DNA of 64,000 nucleotides from Candidatus Binatia bacterium (lineage in GTDB: Bacteria; Desulfobacterota; Binatia; UBA1149; CAITLU01). The notes under the pieces were generated by a model. It saw only the letters and a program-made list of their open reading frames with translations, did no database searches and had not been told where the DNA came from. Made by a program: the position numbers and the translations under genes. Shown piece after piece: positions 1 through 64,000 of this stretch. The stretch spans positions 102,868 through 166,867 of the forward strand of contig DASXOZ010000070.1 of NCBI GenBank assembly GCA_036493895.1, written 5' to 3'. Numbering within the stretch: position 1 is the first letter of the stretch; the number at the start of each line of letters is the position of its first letter.

Positions 1-365
1 AGGCCCCAGAACACCCGCGACGAAAGCTCCTCGCCCCAGCGCGCGACCGGCAGGCCGCGAAGAAAGAGAAAACCGCGGCCCTGGCGCAGCTCGCTCGTCC
101 ACGCCGCCATGCGCGACGACAGGCCTGGAAGCGGGAAATCCCGCCGCGTGACCTCGCCGAGCGCAACGTGCGCGGAGGCTGCGGCTGCGCTTTCGAGCTC
201 GGCAATGTCCTGCGCCGAGAACTCGAAGCTCCAGTCGCTGCGACCGGCGACGTCGGGGCCGCGCCACGCCGCCGGGCCACCGACCACGGGCGGCGCCGGC
301 CCGTCGTGGGCGCGCTGGAAGTAGTGCAGGGCCTGCTCGCCGAAGGATCGGTACCCGGCCTGCAT
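1..365 (-). CDS. TauD/TfdA-family dioxygenase, N-terminal part (cut by window edge)
   Basis: About 121 codons are visible from an ATG at 365; the rest lies before position 1. The protein has a W-S-F-EFSAQDIAEL segment around residues 45-58 and the motif FLFLRGLPV at about residues 99-107, typical of the N-terminal part of Fe(II)/2-oxoglutarate-dependent dioxygenases of the TauD/TfdA type. The iron-binding HxD...H residues lie outside the window, so catalytic competence cannot be judged. It starts 8 bases after the thiolase stop on the same strand and is probably co-transcribed with it. The substrate cannot be inferred. Confidence 0.75.
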   Translation of the reverse strand, partial: MQAGYRSFGEQALHYFQRAHDGPAPPVVGGPAAWRGPDVAGRSDWSFEFSAQDIAELESAAAASAHVALGEVTRRDFPLPGLSSRMAAWTSELRQGRGFLFLRGLPVARWGEELSSRVFWG

Positions 366-373
366 CGGCGTCG

Positions 374-1564
374 TCAGTCGAGTCGTTCGACGATCGTCGC
401 GTTGGCCATGCCGCCGCCCTCGCACATCGTCTGCAGGCCCCAGCGACCGCCGGTACGCTCGAGGTGGTGCAGCAACGTCGCCATCAGGCGCACTCCGCTG
501 CAGCCGAGCGGATGACCGAGCGCGATCGCGCCACCGTTGGGATTGACCTTCGACAGGTCGGCATCGAACTCGCGCGCCCACGCCAGCACGACCGGTGCGA
601 ACGCTTCGTTGATCTCCACCGAATCCATGTCGGAGAGCTTCATGCCCGCTCGCCTGAGGACGTTGTGCGTCGCGGGGATCGGCGCGGTGAGCATGATCAC
701 CGGATCGCAGGAGCCGAGCGCGAATGCATGGAAGCGCGCGCGCGGCTTGAGGCCGAGCTGCTCGGCGCGCTTCCTCTCCATCACCAGCACGGCGCCGGCG
801 CCGTCGGTGAGCTGGCTGGAATTGCCGGCCGTGATGCAGCCGGTTTCCTCGAACGCGGGCTTGAGCGCCCCCAGCTTTTCGGCTGTCGTGTCGGGCCGGA
901 TGCCTTCGTCGATCGCGATGGTTTCCTTCTTGCCGTCGTCGTGGGTGCGCTCGATCGGCTGGATCTCGCGGCCGAACCAGCCGTTGTCGGTCGCGACTGC
1001 GGCCCTCTGGTGGGAGCGCGCCGAGAACTCGTCGAGCTGCTCACGCTTGAGCCCCCACTTCTTGCAGATCTCTTCGGCCGAGAGGCCCTGGTTGACCAGT
1101 CCGCCGCGGCCGTAGAGATTGGCCTGGACGTAGCGATCGATCATGCGAGGGCCGAACGGGCCTCCGCCGACCATCGCAGTGGTGCCCATCGGCACGCGGC
1201 TCATCGATTCGACGCCCGCAGCGACGACGCAGTCGTAGGCGCCGGCCATCACTCCCTGGGCAGCAAAGTGCAGCGCCTGCTGGCTCGATCCGCACTGGCG
1301 GTCGACCGTAGTGCCACAGACGGTTTCGGGAAGCCCGGCGGCCAGGGCCGCGTTGCGCGCGATGTTCAGGCCCTGCTCTCCGACCTGGCCGACGCAACCC
1401 ATGATGACGTCCTCGATGAGAGCGGGATCGATGCCCGTGCGATCGACCACGGCGCGCAGCGGCTCGCTGGCCAGGTCCACCGCGTGCCAGCCGGCAAGCG
1501 CTCCGTTTTTCTTTCCGCGGCCGAGCGGGGTGCGGACGGCTTCGACGATTACGGCTTCACGCAT
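374..1564 (-). CDS. Acetyl-CoA acetyltransferase / thiolase
   Basis: A 396-residue thiolase that forms or cleaves 3-ketoacyl-CoA. The nucleophilic Cys lies in DRQCGSSQQALH (about residue 91). The C-terminal half has NEAFAP, the GGAIALGHPLGCSG His loop and the CEGGGMANA loop with the second Cys (about residue 381). Length is standard for the family. The ORF could be extended upstream to 1642, but an AGGAGG ribosome-binding site sits just before the ATG at 1564 and a sigma70-like promoter covers 1615-1642, so 1564 is the start. Chain-length preference is unknown; a degradative role fits the acyl-CoA genes elsewhere in the window. Confidence 0.93.
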   Translation of the reverse strand: MREAVIVEAVRTPLGRGKKNGALAGWHAVDLASEPLRAVVDRTGIDPALIEDVIMGCVGQVGEQGLNIARNAALAAGLPETVCGTTVDRQCGSSQQALHFAAQGVMAGAYDCVVAAGVESMSRVPMGTTAMVGGGPFGPRMIDRYVQANLYGRGGLVNQGLSAEEICKKWGLKREQLDEFSARSHQRAAVATDNGWFGREIQPIERTHDDGKKETIAIDEGIRPDTTAEKLGALKPAFEETGCITAGNSSQLTDGAGAVLVMERKRAEQLGLKPRARFHAFALGSCDPVIMLTAPIPATHNVLRRAGMKLSDMDSVEINEAFAPVVLAWAREFDADLSKVNPNGGAIALGHPLGCSGVRLMATLLHHLERTGGRWGLQTMCEGGGMANATIVERLD

Positions 1565-1614
1565 GGTTGGGTCCTCCTGTCTGGCGCCGCGCAGCAGTGG
1601 CGCGTTCGCCGCGA

Positions 1615-1642
1615 ATAATGGCAAGACCTTGCAATCCGTCAA
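1615..1642 (-). promoter_or_regulatory. Sigma70-like promoter of the thiolase gene
   Basis: On the minus strand TTGACG (1642-1637) and CATTAT (1620-1615) are separated by 16 bases: five of six matches to the -35 consensus and four of six to the -10. The predicted transcript would start near 1608, giving a leader of about 45 bases that contains the AGGAGG site. Confidence 0.55.
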
Positions 1643-1702
1643 GCGCCCGCGTGCGCCGTCCGCACACGGGTACGCCCGCGGCGATCGCAGAGGCCAGCCG
1701 CG

Positions 1703-3277
1703 TCAAAACCCGGCAACCGCCCCGTCTTTTCGCGACTCCGTCGCGGCGACGTAGCCGCCGTCGATACGCAGCGCCGCCTGGGCGCCGCCGAACATCAGCG
1801 GCGGCGCGACCGAAACCTCGTGCCCGCGCCGCGCCAGGGCCTCTCGCACCTGCGGCGAGACCCCCTCCTCCACCGCGACCCCGAGACCTTCGGTAACCTG
1901 CCAGCGAGGAGCATCGGCCGCGGCCTGGGGATTTTGCCCGTGGCCGAAGATTCGCAGCACCATCTGCAGGTGTCCCTGCGGCTGCATCGGGCCGCCCATG
2001 ACGCCGAACGCGAGCACGGGCTCTCCCGCACGCGTGACGAACCCCGGGATGATCGTGTGGAACGGTCTCTTGCGAGGCCCGATGCAGTTGGGATGGGAGG
2101 CATCGGTCGAAAACCCGCTCCCGCGATTCTGCAGGCTCATGCCGGTACCTGGAACGACCACGCCGGAGCCGAACGCGAAGTAGTTCGACTGGATGTACGA
2201 CACCATCATTCCCGATGCGTCGGCAGCGCAGAGATACACGGTGTCGCCGGTCGACGGATGCCCGCAATCGAAGTTGCCGGCGCGCTGCCGGTCGATCAGC
2301 GCCGCTCTCGAGGCAAGGTAGGCGTCGTCGAGAAGATCGCCGGTCTTGATGCGCATCGCGTCGGCATCGGCCACGCAGCGGTGCACGTCGGCAAACGCGA
2401 GCTTCATCGCTTCGATCTGCAGGTGAAGGCTGTCGCCACTGTCGACGTCGAGTTCGCGCACCTCGGTGTGCGAAAGGATTCCGAGCGCCATCAGTGCGGC
2501 GATACCCTGCCCGTTCGGAGGGATTTCGTGCACGCGCACTCCCGCAAAATCGATTGCGATGGGCTCGATCCAGTCGGCGCGGTGCTCGGCGAGATCCTCC
2601 ATGCAGAAACGGCCGCCTGCAGCCGACGACGCGGCCACCAGCGCCTCGCCGAGGCTGCCGCGGTACAGCGCTTGGCCGCGGCTTTCGGCAACCAGGCGAA
2701 GACTGCGCGCAAGGTCGGGCAGCCGGACGAGCTGCCCGGCCTTCGGTGCTTCGCCCGCCGGAAGAAACACGCGGCAGAACTCGTCGAAGGCCGAGTACAT
2801 CGGCGCCACCGCGTTCCACTGCGACGCGATGACGGGAGACAGAAGATACCCTCGTTCGGCGTAACCGATGGCAGGCTCGAACAGCGCCCCGAACGGAAGC
2901 TTTCCGAAGCGCGATGAAAGCTCGACCCAGGCCGAAACGGCACCGGGCACCGTCACCGCATCCCAGCCGAGAAGCGGCATTTTCTGCTGCGACGTCAGGC
3001 GTGCGACATCGGCGCCTGCGGGGCTGCGCCCCGAGGCGTTCAGTCCGTGGAGCCTGCCGCCCTCGGCGACGATCGCGAATGCATCGCTGCCCAGACCGTT
3101 GTTGACCGGCTCGACGACCGTCAGCGTGATCGCCGCGGCGAGAATCGCATCGACGGCGTTGCCGCCGCGGGCGAGCATCGAGAGTCCCGCCTGCGAGGCC
3201 AGCGGCTGCGACGTCGCGACGACGTTCGCAGCCAGCACCGGCATGCGCCGCGAGACGTAGGGAAAATCCGGATTCAT
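1703..3277 (-). CDS. Gamma-glutamyltransferase-family protein (Ntn hydrolase)
   Basis: A 524-residue GGT-like protein. The N-terminal part has the family signature ASQAGLSMLARGGNAVDA followed by TVVEPVNNGLGSD. The likely autoprocessing/nucleophile Thr lies in STGDTVYLCAAD (about residue 345), where GGT splits into large and small subunits. RPFHTIIPG and GVMGGPMQPQGHLQ follow, as usual. No convincing signal peptide is seen, so the enzyme may be cytoplasmic, unlike many periplasmic GGTs. True glutathione hydrolase and acylase-type members cannot be separated by eye. It sits upstream of the thiolase on the same strand with its own gap of about 140 bases. Confidence 0.88.
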   Translation of the reverse strand: MNPDFPYVSRRMPVLAANVVATSQPLASQAGLSMLARGGNAVDAILAAAITLTVVEPVNNGLGSDAFAIVAEGGRLHGLNASGRSPAGADVARLTSQQKMPLLGWDAVTVPGAVSAWVELSSRFGKLPFGALFEPAIGYAERGYLLSPVIASQWNAVAPMYSAFDEFCRVFLPAGEAPKAGQLVRLPDLARSLRLVAESRGQALYRGSLGEALVAASSAAGGRFCMEDLAEHRADWIEPIAIDFAGVRVHEIPPNGQGIAALMALGILSHTEVRELDVDSGDSLHLQIEAMKLAFADVHRCVADADAMRIKTGDLLDDAYLASRAALIDRQRAGNFDCGHPSTGDTVYLCAADASGMMVSYIQSNYFAFGSGVVVPGTGMSLQNRGSGFSTDASHPNCIGPRKRPFHTIIPGFVTRAGEPVLAFGVMGGPMQPQGHLQMVLRIFGHGQNPQAAADAPRWQVTEGLGVAVEEGVSPQVREALARRGHEVSVAPPLMFGGAQAALRIDGGYVAATESRKDGAVAGF

Positions 3278-3320
3278 CGCGAAACGAAGCTGCGCCCGCT
3301 CGTATCGTTCGGCTGTTGGT

Positions 3321-3983
3321 TCATTTCTCGCCTTTCCAACTGTATCCGCTGTCGTGTCCGCTGTCGTGTTCCCTGGCCCGCGGCTCGCGCTTCATGCGGT
3401 AGATCACCGGCCCGCCGCGCGGCATCGGCAGCGGCGCGACGACTTCGAAACCGAAGCGCTCATAGTAAGGAACGTTCTCGATCCTGGACGCTTCGAGGTA
3501 CGCGCAGGTGCCGCCGGCATCGCAGCGCTCGAGGATCGGCCGCAGCAGCGCGGTGCCGACTCCGCTTCTCTGGAACGCGGGATCGGTGCCAAGGATCGAC
3601 AGATACCAGTGCGGCTCCGCCGGATGCAGCGTTGCCATCGGCGCCATGCCTTCGGCGATTCGAAACGCGCGCATTCCGAACACCGGCAGCACGCGCACGA
3701 CGAACGCGAAGAGCTCCGACAGGCTCGGGCCCCCTTGCCGGGGCGGATCCCAAAGGGCGGCGCCGGCAAGGTCCTCGGTCGCATAGATCGCGCCGTGGCT
3801 CGCGTAGATGGCCAGCACGCGGTCGAACAGGAGTCTTTGTCGCGCCGCCCTGCCTTCGGCCTCGGGGAACAGCCAAAGGTGAAACGGGTCGTTCGCGAAT
3901 GCGCCGACCAGCGCCTGCGCCAGACGGGGGAAATCCGCGCGAACGGCCTGCTTCACCACAGGAGCCATGGAGCCGGAGCTCAT
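3321..3983 (-). CDS. GNAT-family N-acetyltransferase
   Basis: A protein of about 220 residues with the GNAT core: HWYLSILGTDPAFQRSGVGTALL is the beta4 strand plus the acetyl-CoA-binding loop (Q-R-S-G-V-G-T), followed by LEASRIENVPYYERFGFEVV. Substrate unknown. The open frame runs up to 4130, but this would overlap the divergent SDR promoter region and the extra residues look non-coding. I chose the ATG at 3983; another in-frame ATG at 3968 begins MAPVVKQAVRADFPR and is equally possible. Divergent from the SDR at 4061. Confidence 0.82.
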   Translation of the reverse strand: MSSGSMAPVVKQAVRADFPRLAQALVGAFANDPFHLWLFPEAEGRAARQRLLFDRVLAIYASHGAIYATEDLAGAALWDPPRQGGPSLSELFAFVVRVLPVFGMRAFRIAEGMAPMATLHPAEPHWYLSILGTDPAFQRSGVGTALLRPILERCDAGGTCAYLEASRIENVPYYERFGFEVVAPLPMPRGGPVIYRMKREPRAREHDSGHDSGYSWKGEK

Positions 3984-4060
3984 GGACGGGCCCTGTAGCG
4001 GCCGCGCCGCGCAAGTGGTAGCGCTCGCCGATTCTGCATCCGCCAACGGAGGAAACCTGA

Positions 4061-4846
4061 ATGACGACACCTGCCCTAGCGATGGTGACCGGAGCATCCT
4101 CCGGAATCGGCAAAGCGTTCGCCGAGGCATTGGCCGCGCGCGGCACCGACCTCGTGCTGGTCGCCCGCAACCAGGCCCGCCTCGAAGAGCTCGCGTCCGA
4201 GCTCAGGCGCCTTCACGGCCGCCACGTCTCGGTGGTCGTCGCCGACCTCGAAAAGCCCGACGAGCTCGCGCGCGTCGAGCAGCACCTGCACGAGGACGCG
4301 CGCATCGACCTGCTGATCAACAATGCAGGCTACGGCGTCACCGGCAATTTTGCCGACGTCCCGATCGACCAGAGCCAGGGCCAGATCGAATGCAACATCG
4401 TCGCGCTGACCCGCCTCTCGCATGCGGCGCTGTCGACGATGAAGCCGTCGCGCCGCGGTGGCATCATGAACATCGCCTCGGGCGCCGCGTTCCTTCCCAC
4501 CCCGCAGATCTCGGTCTACTGCGCGACCAAGGCGTACGTCGTCAACTTCTCGCTGGCGCTGAACGAAGAGCTGAAGAGCCACGGCGTGCGCTGCCTGGTG
4601 GTCTGCCCCGGCTTTACGCGCACCGAGTTCCAGAGCCGGGCCAACTACGACACGAGCTCGATGCCGTCGTTCGTCTGGCAGAGCGCCGAGGACGTCGTGC
4701 GCGAGTCGCTGACGGCCTACGATCGCGGCGATGCAATGCTGGTACCCGGTTTCCAGAACCGCGTGACGATGGCGCTGATGAGCGTCGTTCCAAAGCCTCT
4801 GCTTGCCAACCTGGCCGGTCGCATCGGTCGCCAGCCGATGCACTGA
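4061..4846 (+). CDS. Short-chain dehydrogenase/reductase
   Basis: A 261-residue classical SDR. It has the nucleotide-binding TGASSGIG at residues 10-17, NNAGYG, and the catalytic Y-x3-K in VYCATKAYV, with the Ser in NIASGAAF. The C-terminal part (SFVWQSAEDVVRESLTAYDRGDAMLVPG) resembles the SDR subgroup annotated in bacteria as DltE/YdfG-like oxidoreductases. A GGAGG site lies a few bases before the ATG. It stands alone between divergent and convergent neighbours; substrate unknown. Confidence 0.9.
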   Translation: MTTPALAMVTGASSGIGKAFAEALAARGTDLVLVARNQARLEELASELRRLHGRHVSVVVADLEKPDELARVEQHLHEDARIDLLINNAGYGVTGNFADVPIDQSQGQIECNIVALTRLSHAALSTMKPSRRGGIMNIASGAAFLPTPQISVYCATKAYVVNFSLALNEELKSHGVRCLVVCPGFTRTEFQSRANYDTSSMPSFVWQSAEDVVRESLTAYDRGDAMLVPGFQNRVTMALMSVVPKPLLANLAGRIGRQPMH

Positions 4847-4873
4847 AGACTCTCGCTCCGAGCGAACGGCACA

Positions 4874-4914
4874 AAAACCGGCGGGGCAGCCCCGGTGTTC
4901 CGCAGCTGCCCCGC
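4874..4914 (-). terminator. Rho-independent terminator of the Cys-repeat secreted protein gene
   Basis: A perfect 10-bp inverted repeat (GCGGGGCAGC at 4881-4890 and GCTGCCCCGC at 4905-4914) with a 14-base loop. Read on the minus strand it is followed by GGTTTTTG, a U run. It lies about 50 bases beyond the stop of the minus-strand gene ending at 4965, and also shortly after the plus-strand SDR stop. Confidence 0.6.
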
Positions 4915-4964
4915 AAGGGAAACGTCACGCCGACGACCCAGGTCGGCGCGGATCGGTGACCTCG

Positions 4965-6155
4965 TCAGTTCGTGCAGGTCGCCGTTCCCTGCACGATCAC
5001 GTTCCCGCTGCTGTCGAGAATCTTCGCAGTGATCGAAGCCGGCGATCCGCTGAGGAAGCCGAGATCGATGGCGGTCGCGCCGCCGGCGATGTCCCCGCTG
5101 TCGCTCGAGAACTCGAACGTCGCCTGCCCGGACTGCGCGGCCAGCGGAGCCGTCGTCACCTCGTTGGCGCCGGAATCGACGGTAGCCGTGTAGGACCCGT
5201 CGCGAAGGCCGGTGCCTTCGACCTCGGCTCGCGACCTCGAAGAGCGCTGCTCGCAGCGCACGCGGATCGATTCGGCACCTGTCGGAACCGGCACGCCGGC
5301 GCAGGCATCGGCGCTGCAGGTGCCGGCGCCGATATCGACGCCGCCGCGGGCAAGGCACTCCGACGGCAGGCGCGACTCGCACTGGTTGCCGGAATCGTCG
5401 GCTTCGCAGCATCGCGTCTCGCCTTCGGCCGGCGGCACTGCCGCGCACGGGTTGCTGTCGCAGGAATCTGCCTGGACGACGACGCCGCCGTCGGCGCTGC
5501 ACTCTTCGACGGTGCGGTCCTCGCACTCGGTAGCGCTGTCATCCGGCGTGCAGCAGACGACGTGGTCGTCGGTCGGCGGCGTCGACGTGTCGCAGGGATT
5601 CGGCAGGCACGTCGTCGCCGTGGAGACCGTGCCGCCTTCGGCCCCGCATTCGTCCGCCGTGCGGTCCTCGCACTCGGTGCCGCTGTCGTCCGGCACGCAG
5701 CAGACGATCTCGGTAGCGTCGCTGGCGTTGCCGCCCGCCGGCAGCTCGCCGGCCAGCACGTCGTTGCCGGCGGCATCGCGCACGAGCAGCACCGTTCCGC
5801 GCGGATCCGTGCCGAGAAGACCGTCGCTCGGCGAACGCGGCTGCGAGCGCAACCGGATGCGGCCCTCGCCCTGGTCGTCGGTAGTCATGTCCGCCACCGG
5901 CACGCTGTCGATGAGCACCTGGAACGTCGACGACGGCGCGAGTCCGGAGACGCGAAGATCGAAACGACCGTCCGAGGCGCTGCGCACGCGCAGCCTCGCG
6001 CGGCCGGCCGCGTCGGCGGCGACGCCGGTGGAAACCAGGCGAACGTCCGACTTGTTGTCCGAACCGCTCGAGGCGTGTGCCGCGCCTGCCAGCGCCAGCG
6101 CCGCCGCGCTGAAAGCCAGCGCCGCGAGAATGGCTGTTTTGCGTGATTCTCTCAT
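4965..6155 (-). CDS. Secreted protein with a threefold CC..DDS..CE cysteine repeat
   Basis: A 396-residue exported protein with an N-terminal signal peptide (MRESRKTAILAALAFSAAAL..., cleavage probably after AHA). The centre holds three copies, each about 40 residues, of CCxxDDSxxxCExRxxxEC-x3-GG-x7-C-x4-C, separated by short Pro/Thr linkers. Each copy has six Cys, presumably disulfide-bonded outside the cytoplasm. They are flanked by an N-terminal beta-rich domain (SDGRFDLRVSGLAPSSTFQV) and a similar C-terminal one (EVEGTGLRDGSYTATVDSG) whose spaced Cys may close it. No named family recognised; a surface or extracellular role is inferred. A terminator follows the gene. Confidence 0.8.
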   Translation of the reverse strand: MRESRKTAILAALAFSAAALALAGAAHASSGSDNKSDVRLVSTGVAADAAGRARLRVRSASDGRFDLRVSGLAPSSTFQVLIDSVPVADMTTDDQGEGRIRLRSQPRSPSDGLLGTDPRGTVLLVRDAAGNDVLAGELPAGGNASDATEIVCCVPDDSGTECEDRTADECGAEGGTVSTATTCLPNPCDTSTPPTDDHVVCCTPDDSATECEDRTVEECSADGGVVVQADSCDSNPCAAVPPAEGETRCCEADDSGNQCESRLPSECLARGGVDIGAGTCSADACAGVPVPTGAESIRVRCEQRSSRSRAEVEGTGLRDGSYTATVDSGANEVTTAPLAAQSGQATFEFSSDSGDIAGGATAIDLGFLSGSPASITAKILDSSGNVIVQGTATCTN

Positions 6156-6381
6156 GGTGTTCTCCTCTTCGCCGGATCGATCGTCCGGCGTTGGCCTGCT
6201 TCACAGCAACCGCCGTGCCGAAGAGGAAACATCCGCAATTCCGGCTCTTTCGTCGCTGCGGGGCAGATCGCGCGGGTCAGGTTCCGCGAGGCCGTCCGGC
6301 GGCGGGTCGCCTGCACCGCTCCATGCAACGGCGACCCTTGCAGCGTCGCAAGATTCGCCGTCCTGGGCTAAGGACAGCCCC

Positions 6382-7830
6382 GTGGCCGATATCCTGATCG
6401 TCGAGGACGAGGAGGTGCTGCGCCTCACGATTGCGCGCAACCTGCGCGGCAAGGGGCACACGACGCGAACCGCCGAGTCGGCCGAGGACGGCCAGGCCCT
6501 TGTTGCCCAGGGGCCGCCGGACCTCATCCTGACCGACCAGCGCCTGCCCGGGAAAAGCGGCCACGACCTGCTGCTGGCCGTCAAGGCCGAGCATCCCGAC
6601 ATCCCGATCGTGATCCTGACGGCCCACGGCACCATCGAGGAGGCGGTCGCAGCGATGCGCGACGGAGCATCGGACTACCTGCGCAAGCCAGTCGATCTTT
6701 CCGAGCTCGAGATGGTGATCGACCGCTGCCTGCGCGGCAAGAGCCTGCGCATGGAACTCGAGTACTACCGCGGCCGCGACGTCGCGCCCGGATCGGCCGA
6801 CGGCATTCTCGGCAACTCGCAGGCGGTCGAGAAGCTGCGCGGCGTGATCCGTCGTGTTGCTGCACTGCAACGCGAAGGAGGAGTCGGCCCGACGATCCTG
6901 CTTACCGGCGAGACCGGCACCGGCAAAGGCCTGGTCGCGCGTGCGATCCACAACGCGTCGGTACGAAAGAGCGCCCCCCTGATCGAGGTCAACTGCACCG
7001 CGATCCCCGAGGATCTGCTCGAAGGAGAGCTGTTCGGCTACGAGCGCGGCGCGTTCACCGGCGCAGTGTCGGCCAAGCCGGGCCTTCTCGAGGCGGCCGA
7101 GGCCGGCACGATGTTCTTCGACGAGATCGGGCACATGAGCCTGTCGCTGCAGGCCAAGCTGCTCAAGGTGATCGAAGAGAGAATGGTGCGCCGCCTCGGC
7201 AGCACGCGCGAGCGCGCAGTACGCTGCACGTTCATCACGGCCACGCACATGGATCTTGCCAGGCTCGTCGCCGAAGGCCGCTTTCGCGAGGATCTCTACC
7301 ATCGCATCCGCGTCGTCGAGGTCACGCTGCCGCCGCTGCGCGAGCGCGACGGCGATCTTGCCGTGCTCACCGACCATTTCCTGGCCCGCCACGCGGCCGC
7401 CTATTCGGTTCCCGAGCCGCGCCTGACCGAACCCGCACGCCGCGCGCTCGCGTCGCACCACTGGCCCGGCAACATCCGCGAGCTCAGCCATACGCTCGAG
7501 CGCGCCGTCGTGCTCGCGAGCACCGACACGGTCGACGTCGCCGACCTCGGGCTGAGGGCACCAATGACGCCTGCCGCCTCCATCATCGACGGCGCCGCAG
7601 CGGGACGGGCCGCAGACGGTGCGCCCGCACGCGCTGCAACGGCAGTCGCCGTCGGAGCCACGGTGCGGGTGGATTTTTCGGCGGGCCCGGTTTCGATGGA
7701 GCAGGTCGAGCGCGACATGCTGCTGGCCGCTCTCGAAAAAGCCGGCGGGAGCAAGACCGAGGCCGGGCGACTGCTCGGCATGTCCCGCGACATGTTTCGT
7801 TACCGGCTTGCCAAGTACGAAGCGGGCTGA
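6382..7830 (+). CDS. Sigma-54-dependent response regulator (NtrC family)
   Basis: A 482-residue three-domain regulator. The receiver domain has the acidic pair E8-D9, phospho-acceptor D52 (DLILTDQRLPG) and the conserved Lys in YLRKPVD. The AAA+ domain has Walker A GETGTGKG (about 176-183), the sigma54-contact loop YERGAFTGA, and FFDEIG. A C-terminal Fis-type helix-turn-helix ends SKTEAGRLLGMSRDMFRYRL. The open frame extends far upstream without family resemblance; homology begins at a GTG at 6382 preceded by AAGGA. It converges with the histidine kinase ending at 7925, its probable partner. Target genes are unknown. Confidence 0.93.
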   Translation: MADILIVEDEEVLRLTIARNLRGKGHTTRTAESAEDGQALVAQGPPDLILTDQRLPGKSGHDLLLAVKAEHPDIPIVILTAHGTIEEAVAAMRDGASDYLRKPVDLSELEMVIDRCLRGKSLRMELEYYRGRDVAPGSADGILGNSQAVEKLRGVIRRVAALQREGGVGPTILLTGETGTGKGLVARAIHNASVRKSAPLIEVNCTAIPEDLLEGELFGYERGAFTGAVSAKPGLLEAAEAGTMFFDEIGHMSLSLQAKLLKVIEERMVRRLGSTRERAVRCTFITATHMDLARLVAEGRFREDLYHRIRVVEVTLPPLRERDGDLAVLTDHFLARHAAAYSVPEPRLTEPARRALASHHWPGNIRELSHTLERAVVLASTDTVDVADLGLRAPMTPAASIIDGAAAGRAADGAPARAATAVAVGATVRVDFSAGPVSMEQVERDMLLAALEKAGGSKTEAGRLLGMSRDMFRYRLAKYEAG

Positions 7831-7924
7831 AACGTCCAGCGCGGTAGCCTCGTCCCACGCGACCAAGTGAACAGCCTCGCGTTGTTCGTCCGTGCGTCGA
7901 CGACAGCCGCAGCACTGTCATGCG

Positions 7925-10396
7925 TCAGGCGGCCCGATCGGGAATCGAGATCCGAAACCTCGCGCCGCCTCCCGGTGCATCGCCGACCTCGATGCCCGCC
8001 TGGTGCGCGTCGGCGATGCGCTTGACCGTTGCAAGACCCACTCCCGTGCCCTTGGCCTTGGTCGTGTAGAACATCCGGAACATCTGCCGGCGGCGCTCGG
8101 GCGCGATACCGGCGCCGTTGTCGCAGACCTCGATCCACGCCGTCCCGTTTTCCCTTCCCGACGCCACGCGCACGCAGCCGCGGTTCGGGCTGGCGTCGAC
8201 GGCGTTGGCGATCAGCTCGATCGCGAGCTGCTCGAACAGGATCGGATCCACCAGCGCAGTGGTCGCATGCACCTCGCTTTCGTCGATCTCGATGCCTCGC
8301 TGCGCCGCGCGACCGCGCACCTGCGCGGCCGCCCGGCGCGCGACGTCGTCCAGCGCGCAGTCGCGCGGCGAGGCGTGATAAGGCCTGGCGAAGTCGAGCA
8401 GGGAGTCGATGCGTGAGCTCAAACGGTCGGTTTCGCGTACGAACGCGTCAACGAGCTCGGCCACGGGATGCTCGGCCAGCTCGATCGACGCCTGCTGCGC
8501 AGAGGCGCGCATCCCGGCCAGGGGATTGCGAATCGTGTGCGCGACCGCTCCGGCGATCTCGCCGATGGCCGCCAGTCGCTCCTTGATCACAAGCTCGTCC
8601 TGCGCCTCGCGCAGATCGTCGAGCGCGGTGCTGAGCTCGGAGTTCTTGCCGGCAAGGTCGCGGTTGAGCACTTCGATCGTGCGGTACGAATCGGCGTTCT
8701 GCATGGCGACCGCGAGCTGCCCGGCGATCGTGCGCAGGAGATCGACGTCCTCGCGAGTGTAGAGACCGGCCGAGCGCCGGGGACCGACGACGAGGAGCCC
8801 CGTCGGTCGCCCTTCCAAGGCAAGCCCGAGCGCGACGGCAGCGTCGAACATCTCGAAGCCCGCAGCGTCGGCTTCCTGGCGCGTGATCACCTCGCGACTG
8901 GCAGCCAGGCCGGCCAGCTCGCGAAATTCGGGCGCGGCAGCGCCCTCACGATCCACGTGGACGGTAGGGCTCGCACCCGGAGGATGCAGCAGCCCGCCGC
9001 GCAGTCGCGGCGCCTGAGCGTCGGCAATCGTATAGATGCACGCGTACGTCGGCTGCACGGTTTCGTCGACGAGGTGCAGCACGGTCGGGATCAGCTGGTC
9101 GATGTCGAGCAGCGTCGAGAACGTGCGCACCGACGAGCGCACGACGTCGCGATACTCCCAGCGCCGGCGGTCATAGAGGCGGTTGACGGTGTCCTGCAGG
9201 CGCCGCCGGCTCGGGTCGAACAGCACGACCAGCGTGACGATGATGGTTCCCTCTGCCATCCGCGACGCCACCGGCGTCGCGTGTTCGAACAGCGAATCGA
9301 ACCCGTTGATCGCGATCGAATAGATCCCGAAGACCGCGACGCTCAGCATCGTGTAGACGATCGTGCGCTTGACGACGGTATCGACGTCGAAAAGGTCGTG
9401 TTTTCCGACCGCGTAGCCGATCCCCAGCGGAAACAGCACGAACGGAAGCGCCAGCGCATTGAACGGCAGCGAAATTCCTCCGACGTAGAATGCGGTCAGG
9501 AACACCATCGTCGGGAGAAATCCTCCGAGGCTGGCCAGCAGCACGACCTGGCAGCGGCGCCGCACCGCCTCGCTGCGCCCTGCCGTGTAGTGCCATCCGA
9601 AGAACGCGAACGCCGCCAGCGCGCTGGCGGCCATCGCCAGGTGCACCGAGCGGTCGAGCAGCAGCAGCCCCGTGCGGCTGGTTTCGAAGAAGTCGTTCGA
9701 CAGCGCTCCGAAGGCCAGCGACGCGGCAGCGGCGACGATCAATGCCACGTTCTCCACGCGGGGAATTTTGCGCTCGACCGGAAAGCGGCTGATCATCAGC
9801 AGCGTGGCCGTCGGCGTCAGGCCGGCAAAGAAGAAGTACAGCTCGCGGAACCGGTAGGGCCCGAACAGGTCGATCGACGTCGAAAGGTACAGCGACTGCG
9901 TCAGCGCGAACCACCCGACCGCACGAGGACCGGCATCGTCGCCGCCGGCATAGAACAACACGCCGGCCAGAAGCAGCAGCACGATCGAATCGAACAGGTA
10001 AATGCCGGTGCTCACGACGAAGTGCGCCGCGCCGAAGATTTCGGTCGGCACGGAGACGGCGCTCTTGTGGCCTTCCTGTTCGATCGAGTAGAGGAGCGGC
10101 GATCCGGCCGGGCGCGCCGCGACGGCTTCGTCGATCTCGGCGACGGAAACGAGCGAATGGCCTTCGACGGCCTCGATCCAGCAGTGGTAAGGGAGGCCGG
10201 CGGCGGCGCCGCTCCAGCCGGGCATGCCGACGGCCGGGACGAAACCGTTCTCCCAGACGAAAAAACCCGGAAACGGGCGACCGATGCGTGCCAGCGCCGA
10301 CCAGGCGCACATCGCGACGATCACGGCGGCGGCGATCGTCGCGCAGGCGGAGGCCGCCCGCCATCTGCCCCGGCTCGCGTTCGACGCTGTTGTCAT
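7925..10396 (-). CDS. Membrane histidine kinase with extracytoplasmic PDZ-like segment, multi-TM region and GAF domain
   Basis: An 823-residue sensor. A first membrane helix is followed by a soluble segment (residues about 45-120: ENGFVPAVGMPGW...GHSLVSVAEIDEAV...VPTEIF) resembling a PDZ-like module. Then come about eight hydrophobic segments (about 125-400), a GAF-like domain (about 430-580), and the HisKA box GEIAGAVAHTIRNPLAG with phospho-acceptor His620. The HATPase domain has an N-box (ELIANAVDAS, Asn731), DNGAGI and GTGVGL. The layout resembles PrsK-type kinases, but no exosortase genes are visible. It converges with the sigma54 regulator across a 94-base gap and probably forms a two-component pair with it. 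Confidence 0.9.
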   Translation of the reverse strand: MTTASNASRGRWRAASACATIAAAVIVAMCAWSALARIGRPFPGFFVWENGFVPAVGMPGWSGAAAGLPYHCWIEAVEGHSLVSVAEIDEAVAARPAGSPLLYSIEQEGHKSAVSVPTEIFGAAHFVVSTGIYLFDSIVLLLLAGVLFYAGGDDAGPRAVGWFALTQSLYLSTSIDLFGPYRFRELYFFFAGLTPTATLLMISRFPVERKIPRVENVALIVAAAASLAFGALSNDFFETSRTGLLLLDRSVHLAMAASALAAFAFFGWHYTAGRSEAVRRRCQVVLLASLGGFLPTMVFLTAFYVGGISLPFNALALPFVLFPLGIGYAVGKHDLFDVDTVVKRTIVYTMLSVAVFGIYSIAINGFDSLFEHATPVASRMAEGTIIVTLVVLFDPSRRRLQDTVNRLYDRRRWEYRDVVRSSVRTFSTLLDIDQLIPTVLHLVDETVQPTYACIYTIADAQAPRLRGGLLHPPGASPTVHVDREGAAAPEFRELAGLAASREVITRQEADAAGFEMFDAAVALGLALEGRPTGLLVVGPRRSAGLYTREDVDLLRTIAGQLAVAMQNADSYRTIEVLNRDLAGKNSELSTALDDLREAQDELVIKERLAAIGEIAGAVAHTIRNPLAGMRASAQQASIELAEHPVAELVDAFVRETDRLSSRIDSLLDFARPYHASPRDCALDDVARRAAAQVRGRAAQRGIEIDESEVHATTALVDPILFEQLAIELIANAVDASPNRGCVRVASGRENGTAWIEVCDNGAGIAPERRRQMFRMFYTTKAKGTGVGLATVKRIADAHQAGIEVGDAPGGGARFRISIPDRAA

Positions 10397-10488
10397 CGTA
10401 GGCTCCCGCGTCTACTCGAAACGGCGTCGGGCCTTCCGGCACCTGCCGGCCCCCGCCGCGACGCTGCGCGATCGCAAGAAGATACGTC

Positions 10489-12099
10489 ATGCAAGGCCCG
10501 GACCAAGGCAAATCCCCGCGCCTCTGGATCGCCGTGCTGGCGACTTCCCTGCTGTATTCGCTCGCCCAGCCTCCGTGGTCGCTGTGGCCGCTGGCGCTCG
10601 TCGCGGCTGCCCCGGCAGGCAGCGTCCTCCTCGATGAATCACGCCGCATTTCGCCGGCGCGCGCCGCTGTCGGCGGCCTGCTGTTCGGTGCCGCGTCGAC
10701 GTGGATGATCGCAGGTTACTGGAGCTATCTTGCCGCCGGCGAGTTTTCCGGCTCTGCGCTTTCGGCGCTCGCGTTCGCCATCGCGCTTCCGCTTCTCGCA
10801 TCGGCCGTGGCCGTTCCCTACGCGATCGCTTTCGCGCTCATCTCGCGACTGGCCGGCCTCGGAACGCTGGCGGCAGTGGCCGGCAGCGCGGCGCTCTGGA
10901 GCGCAGCGGAGCTGGCGCGCAGCACGATCGGATACGGCAACCCGTGGGGAAGCTTTGCCGTCGCGCTGGCTCCGGCCGATTACACGCTCGCGGCGCCAGG
11001 CCGTATCGCAACGCCGGTGGCCGCGCTGCTCGCCATCGGCGGTCCCTGCACGGTCGCTCTCGTCGCTGCGGCCAGCGGCACGGCCATCGCGATGGCGTGG
11101 AACTCGCGCCGCAGTCCACTGCGCGCTTCCCGCGCGCTCGCCGCCGGCGCCGTGGTGCTGGCTCTCGGTGCCGCATCGGTCGCCGTGCTGCCGCTGCTGC
11201 CGGCGCGTCCCGACAGCGCGGTGCCCAAACAGCCGCTTCGCGTAGCGCTCGTGCAGGGCGGCGTCGGTGGGCGCAGCCTCTGGAAGGCCGACGGAGCCGC
11301 AGCGTCGCTGGCCCATCACGTCGAGCTGACGCGGTCGCGGGAGACGGCAGGCGCCGACCTCATCGTCTGGTCCGAAAGCGCCCTGCCCTTCCTTCTCGAC
11401 GCCAACGCCGATCGCAAGGAAGAGATGAAGACGCTGGCACGCGAGCGCGGGGCGGCGATCCTCGTCGGCGGCTCACGCTCGGCGCCGTCCCCGCACGGGA
11501 CGACCGAAGTATTCAATTCGGCGTTCCTGTTTCCCGCCGACGGCAGCGAGCCTTTCGTCTACGACAAGCGCGTGCTGCTCCCGTTCGTCGAAAAGGTGCC
11601 GGCGTGGGCGTCGTTCGTGCTCGAGTCGCCGTGGCGCGGCGCGTTTGCCGAAGGCCGTGGTCCGGAGCTGTTCACCATCAAAGGATGGCGCATTGCGCCG
11701 CTGATCTGCCTCGAGTCGATTTACGCAGGCCAGGCCGCCGAGCGGGCGGCAAGCGGCGCCGATCTTCTCGTGAACCTCTCGAACGATTCGTGGTTCGATT
11801 CGGGAGCAGGCCCGGATCAGCATTTTGCGCAGGCTGCGCTCGCGGCCGCCGAAACGCGCCGCCCGCTGGTACGCGTCGCGATGACCGGCCTTTCCGGCCT
11901 CGTCACCGAAGACGGACAGGTCGCGTGGACGCTTCCGCGCCGCGCACCCGCCGTCGCACTGATCGACGTTCCTGCGCCGTCGCGCGATTCGTTCTTCGTG
12001 CGCGGCGGACGCATCGGGATTCCTTTCCTCGTGCTCGCCATCGCTGCTGCGGCGGCGCTGCTGCCGGGACTCGTGCGCCCGGATTCGCGCCGGCTCTGA
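10489..12099 (+). CDS. lnt: Apolipoprotein N-acyltransferase
   Basis: A 536-residue inner-membrane enzyme that N-acylates the lipid-modified Cys of lipoproteins, the last step of lipoprotein maturation. About six N-terminal membrane segments (15-220) precede a nitrilase-like periplasmic domain. The catalytic triad is visible: Glu296 in IVWSESALPF, Lys360 in YDKRVLLPF and Cys407 in APLICLESIY. A final hydrophobic helix ends the protein. Lipoprotein substrates within this window include those at 21462-21761 and 38911-40056. Divergent from the kinase gene with 92 bases between them. Confidence 0.95.
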   Translation: MQGPDQGKSPRLWIAVLATSLLYSLAQPPWSLWPLALVAAAPAGSVLLDESRRISPARAAVGGLLFGAASTWMIAGYWSYLAAGEFSGSALSALAFAIALPLLASAVAVPYAIAFALISRLAGLGTLAAVAGSAALWSAAELARSTIGYGNPWGSFAVALAPADYTLAAPGRIATPVAALLAIGGPCTVALVAAASGTAIAMAWNSRRSPLRASRALAAGAVVLALGAASVAVLPLLPARPDSAVPKQPLRVALVQGGVGGRSLWKADGAAASLAHHVELTRSRETAGADLIVWSESALPFLLDANADRKEEMKTLARERGAAILVGGSRSAPSPHGTTEVFNSAFLFPADGSEPFVYDKRVLLPFVEKVPAWASFVLESPWRGAFAEGRGPELFTIKGWRIAPLICLESIYAGQAAERAASGADLLVNLSNDSWFDSGAGPDQHFAQAALAAAETRRPLVRVAMTGLSGLVTEDGQVAWTLPRRAPAVALIDVPAPSRDSFFVRGGRIGIPFLVLAIAAAAALLPGLVRPDSRRL

Positions 12100-12206
12100 C
12101 ACGGGCAGCCGCTGGCAACGGCAGGTCCCGCGACCGGGGGATCTGACGCTGCCGGACGATCTCACCCGCCGTCCTCGTTGGCAGCGGCGGCAGCGAATCG
12201 CTGCGA

Positions 12207-13871
12207 TCAGCGCAGTCGCCACAAGTCGAAACGGTCGAGCTCGTCGCCGCTCCAGACCCACGGCAGAAATCCCCAGCCGTTCGACCAGAATCCCGCTCCT
12301 GCCTTCGAATCGATCAGGCGCCCGCCGGGGCGGTCGTCTTTTACCGTCGCGACGAGCTCGCGATCACGAAAACCCGCCGGCACGCCGCCGCTGATCGTCA
12401 CGTTGGCAGTGACGAAGTAGTCGCCGCGCGACGGGAACGGCGGCACCGTCGAAAGGCAGCGCGCGCCGGCCCTTTCGGCGTACCACTGGAAACCCCAGTG
12501 CGCGCTGAACCACACCTTGTCTCCAGCCGCGACGTGAGGCGCGACCAGCTCGGCGGCGGCGCGGCGGCCGAGATCGGCGAACGACGCGTCGGCGCTGAGA
12601 ATGAGAACCCCGGTCACCGATCCCGCCGCGACGAGCAGCGCGCCGGCAAGCGAGGCGGCGGGGCCCGGAAGCGAGCGTATGGCTCGCGCGGCAACGATGG
12701 CCGCAGCCGGCGCGCACGCGACGAGATACTTGGACGGGAAGTGCAGGTAGATGACGATCGGCAGCGGCACCAGCAGCCACAGCGCGAGCAGAAGTTCGCG
12801 GCGCTCGCGCGACATCAGCGCACGCAGCACGACATCGGCAACCACCGCCATGCCGAGGCCCGAAACCGGTGCCAGCCACATCCACCGCGGGCCGTTTTCG
12901 CCGGAAAGAAGCAGGACGATCGCGGCGGCGACGCCAAGCCAGGGTAGCGGCGACATCACGAAAGAGCGCGTCCGCGAGACCATCCAAGCGAGGCCGAGGG
13001 GAAGCAGCAGCACCCAGTGCACACCGAACGCAAAGGCGTTGGAACGCACGTTACCGATCGAGCTGAACGCTCCCGCGGCCTTGACGACGTCGCTGGTCGC
13101 GCCCTGGGGATCGCGACTGACGAACAGAACCAGTGCCGCCACCAGAGGTGCCGCCACCAGTGGCAGCCACTGGCGCCGCCCCTCGCGTGACATGGGCAAA
13201 TCGAGAACGAGAGGAGCAAGAGGCAGGATGAGCGCGACGTGCCCGCGCGCCAGCGGCGCAAGCCCGAGGCAAAGCGACGCGGCTACCGCGGCTGCGACAG
13301 ACTGTTCCTGCTTCCACGCCAGCAGTCGCTCGATGCCGGTGAGCGCCAGCGACATCGCCGCAACGTCGGGCATCACGGTCCCGGCCATCCCGAGCACGGC
13401 CGGCGTCGCGGCGAGCAGAAGCGCGGAAAGCGTCGCCGAGCCGTCATCGAAGCCGAGGCGTAGCGCCAGCGCTGCGCACTCGAAGATCGCGAGCGCGAGC
13501 AGCAGGAGCTGCCCGAGGTGCGCGATGATCTCGGATCCTCCGGCCAGCATGCTCGGGACCAGCAGCCATGCCATCAGCGTTCCGCCGGGCATGAATTCGG
13601 ACGCGCGCATCGGCCGCGGCACCTCGGACCACACCAGGGTCGCAGTCGCCGGATGCAGAGGATCGACGAGAGCCTGCTGGGCCTCGCGAAGGAACGCGGT
13701 GTCGTCGATCGTGAAGGCCTTGCCGGCAAACGGAAGCAGCAGCACAACGGCGAGCGCGAGGCCGGGCGCCGCCGCCGAAAGTGCGCGGCTTGCAATCGAG
13801 CGCGAGGAGATCGCGGGCGCGATTGCGGCGATGCGAGCGCTGTCCCGATCCGGCGCGCGCGGCGCTTCCAT
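12207..13871 (-). CDS. GT-C-type membrane glycosyltransferase (GT39/ArnT-like)
   Basis: A protein of about 554 residues with around eleven membrane segments. The first loop has the family-like acidic pair (FTIDDTAFLREAQQALVDPLHP), as in polyprenyl-phosphate-sugar glycosyltransferases. HFPSKYLVACAPA lies in a late segment, and the C-terminus is soluble and Trp-rich. It would transfer a lipid-linked sugar to an unknown acceptor. The frame stays open to a GTG at 14015, but that part is the perfect terminator hairpin of the upstream gene read as codons, so I start at the next in-frame ATG, 13871. No clear ribosome-binding site supports either start. Confidence 0.72.
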   Translation of the reverse strand: MEAPRAPDRDSARIAAIAPAISSRSIASRALSAAAPGLALAVVLLLPFAGKAFTIDDTAFLREAQQALVDPLHPATATLVWSEVPRPMRASEFMPGGTLMAWLLVPSMLAGGSEIIAHLGQLLLLALAIFECAALALRLGFDDGSATLSALLLAATPAVLGMAGTVMPDVAAMSLALTGIERLLAWKQEQSVAAAVAASLCLGLAPLARGHVALILPLAPLVLDLPMSREGRRQWLPLVAAPLVAALVLFVSRDPQGATSDVVKAAGAFSSIGNVRSNAFAFGVHWVLLLPLGLAWMVSRTRSFVMSPLPWLGVAAAIVLLLSGENGPRWMWLAPVSGLGMAVVADVVLRALMSRERRELLLALWLLVPLPIVIYLHFPSKYLVACAPAAAIVAARAIRSLPGPAASLAGALLVAAGSVTGVLILSADASFADLGRRAAAELVAPHVAAGDKVWFSAHWGFQWYAERAGARCLSTVPPFPSRGDYFVTANVTISGGVPAGFRDRELVATVKDDRPGGRLIDSKAGAGFWSNGWGFLPWVWSGDELDRFDLWRLR

Positions 13872-13960
13872 CGCGGCGGCCGCTACCGCCGCGGTCGCTT
13901 CCGACGCATCTGCAGGGAGCGCAACCTGCGCGGCCTCCGGCGTCGAAGCGCCCTCCGCTT

Positions 13961-13998
13961 CGACAAAAGAGGGCCGGCGGGGAGAGCCCCGCCGGCCC
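13961..13998 (-). terminator. Strong intrinsic terminator after the DUF1329 gene
   Basis: A perfect 12-bp inverted repeat (GGGCCGGCGGGG at 13971-13982, loop AGAG, complement at 13987-13998), followed on the minus strand by TCTTTTG. It lies 27 bases past the DUF1329 stop. It falls inside the longest possible reading frame of the next gene and argues against that longer start. Confidence 0.85.
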
Positions 13999-14024
13999 TT
14001 CTTCGATCGCGTCACCGTTTGTGC

Positions 14025-15329
14025 TCAGCGCCCCGCAGCGATGATGGAGCTCAGGTCGAAGTACTCCTCACGGGTGCCTTCCTTGTCGCCGAGGTCGATG
14101 TACCAGCCCTGCTCGCCGGGGAAGCGCGCGCTCGGCAGCGCACAGAACGTCGCGTGCTCGAGCTGGATGTCCACCATCGTGATCGACGGGTTGTAGCTCA
14201 CGTCGTAGTTGAATCCGTACTTCGCGCCGGCGATCGGCTGGTGCGCGTACATGAAGTTGTTGATCCACACTTTCCACAGCTCGCCGGCCTGGTCGTAGAT
14301 GTCGGTGTACGGGATGCGGTAGCTGTCCTGGTCCAGGTAGATCACGCGCTTGGAGTACGCGTACTGCGGGAACTTGGCCTTGCCTTCGACGATCCAAACC
14401 TTGCGCGGCTCCCACGCGCTGTCGTGCAGGAAGTCGCCCGACGGCTTCTGCCACTTGACCGGGATGCCGTCGGAATGGAATGAGCCGAGCACCGTCCTCT
14501 CGCCGAGGTAGTGCCAGTCGAACCAGCCGGGATTGCCGGCATAGCCCGCGTAGCTGTCCTGGTCGGTGTCCTGGCCGAACAGGGCGTCCGAGCGCTGCGC
14601 GGACGACAGGCGCCTGACGCGGCGCAGCTGCGGCAGGTAGAGCCACGTGTCGTCCTGGCGCGTGTAGTCCGCATAGCGGTTCGCCGTCGTGCCGGTGCCC
14701 TTCAGGTCGAAAGGCTCGATCAGCGGATACAGCGCTTCCTTGTAGCGGGCGCCGTCATGGTTCGGCATCTCGGGCTTGGGGTCGACCAGCGTGCGCTCGC
14801 GGAAGTAAAGGCGGCGGATGTGGTCGATCAGGAAGTGGCGCTCGACGTGCACGGGGTCGCCGTTCTTGCCGACCGCACCGGTGTCGCAGTCGAAGTTGCG
14901 AAGATCGAGGTCGTCCACCGCGATCGCCGCGTTGAAGTTGAACATGTGCTTGGCGCCGGCCTGCTTGTCGTTGGGATCGACTTTCGGGAACGGCAGGCCC
15001 GCGACGTGGTTCTCCAGGTGCGTCGCGTCGGGAGCCAGCGTGACCTGTCCCGAGTACTTCTCGGTGGCAGCAGCGAATTCCGGCGGATAGTCGACTTTCC
15101 TGTACGCGCTCACCTTGATCTTCGCGCCGCGATCGACGATCCACTTGAGAGAGCCGCCGAGAAGATCGCCGTACTGGTCCACGTTGGTGCGGTCGATCAC
15201 GGTGCCGGTAGGGGGGACGGCCGGCTCGGCCGCCAGCGACGGCGCGGCCGAAGCGGCCAGGAACACGGCACACAGAAGAGCGGCGGTCAGGCGAAGCGAT
15301 GGGGACTGGGTCAAGGTCCGGGACTTCAC
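14025..15329 (-). CDS. DUF1329 exported protein (outer-membrane lipoprotein-sorting-like fold)
   Basis: A 434-residue protein with a signal peptide (LRLTAALLCAVFLAASAAPSLAA). It has the features I associate with DUF1329: GTVIDRTNVDQYGDLLGGSLKWIVDRG, HMFNFNAAIAVDDLDLRNFDCD, and many Tyr/Trp/Asp residues in the C-terminal half (YLPQLRRVRRL, DWHYLGERTVLGSFHSDG). The family often accompanies MMPL/RND permeases, YCF48 proteins and DUF1302; here the permease and YCF48 genes lie about 20 kb away and DUF1302 is not seen. It starts with GTG after a strong GGAGGT site and has its own terminator, so it is probably monocistronic. Function unestablished; periplasmic hydrophobic-ligand handling is a guess. 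Confidence 0.88.
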   Translation of the reverse strand: MKSRTLTQSPSLRLTAALLCAVFLAASAAPSLAAEPAVPPTGTVIDRTNVDQYGDLLGGSLKWIVDRGAKIKVSAYRKVDYPPEFAAATEKYSGQVTLAPDATHLENHVAGLPFPKVDPNDKQAGAKHMFNFNAAIAVDDLDLRNFDCDTGAVGKNGDPVHVERHFLIDHIRRLYFRERTLVDPKPEMPNHDGARYKEALYPLIEPFDLKGTGTTANRYADYTRQDDTWLYLPQLRRVRRLSSAQRSDALFGQDTDQDSYAGYAGNPGWFDWHYLGERTVLGSFHSDGIPVKWQKPSGDFLHDSAWEPRKVWIVEGKAKFPQYAYSKRVIYLDQDSYRIPYTDIYDQAGELWKVWINNFMYAHQPIAGAKYGFNYDVSYNPSITMVDIQLEHATFCALPSARFPGEQGWYIDLGDKEGTREEYFDLSSIIAAGR

Positions 15330-15506
15330 GGATGGGCTACCTCCGGTTGGATTGACACCGCGACTGCGGTCGCCATCCCGCCCCTCTAGCCGAAACCCGG
15401 CCGCGAAGGAACAGGGTTTCTCGATTGCTCCATCCCGATGTCGCCCGGCGCCGCAGGCGGCCCGGCCGGCCGGTATCGACGCCGCCCCGGGAGCCAGCCG
15501 GGCCCG

Positions 15507-15938
15507 TTATGACGAGACCAGCCGCACGAAAAGGCTTGCCCAAAGCAGGGACAGCACGGCGTTGCTGGCGAAGTAGAGCCGGAAGCGCATCAGCACGGTG
15601 TTCGACGTCAGGTGCACGTAGCTGTGGGCATAGCGCAGAGCGACGTACGCCCACGCGCAGCCGATCATCCACGCGTTCGATTGATGGGTCACGTACGTGA
15701 GGATGACGATGACGTAGAACAGCACCGGCATTTCGAACAGGTTGATGAAGTGCCGCGTCACGACACGGATGTGGTCCGGCTCCTCGCCTCCCTGGTAGAG
15801 ACTGTAGAAGCGCGGGTCGATCTGGCCGCTGCGCACCGCGCCGAACCGCGCCCTGCCGAGGCGCATGAAAACGACTGCCGTCAGCGCGAACATCGCGAAC
15901 AGCGGGAAGAGGACCTGGTTGGAGGAGGCGTCAGGCAT
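15507..15938 (-). CDS. MAPEG-family membrane protein
   Basis: A 143-residue protein with four hydrophobic helices and the MAPEG-like segments FMRLGRARFGAVRSGQID, HFINLFEMPVLFYV and ALRYAHSYVHLTSNTVLMR, where Glu, Asn and Arg residues line the glutathione or lipid site in known members. Prokaryotic members of this type are largely uncharacterised. The ATG at 15938 has GAGAGCAGG upstream; the open frame extends further to 16190 but overlaps the divergent secreted-protein gene. Confidence 0.85.
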   Translation of the reverse strand: MPDASSNQVLFPLFAMFALTAVVFMRLGRARFGAVRSGQIDPRFYSLYQGGEEPDHIRVVTRHFINLFEMPVLFYVIVILTYVTHQSNAWMIGCAWAYVALRYAHSYVHLTSNTVLMRFRLYFASNAVLSLLWASLFVRLVSS

Positions 15939-16065
15939 GGTGGGCAAAACCTGCTCTCTGCCCGCGGCCAAGGCAAGGAACCGGCGCCGTGCTCCGGGGC
16001 ACACCGCTTGACCGAACCGCGGCCCCCGGCGTAAATTCCGTCGGCTTTCGGGAGGGATACCGACG

Positions 16066-17097
16066 ATGAGATTCGCTGCGCTTGCAAACATTCTGGCCGT
16101 TCTTGGCGCCCAGGCGGCGATTGCCGCGACAATACCCGCGGAGTTCGTCGTCGAGGCGAAACCGCTCAAGAGTGCGACCGCAACCGACACGGTTACCGCC
16201 AGTCTCTACTCCGATTCCGCGTGCACCTCGCTCGTCGCAACGACGGGTGCCGTTGCATTGCAGGATGTCGAGCTCACCGAGAGCCTGAAGCCATTCAAGG
16301 CGAAATCGGCCACCGAAAAGCCGCCGGGCACCGTGCGCATGCATTTCACCTTCAGCACTTCGCCGCCGTCGGGCGACCTTTTCCTCTCGGTCACGGGCAG
16401 CGTAGCGGGAGCGGTCGTAGGCTATCCGTCGGCGTGCCAGCCGCAGCAGCCCGTAAGCGACGCGCTCGCGGTCATCTGCCAGCAGCTCGCGGGTACGCCC
16501 GCGTGCGACCTGGCGTCCACGATCCGAAACGTGGCGGCCACGCCGGTCAAGATTTTCTCGGTGACGAACAGCGGTTCCGGCGGGTCGTTCGGAAACCGTG
16601 CCGCCACGACCGCCACTTGTGCCGCGGCGGCTGTGAGCCAGGGCCTTTCGTGCACTTCCACGCTTGCGCTGCTGGCGTACACCGGCGGCGACGACATCGC
16701 GTCGATGCCCTCGAACCACGGTGTGCCATCGGGCGTGCCGATCGTCGCGGCCGGATCGCTCACCAGGATCGCCAACGACTGGAATGATTTCCTGGACGGA
16801 ACCTGGAGCACTTGCCTCGGGGGATTCTGCGATCCGAACGGTCCGGCGCCAGCCGGCCTCTCTCTCGCCGACGGTATCTTCCTGACTGGCGCGAACAACG
16901 ATGGCACGGTCGACGCGGCCAACAACTGTACAGACTGGAGCTCGACCACCGGGACCTTCAGTATTGGTAGGAATGACTGTTACGGTGCGAGTGGGTCATT
17001 GTTCTGCAACTCCGGACAGACGCTGGCGACAGCTGTCTGCAACAATCCGCTGTGCTGTGGAGTTCCGCAGGGCGCGATGCTCTGCCTCTGCTACTAG
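16066..17097 (+). CDS. Secreted protein with endostatin/lectin-like C-terminal domain
   Basis: A 343-residue exported protein with a signal peptide ending AQAAIA. An N-terminal beta-rich part (about 22-140) is followed by a Cys-containing stretch. The C-terminal domain (about 210-343) reads YTGGDDIASMP, RIANDWNDFLDG, DGIFLTGANNDGTVDAANNCTDWSS, CNSGQTL, ending in four Cys. The NC-DW-S plus late CN pattern recalls bacterial collagen-NC10/endostatin-like or DUF1554-type lectin folds; this is inference. GGGAGG precedes the ATG. The gene ends just before the truncated tRNA copy at 17185, so it borders the inserted segment. Confidence 0.75.
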   Translation: MRFAALANILAVLGAQAAIAATIPAEFVVEAKPLKSATATDTVTASLYSDSACTSLVATTGAVALQDVELTESLKPFKAKSATEKPPGTVRMHFTFSTSPPSGDLFLSVTGSVAGAVVGYPSACQPQQPVSDALAVICQQLAGTPACDLASTIRNVAATPVKIFSVTNSGSGGSFGNRAATTATCAAAAVSQGLSCTSTLALLAYTGGDDIASMPSNHGVPSGVPIVAAGSLTRIANDWNDFLDGTWSTCLGGFCDPNGPAPAGLSLADGIFLTGANNDGTVDAANNCTDWSSTTGTFSIGRNDCYGASGSLFCNSGQTLATAVCNNPLCCGVPQGAMLCLCY

Positions 17098-17184
17098 GCG
17101 AGACTTCGCGGCACGTGCGAACCAGCGAGCGGGAGATCCTGGGCCGTGGCGTCTGGATCTCGCCGCTCGCCAGCTCGCGGCTCG

Positions 17185-17228
17185 GGCGCGGCCGGAGGGA
17201 TTCGAACCCCCGACCTACGGGTTCGAAG
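17185..17228 (-). repeat. Truncated tRNA-Arg 3' fragment, distal att-like copy
   Basis: 44 bases identical to 18886-18929, i.e. the 3' part of the tRNA-Arg(TCG) gene from the anticodon loop to just past the discriminator. The 5' half of the tRNA is missing here and the sequence diverges immediately after the anticodon-loop bases, so it cannot make a tRNA. The two direct copies are 1,701 bases apart (start to start). This is the arrangement left when an integrase uses the 3' end of a tRNA as attachment site. Confidence 0.85.
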
Positions 17229-17759
17229 TCAGATCAGGACGATGACGAAACGTTGGTCTGACGAGCGGTTGCGTGTGAGCACGCGCACTTAGCGTTTTGC
17301 AGACTTCCACCGGCTTCGATCACTTTCGACTACTTTCGGTCACCAACTGACACCACTACTGCACCAGCTCGCGGCGGCACGTGTGCTGCGTGCTCGCCGA
17401 GCTGGTCAACGTGGACGCTCCGCCCACATCGTTGCGGCTGCGTAGAGCGACGCAGCGAGCCGAGCCCAGGACGACGGTGCAGAGGACATGGTGAGCGTTG
17501 CTGGCCGGCGGCAAGGGCGGGAGGCGAAGGGGACGCGGGGCCGCTGCTCGCTGACACCGGCCGACCCGATGCCAACCCCACCCCGTCGGCACCCGGGGTG
17601 AACACCCCCAGCGACCTCGATTCTGAGCCTGAAGGCTCTCGGATAATCGCGCAGCAAAAATGTAGTCGATTTATGCACCGGGCTCTTGCGGCCTGGACAC
17701 GATGGCTCTGGGCACCGATCCGACTCGCTTCAGCCGTGACCGGGGCCAACCATGGGGGT
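17229..17759. other. Non-coding left part of the tRNA-bounded insertion
   Basis: 531 bases between the truncated tRNA copy and the DUF1566 gene. I see no convincing gene and no integrase or excisionase. Base composition is visibly less GC-rich around 17229-17350 than the surroundings. A short perfect hairpin (CACCCCG/CGGGGTG, 17579-17600) is the only structure noted. It may contain the promoter of the gene at 17760, but no clear -35/-10 pair stands out. Confidence 0.5.
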
Positions 17760-18734
17760 ATGCGAAAGACACTCACAACCGTTGCCATTGCCGCCATGAT
17801 TCTGAGTGAAGGCGTGGCTCTGGCTTCTGACCGGGCGCTCTCCTGCGAGGCTGCCAAGCTCAAGCTCGCGGCAAAGTACGGCTTGTGCCGACTTTCGGCC
17901 GAGTCGACGGCAACAAAGCTGAGCGAGTCTCCCGACTATTCAAAGTGCAGCCTAGCAAAGTTCTCGGATGCGGAGGCGAGAGCCGTCGGCCAGTGCCCGA
18001 CTCTCGACGACCAGTCCGCCATTCAGATCTTCATGGACGACTTGACGGTACGCATGGGGGACTGGTTCGCCGGCAGCGGCGACCTCACCATCACCTGCCC
18101 GGCCGACCTTGTGACCTGCCAGTCGGACCTCGCGGCCAGCCTGTCTGACTGCGTGGCAAGCCTGCGCCCGCCGCTGAGCAGCGGCCAAACTGCCTGCTAC
18201 GATTCCTCGGGAACTGTGATCGCCTGCGGCGGCACAGGACAGGACGGCGAGTTGCAGAAAGGGGCGCCGCACAGTTTCACCGATAACGGCGACGGAACGA
18301 TCACGGACAACACGACGAGTCTGATGTGGGAAAAAATCTCGGACGACGGGACGATCCACGACCTGGACAACTACTACAGCTGGACTGACGCGTTCGCGGT
18401 AAAAATCGGAACGCTCAACTCGCAGAATTTTGCCGGCCACAACGATTGGCGCCTGCCAAACCTTCCGGAAATTGAGTCCATTCGGAATATCGGCGGTATG
18501 AGTCCTGCCACATTCTCGGTGTTCCAGACCGGGTGCGCGCCGGGTTGCAGTGTCTTGACTTGCAACTGTACGCTGGTGGACGCTCGGGGCGGGCTCTTCT
18601 GGACCTCCTCGACGTTCATGAACTCCGAGGATGCGTGGCTCATGCTCTTCGACACCGGGCGATCCATCGGAGAAGGCCGATCGAGCTATTGGTACAACAT
18701 GCACAACGTTCGTGCCGTTCGCGGCGGCCTCTGA
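17760..18734 (+). CDS. Secreted DUF1566 (Lcl C-terminal-like) protein with N-terminal Cys-rich helical domain
   Basis: A 324-residue exported protein whose signal peptide ends VALASD. Residues about 25-110 hold a helical Cys motif (C-x2-AKLKLAAKYGLCRL...SPDYSKC...GQCP) of a kind I associate with deltaproteobacterial secreted proteins. The C-terminal DUF1566 domain has DNGDGTITDNTTSLMWEK, WRLPNLPEIESI, LFWTSSTFMNSEDAWLM and NVRAVRGG, with extra Cys between. The frame opens upstream at 17598, but the signal peptide fixes the ATG at 17760. It is the only gene between the two tRNA-Arg copies. Codon use looks less GC-biased than neighbours, consistent with import. Role unknown; surface adhesion or ligand binding is a guess. 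Confidence 0.82.
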   Translation: MRKTLTTVAIAAMILSEGVALASDRALSCEAAKLKLAAKYGLCRLSAESTATKLSESPDYSKCSLAKFSDAEARAVGQCPTLDDQSAIQIFMDDLTVRMGDWFAGSGDLTITCPADLVTCQSDLAASLSDCVASLRPPLSSGQTACYDSSGTVIACGGTGQDGELQKGAPHSFTDNGDGTITDNTTSLMWEKISDDGTIHDLDNYYSWTDAFAVKIGTLNSQNFAGHNDWRLPNLPEIESIRNIGGMSPATFSVFQTGCAPGCSVLTCNCTLVDARGGLFWTSSTFMNSEDAWLMLFDTGRSIGEGRSSYWYNMHNVRAVRGGL

Positions 18735-18885
18735 GCCGTATCGCGACGGACGGCTGCGCCGTGCGGCTCTCCGTCGTGTCGGCGGCACCATTGCCTCCAG
18801 CTTCGCGCGCCCTCGCAGCCGCAGCGCCATGCCCAACGGGCGCAGGCTACCCCGGGGCCACCGCCTGGATCGAAAAGGGAAACCT

Positions 18886-18929
18886 GGCGCGGCCGGAGGG
18901 ATTCGAACCCCCGACCTACGGGTTCGAAG
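18886..18929 (-). repeat. Proximal att-like copy inside tRNA-Arg
   Basis: The 44-base counterpart of 17185-17228, here forming the 3' part of the intact tRNA-Arg gene. Identity stops in the anticodon loop on one side and two bases past the tRNA 3' end on the other. Confidence 0.85.
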
Positions 18930-18961
18930 CCCGACGCTCTATCCAGCTGAGCTACGGCCGC
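18888..18961 (-). tRNA. tRNA-Arg (anticodon TCG)
   Basis: 74 bases fold as a cloverleaf. Acceptor stem GCGGCCG/CGGCCGC is perfect, the D stem is GCTC/GAGC, and the anticodon loop CTTCGAA gives anticodon TCG (reads CGA). The T arm has GTTCGAAT with a GGGGG/CCCTC stem containing one G-T pair. The top base pair of the anticodon stem is a T-T mismatch. The discriminator is G and CCA is not encoded. Its 3' part is duplicated at 17185-17228. Confidence 0.93.
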
Positions 18962-19015
18962 GCAGGGGCGCGAAGCTACGCAGCATGCGCGGCCGAAGCA
19001 ACGGGTCGCTGCGCG

Positions 19016-20176
<1,161 letters not shown>

Positions 20177-20201
20177 GGCCTCACGATGCGGCGGGTGCGC
20201 C

Positions 20202-21446
20202 TCAGCAGGAAGCGGGGCCGAGCAGGCGGTGCGCTTTGCCCATGCGGTCGCGGATCGGAATCTGGAAGGGGCAACGCGACTGGCAGGGGGCCGCGCACGA
20301 CGCGCAGGCGTCCGCCTGGTGACCGGCGCCGAGAGCCGCGTACTTTGCCATCGCGACCCTCTCGCTGCCGTAGCCCTCGTAGTACATCGAGTAGCGCAGG
20401 ATGTCGTCGATCGGCAGGGAGGCCGGGCAGGCGTCCAGGCACTGGCCGCAGCCGGGCCGGCAGTACTGGCGCGTGACGAGCTCGTCGTAGCGCTCGAGCA
20501 GCGCCAGGTCCTTCGGCAACGCCGGCTTGCCCGAAGCGAACAGGTACTCGTCGAGCTGGGACGCTTTCCAGATCGACACGACCAGGCCGCTGACCTTCGG
20601 ATTGGATTGCACCCACTTGAAGGCAGCCTGCGTGAAGCTGTTCCTTTCGTCGGGCGTAAAATCCGACAGCACCGTGTGGTAGGCGCCCTTGAGCGTCTTC
20701 ATCGCAACGAAGCCGACGCCGCGGGCGTGAGCTTTATCAATGATATTCGAAAGATCGGGCCAGTTGTTGAAGTTATAAGCGACCATGATGACCGAGAAGC
20801 GGCCGCTGTCGACCGCGTGGTTCATCACCGTTTCCAGCTCCGGAGTGTGGCTGGAGACCCCCATGAAGCGGACCTTGCCCTGCTCTTTGAGCCGGTCGAA
20901 GGCCTCGTGGAAGGACGGCGCCATCAGGCGGTCCAGGTCGTTGCAGGCGTGGACGTGGCAGAGGTCGAGGTAGTCGGTGCCGAGGCGCCCGAGGCTCGCC
21001 TCGACGGCCGCGATGATGTCGGGGACTTTCGCATCGGTGGGCAGGTGGCCTGCCGGTGTGCAGAACTTGGATGCGAGAAAAACCTTGTCGCGGCGGCCCT
21101 TGATGCCTGCCCCTACGACGCGTTCCGATTCGTTGTCCGAATAGTCCGGCGACGTGTCGAAATAATTGATGCCGCGGTCGATCGCCGTGCGGATGACTTC
21201 ACTGTCGCGCACGTGCCCGCAGCCGAACGAGATGTCCGACATTTTCCACCCGGTGCTGCCGAGCGGCCGGTACGACTGGACGGACGAGCCCGACCACTGC
21301 GGGCGCGGCGAATCGGCCTCCGTCGGAGCCGGAAACGCGAGAAAGAACTGGGTGCGGTAGTGAAGAAGGGAGCCGATTCCGAAAAGCCCCGAGAAGAGGC
21401 CGGCCCGTCTGAGAAACTCACGACGGCCGGCCTTCTCGGTGCTCAT
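20202..21446 (-). CDS. Tat-exported aldo/keto reductase with C-terminal ferredoxin-like domain
   Basis: A 414-residue protein. The N-terminus carries a twin-Arg motif (RREFLRRAGLFSG). An aldo/keto reductase barrel follows (about 50-320: DISFGCGHVRDSEVIRTAIDRGINYFDTSPDY, with Tyr/Lys region SERVVGAGIKGRRDKVFLASK). The C-terminal tail has two Cys clusters, CRPGCGQCLDACP and CASCAAPCQSRCP, suited to two 4Fe-4S clusters, though the second is irregular. Export by Tat would place it in the periplasm, unusual for an NAD(P)H enzyme, and suggests electrons enter through the Fe-S clusters. AGGA precedes the ATG. It lies 15 bases after a small lipoprotein gene. Confidence 0.87.
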   Translation of the reverse strand: MSTEKAGRREFLRRAGLFSGLFGIGSLLHYRTQFFLAFPAPTEADSPRPQWSGSSVQSYRPLGSTGWKMSDISFGCGHVRDSEVIRTAIDRGINYFDTSPDYSDNESERVVGAGIKGRRDKVFLASKFCTPAGHLPTDAKVPDIIAAVEASLGRLGTDYLDLCHVHACNDLDRLMAPSFHEAFDRLKEQGKVRFMGVSSHTPELETVMNHAVDSGRFSVIMVAYNFNNWPDLSNIIDKAHARGVGFVAMKTLKGAYHTVLSDFTPDERNSFTQAAFKWVQSNPKVSGLVVSIWKASQLDEYLFASGKPALPKDLALLERYDELVTRQYCRPGCGQCLDACPASLPIDDILRYSMYYEGYGSERVAMAKYAALGAGHQADACASCAAPCQSRCPFQIPIRDRMGKAHRLLGPASC

Positions 21447-21461
21447 CGATCCTGGCCTGCG

Positions 21462-21761
21462 TCAGGTCTGATCGTTGTCGGACTGGGGCTTCGGAGCCGA
21501 CGGCTTGCCTTCGCTTCCGGCGCCCGGCGTTGCGGGCGCTGTCGGAGCGGCGGGAGCGGCCGAGCCGGCGCCTGCTGCCGGGGCAGCGGGCTTGGCGGCA
21601 TCGCCCGGCATCGCAGGCTTCTCGGCCGGCGCAGCAGGCTTGGGTTTCGGCGCTTCGGCCGCCGGGGCCGTCGCGGGCTTCGGGGGTTCCGATTTCGTGC
21701 AGGCAGCCACTCCGCAGACAAGCAGAGCCGCGGCCATTCCGATGAGAATCCTGGTGGACAT
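21462..21761 (-). CDS. Small Ala/Pro-rich lipoprotein
   Basis: A 99-residue protein with a lipoprotein signal peptide (MSTRILIGMAAALLVCGVAAC, lipobox VAAC). The low-complexity tail of Ala, Pro, Lys and Glu (about 28-95) resembles a cell-wall- or envelope-spanning linker. No domain. AAGGAGG lies 12 bases before the ATG. The reading frame stays open upstream to 22583 across cysS, but that part is shadow. Probably co-transcribed with the reductase downstream. Confidence 0.78.
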   Translation of the reverse strand: MSTRILIGMAAALLVCGVAACTKSEPPKPATAPAAEAPKPKPAAPAEKPAMPGDAAKPAAPAAGAGSAAPAAPTAPATPGAGSEGKPSAPKPQSDNDQT

Positions 21762-21928
21762 TGGTATTTCGCCGCCTCCTTGCAGTGACACCGGTCTTTC
21801 TAGCATCGCATTGCGTTCAGCCCAAGCCGGGGCCGGACGCCGATATGGGGCCATCCACTTCGCTGTCGGCGCATCGTCGCTTTGGGCGCTTCCGGCGCTA
21901 TCCAACGCCATGCAATTGGAAAGCCTCT

Positions 21929-23344
21929 TCATGCCCGGCGCCAGGTCGTGCCGGCGGGGCCGTCCTCCAGGACGATACCCTGCTGGAGCAGGTCGGCGCG
22001 AATGGAGTCGGCGCGGGTGAAGTTCTTCGCTTTGCGCGCCGCCAGGCGCTCGCCGATCAGGGCTTCGATGGCCGCGGGGTCGAGGCCGGCGCGGGAAGCG
22101 CCCCGGGTATTGTAACGCTCGAGGAACGCGGCGGGAGACTCGCTGGCCAGGCCGAGGGCGCGGCCGACGGCGCGGATCACACCGGCGGCGCGCGAGGCTG
22201 TCGCCCCCTCCCCCGCATCCATCGCGCGATTCGCGTCGCGTACCGCATCGAACATCAGGGCGACCGCGCGCGCGGTGTTGAGATCCGCGTCCATCACTTC
22301 GACGAGCGCCGCGGCTTCGGGTGCCTCCGGTCCGTACTCGGGAATGGCCAGGCCCGCCTCTTCCACGCGAGCCAGCGTCTCGTACACGCGGACCAGCGCG
22401 CGCGTCGATTCGGCGATCCCCGACGGGCTGAAATCGAGCGGCGTGCGGTAATGCACCGAGATCAGGTGAAGGCGCAGACCTTCGGCCTCGACTTCGCGCA
22501 GCACGTCTTCGATCGCGAAGACGTTGCCGAGCGACTTGCTCATTTTCTCCTGGTCGATGCGCACGAACGCGTGATGCACCCACCAGCGCGCGAACGTCGT
22601 GTCATAGGCTCCGGCCGATTGCGCCAGCTCGTTCTCGTGGTGCGGAAAGATCAGGTCTTCGCCGCCGCCGTGGATGTCGAAGGTGCGCCCGAGATAGCGC
22701 ATGCTCATCGCCGAGCATTCCAGGTGCCAGCCGGGACGGCCTTCGCCCCACGGGCTCGGCCACGACGGCTCGCCGGGCTTCGCCGATTTCCAGAGCGCGA
22801 AATCCATCGGGCTTCTCTTGCGCTCGTCGAGGTCGACACGCGCGCCGGCCATCAGGTCGTCGAGATTGCGCCCCGAAAGCGCGCCGTAGGCACGAAAACT
22901 TTCGACGGCAAAATAGATGTCGCCGCCGCCGGCATCGTACGCCAGGCCTTTTTCCTCCAGAGCGCGCACCAGCTCGAGCATCTCAGCGATGTGGTCGGTC
23001 GCACGCGGCTCGAGGTCGGGCTTCGCGCAACCGAGCGCCGCAAGATCGCGGTGCATATCGGCGATGTAGCGCTCGGTCAGCGCCTTCCACGGTTCCCCGC
23101 GCTCGCTTGCACGGTGGATGATCTTGTCGTCGATGTCGGTGATGTTGCGGACGAAGTGGACGTCGAACCCGCGCCAGCGCAGGTAACGCACCATCGTGTC
23201 GAAGAACACCAGCGAGCGCGCGTGCCCGACGTGGCAGCGGTCGTAGACCGTGATGCCGCAGGTGTACATCGAGATCCTGCCGGGCTCGAGGGGCACGAAA
23301 GGCTCCTCGCGGCGGGTGCGCGTGTTGTAGAGGACCAGGCTCAC
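21929..23344 (-). CDS. cysS: Cysteinyl-tRNA synthetase
   Basis: A 471-residue class I synthetase that charges tRNA-Cys. It has the zinc/active-site Cys in MYTCGITVYDRCHVGHA (HIGH motif as HVGH, residues 38-41), NITDIDDKII, the zinc site in PGWHLECSAM and GGGEDLIFPHHENELAQS, and the KMSKS loop in QEKMSKSLGN. Length matches the family. GTG start. It is 35 bases downstream of acs on the same strand. Confidence 0.97.
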   Translation of the reverse strand: MSLVLYNTRTRREEPFVPLEPGRISMYTCGITVYDRCHVGHARSLVFFDTMVRYLRWRGFDVHFVRNITDIDDKIIHRASERGEPWKALTERYIADMHRDLAALGCAKPDLEPRATDHIAEMLELVRALEEKGLAYDAGGGDIYFAVESFRAYGALSGRNLDDLMAGARVDLDERKRSPMDFALWKSAKPGEPSWPSPWGEGRPGWHLECSAMSMRYLGRTFDIHGGGEDLIFPHHENELAQSAGAYDTTFARWWVHHAFVRIDQEKMSKSLGNVFAIEDVLREVEAEGLRLHLISVHYRTPLDFSPSGIAESTRALVRVYETLARVEEAGLAIPEYGPEAPEAAALVEVMDADLNTARAVALMFDAVRDANRAMDAGEGATASRAAGVIRAVGRALGLASESPAAFLERYNTRGASRAGLDPAAIEALIGERLAARKAKNFTRADSIRADLLQQGIVLEDGPAGTTWRRA

Positions 23345-23379
23345 GATTCCTTCTCGATCGGCGCGCGTGGCCGCGGCGC

Positions 23380-25323
23380 CTACTCCTCGCTCTCGCGCAG
23401 GCGCGCGAGCACCGTGTAATCCTCGAGCGTCGTCGTATCGCCGCTGCTCTCGCGTCCCGCCGCGATGTCGCGAAGCAGGCGACGCATGATCTTGCCGCTG
23501 CGGGTCTTCGGCAACGAGTCCGTGAACCGGATGTCGTCAGGCTTGGCGAACGAGCCGATTTCCTTTCCGACCCACGCCTTGAGCTCGGCCTCCAGCTCCT
23601 TGCTCGCCTTCTGCCCCGGTCCGAGCGTGACGAACGCGGCGATGGCTTCGCCCTTGAGCTCGTCGGGCCTTCCTACGACGGCCGCTTCGGTGACAGTCGG
23701 GTGCCCGACCAGCGCGCTTTCGACTTCCATCGTGCCGATGCGGTGGCCCGAGACGTTCATGACGTCGTCGATGCGGCCCATCACCCACAGGTAGCCGTCT
23801 TCGTCGCGACGGGCGCCGTCGCCGGCGAAGTACATGTTGCCGAAGCGGCTCCAGTAGTTCTGCACGTAGCGGTCCGGATCGCCGTACACGGTGCGCAGCA
23901 TTCCGGGCCACGGCTGGCGAATCACGAGGAATCCGCCCTGGTTGGCGTCGCAGCTTCGGCCGTCGGCATCGACGATGTCGATGTCGATGCCCGGAAGCGG
24001 GATCGTGCAGGACCCCGGCTTGGTGGCCACCGCACCGGGAAGCGGAGAGACCATGATGCCACCGGTCTCGGTCTGCCACCACGTGTCGACGATGGGGCAG
24101 CGATCGCCGCCGATCGTCTCGCGGTACCACATCCACGCTTCGGGATTGATCGGCTCGCCGACGCTGCCGAGAAGGCGAAGGCTCGACAGGTCGTGCTTCT
24201 TCGGATGCTCGTCGCCCCAGCGCATGAACGAGCGGATCGCGGTCGGCGCCGTGTACAGGATCGTGATCCGGTGCTTCTCGATGATGGACCAGAAGCGGTC
24301 GGGAGCCGGGAAGTTGGGCACTCCTTCGTACATGACGGCAGTGGCGCCGTTGAGCAGTGGTCCGTAGACGAGGTAGGTGTGCCCGGTGACCCAGCCGCAG
24401 TCTGCGGTGCACCAGTAGACGTCGTCGTCCTTCAGGTCGAAGACCATGCGCGTCGTGTGGAACGCCTGCACCATGTAGCCGCCGGTCGTGTGGACGACTC
24501 CCTTCGGCTTTCCGGTGGTACCCGACGTGTACAGGATGAACAGCGGGTGCTCGGCCTCGACGGGCTCCGCGTCGGCCGGCGTCGCGGTCTCCACGACGTC
24601 ATGCCACCACACGTCGCGGCCCGGCTTCCACTCGATGGCGTTGCCCGCACGCTTGAGCACGACGACGTGCTCGACGCTCGGGCACTGGGCCGCCGCCTCG
24701 TCGACGATGCCTTTGAGCGCGAGCACGCTGCCGCGCCGGTAGCCGCCGTCGGCGGTGACGATGACTTTCGTCTTCGCGTCGTTGCAGCGGTCCCTCAGCG
24801 AGTCGGCAGAAAAACCGCCGAAGACCACCGAATGCGTCGCGCCGATGCGCGCGCACGCGAGCATGGCCACCGGAAGCTCGGGCACCATCGGCATGTAGAT
24901 GCCGACGCGGTCGCCCTTTTGTACGCCGAGCGCACGCAGGGCGCCGGCAAAGCGGCAGACCTCGCGGTGAAGCTCCTCGTACGTCAGCTTCCGCGTCTCG
25001 CCCGGCTCCCCTTCCCAGAGGATTGCCGTCTTGGTGCGATGCGGGCCCGACAGGTGACGGTCGAGGCAATTGAAGCTGAGATTGGTCGTCGCACCGTCGA
25101 ACCAGCGCGCGAAAGGCGGCTTCCAGTCGAGCACTTTCGTCCACGGCTGGAACCACGTGAGCTCGCTGGCAATCGATGACCAGTACGCTTCGGGGTCGGC
25201 TGCGGCCTGACGGCGCATCTCGGTGTATTCATCGGCGCTGCCGACGCGCGCCGTCGCGGCAAACGATGCCGGCGGCGCGAAGACGCGCGACTCCTGAAGC
25301 TGGGACTCGATGTTGTCGGCCAT
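23380..25323 (-). CDS. acs: Acetyl-CoA synthetase (AMP-forming)
   Basis: A 647-residue enzyme that makes acetyl-CoA from acetate, ATP and CoA. Motifs include the AMP-binding loop [46 protein letters not shown], and the C-terminal acetylatable Lys in [19 protein letters not shown]. The N-terminal acetyl-CoA synthetase domain ([21 protein letters not shown]) is complete. It is divergent from the mla operon and runs into cysS. Confidence 0.96.
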
Positions 25324-25476
25324 GAGGGTGAAGCTCCGCGCGAGGCTGGCCCAGTCGTAGTGACCCGGGACTGTCTGGTCCGCGGCGGGGTTCTAGCGGC
25401 CGAGCAACTGAATGTAAACGCACTGCGACCGCAAGCGGCTCGACTCAAAAGCCCATTACAGTTAAGGACTTTCCCG

Positions 25477-26376
25477 GTGGGGATCCAAGTACATGACGAA
25501 GGCCGGACCCGCGCTGCCGCCGCCGTCGCGGGCATCGGCGCCGCCGCCATCGACGCTGCCTCCAGGGGCTCCGCCAGCGTGCGACTCGCCGGCGTTCACA
25601 TGTCTTACGGGCGTCGCCCGGTGCTGCGCGGCGTCTCCTGCGATTTTCCCGCCGGGGCGATCACCGTGGTGCTCGGCGGCAGCGGCAGCGGCAAAAGCAC
25701 CATCCTCAAGCTGATCGGCGGCCTGATCGCCGCGAGCGCGGGCAGCATCGAAGTCGCCGGGCAGAACATCGTCGGACTTCGCGAGTCGGACCTGTACGTC
25801 CTGCGCCGCCGCCTCGGAATGATGTTCCAGAACGGCGCGCTGCTCGACTCGATGTCCGTGTTCGACAACCTCGCGTTCCCGCTTCGCGAGCACGCCGGGA
25901 TTGCCGAGAAGGACATTGCCGACCGGGTGCACCAGAGCCTGGCCGCGGTCGGTCTCGAGGACGTCGACGATCTTCTTCCGCGCGAGCTTTCGGGTGGGAT
26001 GGTCAAGCGCGTCGCGCTGGCGCGCGCGCTCGTGCGACAGCCCGACATCCTGCTCGTCGACGAGCCGTTCTCGGGCCTGGACCCTCTTTCGACCAAGCTC
26101 ATCGAAGCGCTGCTCGTGCGCATCAACCGCTCGGGGCACATGACCATGATCGTGGTATCGCACCACATCCCGTCGACCATCCGCATGGCCGACCGCATCG
26201 TGCTGCTGCTGCCGGATGCCGTGATCGAAGGTGCTCCGGGCGAGCTCCAGCACAGCGCCGACGCGCGCGTGCGCCGTTTCCTTACCGAGGAGACCGACGA
26301 TTCGGACGCGGTGCTTGCCAGCGTCGCCGAGTTCGAACAGGGCGAACGCCGGCCCGAGCGGAGTCCCCACGCGTGA
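25477..26376 (+). CDS. mlaF: Mla phospholipid-transport ATPase
   Basis: A 299-residue ABC ATPase energising the MCE/Mla lipid shuttle between inner and outer membrane. Walker A is GGSGSGKST, the Q-loop is MMFQNGALLDSMSVFDN, the signature is LSGGMVKRVALARAL, Walker B is ILLVDEPFSGLDP and the switch His is in VVSHH. The N-terminus has an unusual Ala-rich stretch of about 40 residues before the ABC domain. The start is a GTG at 25477 with AAGGA about 10 bases upstream; the frame opens earlier, at 25360, without family resemblance. First gene of mlaFEDAC, overlapping mlaE by GTGA. Confidence 0.9.
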   Translation: MGIQVHDEGRTRAAAAVAGIGAAAIDAASRGSASVRLAGVHMSYGRRPVLRGVSCDFPAGAITVVLGGSGSGKSTILKLIGGLIAASAGSIEVAGQNIVGLRESDLYVLRRRLGMMFQNGALLDSMSVFDNLAFPLREHAGIAEKDIADRVHQSLAAVGLEDVDDLLPRELSGGMVKRVALARALVRQPDILLVDEPFSGLDPLSTKLIEALLVRINRSGHMTMIVVSHHIPSTIRMADRIVLLLPDAVIEGAPGELQHSADARVRRFLTEETDDSDAVLASVAEFEQGERRPERSPHA

Positions 26377-27149
26377 CCGCAGCCGTCTCCCGACTCGGGC
26401 GCTCGGCCAACGGCGTCATCGACGAGCTGGGCCGCATTGCCGGCTTTGCCGCGAGCATCCTCCTCGTCACGCTGAAGCCGCCTCTTCGCTTCGGCGAGTT
26501 CTGGACCGAGCTGTTCAAGATCGGCGTCCTGTCGATCCTGATCATCTGCGTGTCAGGCGTGGCAGTCGGCATGGTGCTCAGCCTGCAGGGCTACACGACA
26601 CTGGTGCGCTTCGGTGCCGAGAACTCGCTCGGCGCAGTCGTCGGGCTCAGCCTGATCCGCGAGCTCGGGCCGGTGCTCACGGCGCTGCTGGCCACCGGCC
26701 GGGCAGGCTCGTCGGTCACTGCCGAGATCGGTACAATGAAAGCCACCGAGCAGCTCGACGGGCTGCGCATGATGGCAATCAACCCCGTGGACTACGTCGT
26801 GCGGCCCAAGGCGTGGGCGATGGCGGTCGCGATGCCGCTCCTGTCGGCAATGTTCATCACGTCCGGCATTTTTGGTGGATGGTTCGTCGGGGTGAAGCTC
26901 ATGGGCATCGACGGCGGCACCTACATGTCGAGCATGCAGAACGCCGTCGATTTCCGCGACGACGTTGCCGGAAGCCTGCTCAAGGCCGTAGTGTTCGGGG
27001 TGCTGGTCGCGCTGATCTCGACCTACCGGGGATACACGGCCCAGCCGACGTCGTCGGGCGTCAGCTCGGCGACCACCTCGACGGTGGTCATCGCATCGGT
27101 GAGCGTGCTGATCTTCGATTATATTCTGACCGCGCTATGGGGAGTGTGA
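26373..27149 (+). CDS. mlaE: Mla phospholipid-transport permease
   Basis: A 258-residue inner-membrane permease of the MlaE/YrbE family with about five hydrophobic segments. Family hallmarks are GYTTLVRFGAENSLGAVVGLSLIRELGPVLTALL, GRAGSSVTAEIGTMKATEQLDGLRMM and NPVDYVVRPKAWAM. GTG start overlapping the mlaF stop by 4 bases. It works with MlaF and the periplasmic MlaD ring. Confidence 0.94.
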   Translation: MTAAVSRLGRSANGVIDELGRIAGFAASILLVTLKPPLRFGEFWTELFKIGVLSILIICVSGVAVGMVLSLQGYTTLVRFGAENSLGAVVGLSLIRELGPVLTALLATGRAGSSVTAEIGTMKATEQLDGLRMMAINPVDYVVRPKAWAMAVAMPLLSAMFITSGIFGGWFVGVKLMGIDGGTYMSSMQNAVDFRDDVAGSLLKAVVFGVLVALISTYRGYTAQPTSSGVSSATTSTVVIASVSVLIFDYILTALWGV

Positions 27150-27153
27150 ACCA

Positions 27154-27675
27154 GTGAGCTCCAACGGCAGCACACGCGACTTCGTCACCGGACTTTTCGT
27201 CCTGGCAGGCTTCGTCGCCCTCGCCTATCTTTCCTTCACGGTAGGAGGCCTGCAGTACAAGGGCGAAGGCGGACTGCCGGTCTACGCGCTGTTCGACCAG
27301 ATCGCAGGGCTCAAGCCGAAGTCGCCCGTGGAGATCGCGGGAGTGCGCGTAGGGCAGGTCAGCCGCATCTCGCTCGACGACCAGTTTCGCGCTCGCGTCG
27401 ACCTCGACCTTGACAAGTCGCTGAAGATCCCGGTGGACAGCTCGGCAGCGATCGTGACGGCAGGCATCCTCGGAGACCGCTACATCCAGCTGACCCCGGG
27501 CGCCGAGGACGCCCTCCTCAAGCCGGGCGAACAGATCGCTTACACGGAAAATGCGCTGGTGCTCGAGCGACTGATCGGAAAGTTCCTCGTCAACATCGGC
27601 GGCGACAAATCGAAGGACTCGGCAGAATCCAAGCCGGCCGGCGACGACGCCGGCGGCCACGGAGCCAACCCATGA
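27154..27675 (+). CDS. mlaD: Mla MCE-domain substrate-binding protein
   Basis: A 173-residue protein anchored by one N-terminal membrane helix (DFVTGLFVLAGFVALAYLSF), followed by one MCE domain (GLPVYALFDQIAGLKPKSPVEIAGVRVGQV ... ILGDRYIQLTPG). MCE proteins form hexameric rings that hold lipids in the periplasm. The C-terminal tail is polar and short. GTG start, 4 bases after the mlaE stop, with GGGGAG before it; overlaps mlaA by ATGA. Confidence 0.94.
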   Translation: MSSNGSTRDFVTGLFVLAGFVALAYLSFTVGGLQYKGEGGLPVYALFDQIAGLKPKSPVEIAGVRVGQVSRISLDDQFRARVDLDLDKSLKIPVDSSAAIVTAGILGDRYIQLTPGAEDALLKPGEQIAYTENALVLERLIGKFLVNIGGDKSKDSAESKPAGDDAGGHGANP

Positions 27676-28466
27676 TGTGGATGTCGAAACGGCATGCCGG
27701 AGCGCCGAAGCGACGGCTCAGCGCGGTTCTCACTCTTGTACTGATGGCGATTGCGTGCACCGGCGCACGCGCCGACGACTCCGCGCCGGACCCGCTGGTG
27801 AAGGTCAACCGCGGGATCTTCCGATTCAACGACGCGCTCGACCGCCACGTTCTGGAACCGGTCGCGCGGGGTTACGTCCGGGCGGTGCCGGACATCGCGC
27901 GGCGCGGGATCTCCAACTTCTTCTCGAACCTTTGGTTCCCCGTCACGTTCGTCAATTGCGTGCTCCAGGCCAAGCCACAGGCCGCAACGCAGAGCCTGGC
28001 GCGCTTCATCATCAACACGACGGCGGGCGTCGGGGGCTTCGGCGATCCGGCAACCCTGGTCAAGGTGCCCTCGCCCGACGAAGACTTCGGCCAGACGCTC
28101 GGCTACTGGGGCGTCCATCCCGGGCCGTTCCTGATGCTGCCGCTCCTCGGTCCCTCCGACGTGCGCGACACTTTTGGGCGCATCGCCGATTCGGTTACCC
28201 CCGTGTGGCCGTTCTTCGTGCCATGGTACGCCACCAGCTCGAGCAGCGGGCTCAACGTGGTCAACACCCGCGCGAAGTACATCGACAACGTGAAGGCGCT
28301 TCGCGAAAGCTCGGTCGACTATTACGCGGCAGTGCGGAATGCTTACCTGCAGCGCAGGCAGGCACTGGTCGAGGACCGCGTCGGCACCTCCGAGCAGAAG
28401 ATGACGACGCAGAGCGAAGAGGACCTGTATTACCCCGCCGGCGGCACGGAGCAGAACGAAAAATGA
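27672..28466 (+). CDS. mlaA: MlaA (VacJ) outer-membrane lipid-asymmetry protein
   Basis: A 264-residue MlaA homologue that extracts misplaced phospholipids from the outer leaflet. Family features are DPLVKVNRGIFRFNDALDRHVLEPVARGYV, NFFSNLWFPVTFVNCVLQAK, ARFIINTTAGVGGFGDPA, DFGQTLGYWGVHPGPFLMLPLLGPSDVRDTFG. The signal peptide (LTLVLMAIACTGARA) contains a Cys, but VACTG-type lipobox fit is poor (MAIAC), so lipidation is uncertain. In E. coli mlaA is elsewhere on the chromosome; here it is within the operon between mlaD and mlaC. Confidence 0.94.
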   Translation: MMWMSKRHAGAPKRRLSAVLTLVLMAIACTGARADDSAPDPLVKVNRGIFRFNDALDRHVLEPVARGYVRAVPDIARRGISNFFSNLWFPVTFVNCVLQAKPQAATQSLARFIINTTAGVGGFGDPATLVKVPSPDEDFGQTLGYWGVHPGPFLMLPLLGPSDVRDTFGRIADSVTPVWPFFVPWYATSSSSGLNVVNTRAKYIDNVKALRESSVDYYAAVRNAYLQRRQALVEDRVGTSEQKMTTQSEEDLYYPAGGTEQNEK

Positions 28467-29095
28467 AACGACTTGCCATGGCCATGGCCTTCGTTGCGAC
28501 CATGAGCGCGGCGGGCGCCGCTGCGCCGGCCGCCGCCGCGACCGAATCTCCCGAGCAGTTCGTCGAACGCACCTCCAAGGACGTGCTCGCGATCCTGCGC
28601 GACCCCGCCCTCGCCCACGACGCGAAGATCGTCCGCCTCCAGAAGATGATGGACGAACGCAGCGACTTCGACACGATCTCCAAGCTCGTCCTTGCGTCCC
28701 ACTACCGCCAGTTCAGCGACGGGCAGCGAATGGACTTCGTCGAGCTGCTGCACCGCTACCTGACGACGACGTACGGGCAGCAGATCGACAACTACGGCAA
28801 CGAGACCGTCTCCGTGACCGGCGGCCGCGCCGAGGCGCGCGGCGACTACACGGTGCAGACCAGGATCAAGCGCAACAACGGGCAGGACCTGTCGGTCGAA
28901 TACCGCCTGCGCAAGGTCGGCGAAGACTGGCGCCTGATCGACGTGATCGGCGAGGGCATCAGCCTCGTCTCCAACCTTCGAAGCCAGTTCGGCGAAATCC
29001 TGAACGACGGCGGCCCCGACAAGCTACTCAAGGTGCTTCGCGAGAAGAACGCCGCCGGCAAGCCGGCCGACCTGCCGGCTGCGAAGAAGAGCTAA
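28463..29095 (+). CDS. mlaC: MlaC periplasmic phospholipid carrier
   Basis: A 210-residue periplasmic shuttle with a signal peptide (MAFVATMSAAGAAAPAAA). The MlaC/Ttg2 domain has DAKIVRLQKMMDERSDFDTISKLVL, YRQFSDGQRMDFVELLHRYLTTTYGQQI, VQTRIKRNNGQDLSVEYRLRK and DWRLIDVIGEGISLVSNLRSQFGEIL. The ATG overlaps the mlaA stop by ATGA. It ends the operon; no mlaB (STAS) gene is present. Confidence 0.94.
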   Translation: MKRLAMAMAFVATMSAAGAAAPAAAATESPEQFVERTSKDVLAILRDPALAHDAKIVRLQKMMDERSDFDTISKLVLASHYRQFSDGQRMDFVELLHRYLTTTYGQQIDNYGNETVSVTGGRAEARGDYTVQTRIKRNNGQDLSVEYRLRKVGEDWRLIDVIGEGISLVSNLRSQFGEILNDGGPDKLLKVLREKNAAGKPADLPAAKKS

Positions 29096-29116
29096 GCGCC
29101 GAACCCCCCGACTGGT

Positions 29117-29156
29117 GCGACGACACCCTCCCCATCCGGGGGAGTCTCGCCGTCGC
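29117..29156 (+). terminator. Possible terminator hairpin after mlaC
   Basis: GCGACG (29117-29122) can pair with CGTCGC (29151-29156) around an inner hairpin CTCCCC/GGGGAG (29128-29133/29139-29144). It sits about 20 bases after the mlaC stop. No U run follows, so it is a candidate only. Confidence 0.35.
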
Positions 29157-29296
29157 GATATGGAAGGGTTCACACAGATCGCGTCGATGTTTGTGCCAGT
29201 GCCTTCGCACACCACCGCACATCCCGCTGCGTATCTCCCAAAAACTTATGGCTGATGTTGGAATGGCTGCTACCATCGAGGCTCGAGGCGGGAGGG

Positions 29297-29321
29297 GACA
29301 GTCCCCCTCCCCTGAGCAGCG
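29297..29321 (+). promoter_or_regulatory. Leader hairpin ahead of the Flp pilin gene
   Basis: In the leader, GGGAGGGG and CCCCTCCC can pair around a short ACAGTC loop about 20 bases before the GGGAGGAT ribosome-binding site of the pilin gene. It could shield or stabilise the transcript. No promoter or sigma54 site could be assigned in the 240-base gap. Confidence 0.35.
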
Positions 29322-29335
29322 GGAGGATCAGGCCA

Positions 29336-29494
29336 ATGAATGCTCTGTCGGGATTTCTCAATGATGAGTCTGCCGCGACGGCGCTCGAGTACGCATGGCT
29401 GGCGTCACTGATCTCGATCGCATCGGTCGGCGCGCTCAGGATCATCGGGACCAAGCTGTCGTCGAACTTCAGCACGATCTCTGCGAGCCTCTGA
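29336..29494 (+). CDS. Flp/Fap-type pilin
   Basis: A 52-residue protein with the Flp pilin layout: a short polar leader, then ATALEYAWLASLISIASVGALRIIGTKLSSNFSTI. The conserved Glu-Tyr sits at mature positions 5-6 if cleavage occurs after Ala; the usual Gly at -1 is replaced by Ala. GGGAGGAT lies just before the ATG. No Tad secretion, prepilin peptidase or other pilin gene is visible nearby, so the gene is an orphan in this window. Confidence 0.82.
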   Translation: MNALSGFLNDESAATALEYAWLASLISIASVGALRIIGTKLSSNFSTISASL

Positions 29495-29597
29495 CGCGAG
29501 GCACACGCCGGCCGGCATGACGCCGGGCCGCTCGCAAGCGGCGTGTTGGACTTCCATTTTTCGTTCGTGAGGTCGCGGTTCTCGAATCGAGCCGCGC

Positions 29598-30359
29598 TCA
29601 GCCGACCATTGTCAATCCGCCGGAGACTGACAGCACCTGTCCGGTGATGTAGCCCGCATCGTCCGAAAGAAAGAATGCGATCGCACCGGAGATGTCCTCC
29701 GGCCTCGCCACGCGGCCGAGCGGAATCGAGCGCGTCATCGCCTCGATGATGCGCTCGCCGTTGGGGCGGCTTCTCACCGAGTCGAGCAGATTGGTGTCGG
29801 TAGGACCGGGGCAGACGGCGTTGACGAGGATGCCGTTGCGCGCCGCCTCGCGCGCCAGCGTCTTGACGAATCCGAGCAGTCCCGCCTTCGCCGCTGCATA
29901 GACCGCCTCGCCGGTGGATCCGACGCGCGCCGCGTCCGAGCTGATGCAGACGATGCGCCCGCTGCCGAGCGCGACCATCCCCGGCAGCACCGAGTGCGTG
30001 ACGTTGAGGGTGCCGACGAGATTGACGTCGAGGATCACGCGCCAGTCGCGCGGATCGCTCTCCTTGAACAGCGACAGGCGGTCGATGCCGGCGTTGTTGA
30101 CGAGGCCCCACGCGCTGCCGAGCTCCGCGCTGGTGCGGTCGCGTGCAGCGTCCACCGAGTCGCGCCGGCTGACGTCGCAGTCGATTGCGACGGCGCGGCC
30201 GCCGTGGTCGCGGATTTCGGCGGCAGTGTGCTCGGCGTTGTCGCGGTCCAGGTCCCAGACGGCGACGGCAAAACCGTCACGCCCGAGGCGCACGCTCGTC
30301 GCACGGCCGATGCCGGCGCCTCCGCCGGTGACGATCACGGTCCGGTCGCTCGTTGTCAC
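29598..30359 (-). CDS. Short-chain dehydrogenase/reductase coupled to the acyl-CoA dehydrogenase
   Basis: A 253-residue SDR with TGGGAGIG, an Asp for NAD preference after the second strand (AVWDLDRDN), NNAGID, and the catalytic Ser and Tyr-x3-Lys in CISSDAARVGSTGEAVYAAAKAG. It ends GYITGQVLSVSGGLTMVG, like 3-hydroxyacyl-CoA or steroid dehydrogenases. The start is a GTG at 30359 with GGAGGAAG upstream; GTGA overlaps the dehydrogenase stop. A beta-oxidation role is inferred from that coupling. Confidence 0.9.
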   Translation of the reverse strand: MTTSDRTVIVTGGGAGIGRATSVRLGRDGFAVAVWDLDRDNAEHTAAEIRDHGGRAVAIDCDVSRRDSVDAARDRTSAELGSAWGLVNNAGIDRLSLFKESDPRDWRVILDVNLVGTLNVTHSVLPGMVALGSGRIVCISSDAARVGSTGEAVYAAAKAGLLGFVKTLAREAARNGILVNAVCPGPTDTNLLDSVRSRPNGERIIEAMTRSIPLGRVARPEDISGAIAFFLSDDAGYITGQVLSVSGGLTMVG

Positions 30360-31483
30360 GCCGCTTCCTCCAGCAGGCGTGCGACCAGCTCGCGATTGAG
30401 CGTCGCATCGCCGTAGGTCTGCTCGTCGGCCTTGAGCCGCTTGAAATAAATGTGCAGGTCGTGCTCCCAGGTAAAGCCGATGCCGCCGTGCAGCTGCACG
30501 GCGTCTGCCGCCACGCGGGGGCAGGCATCGCTGGCGAATGCCTTGGCCATTGCGGCCGCCAGCCGCCGGTCCGCGGCTCCCGTGTCGCAGGCCCACGCGG
30601 CGTAATAGACGAGGGAGCGGGCGTGCTCGACCGCCACTTTCATGTCGGCGCAGCGGTGCTGAATGGCCTGGAACGTCGCGATGGCGCGACCGAACTGCTC
30701 GCGAATGCCGACGTACTCCACCGTCATTGCCAGCGCCCGGTCGGCGGCGCCGACCATGCCCGCGGCCATCGTAACCTTGGCGCGGTCGATCACCGAATCG
30801 AGCAGCGCCGGGTCCTGCGCATCACCGCCGAGAAGGCAGCCGGCCTCGAGGCGCACGTTGTCGAAATCCAGCGTGAACAGCCGGCGGGTACGATCGATGG
30901 TCTGCATCGGGGCGACCGCAATTCCCGGCATGTCGGTCGGCATCGCGAACACGCCGAGCCCGGAGTCGAGCTGCGCGACGACGATCAGGGTGTCGGCCTC
31001 GCCGGCGTCGGGTACGAACAGCTTGGTTCCGCGCAGCACCAGCGAGGAGCCGTCGCGGGCCGCGCGCATCGCGATGCCGTCGCTGCTCCAGAGTCCTCGC
31101 TCTTCGGAGATCGCGCACGCGATGCGGCGCTTTCCGCCGGCAATCTCCGGCACCAGCGCCCGTTGCTGGGCGTCATCCGCCGCCGCCAGCACCAGCGGCA
31201 GACCGAGCGAAACCGTCGTGGTCCACGGACCCGGTAACGCGACCCGGCCGCCTTCTTCGGCCGCCAGCACGAGGTCGAGAAGCCCGAGCCCGCTTCCTCC
31301 GAGATCTTCGGGTACCGCCAGGCCGATCCAGCCGAGGTCGGACAGGCCTTGCCACGCGGCGTGCGTGAATCCGCTGTCGTCCTCGAGCATCGCTCGCGCG
31401 AACGAAACCGGAAGTTCGCGCGCGAAGTAGTCCCTCACCGCATCGCGAAGCTGCTCCTGGTCCGCCGTCAGGCCGAAATCCAT
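30356..31483 (-). CDS. Acyl-CoA dehydrogenase-family protein
   Basis: A 375-residue flavoprotein: N-terminal helical domain (LTADQEQLRDAVRDYFARELP), middle beta domain, and C-terminal helices with GIREQFGRAIATFQAIQHRCADMK and AVQLHGGIGFTWEHDLHIYFKR. The classical C-terminal IYEGT catalytic Glu motif is absent. Proteins of this kind often form two-subunit dehydrogenases acting on steroid or branched side chains (FadE28/FadE29, FadE34-like); a partner gene is not adjacent. It is followed by an SDR through a GTGA overlap. Confidence 0.9.
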   Translation of the reverse strand: MDFGLTADQEQLRDAVRDYFARELPVSFARAMLEDDSGFTHAAWQGLSDLGWIGLAVPEDLGGSGLGLLDLVLAAEEGGRVALPGPWTTTVSLGLPLVLAAADDAQQRALVPEIAGGKRRIACAISEERGLWSSDGIAMRAARDGSSLVLRGTKLFVPDAGEADTLIVVAQLDSGLGVFAMPTDMPGIAVAPMQTIDRTRRLFTLDFDNVRLEAGCLLGGDAQDPALLDSVIDRAKVTMAAGMVGAADRALAMTVEYVGIREQFGRAIATFQAIQHRCADMKVAVEHARSLVYYAAWACDTGAADRRLAAAMAKAFASDACPRVAADAVQLHGGIGFTWEHDLHIYFKRLKADEQTYGDATLNRELVARLLEEAA

Positions 31484-31523
31484 CGCCGTCTCCCGTGGGT
31501 GCCGCGAGATCGAATGCGACTCT

Positions 31524-32138
31524 TCACTCGGCAGCGCCGTCGCCGCCGCCGGGCTGCACCGCAGGCGCCGATCCGGCCGGTGCCACCGGCTCGGCGACCC
31601 CGCCGCCGCCTTTCTGGCGTCGTATGTTCTCGAACACGAGGTCGATGTAGTACATCGAGTTCAGGCCGATCAAGGCCACCTCGTCCTTGCCGGAGCGTTT
31701 GGCGTAGACGGCCGTGCGCGTCGGGCTCAAATCGCCGAGCACGATCGTCGAGACCAGGGTTCCCTGCTGCTCGATGCGGATGCGCGCGCGCGGCGGCACC
31801 AGGCCGAACTGTCCTTCGTGCTCGACGCCCTTTTCGACGATCTCGATCGGCGGCAGCGTCGCGAAGCTCTCGAGCACCGCATCGACGACGTCGCCGGGAG
31901 GCGAGACTCCCTCGGGCTCGGTGACGATCCAGCGGCCGTCCTTCTTTTCGAACTGCACGGCCAGCCCGTCCTTTTCCATGCGCACGCGATCGATGCGCTC
32001 CGGCACCGCTTCGAGAAACGGCATGGACTCCGGCGTCGCCGGCGCGACGGCCGCTTCCCACTGCTTGCGGATCCCGGCCAGATGCAGCGTCAGCACCGCC
32101 GCAAGCGTCCAGTACAGCACGATGCGCGGCCAGCTCAC
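31524..32138 (-). CDS. DUF4340-domain protein of the Gld-type ABC operon
   Basis: A 204-residue protein with one N-terminal membrane helix (IVLYWTLAAVLTLHLAG). The DUF4340-like periplasmic part has IDRVRMEKDGLAVQFEKKDGRWIVTEP, LESFATLPPIEIV, FGLVPPRARIRI, IVLGDLSPTRTAVYAKRSG and VALIGLNSMYYID. Gly/Pro/Ala-rich tail. The frame extends upstream without meaning; the GTG at 32138 has GGAG upstream and overlaps the preceding stop by GTGA. Last gene of a four-gene ABC operon; exact role unknown. Confidence 0.85.
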   Translation of the reverse strand: MSWPRIVLYWTLAAVLTLHLAGIRKQWEAAVAPATPESMPFLEAVPERIDRVRMEKDGLAVQFEKKDGRWIVTEPEGVSPPGDVVDAVLESFATLPPIEIVEKGVEHEGQFGLVPPRARIRIEQQGTLVSTIVLGDLSPTRTAVYAKRSGKDEVALIGLNSMYYIDLVFENIRRQKGGGGVAEPVAPAGSAPAVQPGGGDGAAE

Positions 32139-33502
32139 GTCGCGAGTCTCCGGCGCACGAACACGGCGATGCCGACGAGAAGAAAGATTCCCGGCTCCCA
32201 CAGTACGGCCGCACCGAACACCGAGTCGGCGTCGGACTGGCTGATGAAGAGCTGGTTCTTGCCCGGCGTCTTCTGCTCGGGCCGGTTGCCCATCAGGTCG
32301 TCCTCGCGGGCGAGCCAGTTGACGCTGTTGACGAGCAGATCCTTGTTGCCGAGGTAGTCGAGGAAGCGGTTCGTCGCGAAATCGGAGTCCCCGAAGACGA
32401 CGAGCCGCGTCTGCACGCCTTGCTGCGACGCCTTGGGAGCGCGCTCGACGACGACGGCGGCCACCGGGATCGGGCCGTTGACGTCGCGTCCGGCGACGAA
32501 GTGCGCATCGCCGGTCTCGACGATCTTCGGGTCGAAGGTGGCCCAGCTGTGCGGCCCGGTCCTCAGCAGCGTCGTCGCCTCGCGCCCGGCCTCGACGTTG
32601 TCGCGCGCGACCACCGCAGCGGCCAGCGAGAACAGCGGCGGGGCCTTCAGCGTCGACGAGATCAGGTGCTGGTGGTTGACGTCCGAGAGCACCGTCGACC
32701 ACGGCTCTCCGCCGGCCATGCGATTTTCCAGATCGATGACGATGTTCGCGCCGACCTCGATGCCGTGGCTGCCGAGCAGCGCGACCAGGCGCGGCGCACG
32801 GAACGGGTCGATCATCACGAACAGCTTGCCGCCCTTGTCGAGCCAGCGTCCGAGCGCTGCGGTTTCGCTCTCGAGCAGGTCGCTCTGCGGCCCGGGGATC
32901 ACGACGACGTCGGCGTTGGCGGGAACGTCACCGACCAGGGTCAGCTTCTCGACGTCGAACGACTCGAGCTGCAGCGCGTCGCGCATCACCGAGCAGCCTT
33001 CGTGGCGATCCGTATTGTCGAGATCGCACTCGCCGTGGCCCGACAGCACGAAGATCCTCTTCGGCTCCTGCATGACCTTGAGCAGCGCGGACATCAGCAG
33101 CGATTCGGAAGGGTTGCTGAAGTCGGCGCGCTTGCCGGCGGATTCGACGACGGTGGATCCGTAGGAGCTGACGCCGTACTGGGCCGCCATCGCCGGGTTG
33201 CGGTTGACGTCGACGACGTCGTAGTCGATCAGCGGGTTCACGCGCGAGACCTGCCACAGCAGGTCCTTGAGGAACGGATTGCGCGCATCCTCGGTGCGGA
33301 TGAATGCGCGGATCTTGACCGGCTTCTTGATCTTCGCGAGCACCTGGCGGGCGTGGTCCGACAGCGTGAAGCGGTCGCCGGCGCTCAGGTCCCAGCGCAC
33401 GTTGTAGATGTACGTCTCGGTGACGAGCGCCATCAGCAGCCACAGCAGGCCAAGGGTAGCCGCCGCGAGCTGGCCCCACTTGATCCAGGACCGCGAGATC
33501 AC
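32135..33502 (-). CDS. GldG-like ABC-associated periplasmic/membrane protein
   Basis: A 455-residue protein with membrane helices at both ends (GQLAAATLGLLWLLMALVTETY; EPGIFLLVGIAVFV). The middle resembles the GldG / ABC_transp_aux family: RFTLSDHARQVLAKIKKPVKIRAFI, NPLIDYDVVDVNRNPAMAAQYGV, RIFVLSGHGE, ALGRWLDKGGKLFVMIDP, TRLVVFGDSDFATNRFLDYLGNKDLLVNSVNWLA. GTG at 33502 with GGAGGGG before it, overlapping the permease stop. Partner of the ATPase and permease upstream. Confidence 0.87.
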   Translation of the reverse strand: MISRSWIKWGQLAAATLGLLWLLMALVTETYIYNVRWDLSAGDRFTLSDHARQVLAKIKKPVKIRAFIRTEDARNPFLKDLLWQVSRVNPLIDYDVVDVNRNPAMAAQYGVSSYGSTVVESAGKRADFSNPSESLLMSALLKVMQEPKRIFVLSGHGECDLDNTDRHEGCSVMRDALQLESFDVEKLTLVGDVPANADVVVIPGPQSDLLESETAALGRWLDKGGKLFVMIDPFRAPRLVALLGSHGIEVGANIVIDLENRMAGGEPWSTVLSDVNHQHLISSTLKAPPLFSLAAAVVARDNVEAGREATTLLRTGPHSWATFDPKIVETGDAHFVAGRDVNGPIPVAAVVVERAPKASQQGVQTRLVVFGDSDFATNRFLDYLGNKDLLVNSVNWLAREDDLMGNRPEQKTPGKNQLFISQSDADSVFGAAVLWEPGIFLLVGIAVFVRRRLAT

Positions 33503-34245
33503 CGCCGTCCCCTCCACTGCCGCGATTCCATCGAGCGCATCGTCAGCCAGCCCGACATCACGACGATGGCGACGTAGTAGGAAACGTCCTTGAGGTCGAC
33601 GACGCCGCGCGAGAACGGCTCGAAATGATCGTACGCACAGAGTTGGGAGACGAAGCCGAGCCAGTCGCCGGGAACCGCCGCTTCGTTCCACGAAAGGTTC
33701 CACAGCAGCAGAATGACGCCGTACGTGAACATCGCCGCGATCAGCTGGGTTTCGGTCATCGACGACAGCCAGATTCCGATCGAGACCATCGAAGCGATCA
33801 GCAGCAGCAGGCCGAGGTAGATCGCCACGAGTTGGCTCAGGTCGAAGTGCTGCACGCGCCAGATCAGGTACGGGTAAAGCGCCGTCGAGCCGACGATCAC
33901 GATGAACACCGCCATGCAGGCCAGGAACTTGGCGGCCAGGATCTGGAAGTCGCGCAGCGGCGCCGTGTACAGGAGCTCGATCGTGCCGAGGTGTTTCTCC
34001 TCGGCGTACACGCGCATCGTGATCAGCGGGATCACGGTGATGATCACGCGCACGATGTCGGCGTACAGGCGCTGCCACAGGTGCTCGACGATGCTCTCGC
34101 CGAAGCCGAACGTGATGAACGCATTCAGGTTCGTGTAGAAATAGTAGCCGGACAGCGCCAGGAACACGGCGCCGACGAAGTACACCAGCGGCAGCATGAA
34201 GAAGCCCTGCAGCTCCTTGACCAGCAGGGCCACGAAGGACCTCAC
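33499..34245 (-). CDS. ABC-2-type permease (GldF-like)
   Basis: A 248-residue permease with six membrane segments. RVYAEEKHLGTIELLYTAPLRDFQILAAKFLA is the typical cytoplasmic coupling region of ABC-2 permeases of the GldF/NosY kind. The start is a GTG at 34245 in a GTGA overlap with the ATPase stop. The longer upstream frame is the ATPase gene in another phase. Confidence 0.88.
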   Translation of the reverse strand: MRSFVALLVKELQGFFMLPLVYFVGAVFLALSGYYFYTNLNAFITFGFGESIVEHLWQRLYADIVRVIITVIPLITMRVYAEEKHLGTIELLYTAPLRDFQILAAKFLACMAVFIVIVGSTALYPYLIWRVQHFDLSQLVAIYLGLLLLIASMVSIGIWLSSMTETQLIAAMFTYGVILLLWNLSWNEAAVPGDWLGFVSQLCAYDHFEPFSRGVVDLKDVSYYVAIVVMSGWLTMRSMESRQWRGRR

Positions 34246-35195
34246 GCCGCCGTCTCCCGGCTCGAAGACCGCGCCAGGATGTCGACGAAGAGGTCTTCGA
34301 GGCTCATCAGATGCGGGCTGATCTCGTGCACGGCGCAGCCGCGATCGACGAGGCTCTTTGCCAGCGCGGGGCGCACGGCGCCGCCGCTCCTGCTGCGCAC
34401 GGTCAGCGTCAGCGTTCCGTCGGGCGATCTCTCGGTGACCTCGACGTCGTCGATGCCGGCCACTTCGCGGATGGCAGCGACGACCGTGGCCTCGCCGCCG
34501 CCGACCCGTACCATCGTCTCCCCTCGCCCTGCAGTCTTCTCGGTCAGCCCTTCGACCGAATCCTCGGCGATCACCTTGCCGTGGTCCAGGATCAGGACGC
34601 GGCGGCAAGTGACGCTGACTTCCGGCAGGATGTGGGTCGACAGCAGGACGGTGGCCAGGCCGGCCAGCGTACGGATGAGCGCGCGGATCTCGACGATCTG
34701 ACGGGGATCGAGTCCAACGGTGGGCTCGTCGAGGATCAACACCTGCGGCTGGTGGATGATCGCCTGCGCGATTCCGACTCTCTGCCGGTAGCCCTTCGAC
34801 AGCTTTCCGATCTGGCGGCCCGCCATCGACGTCAGGCCGCAGACGTCCATGGCGTCCGAAACCGCGCTGCCGACGTTGCCCTCGAGGCCGCGCACCTTGG
34901 CGATGAACGCCAGGAAGCCCTTGACGGTCATGTCCGGATACAGCGCAACCCGTTCCGGCAGATAGCCGATCAGGCGCCTCGCTTCGCGGGGATGCTCGAT
35001 GACGTCGATGCCGGCCAGGCTGCAGGTGCCCGACGTCGGCGCGAAGAAGCCGGTCAGCATGCGCATGATCGTCGTCTTGCCCGAGCCGTTGGGGCCGAGC
35101 AGGCCGACGATCTCGCCGGGCTCGATTCGGAACGAAACGTCGTCGACCGCGCGGAAGCGGCCGTAGTCCTTGGTCAAATTCGTTGCCTGGATCAC
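34242..35195 (-). CDS. ABC transporter ATPase (GldA/CcmA-like)
   Basis: A 317-residue ATPase. Walker A GPNGSGKTT, signature LSKGYRQRVGIAQAI, Walker B VLILDEPTVGLDP, and His in LLSTHILPEV. The C-terminal extension (about 215-317) has an ACT-like regulatory look (GTLTLTVRSRSGGAVRPALAKSLVDRGCAVHEISP). First gene of an ATPase-permease-GldG-DUF4340 operon in which every junction is a GTGA overlap. In Bacteroidetes GldAFG serve gliding; no other gliding gene is seen here, so an export or envelope role is more likely. Confidence 0.92.
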   Translation of the reverse strand: MIQATNLTKDYGRFRAVDDVSFRIEPGEIVGLLGPNGSGKTTIMRMLTGFFAPTSGTCSLAGIDVIEHPREARRLIGYLPERVALYPDMTVKGFLAFIAKVRGLEGNVGSAVSDAMDVCGLTSMAGRQIGKLSKGYRQRVGIAQAIIHQPQVLILDEPTVGLDPRQIVEIRALIRTLAGLATVLLSTHILPEVSVTCRRVLILDHGKVIAEDSVEGLTEKTAGRGETMVRVGGGEATVVAAIREVAGIDDVEVTERSPDGTLTLTVRSRSGGAVRPALAKSLVDRGCAVHEISPHLMSLEDLFVDILARSSSRETAA

Positions 35196-35301
35196 GCGCT
35201 GGTTGCCGCCGTCGCAGCCGTCTCAGATATAGCCGTCCCCGACGGCGTTCAACCGGGGGTTGGCACCAGGGGTCTGCCGATGGCCCCTTTCCCGCGGCCG
35301 G

Positions 35302-35562
35302 CTAGCGAAGCAGGCTCGCCAGAATCGACACGAAGGTCCCGAGGCTCACGCCCCACAGGATGTCGCGCTGCGCGGGAGAAACGTTCGAGGAGGCAAATTC
35401 GCTGGCAGCGGCCCGTACGAAGAACAGAAGCGAGACGACGCCGAGGGCAACGTTGTAGCCCGCGACGCTCTCGTTGCCCTTGGCAGCGCCGATGGTCTGC
35501 GACAACCGGAACAGGGTCGCCAGGAACGTCGCGACGGCGATGATGCGGATCGTGCGCAGCAT
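35302..35562 (-). CDS. Small hypothetical membrane protein (86 residues)
   Basis: 86 residues with about three hydrophobic stretches (IIAVATFLATLFRL; YNVALGVVSLLFFVRA; ILWGVSLGTFVSILASLL). No family recognised. Codon use follows the GC-rich third-position pattern of its neighbours, which supports it as a gene. It lies 94 bases beyond the small RND partner and may be the last gene of that operon. Confidence 0.6.
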   Translation of the reverse strand: MLRTIRIIAVATFLATLFRLSQTIGAAKGNESVAGYNVALGVVSLLFFVRAAASEFASSNVSPAQRDILWGVSLGTFVSILASLLR

Positions 35563-35656
35563 GATGCAGGATTACCGGCGGCCGGACACACACCGGCGCC
35601 GGGAGCGGCAGCCTTCGGTGAGCGCGGCGCCGGCTCTGGCGGACGCCGCCGGCGTC

Positions 35657-35872
35657 TTATTCGTCGACGACGTGGGCGTTCTTGGCCATGCGCAGGAGCT
35701 CGATCTTCTCCTGGTCGCCAGACGCGGCAAGCTTCTCCCAGTGCCGCTGGCGCCAGCCCTTGATGATGTACTCGTCCATCGCGATGACGAGGAAGCTGAA
35801 CCCGACGACGATGATCGCCGACGTCGTCATGTTCAGCTCGTGCTGCATCCACTGGACTACCTGGTCGATCAT
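35657..35872 (-). CDS. 71-residue single-helix membrane protein of the RND/YCF48 module
   Basis: A short protein with one hydrophobic helix (about 18-32: SAIIVVGFSFLVIAM) followed by a charged amphipathic tail (DEYIIKGWRQRHWEKLAASGDQEKIELLRMAKNAHV). It begins 11 bases after the permease stop, so it is almost certainly co-translated with it. Size and position recall small accessory subunits such as AcrZ or KdpF, but the sequence is not theirs. The frame stays open upstream to 36706 within the permease gene; that part is shadow. Confidence 0.72.
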   Translation of the reverse strand: MIDQVVQWMQHELNMTTSAIIVVGFSFLVIAMDEYIIKGWRQRHWEKLAASGDQEKIELLRMAKNAHVVDE

Positions 35873-35883
35873 AACGGCTCCCC

Positions 35884-38877
35884 CTACTCGACGATGCGCA
35901 CGAGCTTGCGGTTTTCGGCGTGGCCGGCCTCTTTCATGATGAACTTCGGCTTGAACAGCAGGATCAGCACCGGCGTGAGCGTCTGCGACCCGACGTAGCT
36001 GATCGCCATCCAGATCGCCAGGAGTTGGCCCATCTCTGCGTCGAAGCGGATGTTCGACGACTTCCAGAACAGCGTGCTGATGATCATCGTGACCGCCGTG
36101 AACGTCACGGCCTTGCCCGAGGTGACCAGCGCCTCGCGCACCGACTTCTCCAGGTCGTTGGTCACCTGGATCTCCTCGATGATGCGGCTGACGATGTACA
36201 GGCCGTAGTCGATGCCGAATCCGACCCCGACGGTCACGAGCGGCAGAGTGTGGATGTTCACGCCGATGTCGTTCACGGCCATGTACGCATTGACCATGAT
36301 GTTCGACAGCACCAGGGGCCCGAGCAGGTAGAAGCCCGACATCGCCGACCGGTACGTGAAGAAAATGATGACCCAGATGGTGAAGAACCCGAGGAAGTTC
36401 ATCAGCAGGTCGTTGCGCACCAGCTCGGCGTTGGCCGCCGCGAGCACGCCGATCAGGCCACCGGCGAGGCGGAAACGCGCCTTCCACGGCGGCGTCACCT
36501 CGACGTCGAGCTGCTGGCCGCCGCGACTGAGCACGAACGGCACCGAGCGCGAATCCTCGACCGCCTGGTGCAGCGCCGCGTGGAACTCTTCCATGCCCTT
36601 GAAGCTGTTGCCGCCGACCTTGACGATCTCGTCGCCGGCCTTGAACGGCGAAGCATCCTTGCCGTTGACGCGCTTGCCGATGAACGACTTGTCGTGCTGG
36701 CTCCACTTCGGCTCGTCGAGCACGGAGGCCACCGTGATCGTCTCTTTGCCTTCCTCGCCCTTGCCCTCGACGGTGATGCCGAGGGTGCTCAGCTCCGAAG
36801 CCGCGATGTATTGCAGCGAACGTCCGATGATGCGGTCGATGTTCGAGCCCTTGTGGTCACGGCAGAAGAACGTGACGTGCGCGGTGGCGTAGTCGGTCGA
36901 GACGTACTTGGCCGTCTCGGTGGGCGGCGAGCCCGAGAAGAAAATGAAGAACAGGCCGCCGACGTCGACCCAGTTGTTCGGGATGACGCCCCACTTCGGC
37001 TCCAGCTCGTGGAACACGCTGTTGACGGCACGAAGGATGTCGGCCAGCGAGAAGCTGTAGCCCACCGACGGGTCGCGCTCGAGGAAGCGCTGGAAACCTT
37101 CCATGTCCTTGAGCGTGTGCGGGTCCTTCATCGCGTTCTTGTCGTAGCCCTCGGCGACGATGATCAGCGGCTCGACGCCGCCGAACTTGCCCTGCACGTG
37201 GTTGTGCGACTCGTTGTACGGCGACTCGGCCCACAGCAGCGGCGAGGCCGAGTGCGGGTCGCCGATGGTCAGGCCGCGCGCGTAGTAGAGGGCGATGCCG
37301 GCACAGGCCAGCCACGCGACCACCGTGATCGTCTTGCCCGTCGTGGTCATCAGGCCGTCGACGAAGCGCTCGATCATGCGGCGGAACCCGCCGCGCTCGC
37401 GCAGCATGACGAGCTCCGGCTCGGGCGCCTTCAGGTAGTAGTAGACGATCGGGTTCAGGAGCATCTCGGAGATCGTGATGGCCAGGATCCACCACGACGC
37501 CGTCACGGCCAGCTTCTGCAGCATCAGCACCGGGACCAGCAGGATGACCAGCACGCCGAAGGCATCGGTCGAGATGCCCGAGAAGGTCGGCACGAACAGC
37601 TCGGCGAACGAGGCGACGATCGCGCGGCGCTTGTTCCAGCCGCAGCGCTCGAACTCCTCGTAATAGCGGTCGTGCATCTGGATGGCGTGACTGACCGCTC
37701 GAGCCGTGATCAGGAACGGCATCACGAGCATCAGCGGGTCCAGTGCCAGGCCGATCAGGTAGATGAAGCCCATGCCCCAGAACGCCGCGATCAGGCCCGT
37801 GATCGTCGGCCGCAGCGCACCGCGCCAGTCGTGGAAGTAGAACCAGCGCAGCACCCACTCGATGCAGTAGGTGACCACCAGCACGAAGAACACGTCGCCG
37901 GCGTACTTGTAGACCCAGCCGTACAGGCGCGGCTCGCCGGCGGCCCAGACCTTCACGTTGGAGCCGCCCGACGCGATCGTCGCCTCTCCCGGGTTGCCGT
38001 CGCGCAGGTAGTTGATCTTGACCGGACCGGTGCCTTCCTGCTTGGCCTTGATGATCGCCGAGCTGACTTCCCAGCGCCGCTGCGCAGTCTTGCCGTTGAT
38101 CTTCGTGATGACGTCGCCTTCCTTCAGGCCGCCCTGGAAGGCGGTGGACGTCTTGTCGTTGAAGATGCGCTTGACGAGGATGCCGGTGCCCTTTTCGACC
38201 TTGAGAGCCTCGGCCCGGTCGGGCTCGACGTCCATGAGCTGGGCGCCGATCCAGCCGTCGGTGAACGGCGCGATCACGCGCTCGTTCATCTCCTCGAAGA
38301 TGCGGTTGTACTCGAGCCGGCCCTCGATGAAGTTCGCGCGAATGAGCGCGGCCTTGTCGTCGAGGGAGACGAGGATGCCGAACACGTTCTCCGAGTTGTG
38401 GACGATGCGCCGGACCTCGGCGGCGTCCGAGTCGGTGCGCGGCATGTCGATCATGATCGGCTCGGAGCGCAGCGTACCGGCCGCGGCGACTCGCAGGTGG
38501 CGCGTCGTGCGGTGTCCGATCGAGTCGATCTGGCTGTGGTTGACGCCGTAGACGCGGTCCATCTCCTGCGTCATCAGGTAGATGATGCCGAGATCCTCGA
38601 CGTTGAAGATGTCGCCATCCTCGACCTCGACCATCATCACGATGTTGTTGGCGCCGCCGAAATCCTTGGAATACTGGTTGTGGATCTGGACGTACGGGTG
38701 GCTCTGCGGCAGCAACTCGCCGAAGCTCGTGACGAGGCTCAGCTGGAAGCTCCAGTACGCGAACAGGCCGGTCACGAACAGAACGACGATCGACACGGGG
38801 TGTCGCCAGTCGATCAGTTTGTCACCGATCCAGTACAGGAGGCGCTTGTCGGCCGGGACTTCGTAATTGATCGCCAT
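35884..38877 (-). CDS. MMPL/RND-superfamily permease with two PDZ-like insertions
   Basis: A 997-residue inner-membrane permease with the two-fold RND layout: one membrane helix, a large periplasmic loop, five to six helices, then repeated. Each loop ends in a PDZ-like module: residues about 226-305 (EKGTGILVKRIF...GGLKEGDVITKINGKTAQRRWEVSSAI) and about 720-790 (VNGKDASPFKAGDEIVKVGGNSFKGMEEFHAAL). TM4-like segments have GVGFGIDYGLYIVSR, the acidic proton-relay region. MMPL members move hydrophobic compounds (for example HpnN, hopanoids). It lies between a YCF48 lipoprotein 33 bases upstream and a 71-residue membrane protein 11 bases downstream. Substrate unknown. Confidence 0.9.
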   Translation of the reverse strand: MAINYEVPADKRLLYWIGDKLIDWRHPVSIVVLFVTGLFAYWSFQLSLVTSFGELLPQSHPYVQIHNQYSKDFGGANNIVMMVEVEDGDIFNVEDLGIIYLMTQEMDRVYGVNHSQIDSIGHRTTRHLRVAAAGTLRSEPIMIDMPRTDSDAAEVRRIVHNSENVFGILVSLDDKAALIRANFIEGRLEYNRIFEEMNERVIAPFTDGWIGAQLMDVEPDRAEALKVEKGTGILVKRIFNDKTSTAFQGGLKEGDVITKINGKTAQRRWEVSSAIIKAKQEGTGPVKINYLRDGNPGEATIASGGSNVKVWAAGEPRLYGWVYKYAGDVFFVLVVTYCIEWVLRWFYFHDWRGALRPTITGLIAAFWGMGFIYLIGLALDPLMLVMPFLITARAVSHAIQMHDRYYEEFERCGWNKRRAIVASFAELFVPTFSGISTDAFGVLVILLVPVLMLQKLAVTASWWILAITISEMLLNPIVYYYLKAPEPELVMLRERGGFRRMIERFVDGLMTTTGKTITVVAWLACAGIALYYARGLTIGDPHSASPLLWAESPYNESHNHVQGKFGGVEPLIIVAEGYDKNAMKDPHTLKDMEGFQRFLERDPSVGYSFSLADILRAVNSVFHELEPKWGVIPNNWVDVGGLFFIFFSGSPPTETAKYVSTDYATAHVTFFCRDHKGSNIDRIIGRSLQYIAASELSTLGITVEGKGEEGKETITVASVLDEPKWSQHDKSFIGKRVNGKDASPFKAGDEIVKVGGNSFKGMEEFHAALHQAVEDSRSVPFVLSRGGQQLDVEVTPPWKARFRLAGGLIGVLAAANAELVRNDLLMNFLGFFTIWVIIFFTYRSAMSGFYLLGPLVLSNIMVNAYMAVNDIGVNIHTLPLVTVGVGFGIDYGLYIVSRIIEEIQVTNDLEKSVREALVTSGKAVTFTAVTMIISTLFWKSSNIRFDAEMGQLLAIWMAISYVGSQTLTPVLILLFKPKFIMKEAGHAENRKLVRIVE

Positions 38878-38910
38878 GGGATGTTCCCTTTCGCCTGAAG
38901 AGGATCGGCT

Positions 38911-40056
38911 TCAGCCGATGCGGCGGAACCAGGTCTTGCCGCCGTCGGTCGTGTTCATGATGAAGCCGAAGCCCCCGACCATCCAGCCGGTGTTGTCGTC
39001 GTAGAACCGCACGTTGCGGATCCAGTTCGTCACGCGGGTGCCGAGGTCGCCCTTGCCGAGTTTGCCGCCGGGGGCACTGTAGATGGCCTGGCCCGAGCCG
39101 CCGACGGCCCAGACGGCGCCGCTGGGCAGAATGTCGACCGAGTAGAACGGCGCGTCGTACTCCTTGACGCCGTGGGGCATCCACTGCCAGGTCTCGCCCC
39201 CGTCGGTCGAGCGCGCGACGCGGCCCTCGAGGCCGACCACGTAGCCGGTGTTGGCACCGCGGAAGTCGACGTCGAAGAACGTCGGCAGCTCCATGATGTC
39301 GAAGTAGTCTTCGCCGACCAGCGAGGCCTGCTTTTCGTGCCACGTGGCGCCGCCGTCGGTGGTCTTCAGGATGTTGCCGAACTCGCCGACGACGAAGCCG
39401 TTCTGCGCATCCAGCATCTGTACGTCGTAGAGGACCGGATCTTCGAACGCGATGCCGGCGTTGGCGTCGACGTTGCCGACGGCAATGGGCTTCAGCGTCG
39501 ACGTTTTCCAGGTTTTTCCGCCGTCGTGCGTGATCGTCAGAGTCGCGCGGTCGCCGATGGCCACGGCGGTGTTGTCATCGACGGCGCTGACGGCGAACAG
39601 CGGCGCCAGCGGGCACTTGTCCGATTCGTCCGTGGCGTCGGGATCGCCGCCGCCCTGGCGGCACTCGTCGGTCATGTAGATGTGGCCGCCCTGCGGCGTC
39701 CACGTCTTGCCGCCGTCGGTCGTCTTCTGGATCGTCGCGGCCTGCCCGACGATCCAACCTACTTTCTTGTCGGGAGCGAAACTGATGCTGAAGAGGCCGT
39801 GCTGGCTTCCGCTTTCGACGATGTTCCAGGTGGAACCGAAGTCGGTGGTCGAGAGCAGCTTGCCGTTGTAGCCGACGACGAGAGCTTCTTTCGGGCCGAG
39901 TACCGCGACGTCGTAGAAACGGTCGGATACGTAGACCTTCTGGCTGAGCATGTCTTCCCACTTGTCGTGGCGATGACAGCCAGGCAGGGCTGCCACGGCG
40001 GCCAGCGCAAGAAGCGTCAGGCCGCGGCGCCGACCTGAAAGGGCATTGGATCCCAT
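38911..40056 (-). CDS. YCF48/BNR-repeat beta-propeller lipoprotein
   Basis: A 381-residue exported protein: signal peptide with lipobox-like LPGC (GLTLLALAAVAALPGC), then repeated DGGKTW/DGGATW/DFGSTW Asp-box repeats, each on a strand with G-x-A/V-VG (ALVVGYNGKLLSTT, GWIVGQAATIQKTTDGG, GFVVGEFGNILKTTDGG, GYVVGLEGRVARSTDGG). The layout is that of YCF48, the photosystem II assembly factor HCF136-like propeller, also common beside MMPL permeases in heterotrophs. The ATG at 40056 has GAGGAGAG upstream. Probably the outer partner or assembly factor for the permease. Confidence 0.9.
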   Translation of the reverse strand: MGSNALSGRRRGLTLLALAAVAALPGCHRHDKWEDMLSQKVYVSDRFYDVAVLGPKEALVVGYNGKLLSTTDFGSTWNIVESGSQHGLFSISFAPDKKVGWIVGQAATIQKTTDGGKTWTPQGGHIYMTDECRQGGGDPDATDESDKCPLAPLFAVSAVDDNTAVAIGDRATLTITHDGGKTWKTSTLKPIAVGNVDANAGIAFEDPVLYDVQMLDAQNGFVVGEFGNILKTTDGGATWHEKQASLVGEDYFDIMELPTFFDVDFRGANTGYVVGLEGRVARSTDGGETWQWMPHGVKEYDAPFYSVDILPSGAVWAVGGSGQAIYSAPGGKLGKGDLGTRVTNWIRNVRFYDDNTGWMVGGFGFIMNTTDGGKTWFRRIG

Positions 40057-40244
40057 GATGCTCTCCTCAAGCGGACTAAAAGCTTTCGAATTCACTGTCT
40101 TGAACGCGCAAGTCACGCGCGCGCCCCGACGACGAACGAGGGGCCGGGGTTTAACGGCCGGTCTGCCCCAAGTCAAGAAAGTCGCAGGGTTGCCTTCCTT
40201 TGCTGCGACCGGCGCCACAACGCACCACTGGGACGGCGCGCCTT

Positions 40245-40288
40245 CCGGCTCGTGCCCGACTCCGGCCGCCTGAGCGGGCACGAGCCGG
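40245..40288 (-). terminator. 14-bp perfect hairpin after the NTF2-like gene
   Basis: CCGGCTCGTGCCCG (40245-40258) is perfectly complementary to 40275-40288 around a 16-base loop, starting 15 bases past the stop at 40304. No U run follows, so it may end transcription with Rho or protect the RNA 3' end rather than act as a classic terminator. Confidence 0.5.
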
Positions 40289-40303
40289 CTCAGGTGAGAA
40301 AGG

Positions 40304-40870
40304 TTACTTCTTTTCGGTATCGTCCGGGAAGTACTCGGCCCGGTCCGCCCCTTCGGCCAGCGTCTGCTGGTCGATGCGCCAGCTGCCGTTCTCCTTGATC
40401 AGCTCGTACAGCTCGTGCTCGTCCAGGCCGAGCTGGTTCAGGAACTTGTCCTGGCTCTTGAGGATGTTCGGGACGCGCGCGATGCCGTCGGCCCCGATGA
40501 TCGCCGGATAGACGTGGAAGTCGATGATCTTCACTTCGCCCATCTGCATCACGTACTGCTGTTCCTTGGCCCACTCCTCCTGGCTCTTGCCGGCCCGGAG
40601 CGTCGAGGAGACGTACTGGTAGGCGTCGTTGAAGCGCTGCTCCTGCATCGCCTTGAGATAACTGGAAACTACCTTGTCCGGAGCCATGCCCGCGGCGTCA
40701 CCGGCGGCGGCCGGCGCAGCAGCAGGCTTGGCAGCTGCCGGAGCAGCGGCCGCGGCCGGAGCCGAAGGCGCAGCGCTGTCGGCGGCCAGGGCCGCAGCGG
40801 ATGCGAAAGAGACGACGGCCAGAGAAAAAGCGGCAGCTCCGAGGCGAAGGCGGTGCATCATGGCGCGCAT
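40304..40870 (-). CDS. Secreted NTF2-like/DUF4864-like protein
   Basis: A protein of about 188 residues with a signal peptide (LGAAAFSLAVVSFASAAALAA), an Ala/Pro linker (about 32-65), and an NTF2-like domain: VVSSYLKAMQEQRFNDAYQYVSSTLRAGKSQEEWAKEQ, then beta strands ending NGSWRIDQQTL. Such cone-shaped folds bind ligands, but no catalytic residues are evident. Three in-frame ATGs lie close together (40870, 40861, 40858); none has a strong ribosome-binding site. It precedes the YCF48-permease genes on the same strand, separated by 247 bases and a strong hairpin. Confidence 0.75.
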   Translation of the reverse strand: MRAMMHRLRLGAAAFSLAVVSFASAAALAADSAAPSAPAAAAAPAAAKPAAAPAAAGDAAGMAPDKVVSSYLKAMQEQRFNDAYQYVSSTLRAGKSQEEWAKEQQYVMQMGEVKIIDFHVYPAIIGADGIARVPNILKSQDKFLNQLGLDEHELYELIKENGSWRIDQQTLAEGADRAEYFPDDTEKK

Positions 40871-41021
40871 GGTAGCAACCGCGGCCTTCGAGGCAACTTG
40901 GAAATCCCGCAATTCCTGTCGCTTGCGGACTTCGCCTCGACGGCGCATGGCGGCGCATGGCGGCGCAAGGGTGGGAAGGGCCCGGTTGCCCGCACCCTTC
41001 GCGCGGACTACAAGCTCACCC

Positions 41022-41399
41022 GTGACCAGCACCGAGACGGCAATCCCCACCGCAGCCCCGGCCCCCACCCTCCAGGACCGGGTCCGCGAAATCTTCAGCG
41101 CGTTCGAGGCCCAGGGCGCTCCGGGCGCGACGACGACGACTCGTTACCTGCTCAAGCTCGCGGGCTCGGCCACCGGCACTTTCGTGCTGGAAGTCTCGCC
41201 CACCGGCGTGCGCTGGATGAACGGCGACGGCGAGTCGGCCGAGACGACGATCAAGCTCGACACCAGCGACTTCATCGCGATCGCCGACGGCAGCCTCGAC
41301 GGCCGCCTGGCGCTCGCCAGCGAGAAGATCGAGATCGAAGGCGACCTTGCCGCGGCTGCCACGCTGCTGCGCCTGTTCTTCCCGGCTGACCAGGACTGA
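41022..41399 (+). CDS. SCP2 sterol-binding-domain protein
   Basis: A 125-residue single-domain protein: LQDRVREIFSAFEAQG, LKLAGSATGTFVLEVSPTGVRWMNGDGESAETTIKLDTSDFIAIADGSLDGRLALASEKIEIEGDLAAAATLLRLF. The T-x-I-x-DTSDF and DG-LDGRLA...KI-I-GD features are those of SCP2 domains, which bind acyl-CoA or sterol-like lipids. I take the GTG at 41022 because homology begins soon after; a good ribosome-binding site is lacking, and the frame opens as early as 40674. It lies alone on the plus strand between the NTF2-like gene and the response regulator. Confidence 0.78.
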   Translation: MTSTETAIPTAAPAPTLQDRVREIFSAFEAQGAPGATTTTRYLLKLAGSATGTFVLEVSPTGVRWMNGDGESAETTIKLDTSDFIAIADGSLDGRLALASEKIEIEGDLAAAATLLRLFFPADQD

Positions 41400-41406
41400 C
41401 CGGGCG

Positions 41407-41829
41407 TCAGACCAGCGGCAGTCCCGCAAACACCTCACCGATTACCCGCAGCACGACCTCGTCGTCGAACGGCTTGGACAGGTACATGTCCGCGCCGATC
41501 TCGAGCGCCCTCTGCTCGTCGGACCTCTGGCCCTTGGCCGTGAGGATGATGACGTAGGTGCCGATGAGGTTCGCGTCCTGGCGTATCGCGCGGCAGACCT
41601 CGTAACCATCCATGCGCGGCATCATGACGTCGAGCAGCACGACCTTCGGCTTGAGGCGCCGGATGGCAGCCAGGCCCTCCACGCCGTCGGCGGCCGTGGC
41701 GACCTCGACACCCTCGGCATCGAGGATGAAGGCGATCGTCTCGCGGATGTTCGCTTCGTCGTCCACCAGCACGACGCAGTCGCGCAGGTGGGCGTTGCGG
41801 TAGCGAGTGCTCACTTTTGCCGGATCCAT
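41407..41829 (-). CDS. Single-domain response regulator (CheY-like)
   Basis: A receiver-only protein of about 140 residues: VVLVDDEANIRET (acidic pair), phospho-acceptor Asp in KVVLLDVMMPRMDGYEVCRAI, Thr in VIILTAKGQ, Lys in YLSKPFDDE. No output domain, so it must act through protein contacts. The start may be the ATG at 41829 (weak AGG upstream) or a GTG at 41814 that forms a GTGA overlap with the enoyl-CoA hydratase stop, as at many junctions in this genome. Cognate kinase unknown. Confidence 0.88.
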   Translation of the reverse strand: MDPAKVSTRYRNAHLRDCVVLVDDEANIRETIAFILDAEGVEVATAADGVEGLAAIRRLKPKVVLLDVMMPRMDGYEVCRAIRQDANLIGTYVIILTAKGQRSDEQRALEIGADMYLSKPFDDEVVLRVIGEVFAGLPLV

Positions 41830-42593
41830 GCTGCCTGTCTCTTCTCGAGGAACGCCGTCATTCCTTCGACAGCTTCGTCCGAAACGCGCAGCTCGGCAAT
41901 GAGGTCTGCGGTATACTCGAGAGTTTCTTGCGCATTGTGCATGCGCTGGACGACGTCGACGAGGCGCTTGGCTGCAATCAGGGCCTGCGGTCCTGCCTTG
42001 CCGAGATCGTCGCAGACTTTCGCGACCGCCGCGTCGAGGCCGGCATCCGGCGCAACGACGTCGACGAGGCCGTAAGCGAGCGCCGTGCGCGCGTCGATCG
42101 GCTCGCCCGTCAGGAACAGCCGCTTGGCGACCACCGGCCCGAGACGCCGGATGCAGAACGGCGAGATGACGGCGGGCACGATGCCGAGACGCACTTCGGA
42201 GAACTGGAAGCGCGTGCTCTCGGCCGCGATGACGATGTCGCACGCCGCCATCAGCCCGACTCCTCCCCCGATCGCGGGGCCGTGAACCCTGGCCAGGACC
42301 GGCTTGCGGCAGTCTGCGATGCGGTGGAACAGCCATCCCATGCGGCGCGCGTCGGAACGGTTGGCATCATCGGACGCTTCGCGGGAATCGCGCATGCTGC
42401 GAAGATCGGCCCCGGCACAGAACGCAGGCCCTTCGCCCGCCAGCACGACGGCTCGCGTGTCGGCGTCGGTCTCGAACTCGGCGATGGCCTCGCCGACCGC
42501 TTCCATCAGCTCGGCGCTGAGCGCGTTGCGCACCTGCGGCCGGTCCATCGTGATCCAGCCGAGGCCGTTCCTGATCTCGCTTCTTGCCGTCAC
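41811..42593 (-). CDS. Enoyl-CoA hydratase/isomerase-family protein
   Basis: A 260-residue crotonase: RAVVLAGEGPAFCAGADLRSM (first oxyanion-hole strand), VHGPAIGGGVGLMAACDIVIA (second oxyanion hole, Gly-rich) and FQFSEVRLGIVPAVISPFC with the catalytic Glu of the E-V-R-LGI motif. The C-terminal half has ALAYGLVDVV. This is close to the methylglutaconyl-CoA (LiuC) / isohexenylglutaconyl-CoA (AtuE) hydratase type, which fits the neighbouring AtuA-like and carboxyltransferase genes. GTG start with GGGAG upstream. Confidence 0.92.
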   Translation of the reverse strand: MTARSEIRNGLGWITMDRPQVRNALSAELMEAVGEAIAEFETDADTRAVVLAGEGPAFCAGADLRSMRDSREASDDANRSDARRMGWLFHRIADCRKPVLARVHGPAIGGGVGLMAACDIVIAAESTRFQFSEVRLGIVPAVISPFCIRRLGPVVAKRLFLTGEPIDARTALAYGLVDVVAPDAGLDAAVAKVCDDLGKAGPQALIAAKRLVDVVQRMHNAQETLEYTADLIAELRVSDEAVEGMTAFLEKRQAAWIRQK

Positions 42594-42625
42594 CGTGTGT
42601 TCTCCCGCGAGGCGCCTGGTGCTGC

Positions 42626-44389
42626 TCAGCCGCCCAGCAGGCTGGCGGCGACCTCGATTTCCATTGTCAGCAGGCCCTGGGAAGCGGTCTTTCCCTGGTT
42701 GTCGAGCTGCAGCGAGAGCGTTCCGCCGCCGCCGAGTGCGTTCTGCAGCGTGAAGTTCAATGCGCCGAGGTTGTCGAGGCGGTAGCGCGTCACTGTTCCT
42801 TTGGCCAGCGAACGGTAGAACGACGCGACGCGCTCGGCGGTCAGCTCGCGAACGATCTCCGCGTACAGCTTTTCATTCAGCGCGATGACGCCGATGTTGC
42901 ACACGTCGCCCTTGTCGCCCGAGCGCGCGTGCGCGACGCGGCCAAGCGGCACCTTGACTCTCGGGCCCGGCGTATCCTGCGGCGGCGGCGCTTCGGCCGG
43001 TCGCGTGATCGGCGACGCGGGACCGAAGTCGCAAGGAAAATCCTCGGCCTTGCCGTCGAAGAACATTCTCTGATGGACCAGGCCGCGCGGGATCAGCGCC
43101 GGCCAGTAACCGTAAGCCGGCTGGGGCGACGGCCTGCCGCCGGCGCCGCAGATTCCCGGAGGTCCCGACAGCGCGATCCCGGCAAGCTCGCGCGCGAACG
43201 ACTCCATCGCCCTCTTGTCGAACGAGCGGCACCCGAAACGCAGCGCGACCTCGTTCGGATCGACGGCAGGCGCCGCCGACCCGCCCCAGCACGCGTCGTA
43301 GCCGATGTACTCGGTGCGAGTGTCGACGAAATCGCCGCGCACGCGGCTCCAGAAGATTTCTGCGAATCGCTTCGCCTTGCGTACCGCGTCGGGGCCGCTG
43401 ACGACGACCATTGCGGAGGCCTTCATGCCTGCCTCGTAGGTCATCGACACTTTCAGCGTGTCGGTCGGCATGCGGCCGCGCACACCGCGCACCTGCACAC
43501 GATCGGGGCCGGCGTCGGTCATCGTGAACGACGTGAAATCGGCGACGACGTCAGTGGACGCGTAAAAGCGCGGATCGCCGATCTCGTAGACCACCTGCTC
43601 GCTGGCCGTGCGGCGGCTGACGAGGCCTCCGGTTCCCGGGTGCTTGGTCAGCACGAAGCTGCCGTCCGCCGAGCACTCGACGAGCGGATAGCCGAAGTTC
43701 CCGAACGACGGCACTTCGTCCCAGCGCGTGTAGTTGCCGCCGGTCGCCTGGGCTCCGCATTCGATCAGGTGCCCGGCCAGAAGACCCGCGGCAAGCTTGT
43801 CGTAGTCCTGCCAGCTCCAGTCGAACTCGTGCACCATCGGCGCCAGCACCGAGGCTGCATCGTACGTGCGGCCGGTGACCACGATGCGCGCGCCCCTGGC
43901 CAGCGCTGCCGCGATCGGCCTTGCGCCGATGTACGCGTTGGCCGAATTGACCTTGCCGATGATCTCACCGATCGGCGCGCCGCTGTCCAGATGCGGAAAG
44001 CGGCAGCCGCCGGCGGCAAGCTCGGGCAGCCGCGACTGCAGGTCGTCTCCGTCGACGATCGCAACCGGCAGCTTGACGCCGGCGTCTCTGGCCGCCGCAT
44101 CGAGCGCGCGCGCGCAGGCTCCGGGATTGATGCCGCCCGCGTTTGCGATGACGGTGATGCCCTTGTCGGCGATCTCTTTCAGCAGCGGGCGAAGGTACGC
44201 GACGAAATCCCGCGCGTAGCCGGCATCCTCGCTCTGGGCCTTCTGCCTGGCAAGGATGATCATCGTGATCTCAGCCAGGTAGTCCATCGTCAGGTAATCG
44301 ATGGGCCCGCCGCGCACCTGGCGTGTGATCGCCGCCCCTTCGTCGCCCCAGTAGCCGCTCGCGTTGGCGATCCGAATCGTGTCTTTCAT
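42626..44389 (-). CDS. Acyclic terpene utilisation AtuA-family protein (DUF1446)
   Basis: A 587-residue two-domain protein. The N-terminal DUF1446 domain (about 1-450) has IRIANASGYWGDEGAAITRQVRGGPIDYLTMDYLAEITM, ITVIANAGGINPGACA, YIGARPIAAALARGARIVVTGRTYDAASVLAPMVHEFDW and ECGAQATGGNYTRW. A C-terminal ferredoxin-fold-like domain follows (PLGRVAHARSGDKGDVCNIGVIAL). AtuA is required for citronellol/geraniol use in Pseudomonas, but its reaction is not settled. It lies between the hydratase and the carboxyltransferase on one strand. Confidence 0.92.
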   Translation of the reverse strand: MKDTIRIANASGYWGDEGAAITRQVRGGPIDYLTMDYLAEITMIILARQKAQSEDAGYARDFVAYLRPLLKEIADKGITVIANAGGINPGACARALDAAARDAGVKLPVAIVDGDDLQSRLPELAAGGCRFPHLDSGAPIGEIIGKVNSANAYIGARPIAAALARGARIVVTGRTYDAASVLAPMVHEFDWSWQDYDKLAAGLLAGHLIECGAQATGGNYTRWDEVPSFGNFGYPLVECSADGSFVLTKHPGTGGLVSRRTASEQVVYEIGDPRFYASTDVVADFTSFTMTDAGPDRVQVRGVRGRMPTDTLKVSMTYEAGMKASAMVVVSGPDAVRKAKRFAEIFWSRVRGDFVDTRTEYIGYDACWGGSAAPAVDPNEVALRFGCRSFDKRAMESFARELAGIALSGPPGICGAGGRPSPQPAYGYWPALIPRGLVHQRMFFDGKAEDFPCDFGPASPITRPAEAPPPQDTPGPRVKVPLGRVAHARSGDKGDVCNIGVIALNEKLYAEIVRELTAERVASFYRSLAKGTVTRYRLDNLGALNFTLQNALGGGGTLSLQLDNQGKTASQGLLTMEIEVAASLLGG

Positions 44390-44453
44390 TGCTCCACCAT
44401 CGAGGTTTGCGCAGCTTTCGGCGATTGCAGCGTATGGTCGCGGCGCGGCAGCA

Positions 44454-46061
<1,608 letters not shown>

Positions 46062-46071
46062 CGCCGCGTCG

Positions 46072-46803
46072 TCAGTGCGAGGCGGGCGCGCCGGCCTTCG
46101 GTGCATCCTTCGATGCCGCAGGCGCCGGATCGTTCTTCTTCGCGTCGGTCGCCGCAGTCGCAGCACCGGCAGGAGCCGCGGCCACGTCGGAAGGAACGTA
46201 CTTGAGCGACGTCAGCGAGCCGTAGAACTGCGTGAAATACAGATCGTTCGCGTAATCCTGGGTACGAGTGACGCACTGGGCGACGAGGTAGTGACGGCGG
46301 TCGGGCGACGCCATCAGGTAGTACACCTCGTACGCGTCCGCCATGTCCTTGACCGGCACGTGGACCAGCAGGCGGTACGTGTACAGGTTCGGAATCGACG
46401 GAACCGGCTCGATCGGAGATTTCGCGACGAGGTCGGTCTTGTGGCTGTCGGCCATCTGGTCGCGGCTGAGCAGCGCCAGCCCGGCAGCATCCGGCACCTG
46501 GACGCTGTCGGGAATGTCGTGGGACTCGAACGTCACGCCGAAGCGCGTGTCGATCTTGGTCTCTTCTTTCTGCTCGGCGTAGATGAGCGCGAACGTGTCC
46601 TTCAGGTTGGCGATCTCGCGCCAGCCGTCCATCTTCGGCGGATTGTAGTGGAAGCCGCCGATCGCGTACTCGTTCTGCGGAATGTTCAGCTGCGTGATGG
46701 CCTGGGCGACGGCAGCCGGACAGCTGGTGGTCAGCCAGGCTGCCGCGCAGGCCGCAGCCGCGGCGCGTAGCCCGAAGCGGTTCGGTTTCACGATCGACTG
46801 CAT
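46072..46803 (-). CDS. Secreted protein of unknown function (243 residues)
   Basis: Signal peptide ([24 protein letters not shown]) followed by a mixed domain (about 45-200): [96 protein letters not shown], then an Ala/Asp/Lys-rich tail. The text resembles proteins annotated only as hypothetical; no family is recognised. GAGGGAT precedes the ATG. It lies 10 bases upstream of the carboxyltransferase and follows the 299-residue gene by 28 bases. Confidence 0.75.
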
Positions 46804-46831
46804 GACGGATCCCTCTTGGTTCGTTTCTCGT

Positions 46832-47731
46832 TCAGTGAAAAGCGCCACTGCCCGCGTCAACGGGACAAAGGCGCACCAGCACGGCGGCCATCGCGGCCTC
46901 GCCGTGGTCTTCGTGGATGAGTGTCATCGACAACGCCTCGTCGGGCGGCGCGGCGCCGCGCTCGATGAAGAGCGCAGCGCGAGGCAGCTCGCCCTGCGCG
47001 ACGCCTTCGATCCAGTCTTCGAGCTGCAGCAAACGGTGCCCAACGTCGGTGTCCGGTATCACGAGCGCGCAAGCCGCGGCAGTGCTCGCGGCAACGCGGC
47101 GAGCAGCAGCGCCGCAGGTCGCGGCACGCACGGCCAGGCCCTGCCGTTCCAGCGCGAGGCAAAGTCGCGCGCGTACCTCGCTGTCGGACGCGACGACGAG
47201 AACGGTCTGCGCCGCCGGCGCAGGCTTCTGCTCGAGGAGAGGCTCGCGCATGCGCACGCGGTGATCGATGCCGAGCAACAGCCGCTCGCAGCGATGGATT
47301 CCGTCGGCGAGCTTGTGCTCGACGGCGACATCGGGGCTGCCGAGCTGGCTCTCGATCGTCTCCAGGCGTTCGACGGTCGCATCGAGCACGTCGGCCACCT
47401 CACCGAGGCGCGAGCCCAGCTCGCGAAGGCGACGCGCAAGCCCCGCTTCTTCGGCCGCACTGCTCCTGTCGGGTACGCTCTGGCGTTCTTCCGTTACCGT
47501 CGACGATGAGACGGGAGGTTCGGCGCGAGGCCCCGCCCGGCGCGTGGCGCTGCGTGCCAACTCCTCGACGAGGCGCCGGGCGCGTCCGGCCAGCTTGGCC
47601 AGCGCCTCGCGCTGGTCGCTGTCGGAAAACGCTTCGCCGACGGCGTCCAGCAGGAGCCCGGCGGACGTGGCGCCCTCGGCGCTCGTCGTAGCGCCCTCGG
47701 CGCTCGTCGATGGATCGCTTTTCTCGGGCAT
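46832..47731 (-). CDS. Coiled-coil protein with a degenerate receiver-like C-terminal domain
   Basis: 299 residues: acidic low-complexity N-terminus, a helical/coiled-coil part (about 28-60 and 90-165: LARRLRELGSRLGEVADVLDATVERLETIESQLG), and a C-terminal alpha/beta domain (about 175-299) starting TVLVVASDSEVRARLCLALERQGLAVRAATCG. This looks like the first strands of a receiver domain, with Asp in ALVIPDTDV but without the acidic pair or the Lys. Inference only; no named family. It lies 34 bases after the CBS gene and probably belongs to that operon. A 21-base tandem duplication shapes residues 10-24. Confidence 0.65.
   Translation of the reverse strand: MPEKSDPSTSAEGATTSAEGATSAGLLLDAVGEAFSDSDQREALAKLAGRARRLVEELARSATRRAGPRAEPPVSSSTVTEERQSVPDRSSAAEEAGLARRLRELGSRLGEVADVLDATVERLETIESQLGSPDVAVEHKLADGIHRCERLLLGIDHRVRMREPLLEQKPAPAAQTVLVVASDSEVRARLCLALERQGLAVRAATCGAAARRVAASTAAACALVIPDTDVGHRLLQLEDWIEGVAQGELPRAALFIERGAAPPDEALSMTLIHEDHGEAAMAAVLVRLCPVDAGSGAFH
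47670..47709 (-). repeat. 21-base-period tandem duplication within a coding N-terminus
   Basis: Two identical 19-base units (47670-47688 and 47691-47709, joined by TA) give a 21-base period and encode the repeated SAEGATT/SAEGATS in the 299-residue protein. Confidence 0.7.
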
Positions 47732-47765
47732 CGCGGCCTGCGCGCCGGCGGCTCGGCTGCTGCCG

Positions 47766-48377
47766 TCAGGCCCCTTCGCGCTGGCGCGCGTAGTTCGCCC
47801 GCGGCCTGGGCGGCAGGTTGATCACGCTCTTCGGGAAGAACCCGACGAGATAACCAACGATGTCCTTGACCGACACGATGCCGACCGGTGCGCCGGCCTT
47901 GTCTACCAAGGGAATGTGCCTGTAGCCACCGAGGCTCATCAGGTTGAGCGCGAAGGCGATCGAATCGGTCGGCCGGAGCGTCTCGGGGGTCGAGGTCATC
48001 ACGCGGCGAACCGCGGTCTTGGCAGGGTCGATGCCGGAGGCGACGACGCGCGCGAGGACGTCGCGGTCGGTGAAGATTCCCTTGAGCTTGCCGGCCCGCA
48101 CGACCAGCACGCAGCCGATATGGCGGTCGCGCATCAGGTGCACCGCCTCGAGCACGGTCGTCGGCGACTCGACGGTGATCGCGTCGCTCGGCGGCAGCAC
48201 CGAAAGTGGCCGCGTCAGCACCTTGTCGTTGAAGCGGGAATCTCCGCTCGCGGCGCCCTCGAACTCGGCGATGGTCTTCTCGATGAAACCGGCGACGCTT
48301 TCGCCCGTGTCGTCGGCAGCCTCGTCGGCGGGCCCGCGGCCCTGGGCGGCCGGCGGGAGCTCGTTGGGCGCGCTCAT
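47766..48377 (-). CDS. Tandem CBS-domain protein
   Basis: 203 residues with two CBS motifs: LSVLPPSDAITVESPTTVLEAVHLMRDRHIGCVLVVRAGKLKGIFTDRDVLARVV and VMTSTPETLRPTDSIAFALNLMSLGGYRHIPLVDKAGAPVGIVSVKDIV. Each ends in the nucleotide-contact GIFTDRD/GIVSVKD pattern. Pairs of this kind bind AMP, ATP or SAM and gate partner enzymes. The ATG overlaps the korB stop (ATGA), so it is likely a regulator or accessory of the 2-oxoacid oxidoreductase. Confidence 0.9.
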   Translation of the reverse strand: MSAPNELPPAAQGRGPADEAADDTGESVAGFIEKTIAEFEGAASGDSRFNDKVLTRPLSVLPPSDAITVESPTTVLEAVHLMRDRHIGCVLVVRAGKLKGIFTDRDVLARVVASGIDPAKTAVRRVMTSTPETLRPTDSIAFALNLMSLGGYRHIPLVDKAGAPVGIVSVKDIVGYLVGFFPKSVINLPPRPRANYARQREGA

Positions 48378-49411
48378 GCGACGGTCCAGGTCTCGCCGCT
48401 GCGATAGAGCTGGTCGAAATCGCCTTCGCCGCGGCTCGAGCGTGCTTCGTCGATCTGCGCGTGCACCGACTGCTCGTAGATCGGGTGCTGGGGCCCGTCG
48501 ACGCAGCGGAGCACGCCGAGCGGCAGCGGCGTTCCCGAGCCCGGGTGCCCGAGGCGCGCCAGAAGCTGGGTCATCACCGGATTGGTCTCGTCGTGAACCG
48601 CGATCTGCGACGCGTTGACGTCATCGACGGAGACGACTTCGGCCGAGAGGTCGGGACGCAGGCGGATGCCGCGGCGCAGGTCGGCGCCGAACAGCAGCGG
48701 CTTTCCGTGCTCGATCTGGATGCGGTTGTCGTCCTTGACCGTCTTGTCGGTGATCGCGTCGAACGCTCCGTCGTTGAACACGGGACAGTTCTGCACGATC
48801 TCGACGAAGGAAGTTCCCTTGTGCGCCGCTGCCCGATGCAGCATCGCCTGCAGGTGCTTGGCTTCGACGTCGACGGTACGCGCGATGAACGTGGCGCCGG
48901 CGCCGAGCGCGAGCGCAGCCGGATCGAACGGAGGATCGACGACGCCGAGAGGACTCGACTTGGTGACCTGCCCGACGCGCGAGGTCGGCGAATACTGGCC
49001 CTTGGTGAGGCCGTAGATCTCGTTGTTGAACAGCAGGATGTTCACGTCGACGTTGCGGCGCAGGATGTGGATCAGGTGGTTGCCGCCGATCGACAGGCCG
49101 TCTCCGTCACCGGTGACGAGCCACACCGACAGCTCCGGCCGCGCCAGCTTGAGCCCGGTGGCGATGGCGGGCGCACGGCCGTGGATGCTGTGGAAGCCGT
49201 ACGTGTTCATGTAGTACGGGAAACGGCTCGAGCAGCCGATTCCCGAGACGAACACGATGTTCTCGCGCGCGATGCCGAGATCCGGCATCACCTTCTGCAC
49301 CTGCGACAGGATGGCGTAGTCCCCGCATCCCGGGCACCAGCGCACGTCCTGGTCGGAAGCGAAATCCTTGCGGCCCGCCTTTGGCGTGGCAGGGGCTTCG
49401 GCAATGCTCAC
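48374..49411 (-). CDS. korB: 2-oxoacid:ferredoxin oxidoreductase, beta subunit
   Basis: 345-residue thiamine-pyrophosphate-binding subunit: WCPGCGDYAILSQVQKVM, FVSGIGCSSRFPYYMNTYGFHSIHGRAPAIATGLKLARPEL, TPP motif GDGDGLSIGGNHLIHILRRNVDVNILLFNNEIYGLTKGQYSPTS. With KorA it oxidises 2-oxoglutarate (or a similar 2-oxoacid) with CoA, reducing ferredoxin. GTG start in a GTGA overlap with korA. No separate ferredoxin (delta) subunit gene is present. Confidence 0.93.
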   Translation of the reverse strand: MSIAEAPATPKAGRKDFASDQDVRWCPGCGDYAILSQVQKVMPDLGIARENIVFVSGIGCSSRFPYYMNTYGFHSIHGRAPAIATGLKLARPELSVWLVTGDGDGLSIGGNHLIHILRRNVDVNILLFNNEIYGLTKGQYSPTSRVGQVTKSSPLGVVDPPFDPAALALGAGATFIARTVDVEAKHLQAMLHRAAAHKGTSFVEIVQNCPVFNDGAFDAITDKTVKDDNRIQIEHGKPLLFGADLRRGIRLRPDLSAEVVSVDDVNASQIAVHDETNPVMTQLLARLGHPGSGTPLPLGVLRCVDGPQHPIYEQSVHAQIDEARSSRGEGDFDQLYRSGETWTVA

Positions 49412-51330
49412 TTGTGCTGCTCCTTGCCGACCGGCCCGGCAGTTGCCGGCCCGACGGTTGCGGGCTCGCCGCCGTGGCGTTCGGAAATGATGCTGCGAAA
49501 CGTCGTCGTCAACTCGGCGGCCGTGTACGGCTGACCCTTGATCTTGTTGACCGGGATCGCGTCGATCACGAGCTGGTCGCGAAGGATGCGCACGAGCTGG
49601 CCCATGTTCATCTCCGGCACGATCACCGTGCGGAAGCGGCGAAGCACGCGCCCGAGATCCTTCGGAAGCGGATTGATCCAGCGCAGGTGAACGTGGCCGA
49701 CCGCGAGGCCTTCGGCGTTCAGGCGCGCCACGGCTTCTTCGATCGCGCCGTACGTCGATCCCCAGCCGACGACGACGGCCTCGCCGAGCTCGCTGCCCGT
49801 CACGCGCGTCGGCGGCAGGCTGTCGGCGATGCGGGCAACCTTGTCGGCGCGCACGCGCACCATGCGCTCGTGGTTGGCCGGCGAATAGCTGATGTCACCG
49901 CTGTCGTAGTCTTTCTCGATTCCGCCGATGCGATGCTCCAGGGCCGGCGTTCCAGGCTTGACCCACGGCCTGGCCAGCGTGTCTTCGTCGCGAAGATACG
50001 GGTGGAAGCCGACGGTGTTGGTCCAGAAGTGCACGGGATCGGCGGGGATGTCGTCGTAGCTCGGCAGCTTCCACGGCTGCGAGCCGTTGGCGAGGTAACC
50101 GTCCGAGAGCAGGAAGACCGGAGTCATGTGGCGCGCGGCGACGCGTACCGCTTCGATTGCCGCATAGAAGCAATCGGTCGGCGTCGACGCCGCGATGACC
50201 GGAACCGGGCACTCTCCGTTGCGGCCGTAGACGGCCTGCAGCAGGTCGGCCTGCTCGGTCTTGGTCGGCAGTCCGGTACTCGGGCCGCCGCGCTGCACGT
50301 TGACGATCACCAGAGGAAGCTCGGTCATGACGGCAAGGCCGATCGCTTCGGTCTTGAGCGCGATGCCCGGACCGCTCGAAGCGGTAATGCCGAGGGCGCC
50401 TCCGAACGACGCGCCGATGGCGGCGCTGACGGCAGCGATCTCGTCCTCGGCCTGGAAAGTCACGATGCCGAAATGCTTCTGCGCGGCCAGCTCGTGCAGG
50501 ATGTCGCTGGCCGGAGTGATCGGATAAGAACCGTAGAAAAGGCGCAGCCCGGCTCGCGCGGCGCCCGTCATCAGGCCCCACGCCGTTGCCTGGTTGCCGG
50601 TGATGCTGGTGTACAGGCCCGGCGCGATGCGCGCGGGGCCAACTTCATAGCGCGTGACGAACAGCTCGGTCGTCTCGCCGAAATTCCAGCCGGCCTTGAA
50701 CACGCGTGTGTTCGCCTCGACGAGCGCGGGGTTCTTGCGAAAGCGCGACGCGATCCACCGCAACGTCTCCTCGGTGGGCCGGTTGTAGAGCCAGCTGCAA
50801 AGGCCGAGCGCGAAAAAGTTGCGGCAGCGCACGACCGAGCGCGTCGGCAGGTCCATGTCGGCCACGGCCTGCGTCGTCAGCTTCGTCATCGGAATGTCGA
50901 CGAGGCGCCAGCGCGAGAGCTCGCCGGTCTTGCCCGGATGCTCGGCGTATCCCGCCTTGACGAGGTTCGACTTCGTGAATGCGTCTCCGTCGATAACGAG
51001 AGTACCGCCGTCGCGAAGGTCGCCGACGTTCACTTTCAATGCCGCCGGGTTCATCGCGACGAGCACGTCGGGCTGGTCGCCGGGCGTGTAGACGGTCTTG
51101 CTCGAAAAATGCAGCTGGAAGCCGCTGACTCCGGCCAGCGTTCCGGCAGGCGCGCGGATCTCGGCGGGAAAGTCGGGCAGCGTCGCGATGTCGTTGCCTG
51201 CCAGCGCCGACTCGGTCGTGAACTTCGTGCCTGTCACCTGCATGCCGTCACCGGAATCCCCGGCGAAGCGGATCACGACGGTTTCGACTGTTTCCGAGGC
51301 CTTCGGCGGCACGCTCGAGGCTTGCGACAT
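49408..51330 (-). CDS. korA: 2-oxoacid:ferredoxin oxidoreductase, fused gamma-alpha subunit
   Basis: A 640-residue fusion. The gamma domain is residues about 10-200 (VVIRFAGDSGDGMQVTGTKF ... FPAEIRAPAGTLAGVSGFQL), and the alpha domain follows (RIAPGLYTSITGNQATAWGLMTGAARAGLRLFYGSYPITPASDILHELA, FQAEDEIAAVSAAIGASFGGALGITASSGPGIALK, VNVQRGGPSTGLPTKTEQADL). This gamma-alpha order matches KorA of aerobes with the two-subunit enzyme. The start at 51330 has AAGGAG; the frame opens to 51468 but a promoter lies there. Confidence 0.94.
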   Translation of the reverse strand: MSQASSVPPKASETVETVVIRFAGDSGDGMQVTGTKFTTESALAGNDIATLPDFPAEIRAPAGTLAGVSGFQLHFSSKTVYTPGDQPDVLVAMNPAALKVNVGDLRDGGTLVIDGDAFTKSNLVKAGYAEHPGKTGELSRWRLVDIPMTKLTTQAVADMDLPTRSVVRCRNFFALGLCSWLYNRPTEETLRWIASRFRKNPALVEANTRVFKAGWNFGETTELFVTRYEVGPARIAPGLYTSITGNQATAWGLMTGAARAGLRLFYGSYPITPASDILHELAAQKHFGIVTFQAEDEIAAVSAAIGASFGGALGITASSGPGIALKTEAIGLAVMTELPLVIVNVQRGGPSTGLPTKTEQADLLQAVYGRNGECPVPVIAASTPTDCFYAAIEAVRVAARHMTPVFLLSDGYLANGSQPWKLPSYDDIPADPVHFWTNTVGFHPYLRDEDTLARPWVKPGTPALEHRIGGIEKDYDSGDISYSPANHERMVRVRADKVARIADSLPPTRVTGSELGEAVVVGWGSTYGAIEEAVARLNAEGLAVGHVHLRWINPLPKDLGRVLRRFRTVIVPEMNMGQLVRILRDQLVIDAIPVNKIKGQPYTAAELTTTFRSIISERHGGEPATVGPATAGPVGKEQHK

Positions 51331-51417
51331 GAAAATGGACTCCTTGGCGTCCGCTGCCGCGTCCGACGGCGCGCGCGCTCCCGCACGCCCCGCTACGCGG
51401 TGCGACCCGACGCCCTG

Positions 51418-51446
51418 ATTGTATGCACGGAAATGAGCGGGGACAA
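51418..51446 (-). promoter_or_regulatory. Sigma70-like promoter of the korAB operon
   Basis: On the minus strand TTGTCC (51446-51441) and TACAAT (51423-51418) are spaced by exactly 17 bases; the -10 matches five of six consensus bases and the -35 four of six. It would give a leader of about 80 bases before the korA ATG at 51330. No other structure is evident in the 276-base gap 51331-51606. Confidence 0.6.
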
Positions 51447-51606
51447 TGCTTTCCCGCACGCTGGTCAAGGCCGGCTTATTGTCGTGGTCCCCGCTGCGGC
51501 CGTCCGGATCCCTGCCCGTTCGGGGCTGGTCCGAACAAATGCGGACAGCATCAGTACTGCTAAAGCCACACCCCGCCGTACATTCGCAGAGGCAATGCAG
51601 CGGCGC

Positions 51607-52521
51607 TCAGAGGGCCGGTTCGACCCCAGGAGGGCGCGTTTTCCAGCGCCGGTGTGCCCAGTTCCACTGGTGGGGAAAGCGGCGGACCACCCGGTCGATC
51701 TCCGCCGCGTAGCGCTCGGTCAGGCTGCGCAGCACGAGGTCGCGGGTGCCGGGCGGCTGGCGCGGCGGCGCGCCTATCAGCTCGCCTATGAACGGCGAGG
51801 TGCCGCCGTCGTTCCAGATGGCGAACACCGGCAGCACGGGCGCCGAGCTGGTCATGCTCAGGCGCGCCAGCATCGTCGACGTGCACGCCTGCTGCCCGAG
51901 CACGTCGACGAAGATCCCGCGCCCCTGTCTCTGGTTCTGGTCCAGCGGAACGGCAACGCAGCCGCCGGCGCCGAGGATGCGCAATGCATCGCGCACCGCC
52001 GCCCCACGACCGAGCGTCGCCACCCCGCAGCGGCGTCGCTCTTCGATGAGAAAGCGGTCGATCTCGACGATGCCGAGCGAACGATGGAACACCGCGACGG
52101 GAGCCACGGTGCTTCCGAAGATTCGCGCGAGCAGCTCGAAGTTGCCGATGTGCGCGGTCAGCAGAAGCAGGCCGCGGCCCTGCGCGAGTCCTTCGGCCAC
52201 GGCTGCGGCGACGGACTTCCACGCCGGATCTTCGCGGGCCGCGCCGATCAGGGCGTCGCAATCGACAGCCTCGGCACCGATGCGGCCCCAGTTGCGGAAC
52301 GAGGCCGTGACGACCGAATCGCGCACCACCCGGTCCATCTGCGGAAACGCGATCGCGAGGTTGTCCTCGACCACGGCGCGGTGACGGCGGTCGAGGATCA
52401 TCAGCGCGCCGCCGATGCCTTCGAGCGCACGGCGCGACGCCTTCGGCCCTGCGCTGCGCAGCAGGGCCCAGGCTGCCCTCAGAAGCAGCCACGCGGCACG
52501 ATCGCCGGCCTTTTTCAGCAT
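51607..52521 (-). CDS. LpxL/HtrB-family lysophospholipid acyltransferase
   Basis: A protein of about 304 residues from the lipid A late acyltransferase family: a membrane-associated N-terminus (DRAAWLLLRAAWALL), VVEDNLAIAFPQMD, the catalytic H-x4-E motif LLLLTAHIGNFELLARIF, AVFHRSLGIVEIDRFLIEERRRCG, and CVAVPLDQNQRQGRGIFVDVLGQQACTSTM. Acceptor may be lipid A precursor or another lipid. The frame opens to a GTG at 52590, but this would overlap the divergent mutase start, so I choose the ATG at 52521, which begins MLKKAGDRAAW. Confidence 0.88.
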   Translation of the reverse strand: MLKKAGDRAAWLLLRAAWALLRSAGPKASRRALEGIGGALMILDRRHRAVVEDNLAIAFPQMDRVVRDSVVTASFRNWGRIGAEAVDCDALIGAAREDPAWKSVAAAVAEGLAQGRGLLLLTAHIGNFELLARIFGSTVAPVAVFHRSLGIVEIDRFLIEERRRCGVATLGRGAAVRDALRILGAGGCVAVPLDQNQRQGRGIFVDVLGQQACTSTMLARLSMTSSAPVLPVFAIWNDGGTSPFIGELIGAPPRQPPGTRDLVLRSLTERYAAEIDRVVRRFPHQWNWAHRRWKTRPPGVEPAL

Positions 52522-52595
52522 CGGCCGCGGCGGTCCGTTTCCGGCCCCCTCCTCCCGTTGAGCAACTGCCACTGTCCTGCTACTTGTCACCGGCC

Positions 52596-54563
52596 ATGGA
52601 AAAGCGCGACCAGCCTTGGATCATCCGCACGTATTCCGGCTACAGCTCGGCCAAGGTTTCCAACGAGCTTTACCGAAGGAACCTGGCCAAGGGCCAGACC
52701 GGACTGAGCGTCGCCTTCGACCTGCCGACGCAGACCGGTTACGACAGCGATCATCCGTTGGCACGCGGCGAAGTCGGCAAAGTCGGCGTGCCGATCGGCA
52801 ACATCGGCGACATGCAGACGCTGTTCGAGGGCATTCCCCTCGACCGCATGAATACGTCGATGACGATCAACGCGACTGGCGCCTGGCTGCTCGCGCTCTA
52901 CATCGCCGTCGCCGAGCGCCAGGGCGTAAAGCCGGCGGTGCTGCAGGGCACGATCCAGAACGACATCATCAAGGAATATCTCTCGCGCGGCACCTACGTC
53001 TTCCCGCCGGCGCCGTCGCTGCGCCTCGCGGCCGACATCATCACGTACACGGTGCGCGAGGTTCCCAGGTGGAACCCGATCAACATCTGCAGCTACCACC
53101 TGCAGGAAGCGGGGGCCACGCCGGTCGAAGAGCTCGCATTCACGCTGGCCAACGCCCAGGCCGTCCTCGACGAGGTGCGAAGCCGCGGTGTGGCCGCCGA
53201 CGAGATGGCTCAGGTCTTCAACCGCATCTCGTTCTTCGTCAACGCGAGCATCCGGTTCATCGAAGAAGTCTGCAAGATGCGCGCGTTCACGAAGGCGTGG
53301 GACGAGATCGGCGCGAAACGCTACGGCGTGACCGATCCGAAGATGCGCCGCTTCCGCTACGGCGTGCAGGTGAACTCCCTCGGCCTCACCGAGCAGCAGC
53401 CGGAGAACAACGCGATCCGCATCGCACTGGAGATGCTCGGCGTCGTGCTGTCGCGCGACGCCAGGGCGCGAGCGGTGCAGCTGCCTGCATGGAACGAAGC
53501 GCTCGGGTTGCCGCGGCCGTGGGACCAGCAGTGGTCGCTGCGCACCCAGCAGATCATGGCCTTCGAGACCGACATCCTCGAGTACGAGGACATCTTCAAC
53601 GGCTCGCCGGTCATCCAGCGCAAGGTCGACGAGCTGCTGGCCGAGGCCGGCGCCGAGCTCGCGCGCGTCGAGGAGCTCGGCGGAGCCGTCAAGGCGGTCG
53701 AGTCGAGCTACTTCAAGCAGCGGCTGGTCGAGTCCAACGCTCGGCGCGTGCGGCGCATCGAGGCCGGCGAGCAGAAAGTGATCGGCGTCAACGCCTTCGA
53801 ACAGTCGGAGCCGTCCCCGCTGACGGCCGACATCGAGACGGCGATCTTCCGCGCCGATCCGAAGGCCGAGCAGGAACAGGTCGAGCGCCTGCGTGCATTC
53901 CGCGCGTCGCGCAGCCAGGCCGACGTCGACGCCGCGCTGGCCGCACTGGCCGACGCGGTGCGCGCGGGCGACAACGTCATGCACGCATCGATTCGCTGCG
54001 CGCACGCCGGCGCCACCACCGGAGAATGGTCCGACACCCTGCGCACGATTTACGGCGAATACCGCGCGCCGACCGGCGTGACCGGCCAGGCGAGCGCGGC
54101 CAGCGACGAGCTCGCCGAGCTTCGCTCGCGGATGCACGCACTGGCCGGGCGCATCGGGCACACGCCACGCCTTCTCGTCGGCAAGCCGGGCCTGGACGGG
54201 CACAGCAACGGCGCAGAGCAGATCGCCGTGCGCGCTCGCGATGCAGGCATGGACGTGATCTACCAAGGCATACGCCTGACGGTCGAAGAGATCGTCGCGA
54301 CCGCCCAGCAGGAAGACGTCGACGCGATCGGGCTGAGCATCCTGTCCGGCTCGCACATGGCGCTGGTGCCCGCGATGCTCGACCAGCTCGCCAGAGCGGG
54401 AATGAGCGACGTGCCGGTGATCATCGGCGGAATCATTCCGGAGGACGACGCCAGGGCGCTGCGCGCGATGGGCGTCGCTGCCGTCTACACGCCGAAGAAC
54501 TTCGAGCTGAGCCGCATCATGGGCGACATCGCCGGCATCATCGAGCAGCGCCAGGCTGCCTGA
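52596..54563 (+). CDS. meaA: Ethylmalonyl-CoA mutase (MeaA type), B12-dependent
   Basis: A 655-residue single-chain mutase whose sequence follows the MeaA subgroup: AKGQTGLSVAFDLPTQTGYDSDHPLARGEVGKVGVPIGNIGDM, NTSMTINATGAWLLALYIAVAERQG, RYGVQVNSLGLTEQQPENN, RAVQLPAWNEALGLPRPWDQQWSLRTQQIMAFE. The C-terminal B12 domain carries GKPGLDGHSNGAEQIA (DxHxxG) and LSILSGSHM. MeaA converts ethylmalonyl-CoA to methylsuccinyl-CoA in the ethylmalonyl-CoA pathway. I see no crotonyl-CoA carboxylase/reductase or mesaconyl-CoA genes here. The ATG at 52596 lacks a clear ribosome-binding site; a TTG at 52584 is the alternative. Confidence 0.88.
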   Translation: MEKRDQPWIIRTYSGYSSAKVSNELYRRNLAKGQTGLSVAFDLPTQTGYDSDHPLARGEVGKVGVPIGNIGDMQTLFEGIPLDRMNTSMTINATGAWLLALYIAVAERQGVKPAVLQGTIQNDIIKEYLSRGTYVFPPAPSLRLAADIITYTVREVPRWNPINICSYHLQEAGATPVEELAFTLANAQAVLDEVRSRGVAADEMAQVFNRISFFVNASIRFIEEVCKMRAFTKAWDEIGAKRYGVTDPKMRRFRYGVQVNSLGLTEQQPENNAIRIALEMLGVVLSRDARARAVQLPAWNEALGLPRPWDQQWSLRTQQIMAFETDILEYEDIFNGSPVIQRKVDELLAEAGAELARVEELGGAVKAVESSYFKQRLVESNARRVRRIEAGEQKVIGVNAFEQSEPSPLTADIETAIFRADPKAEQEQVERLRAFRASRSQADVDAALAALADAVRAGDNVMHASIRCAHAGATTGEWSDTLRTIYGEYRAPTGVTGQASAASDELAELRSRMHALAGRIGHTPRLLVGKPGLDGHSNGAEQIAVRARDAGMDVIYQGIRLTVEEIVATAQQEDVDAIGLSILSGSHMALVPAMLDQLARAGMSDVPVIIGGIIPEDDARALRAMGVAAVYTPKNFELSRIMGDIAGIIEQRQAA

Positions 54564-54572
54564 GACGGGAAC

Positions 54573-54608
54573 CCCCCGGAGCACGAAATCCTCTCCGAGT
54601 TCCGGGGG
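54573..54608 (+). terminator. Weak terminator-like hairpin after meaA
   Basis: CCCCCGGA (54573-54580) pairs with TCCGGGGG (54601-54608) across a 20-base loop, 10 bases past the meaA stop. No U run, so low confidence. Confidence 0.4.
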
Positions 54609-54926
54609 CCTCTGTCACCTGCCGGCTGTCTCCGGTCCCCGCTGCCCTGCTCCCCGCACCCCCCGTGCGGGTCGCTTACCGAACTGTCACTACAGCAGGG
54701 TCGCGCGCGGCATGCCCCGCGAAACCAAAGGTTTTTTCGCTCGCGCGCCCGGCCCCGGCCCCCCGAACCTTGAGAATGGAAGAAAACTTCTTGCAGCCAC
54801 GAAAAGGTCGCGCTTACAGAGAAGTCAATAGTGCGTGGAGGGGCGCCTTCCGGCATCTCGCCGTGGGCCGTTTTCCCTTGCCGCCACCGGGTGGGATCGC
54901 CAGCAGGACCCCGCGAGGACGTGCCG
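54609..54926. other. Intergenic region without recognisable gene
   Basis: Nothing convincing is seen on either strand. It holds the most A/T-rich short stretch nearby (about 54770-54840, with GAAAACTTC and TACAGAGAAG), a plausible place for a promoter of the large Cys-rich gene, but no -35/-10 pair is convincing. Confidence 0.4.
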
Positions 54927-55196
54927 ATGACCAAGGTAACGACCGCGACTATCGTCCGCGATGACTCTGCAGGCGGCGGCACCGCCGCCGCCGAGCCGGC
55001 CCCTGCCATCGGGCGCGATCGCGTCCGGCTGGCGCGACTGGCGGCACGCCTGCGACGCGGCGTACTTCCCGACCCGCACCATGACCTCCCCGTCCACGCC
55101 GACGATGATTCCGCCTCTTGCGACCGCTCGTCCGGCCATGGACAGTTTCAGGGCAGATCCCCTCAGAGTGGCCCCCAGGACAACCGCCATGCATAA
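54927..55196 (+). CDS. Possible small basic ORF (89 residues) ahead of the Cys-rich protein
   Basis: It starts MTKVTTATIVRDDSAGGG with GAGGA 8 bases before the ATG and ends 8 bases inside the next gene's start. An Arg-rich middle (RVRLARLAARLRRG) is followed by a His/Asp/Ser-rich end. Third-position GC is lower than in neighbours and no family is recognised, so it may be a leader peptide or not a gene at all. Confidence 0.3.
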   Translation: MTKVTTATIVRDDSAGGGTAAAEPAPAIGRDRVRLARLAARLRRGVLPDPHHDLPVHADDDSASCDRSSGHGQFQGRSPQSGPQDNRHA

Positions 55197-57630
55197 ACGT
55201 GGACTTCGAGGAACCTCCCTGCTGCTGACGGTCTGTGTCGGCGCATTTCTTCCGGCTGCGGGCGCGACCCGCGCTCGCGCCGACCTGAGTCCCGCCATCC
55301 TCGCGTGTCGCGCCGGCGTCGCGCGAAGCACTCTCAAGCTGACGAAGGCGATGCTCAGGGCCGTCACCCTGTGCAACGATGCGCGCGACCGCGACGGCGC
55401 GATGTCGGGCACCGACTGCAACGACCTCACGGCGGCCGACACCGACGGCTCGGTGGCTTCGGCCCAGCAGAAATTCGTCGCCGCGGTCTCGTCGGTCACC
55501 GGCAAGTGTGGGGGAGTCTCCCCGAGCGATGCCCTGTACCCCTCGTGCGCCGCGCCCTGTGACTCGACCGTTCCAAGCGTCTCGTCGTTCACCGACGTCG
55601 CCACCTGCCTCGTCTGTCTCGCCCGCCACGAAGTCGAGACCACGAGCCAGCAGATCCACGGCACTCCCGCCTCCCCGCTCTCGACCGACGAGCGGCGCTG
55701 CGAAGGCACCGTCGGCGGCAGCGGCGCAAAGCTGTTCCAGGCAGTGGTCAAGGACGTCACTGCGTGCGAGGCCCTCGACGAAGCGGCCGGCGCCACGACC
55801 ACCGATTATTGCACGACGCAGACGTTCCCGCGCCAGGCGGTGCAAAACGCCGCCTACGGGACCGGCAACAAGATCGTCGGAGCCTGCGACCTGGCGTCGT
55901 TCTCGAACCTCGACTCCTGCGCGAGCGAGCGCTTCTCGCTCGCCGAGTGCGTCGGCGACGACGTGCTGGCTTCGGCGCGCCGTTTTGCCAGCGACGCCGT
56001 CTCCCTTTCGCCGAGCGAGGCGACCACGACGACGACCTCCACGACGACCACGACCGAAGAGCCCGGTGATCCGCATTGCCCGGATCGCGGCCGTCTCGTG
56101 CTGATCTCCCACGACACCAATGTCCCGTGCACGTCGAACAGCGATTGCGCCCCACCTCGCACTTGCGACACGACGGCCGGGATTTGCGTGTCCCTGTCCA
56201 ACCTCGACAGCGGCTGGACAGGGCACGCTCATCATTCCGACCTCGACGACGGGGTCATCACGAGTTCCTTCCTGCACTGCCCCGGCCCGTCGCCGGTGTG
56301 CGGCCAGTGCTCGGTCGACGGCATCGATCCGACGTACGGCTCGTGCCGCTGCTCGAACGACAACCAGAAGATCTGCGACAAGCCGTTCGCGAACGACAAC
56401 ACCAATTGCGGCGGCAACAGCTGCGAATGCTTCTTCGGAGTGCCGATCCCGCTGTCGTCGGCAGGCACCCCGGCCTGCATCGTCAACCGCTACGCGCACG
56501 ACATCGCGGGCACGGCCAACGTCGACGACGGCTCGTCCGAGATCTCGGCAAGCCTGAGAACGCGCGTCTACCTCGGCATCACGACGACGCACCCGTGCCC
56601 GATCTGCGCCGGTACCTGCAGCAACAGCTCGACCACGTCGTGCGAGGTCGACAGCGACTGCGGCAGCGGCAACCACTGCGTCCAGGACACGCCGAACGAC
56701 GGGATCCGCGGCGGAATCTGCATCGGTGGCGACAACAACGGGCAGACCTGCGATGTGACCGGACTCAGCCCGTCCTTCCCCGCCCGCGCGGGCGGAGTCA
56801 AGGGAAGTGGCGGCGGCGGCTACAGCCTCGACTGCATGCCGGCATCGAACATCAACATCTCCGGCGCCGGGCTCGCACTCAACGTCACGCAGACGACCGG
56901 CCACGTGGAGCTGCACGCGAACCTGCCGTGCCAGGGCGGCAACTGCCAGTGCATGACCTGCACGTCCGATCCGACGTCGCCGTGCAACAGCGATTCGGAG
57001 TGCCACGGAGCCAACTGCGCGATCTCGGCGAACTTCACGTGCACGAGCAACGCCGATTGCAGCAACCTCGACCTCGGCAACTGCTCGGCCGCTGCGCATC
57101 GCTGCACGAAGGCGGCGAGCATCAGCTGCACGACCAACACGGACTGCAAGAACTACACGCAGGGCGGCCCGTGCAACCCGTCGACGTGCACGACGTTCGG
57201 CGGTGGCGTTGCTCCGAAGCCGAACGGCTGCCTGGACGGAGTCTGCAACGACAACGGTGACGGAAGCGCCCAGTGTGCGACGGGTCCCGACGACCATACC
57301 TGCGATGGCCTCATTCGAGCCAATGGCAAGGGTATCCTGAGTTGCTCGACCAACGCCGATTGCACCGCTTCGGATCCGAACAACGGCAACTGCACGCTGA
57401 TCGACCGCAGGCCGTGTTTCGTCGATCCGATCACTGCCGACGGCATCGCGAGCACGTCGTTCCCGGTCGGAGCCTCGGCCTTCTGCGTGCCGCCGACGGC
57501 CAACCCGTCGATCAACGCGGTTGCCGGCCTGCCGGGACCGGCGCGCGTGCTCAACCAGGCGGCCGGAAGCGCGTACTGCGCGAGCGACCCGACGGTGAAG
57601 TACCAGCCCGGCGTCGGCGGTTGCCCCTGA
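55189..57630 (+). CDS. Large cysteine-rich secreted protein (813 residues)
   Basis: Signal peptide (GTSLLLTVCVGAFLPAAGATRARA), then a helical Cys-containing N-terminal region (about 33-275: ILACRAGVARSTLKLTKAMLRAVTLCNDA, CLVCLARHEVETT, CEALDEAAGATT). A Thr-rich linker (about 282-293) leads to a long C-terminal half with dozens of Cys in C-x-S/N-x-x-DC-x5-8-C modules (CTSNSDCAPPRTCDTTAGICV, CEVDSDCGSGNHCV, CTSNADCSNLDLGNCS, CTTNTDCKNYT), interspersed with beta segments such as VYLGITTTHPCPICAGTC. These resemble Dickkopf/EGF-like Cys modules; no named family. AGGA precedes the ATG at 55189. Presumably extracellular. Confidence 0.8.
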   Translation: MHKRGLRGTSLLLTVCVGAFLPAAGATRARADLSPAILACRAGVARSTLKLTKAMLRAVTLCNDARDRDGAMSGTDCNDLTAADTDGSVASAQQKFVAAVSSVTGKCGGVSPSDALYPSCAAPCDSTVPSVSSFTDVATCLVCLARHEVETTSQQIHGTPASPLSTDERRCEGTVGGSGAKLFQAVVKDVTACEALDEAAGATTTDYCTTQTFPRQAVQNAAYGTGNKIVGACDLASFSNLDSCASERFSLAECVGDDVLASARRFASDAVSLSPSEATTTTTSTTTTTEEPGDPHCPDRGRLVLISHDTNVPCTSNSDCAPPRTCDTTAGICVSLSNLDSGWTGHAHHSDLDDGVITSSFLHCPGPSPVCGQCSVDGIDPTYGSCRCSNDNQKICDKPFANDNTNCGGNSCECFFGVPIPLSSAGTPACIVNRYAHDIAGTANVDDGSSEISASLRTRVYLGITTTHPCPICAGTCSNSSTTSCEVDSDCGSGNHCVQDTPNDGIRGGICIGGDNNGQTCDVTGLSPSFPARAGGVKGSGGGGYSLDCMPASNINISGAGLALNVTQTTGHVELHANLPCQGGNCQCMTCTSDPTSPCNSDSECHGANCAISANFTCTSNADCSNLDLGNCSAAAHRCTKAASISCTTNTDCKNYTQGGPCNPSTCTTFGGGVAPKPNGCLDGVCNDNGDGSAQCATGPDDHTCDGLIRANGKGILSCSTNADCTASDPNNGNCTLIDRRPCFVDPITADGIASTSFPVGASAFCVPPTANPSINAVAGLPGPARVLNQAAGSAYCASDPTVKYQPGVGGCP

Positions 57631-57678
57631 TCGGGCGTCGGCGGCTGCCCGTGATCGGGCGGCCGCTGCCCGTGACCG
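57610..57678. repeat. Tandem repeat at a gene end, with hairpin between convergent genes
   Basis: Two 24-base units (57610-57633, 57634-57657; two mismatches) and a shorter degenerate third (57658-57678). Each carries a TGA in the frame of the upstream gene: the first is its stop and the next two are duplicated stops. Within it GCGGCTGCCCG and CGGGCGGCCGC (57641-57666) form an 11-bp hairpin with loop TGAT, placed to end transcription from both sides. Confidence 0.7.
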
Positions 57679-57706
57679 GGCGTCAGGCAGCGGGAAAAGG
57701 CCGGCC

Positions 57707-58669
57707 CTAGCGCCGCTCGAGAACGGCCTCGGCCGCAACGGCGGTGGGCCGCCCGTGGTTGGCTTCGATCACGCAATCCTTGAGTTGCACTTTCGCCTGG
57801 TCGAGCACGACGACGCCGGTATCCCCGTTGCCGGCGATGCGGCAGTGCTCGATCTCGGCATCGCCGCCGAGTCCGACGCGAAGGCCGTCCTGATTCGGCG
57901 CCGGCTTCGAATCAGGACCGTTCGGCGCCCGCTCCTCATCTCGTCCGCTGGCCAGGATGCTGACGTCGCGTCCCGACAGGCTCCCGGCCGAGACACCAAC
58001 GCCCTTGTCCCAGTTACCGGCGACCAGCACCGACTCCAGGCGCGCGACTGAGCCGCGCGTCACGGTCACACCGTCACGGTCGCCGATCACCAGCGAGTCG
58101 CGAAGAGTGGCCTTCGAGTCGTCGAACACGAGCAGGCCCTTGCCCTTGGTGCGAAAGCCGTTGCCCATCAACAGGCAGTGATCGACGGTCACCGGGCCGG
58201 CGCCGTTGGACACGCCGACTCCGTCGTCCATGTTGTCGATCGACTGCACGTTCTCGATGCGCACGTCGCGCGCATCGCGGCCGCGCACGGCGATGCCGTC
58301 GAACAGGAAGCCGCTGACACGGATGTCGCGCACGACGACGCCTGCGCCGGTGACGTCGATGCCGTCGCAGCCGCGCTTGCCGCTCGGCCGCATGCAGCCG
58401 TCGGCCTGGCGGATCGTGACGCCGCCGCCGTCCAGGCGCGTCCCCTCGGCCTCGAGCGACGGCAGCGCGCTTTCGACGAAGATTTCCGCCGAGGCCCCGA
58501 GCGCAATGTGAATCGTGGAGCCGGGTTCGGCGTTGGCGTCGTTGATCGCGCTGCGAAGCGTGCCGTCCCCGGTGTCGCGGGTGGACGTCACGCGAAATAC
58601 CGCGGCATGCGAGGCCGTGCCCGACGCCGCCAGGAGCAGCACGGCACCAATGACAGCGGAAGTTTTCAC
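57707..58669 (-). CDS. Secreted right-handed beta-helix protein
   Basis: 320 residues: signal peptide (SAVIGAVLLLAASGTASHA), then FRVTSTRDTGDGTLRSAINDANAEPGSTIHIAL, the common opening of parallel beta-helix (choice-of-anchor, pectate-lyase-like) proteins. Regular coils follow (VVVRDIRVSGFLFDGIAVRGRDARDVRIENVQSIDNMDDGVGVSNGAGPVTVDHCLLMGNG). No catalytic residues identified. The start is a GTG at 58669 overlapping the SDR stop (GTGA); the frame continues upstream through the SDR gene as shadow. Likely periplasmic or surface; polysaccharide binding is a guess. Confidence 0.8.
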   Translation of the reverse strand: MKTSAVIGAVLLLAASGTASHAAVFRVTSTRDTGDGTLRSAINDANAEPGSTIHIALGASAEIFVESALPSLEAEGTRLDGGGVTIRQADGCMRPSGKRGCDGIDVTGAGVVVRDIRVSGFLFDGIAVRGRDARDVRIENVQSIDNMDDGVGVSNGAGPVTVDHCLLMGNGFRTKGKGLLVFDDSKATLRDSLVIGDRDGVTVTRGSVARLESVLVAGNWDKGVGVSAGSLSGRDVSILASGRDEERAPNGPDSKPAPNQDGLRVGLGGDAEIEHCRIAGNGDTGVVVLDQAKVQLKDCVIEANHGRPTAVAAEAVLERR

Positions 58670-59502
58670 TGTGACATGTAGATGCCGCCGTTGGGCGACA
58701 GCACCTGGCCGGTGACGAACGTCGAGTCGGGGCCGGCAAGGAAAAGGGCCGCGGCGGCAATCTCGTCGGCGGTGCCGAGGCGCCCGAGCGGAGTCTGCAT
58801 CGCGATCAGCCGCTTCTGCTCCTGCTCCAGCGGCGCCAGCAGCGGCGTGTCGATGTAACCGGGAGCGATGGCGTTGACGAGGACGCCGTAACTTGCCGCC
58901 TCCCTGGCAATCGACCTCGTGAACGAAAGAATCGCTCCCTTGGCCGCGCAGTAGTCCGGCGCGCCCTGCAGGGAAGCGGTTCCCATGATGGATCCCATGT
59001 TGATCACGCGCCCGCCGCTGCCGCGCCGGCGCATGCGCGGCAGCGCCTGGCGCGTGCAGTAGAACGTACCGTAGAGATGCACGCGGATCATGCGGTCGAA
59101 CATCTCGTCGCTGATGCGATCGATCGCGTCGAGGTGCGTCGAGATCTTTCCGGCTGTCATCAGCTCGGCGAGCTGGGCCTGGCTCGTCCCCTGGATCGCA
59201 TCGAGATAGGCAGGGTCGGTATGGATGATCCCGGCGTTGTTGACGAGGATGTCGATCTCGCCGAGCTCGCGGTCGAACGCGGCGAACGCAGCGGCGACCG
59301 ACGCGGCGCCGGTGACGTCGCACGAAAGCGCGATCGAGCCCGGGGTCGACGCGTTGCAATCGGCCGCTACGCTCGCGGCGGCCCGGGTGTCGATGTCGGT
59401 GACGGCGAGGCGTGCGCCCTCGCTCGCGAACGTCCGGCAGATGGCGGCGCCGAGGCCGGAGCCCGCGCCGGTGACGAAGGCGGTTTTCCCTGACAGTTTC
59501 AT
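58666..59502 (-). CDS. Short-chain dehydrogenase/reductase
   Basis: About 278 residues, with TGAGSGLG, an Asp after the second strand (AVTDIDTR, NAD preference), NNAGII, and the catalytic Ser/Tyr/Lys in NMGSIMGTASLQGAPDYCAAKGA. An insertion of about 25 residues after the NNAG motif (AYLDAIQGTSQAQLAELMTAGKISTHLDA) is unlike most SDRs. Ends VTGQVLSPNGGIYMSQ. ATG at 59502 chosen; a TTG at 59568 that overlaps the upstream PNPOx-like gene is the alternative. Confidence 0.88.
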   Translation of the reverse strand: MKLSGKTAFVTGAGSGLGAAICRTFASEGARLAVTDIDTRAAASVAADCNASTPGSIALSCDVTGAASVAAAFAAFDRELGEIDILVNNAGIIHTDPAYLDAIQGTSQAQLAELMTAGKISTHLDAIDRISDEMFDRMIRVHLYGTFYCTRQALPRMRRRGSGGRVINMGSIMGTASLQGAPDYCAAKGAILSFTRSIAREAASYGVLVNAIAPGYIDTPLLAPLEQEQKRLIAMQTPLGRLGTADEIAAAALFLAGPDSTFVTGQVLSPNGGIYMSQ

Positions 59503-59564
59503 TGCAAGCCCCGTTGCGCCGTCGCGCATGCCATCGCGCAGACGGTCGCGGTGAGCGATTTCAT

Positions 59565-59990
59565 TCAAAAACCCTTGCCGTAGTCCCAGGTGAAGCGACC
59601 CGTGACGGTGATCTCGAGCAATATCGAGTCGTCCGCGGCTCCCTCGGTCATGGCGACGTAGGCGTCGCCCGCCTCCTTGCCGAGGTAATGTACCGCCACG
59701 CGCCTGTGCATCGCGTCGTCGAAGCGGACCTCGGCCGCGGTGCCGTGCAGGATCGCGCCGCGGTACGGCGCCTGGCGGGTATCGACCGTCAGCGACACAT
59801 ACGGGTTGGCGCGCACGTTGCGGGCTTTTTTCGACGAGCGGCCGACGTGGACGTAGACCTTGTTTTCACGAGCTTCGAACCAGATCGGTGAGCCTTCGGG
59901 GCGCGCCTTGTCGTCCACCGTCGAAAGGACGCCGATCTGCGCCTCCGAAAGAAGATCGGCCAACTCTGCGTCGGTCAGCTTTCCGGGCAT
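59565..59990 (-). CDS. Pyridoxamine 5'-phosphate oxidase-like (PNPOx/F420-type) protein
   Basis: 141 residues with a split-barrel flavin-binding fold: LLSEAQIGVLSTVDDKARPEGSPIWFEARENKVYVHVGRSSKKARNVRANPYVSLTVDTRQAPYRGAILHGTAAEV. Members bind FMN or F420 and reduce or oxidise varied substrates; the length and RxxNxxxNPxVSL pattern fit the short PPOX class. ATG start. Followed closely by the SDR on the same strand. Confidence 0.85.
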   Translation of the reverse strand: MPGKLTDAELADLLSEAQIGVLSTVDDKARPEGSPIWFEARENKVYVHVGRSSKKARNVRANPYVSLTVDTRQAPYRGAILHGTAAEVRFDDAMHRRVAVHYLGKEAGDAYVAMTEGAADDSILLEITVTGRFTWDYGKGF

Positions 59991-60033
59991 TGGTGCTCCT
60001 TGCTCCGTCGCGCAATCTAATCTCGCCCGCTCG

Positions 60034-60825
60034 TCAGGTCACACAGCGGACCACGGCAGTGGCGTTGTCGGAGCCGCCGCGCAGCGCTGCCAGCGTGACG
60101 AGGGATGATGCTGCCGAGGCGGCCGCCGTCCGCGTCGCGAGCACCTCGGTGATCTCGTCGTCGCCCAGGGCCTCGGTGACGCCGTCGGTGAAAAGCACCA
60201 CGACGTCGCCGGGCAGCAGGTTCCAGACCTCGCACTCGGGAACGTACCCCTCCTGCGTGCCGATCACCTGGTGGACCATATAACGCGACGGATGCTGCCG
60301 GGCCTGGGCCGCCGTGAGCAGGCCGCTGCGGATCAGCTCGCCGGCACCGTTCTGGTCGGCGGTCATCGCGACGAAGCCGCCGCTTCGCCACAGCGCCGCG
60401 CGGCTGTCGCCGACGTGCAGGACCACCGCCTTGCGGCCGCGGATGACGACGAGCACGAGGGTCGTGGCCATGCCGCCGGCCTGCGGCACCTCGCGGGACG
60501 CCGCAAGCACCGCGTGCTGGGCGTGCCCTGCGGCTTCGACGGCAAGAGCGACGAGCGCATCGTCGTCCGGGGCCGCTTGCGAGGCCGGCGCAGGTCGAGT
60601 CGCGAAGAAATCCTCGATGCCGGCCATCGCCAGCGCGGACGCGACGTGCCCCGCCGGCAGCCCGCCGAGCCCGTCGGCCACGGCCAGCGCCGAGCCGTCC
60701 GCGGCGATCCAGAACGCGTCCTCGTTGCGCACCCGGACGCGGCCCACGTCGGTGGCGCCACCGCAGCCGGCGCTTCGTGAGACCACCGCCGGCCGATAGC
60801 GCTCGAGGGTCTTTCCCGCGTCCAC
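60034..60825 (-). CDS. PP2C-type serine/threonine protein phosphatase
   Basis: 263 residues with the bacterial PPM/Stp motifs: TDVGRVRVRNEDAFWIA (metal Asp and RNED), LAVADGLGGLPAGHVAS (metal Asp-Gly), VLHVGDSRAALWRSGG, and VVLFTDGVTEALGDDEI (metal Asp). It dephosphorylates Ser/Thr on proteins; no partner Ser/Thr kinase is seen nearby. GTG start at 60825; the methyltransferase is divergent. Confidence 0.92.
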   Translation of the reverse strand: MDAGKTLERYRPAVVSRSAGCGGATDVGRVRVRNEDAFWIAADGSALAVADGLGGLPAGHVASALAMAGIEDFFATRPAPASQAAPDDDALVALAVEAAGHAQHAVLAASREVPQAGGMATTLVLVVIRGRKAVVLHVGDSRAALWRSGGFVAMTADQNGAGELIRSGLLTAAQARQHPSRYMVHQVIGTQEGYVPECEVWNLLPGDVVVLFTDGVTEALGDDEITEVLATRTAAASAASSLVTLAALRGGSDNATAVVRCVT

Positions 60826-60917
60826 GCTCGCTAACTAGCCTCTTCGCGCGTCCTACGGTAGCTTTCGCGTCTCTTCGCCGCGCTGCGCGCCGCCTTCCCG
60901 AACCCGAGGTCGCCCGA

Positions 60918-61601
60918 GTGAAACGCAAACCGATCCAGCCCCTGCTGCGGGCCGCAGCCGGCGCCGTGCAGAAGCTCCACCTGCGCAGCTACGAGATCTA
61001 CCAGCCCGTCCTCACCGGCTCCGGCTACACGGCTGCCGCCCGCCAGTGCGAGGTGCGCTGGAACTCGATCGCGCCTGTGCTGGCTGCCAGCGGAGCCCGC
61101 AGCCTCGTCGATCTCGGCTGCTCGGAAGGATACTACGTGCTGCGCGCCGCGCGCGGCGGTCTTCCTTTCTGTGTCGGCGTCGACTTCGACCAGCGCCGCA
61201 TGTTTACGTGCACGTCGCAGTTCGTGCTGCAGGACATCGCGCACGCGGGCTTCCTCATGGCCGGCGTCGACGAAACGCTGCTGGAAGCGATCCCGACGTT
61301 CGACGCGGTGATCTTCCTGTCGGTGATCCACCACATGATGTACCAGGAAGGCGTCGAGTACGCGCAGCGGATTCTTCGCCTCGTTGCATCGAAGACCGGC
61401 AAGGTCTGCTTCTTCGAGATGGGCCAGTCCGACGAGCACAAGGAATCGTGGGCGAAGAAAATGCCCGACATGGGCAGCGATCCGCACCAGTGGATCCGCA
61501 GCTTCGCGCTCGACAACGGCTTCTCGCGCGCCGAGAAGCTGTCGGAAGCCAGCTCCTTCGCCGGCGAGACCGATCGGGCGCTGTTCGCCCTCTACCCCTG
61601 A
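60918..61601 (+). CDS. SAM-dependent methyltransferase (class I-like)
   Basis: 227 residues with SAM motif I as SLVDLGCSEGYYVLRAARGG, followed by acidic strand end CVGVDFDQRRM, then FDAVIFLSVIHHMMYQ (motif II/III) and a substrate-side C-terminus (KMPDMGSDPHQWIRSFALDNGF). The opening LRSYEIYQPVLTGSGYTAAARQCEVRWNSI is not one I can assign. GTG at 60918 after a GAGG site; the frame opens to 60777, but that overlaps the phosphatase start. Substrate unknown. Confidence 0.82.
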   Translation: MKRKPIQPLLRAAAGAVQKLHLRSYEIYQPVLTGSGYTAAARQCEVRWNSIAPVLAASGARSLVDLGCSEGYYVLRAARGGLPFCVGVDFDQRRMFTCTSQFVLQDIAHAGFLMAGVDETLLEAIPTFDAVIFLSVIHHMMYQEGVEYAQRILRLVASKTGKVCFFEMGQSDEHKESWAKKMPDMGSDPHQWIRSFALDNGFSRAEKLSEASSFAGETDRALFALYP

Positions 61602-61640
61602 ACGGCACGCCCGCTGCGTCGGGCCCGGCGCTGCGGCTGG

Positions 61641-62045
61641 CTACTGCAGCGGAACGTCGGCGCGGACCGGCCAGCCGACGGCTTCCTGGTTCCACGCGCC
61701 GCCGTCTCCGTCGGCGCGCACTCTCCATTCCACACACACCCGGTAGAGGCCGGGCTCGGGGAACGCCAGCCCACTGATGCGAACGCGGTGCCTCTCGCCG
61801 GTCGGCTGGAATGCGACCGGCTCCGTCGCGAATTCCTGCTTGCCGGCGCGCATCACGACCAGCCGTACCTGGTGCTCGACACCGTTCTCGTCGGCGTCCA
61901 CTTCGAAGAACGCGTGGCTGAACACCGACAAGCGTGCCGGGTATGCCGCCGGGCGAAACTGCTCGAGCAACAGGAACAGGCTGAAATTGTTCGAGTAGCG
62001 GTCGAGTGTCGAGCCCTGCGCGACGGCGATCATGAAGCAGCGCAT
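61641..62045 (-). CDS. Small conserved protein (DUF6941-like)
   Basis: About 134 residues: MRCFMIAVAQGSTLDRYSNNFSLFLLLEQFRPAAYPARLSVFSHAFFEVD ... QEFATEPVAFQPTGERHRVRISGLAFPEPGLYRVCVEWR. The pattern (short beta strand, F-L-LEQF-P-xx-P, then a beta sandwich) recalls the DUF6941 family, which I recall only loosely. Starts possible at 62045, or earlier with a TTG. Function unknown. It is convergent with the methyltransferase gene. Confidence 0.65.
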   Translation of the reverse strand: MRCFMIAVAQGSTLDRYSNNFSLFLLLEQFRPAAYPARLSVFSHAFFEVDADENGVEHQVRLVVMRAGKQEFATEPVAFQPTGERHRVRISGLAFPEPGLYRVCVEWRVRADGDGGAWNQEAVGWPVRADVPLQ

Positions 62046-62268
62046 CGACGCACCATAGGCCGGGCGAGAGCGCGAGGACAACTTCCCGCTCTGTGATCCG
62101 CGATCGCTTCGCGGCCGGCGCGTGCGTCGCCGCTGTTGCCGATGCTGCCGATGCAGGGGAAAATCTGTTCCGCCGAGCCGCCGCCCTGCCGACCGGAAAC
62201 GCGCCCGGTTGGAGACGAGCCCGCGCTGAGACGCGATCGACCGCGATCGAGAAGGAGAAGCCGAGCCC

Positions 62269-63825
62269 GTGTACCCAGGTCACCACGCGAAGAATTCCCC
62301 CGACAAGCCGGCAGTGATCATGGCCGCAACCGGCCGGACGGTGACGTATCGCGAGCTCGACGAAGCCTCGTGCCGCTGCGCCCATCTCCTCGCTTCGCTC
62401 GGGCTCCGTCCCGGCGACTCGATCGCGATCCTGATGGAGAACCATCCGCGCTTCTTCGAGATCTGCTGGGCAGCCCAGCGCTCGGGCCTGTACTACACGG
62501 CCATCAGCACGCGGCTGACGCCGGGCGAAGTCGCGTACATCGTCGCTGACTGCGGCGCCAGGGCCCTGTTCACGACGACCGAGCGCGTCGAAGTCGCCGC
62601 CGAGGCAGCCGCGTCGTGTCCGGCGCTGCTCGCAACGTTCGTCGCGGGCGCCGCATCCGATGCAGAGTTGCCTTCGGGGATGCGTTCCTGGGAAAGCACA
62701 GTTGCTTCGATGCCGGCTGATGCGCGCGACGCGGAAACCGAAGGGCAGGACATGCTCTATTCGTCGGGAACGACCGGAAAACCCAAAGGCGTACGCGTCG
62801 CGCTGAGCGGTGCCCCGGTCGGCTCGCCCAACCGCCTGACCGCGTTCATCGGCGGCCTCTACCGTCCCGATGCTGACAGCGTCTACCTGTCGCCGGCGCC
62901 GCTCTACCACGCTGCGCCGCTGCGCTTCAACATGACGATGCAGCGCTTCGGCGCCACGTGCATCGTCATGGAGCACTTCGATCCGGTCGTTTCCCTCGAG
63001 CTGATCGAGCGCTACCGCGTCACGCACAGCCAGTGGGTGCCGACGATGTTCGTGCGCATGCTCAAGCTCGACGCGTCCGAGCGCAGCCGCTTCGACCTGT
63101 CGAGCCACCGCGTCGCCATCCACGCCGCTGCGCCGTGCCCGGTTGCCGTCAAGGACCAGATGATCGGCTGGTGGGGACCGATCGTCCACGAGTACTACGG
63201 GGGCACCGAAGGCAACGGCCTTTGCGCGATCGATTCGCCGGCGTGGCTCGAGCACCGCGGATCGGTCGGAAAGCCGATCCTCGGTATCGCACACATCGTC
63301 GACGACGACGGCAACGTGCTCGAGGCCGGCAGGGCCGGCAACGTCTATTTCGCCGACGGTCCGCGCTTCGAGTACCACAATGACCCCGACAAGACGCAAA
63401 AAGCCTACAACGCCAAAGGCTGGAGCACTCTGGGCGACGTCGGGTACCTGGACGCGGACGGCTTCCTGTTCCTCACCGACCGCAAGGCGTTCATGATCAT
63501 CTCCGGCGGAGTCAACATCTATCCGCAGGAAGCCGAAGACGTGCTCGTCACGCACCCGAAAGTCGCCGACGTCGCGGTGTTCGGCATTCCGAACGAGGAA
63601 TTCGGCGAGGAAGTGAAAGCGGTGGTGCAGCCGCTGTCCTTCGCCGATGCCGGCCCCGACCTCGAGCGCGAACTGCTCGAATGGTGTCGCGCCCGGCTCG
63701 CGCGCATCAAGTGCCCGCGCACGATCGACTTCGAGGCCGAGCTTCCGCGCCACCCCACCGGGAAGCTCTACAAGCGCCTGCTGCGCGACCGCTATTGGGC
63801 CGGCTTCACGACGCGCATCCACTGA
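62269..63825 (+). CDS. Acyl-CoA synthetase (AMP-forming, FadD type)
   Basis: 518 residues of the ANL superfamily: GRTVTYRELDEASCRCAHLLASLG, AMP-binding loop [73 protein letters not shown], and the terminal catalytic Lys in LPRHPTGKLYKRLLRD. It activates a carboxylic acid to its CoA ester for catabolism. GTG at 62269 after GAAGGAGAAG. The substrate could be a fatty, terpenoid or aromatic acid. Confidence 0.93.
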   Translation: MYPGHHAKNSPDKPAVIMAATGRTVTYRELDEASCRCAHLLASLGLRPGDSIAILMENHPRFFEICWAAQRSGLYYTAISTRLTPGEVAYIVADCGARALFTTTERVEVAAEAAASCPALLATFVAGAASDAELPSGMRSWESTVASMPADARDAETEGQDMLYSSGTTGKPKGVRVALSGAPVGSPNRLTAFIGGLYRPDADSVYLSPAPLYHAAPLRFNMTMQRFGATCIVMEHFDPVVSLELIERYRVTHSQWVPTMFVRMLKLDASERSRFDLSSHRVAIHAAAPCPVAVKDQMIGWWGPIVHEYYGGTEGNGLCAIDSPAWLEHRGSVGKPILGIAHIVDDDGNVLEAGRAGNVYFADGPRFEYHNDPDKTQKAYNAKGWSTLGDVGYLDADGFLFLTDRKAFMIISGGVNIYPQEAEDVLVTHPKVADVAVFGIPNEEFGEEVKAVVQPLSFADAGPDLERELLEWCRARLARIKCPRTIDFEAELPRHPTGKLYKRLLRDRYWAGFTTRIH

Positions 63826-63834
63826 CCGGAAATC

Positions 63835-64000
63835 TCAGCGGGCGGCGGCGTCCCATTCGGCGACGAGCGCTTTCTCTTCCGCCGCGCTTGCCGTCTTGCG
63901 ATAGCGTGCGCGGGAGCGGCCTTTCACGCGCTGCTCGCATTCGGCCCAAGTCCGGTGCGTCGCCACGACGCCGTCGACCATGCTCACGTACGAATACGCT
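63835..64000 (-). CDS. Viroplasmin (RNase H1 N-terminal)-like protein, C-terminal part
   Basis: 55 codons end at a TGA at 63835; the start lies beyond the window. AYSYVSMVDGVVATHRTWAECEQRVKGRSRARYRKTASAAEEKALVAEW fits the viroplasmin/RNase H1 hybrid-binding module, in which a TWAEC-x-x-x-VKG-x-GAxYK pattern is typical. Whether a catalytic RNase H domain is attached cannot be told. Confidence 0.7.
   Translation of the reverse strand, partial: AYSYVSMVDGVVATHRTWAECEQRVKGRSRARYRKTASAAEEKALVAEWDAAAR

Follow-up and report, generated by a model that had tools for sequence, protein, structure and literature searches.

A 1.7-kb unit between tRNA-Arg(TCG) and its displaced 3' part is probably an internally deleted, CIME-like remnant of a tRNA island

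A cis-mobilizable element (CIME) is an element whose integration and transfer genes have been lost and whose attL and attR have been retained (PMC5704250). In Dehalococcoides, ssrA islands that have no integration module are flanked by the RNA gene on one side and a repeat of the gene's 3' end on the other (PMC3146451). For the tyrosine-integrase islands in tRNA genes that are treated by Islander, the filters require an integrase gene inside the island and a length of 2-200 kb (PMC4383910).

Within the window analysed here (the whole 64-kb stretch of DNA, which comes from a metagenome-type assembly of one genome, the junction being known from the assembly alone), we found a unit for which the CIME is the nearest named kind. 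At the sequence level its integration genes are lost and its attL and attR are retained. Like a CIME, it keeps these sites around a cargo gene, has no integrase, targets the 3' part of a tRNA gene and has integrase-bearing relatives, but it has lost one arm, which makes att function doubtful, and it lies without an adjacent tandem helper element. Among published systems, the Dehalococcoides ssrA islands lacking an integration module (PMC3146451) come closest, being likewise integrase-less units between an RNA gene and a repeat of its 3' end, with sister islands that carry an integrase; they involve a serine recombinase, tmRNA and tandem arrays, whereas the present case involves a tyrosine recombinase family, a tRNA and a single unit. 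The islands of Islander share with the unit a tRNA, a displaced 3' fragment in the right order and orientation, and the anticodon-loop site A (PMC4383910), but the unit falls outside both filters, having no integrase and measuring 1,701 bp, less than 2 kb. It is a well-documented but otherwise ordinary case of a familiar element type.

The only tRNA that ARAGORN detected anywhere in the window is tRNA-Arg(TCG); a displaced 3' fragment of it lies on its 3' side in the same orientation, which is the structure of a tRNA island. The first-pass annotation had reported a perfect 44-bp duplication 1,701 bases apart, and this was confirmed: 17185-17228 and 18886-18929 are identical at 44/44 bp (GGCGCGGCCGGAGGGATTCGAACCCCCGACCTACGGGTTCGAAG), with a start-to-start spacing of 1,701 bp. 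The tRNA gene that it had placed at 18888-18961 was rightly recognised, while its coordinates omitted the CCA. The repeat covers the CC of CCA, the acceptor 3' strand, the T arm, the variable region, the 3' anticodon stem and the 7-nt anticodon loop; the last 7 bp, TTCGAAG, make up the entire loop and identity stops at the 5' edge of the loop, in agreement with the earlier statement that it ends in the anticodon loop. When 17228 was joined to 18930, one tRNA-Arg(TCG) was predicted, and the fragment side alone yielded none. Fragments scattered over unrelated loci had been named as evidence against an insertion; a DNA search of the 4.5-Mb genome found no further copy of the 44-bp fragment, and the only other partial matches to the tRNA end of the query were two stretches of ~73 bp, the length of a tRNA gene, at 73-79% identity. 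Given the 44/44 identity and the lack of another genomic copy, chance origin of the repeat is excluded. The features of the unit are collected in Table 1.

Table 1. Features recognised in and at the ends of the 1.7-kb unit (window coordinates)
Feature	Position	Strand	Evidence or remark
attR: displaced 3' part of tRNA-Arg(TCG), spanning CC of CCA through the 5' edge of the anticodon loop	17185..17228	-	44/44 identity to 18886-18929
attP-type arm of the element	17229..17420		83% identity over the first 173 bp to the C17 (tRNA-Val) arm; ~80% over 132 bp to the G001 (tRNA-Arg(TCT)) arm
CACC repeat pair within the arm; putative integrase site of the arm type	17351..17365		Spacing 11 bp (nearly all relatives: 12 bp); role judged solely from position
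US module, conserved ahead of Lcl_C genes on islands	17569..17761	+	Found by profile search (window hit: E 5e-37)
Lcl_C (DUF1566) gene, 324 aa, cargo, probable signal peptide	17760..18734	+	PF07603, E 5.7e-20; open frame
DS module: gene end, downstream spacer and truncated start of a further US module	18703..18872	+	Profile search, E 2e-39
TGGATCGAAAAGGGAAACC, directly ahead of the tRNA; possible remainder of an integrase 3' tail	18866..18884	+	Resembles the integrase tails of G011:C353, G003 and G001
attL: intact tRNA-Arg(TCG), CCA encoded	18885..18961	-	ARAGORN; joined flanks give a single tRNA-Arg

Read inward from the fragment, the unit consists of an arm of ~190 bp, the US module, one Lcl_C gene, the DS module and a truncated US start, followed by the tRNA. 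The single secreted-protein gene noted earlier is the Lcl_C gene, the N-terminus of its product resembling a signal peptide when judged by eye. Profile models of the US and DS modules, built from the island copies, located further US copies in contig C17 of the same genome (three), in contig C15 (one) and in G001:C8, a contig of a genome of the same genus (one), and the two other DS copies sit behind the two Lcl_C genes of C17. Among the loci compared, both modules were confined to island-borne copies and were absent at the non-island Lcl_C genes of the genome itself. The statement that no integrase lies between the repeats held as well, with neither an integrase ORF nor a PF00589 match in or beside the unit, and the paired CACC repeat of the integrase side is absent at 18701-18885. 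The last 19 bp before the tRNA (TGGATCGAAAAGGGAAACC) may be a leftover of an integrase gene: their summed alignment score against integrase tails was reached by 0.75% of shuffles and by 0.15% of random 22-mers from the window, which for so short a match is suggestive only. Base composition and codon bias had been proposed as checks; the GC content is 62.9% in the unit vs 67.2% in the window, and the Lcl_C gene has a GC of 60.7% and a GC3 of 77% vs a GC3 of 84-90% in four flanking genes. The lower GC and GC3 are consistent with foreign origin, a weak sign when taken alone.

The fragment-side end of the unit matched contig C17 at 73% identity over ~430-460 bp in the DNA search of its own genome. 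There the arm adjoins a 3' fragment of tRNA-Val(TAC), and the intact tRNA-Val lies 5,376 bp away, delimiting a 5.4-kb island with the order fragment, arm, US, Lcl_C, DS/US, Lcl_C, DS/partial US, excisionase-like gene, integrase, tRNA. The two Lcl_C genes have the same flanking modules as the window gene, the HTH_17 gene likely encodes the excisionase, and the tyrosine integrase (415 aa; PF00589, E 3.5e-32) is encoded by a gene whose 3' end overlaps the intact tRNA-Val. When the proteins of the C17 island were scanned, only the integrase and the HTH_17 gene matched integration/excision families; transfer genes were not recognised on this island and there was no sign of a conjugative parent. Inside the island ARAGORN also called a tRNA-Gly; as this call falls on the DS spacer, it was considered spurious. 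A second complete island (10 kb) was found in G001:C8, where the arm stands beside a tRNA-Arg(TCT) fragment with the intact gene 9,977 bp away. Its sequence is 78% identical to the unit over the first ~185 bp, its integrase gene overlaps the intact tRNA-Arg(TCT), and the product is 80% identical to the C17 integrase.

The unit shares with these two islands the arm, the US module, the Lcl_C cargo and the position of the att site in the anticodon loop, where the break reads AAG/T in all three (3/3); the two islands differ in keeping the integrase (C17 also the excisionase-like gene) and the integrase-side arm, and in their target tRNAs. More widely, the family-aligned integrases end in sequence inside or against the tRNA 3' half, and integrase relatives adjoin tRNA-Val, Met, Phe, Gly and others; a contig scan found such relatives at other tRNAs in several phyla and identified no autonomous tRNA-Arg(TCG) version. 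Given the shared arm, the AAG/T break and the integrases beside several tRNAs, one integrase family with one arm type has used different tRNA genes, and the window unit bears its arm. Near the integrase gene end, a paired CACC repeat with a 12-bp period was found in C17, G001, G003, L122 and L123; in G017 the spacing is 11 bp, and in G011:C353 the repeat is visible only under a relaxed pattern. The 11-bp spacing in the arm of the unit had been considered as proof of decay, an argument weakened by the equal spacing on the integrase side of G017. The unit thus has the conserved arm after the fragment and the anticodon-loop break of the C17/G001-type family, and lacks the integrase gene overlapping the tRNA and the arm repeat there. 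Since these two are missing, we filed it as a deleted derivative and not as a full family member. Two other affiliations were set aside: a phage-satellite origin was not adopted, integrase relatives in viral contigs showing <=42% identity and the scanned C17 proteins matching integration/excision families only in the integrase and the HTH_17 gene, and the US and DS modules look like the spacers of a tandem Lcl_C array rather than integron-like cassettes.

Empty sites, which the first-pass annotation had proposed to seek in related genomes, were present in six of them (G001, G002, G004, G005, G006 and G007), all of them showing just one tRNA-Arg and, over the stretch examined, no second fragment; tRNA-Arg(TCG) and DinB stand close together in relatives. 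The fragment-arm junction of the unit, searched in 148 genomes of the class, occurred only in the window and in two contigs of G009, where the arm that follows is different and only partly similar. These contigs, C52 and C63 (L057, L066), hold two tRNA-Arg(TCG) fragments, each followed by the TCAGATCAAGACGA junction and both near contig ends, and are probably tandem islands at this tRNA. As to age, the fragment carries 0 mutations in 44 bp (95% upper bound 0.068 substitutions per site), while the tRNA-Arg of the window and that of G001 differ at 5/44 positions (88.6% identity). The insertion is therefore, judging from these sequences, probably younger than the split between the window species and G001, barring gene conversion.

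The same tRNA has received another insertion in G011, which belongs to another family of the order. There, on contig C146 (L049, 3693-11081), a 7.3-kb insertion in tRNA-Arg(TCG) has a partial tRNA fragment, arm repeats at both ends and no integrase, and its cargo comprises a NACHT protein (PF05729, SNaCT13), an AAA ATPase and an MBL-fold protein. It may be a defence island, and trans mobilisation may be likelier for it than for the window unit.

The unit is a genuine site-specific insertion, and its entry into the anticodon loop through an integrase has good support. We propose that a small island from the family of the 5.4-kb tRNA-Val island entered tRNA-Arg(TCG) at the anticodon loop, carrying a tyrosine integrase, an excisionase-like gene (HTH_17) and Lcl_C cassettes in tandem. 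The 3' tRNA half brought in by the island would have restored the gene, and the original half would have been displaced to 17185-17228. Later, an internal deletion would have carried away the excisionase and the integrase together with its arm site, as well as a second cassette if there was one, so that a single complete Lcl_C cassette was left between attL and attR. This reading follows from the order of the modules, since the unit keeps the order of C17 through the first DS and the truncated US and then reaches the tRNA directly, with the excisionase, the integrase and the integrase-side CACC repeat missing. An integrase-bearing version of the island at tRNA-Arg(TCG) was seen in no genome; the deletion junction would lie where the truncated second cassette breaks off, with perhaps ~19 bp of integrase tail left ahead of the tRNA. 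Internal deletion after integration is the most probable explanation for the present form of the unit, which would now most likely be immobile, with a functional tRNA and one secreted-protein gene kept. The earlier description as a shrunken genomic island is thus borne out by the integrase-bearing relatives, one at tRNA-Val in its own genome and one at tRNA-Arg(TCT) within the genus, by the empty sites in six relatives and by the lack of scattered fragments, and we regard the unit as probably an internally deleted, immobile, CIME-like remnant of a tRNA island.

The first-pass annotation had also suggested an element mobilised in trans, that is, a non-autonomous mini-island (MITE- or CALIN-like) with both cores and one arm that borrows Int/Xis from a C17-like island. 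The same genome does hold a related integrase together with a similar arm (83% over 173 bp), the att repeats are perfect, so that the insertion is not old, and G011 provides an integrase-less insertion with arm repeats at both ends in the same tRNA. However, the arm repeat on the integrase side, present in most of the integrase-bearing relatives sampled, is missing from the unit, the C17 island in tRNA-Val has another core, and the right end of the unit is an arbitrary point in a truncated cassette spacer and not a conserved element end. It is also single-copy in its genome, with the junction in only one other of the 148 genomes of the class, beside a different, partly similar arm. An integrase acting in trans had been proposed as a search target: the genome holds nine PF00589 matches, none within 60 kb of the unit, and the one closely related integrase belongs to the tRNA-Val island of C17. 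Mobilisation in trans thus found no positive support and is unlikely. That the unit is a minimal, cargo-only element, with one Lcl_C cassette, tRNA att sites and a single arm, still moving through a sister-island integrase of other tRNA specificity, we consider decidedly improbable.

Replication slippage or ordinary recombination can in principle duplicate part of a tRNA gene and give such fragments without any integrase, but the same arm adjoins the fragments of two further tRNAs, both next to an island with an integrase, the break falls at the identical place in the anticodon loop, and scattered fragments are lacking; this origin is hardly credible. The insertion may instead exceed 1.7 kb, if ORF 16066-17097 belongs to an earlier island that stood in tandem at this tRNA and has since lost its outer fragment. 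The start of the MAPEG gene lies ~25 bp from the tRNA in G001 vs ~1.24 kb from the fragment in the window, relatives hold only weak, partial matches to the 343-aa ORF, and G009 has two tRNA-Arg fragment-arm junctions, but 14900-17180 shows no sign of a second tRNA fragment, and we hold a larger insertion to be doubtful, though conceivable. It supplements the deletion explanation and does not replace it. The product of this ORF, which is located between MAPEG and the tRNA fragment and absent there in G001, looks secreted, contains Cys and gave no Pfam or PHROGs match.

The 1.7-kb unit, which carries no integrase, stands in one genome beside other stages of shrinkage, namely the complete 5.4-kb island and a 6.1-kb island with a different arm and a short integrase ORF. 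Standard island finders drop units of this kind, which have no integrase and are too small. The arm and att position common to islands in different tRNA genes offer a handle for finding further integrase-less remnants.

The genome holds 21 Lcl_C domains above the Pfam cut-off, and an Lcl_C domain lies within 12 kb of four of the nine integrase matches, where about one is expected by chance (binomial ~0.01, our own arithmetic). As a modest statistical statement, Lcl_C is a recurrent cargo near integrases in this genome. The 6.06-kb island of G000:C15 (L116, 7586-13730) occupies tRNA-Phe(GAA) and has a short integrase frame (166-198 aa) and an Lcl_C region with an in-frame stop; its arm is unlike that of C17 and its US module is shared with it, as if cassettes pass between island types. 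In G000:C16 (L109, 709-12540), an 11.8-kb tRNA-Thr(CGT) island carries another integrase type next to the fragment, together with an Lcl_C gene and, judged by eye, a primase/AAA-like region, an aroD-like gene and an FRG-like protein.
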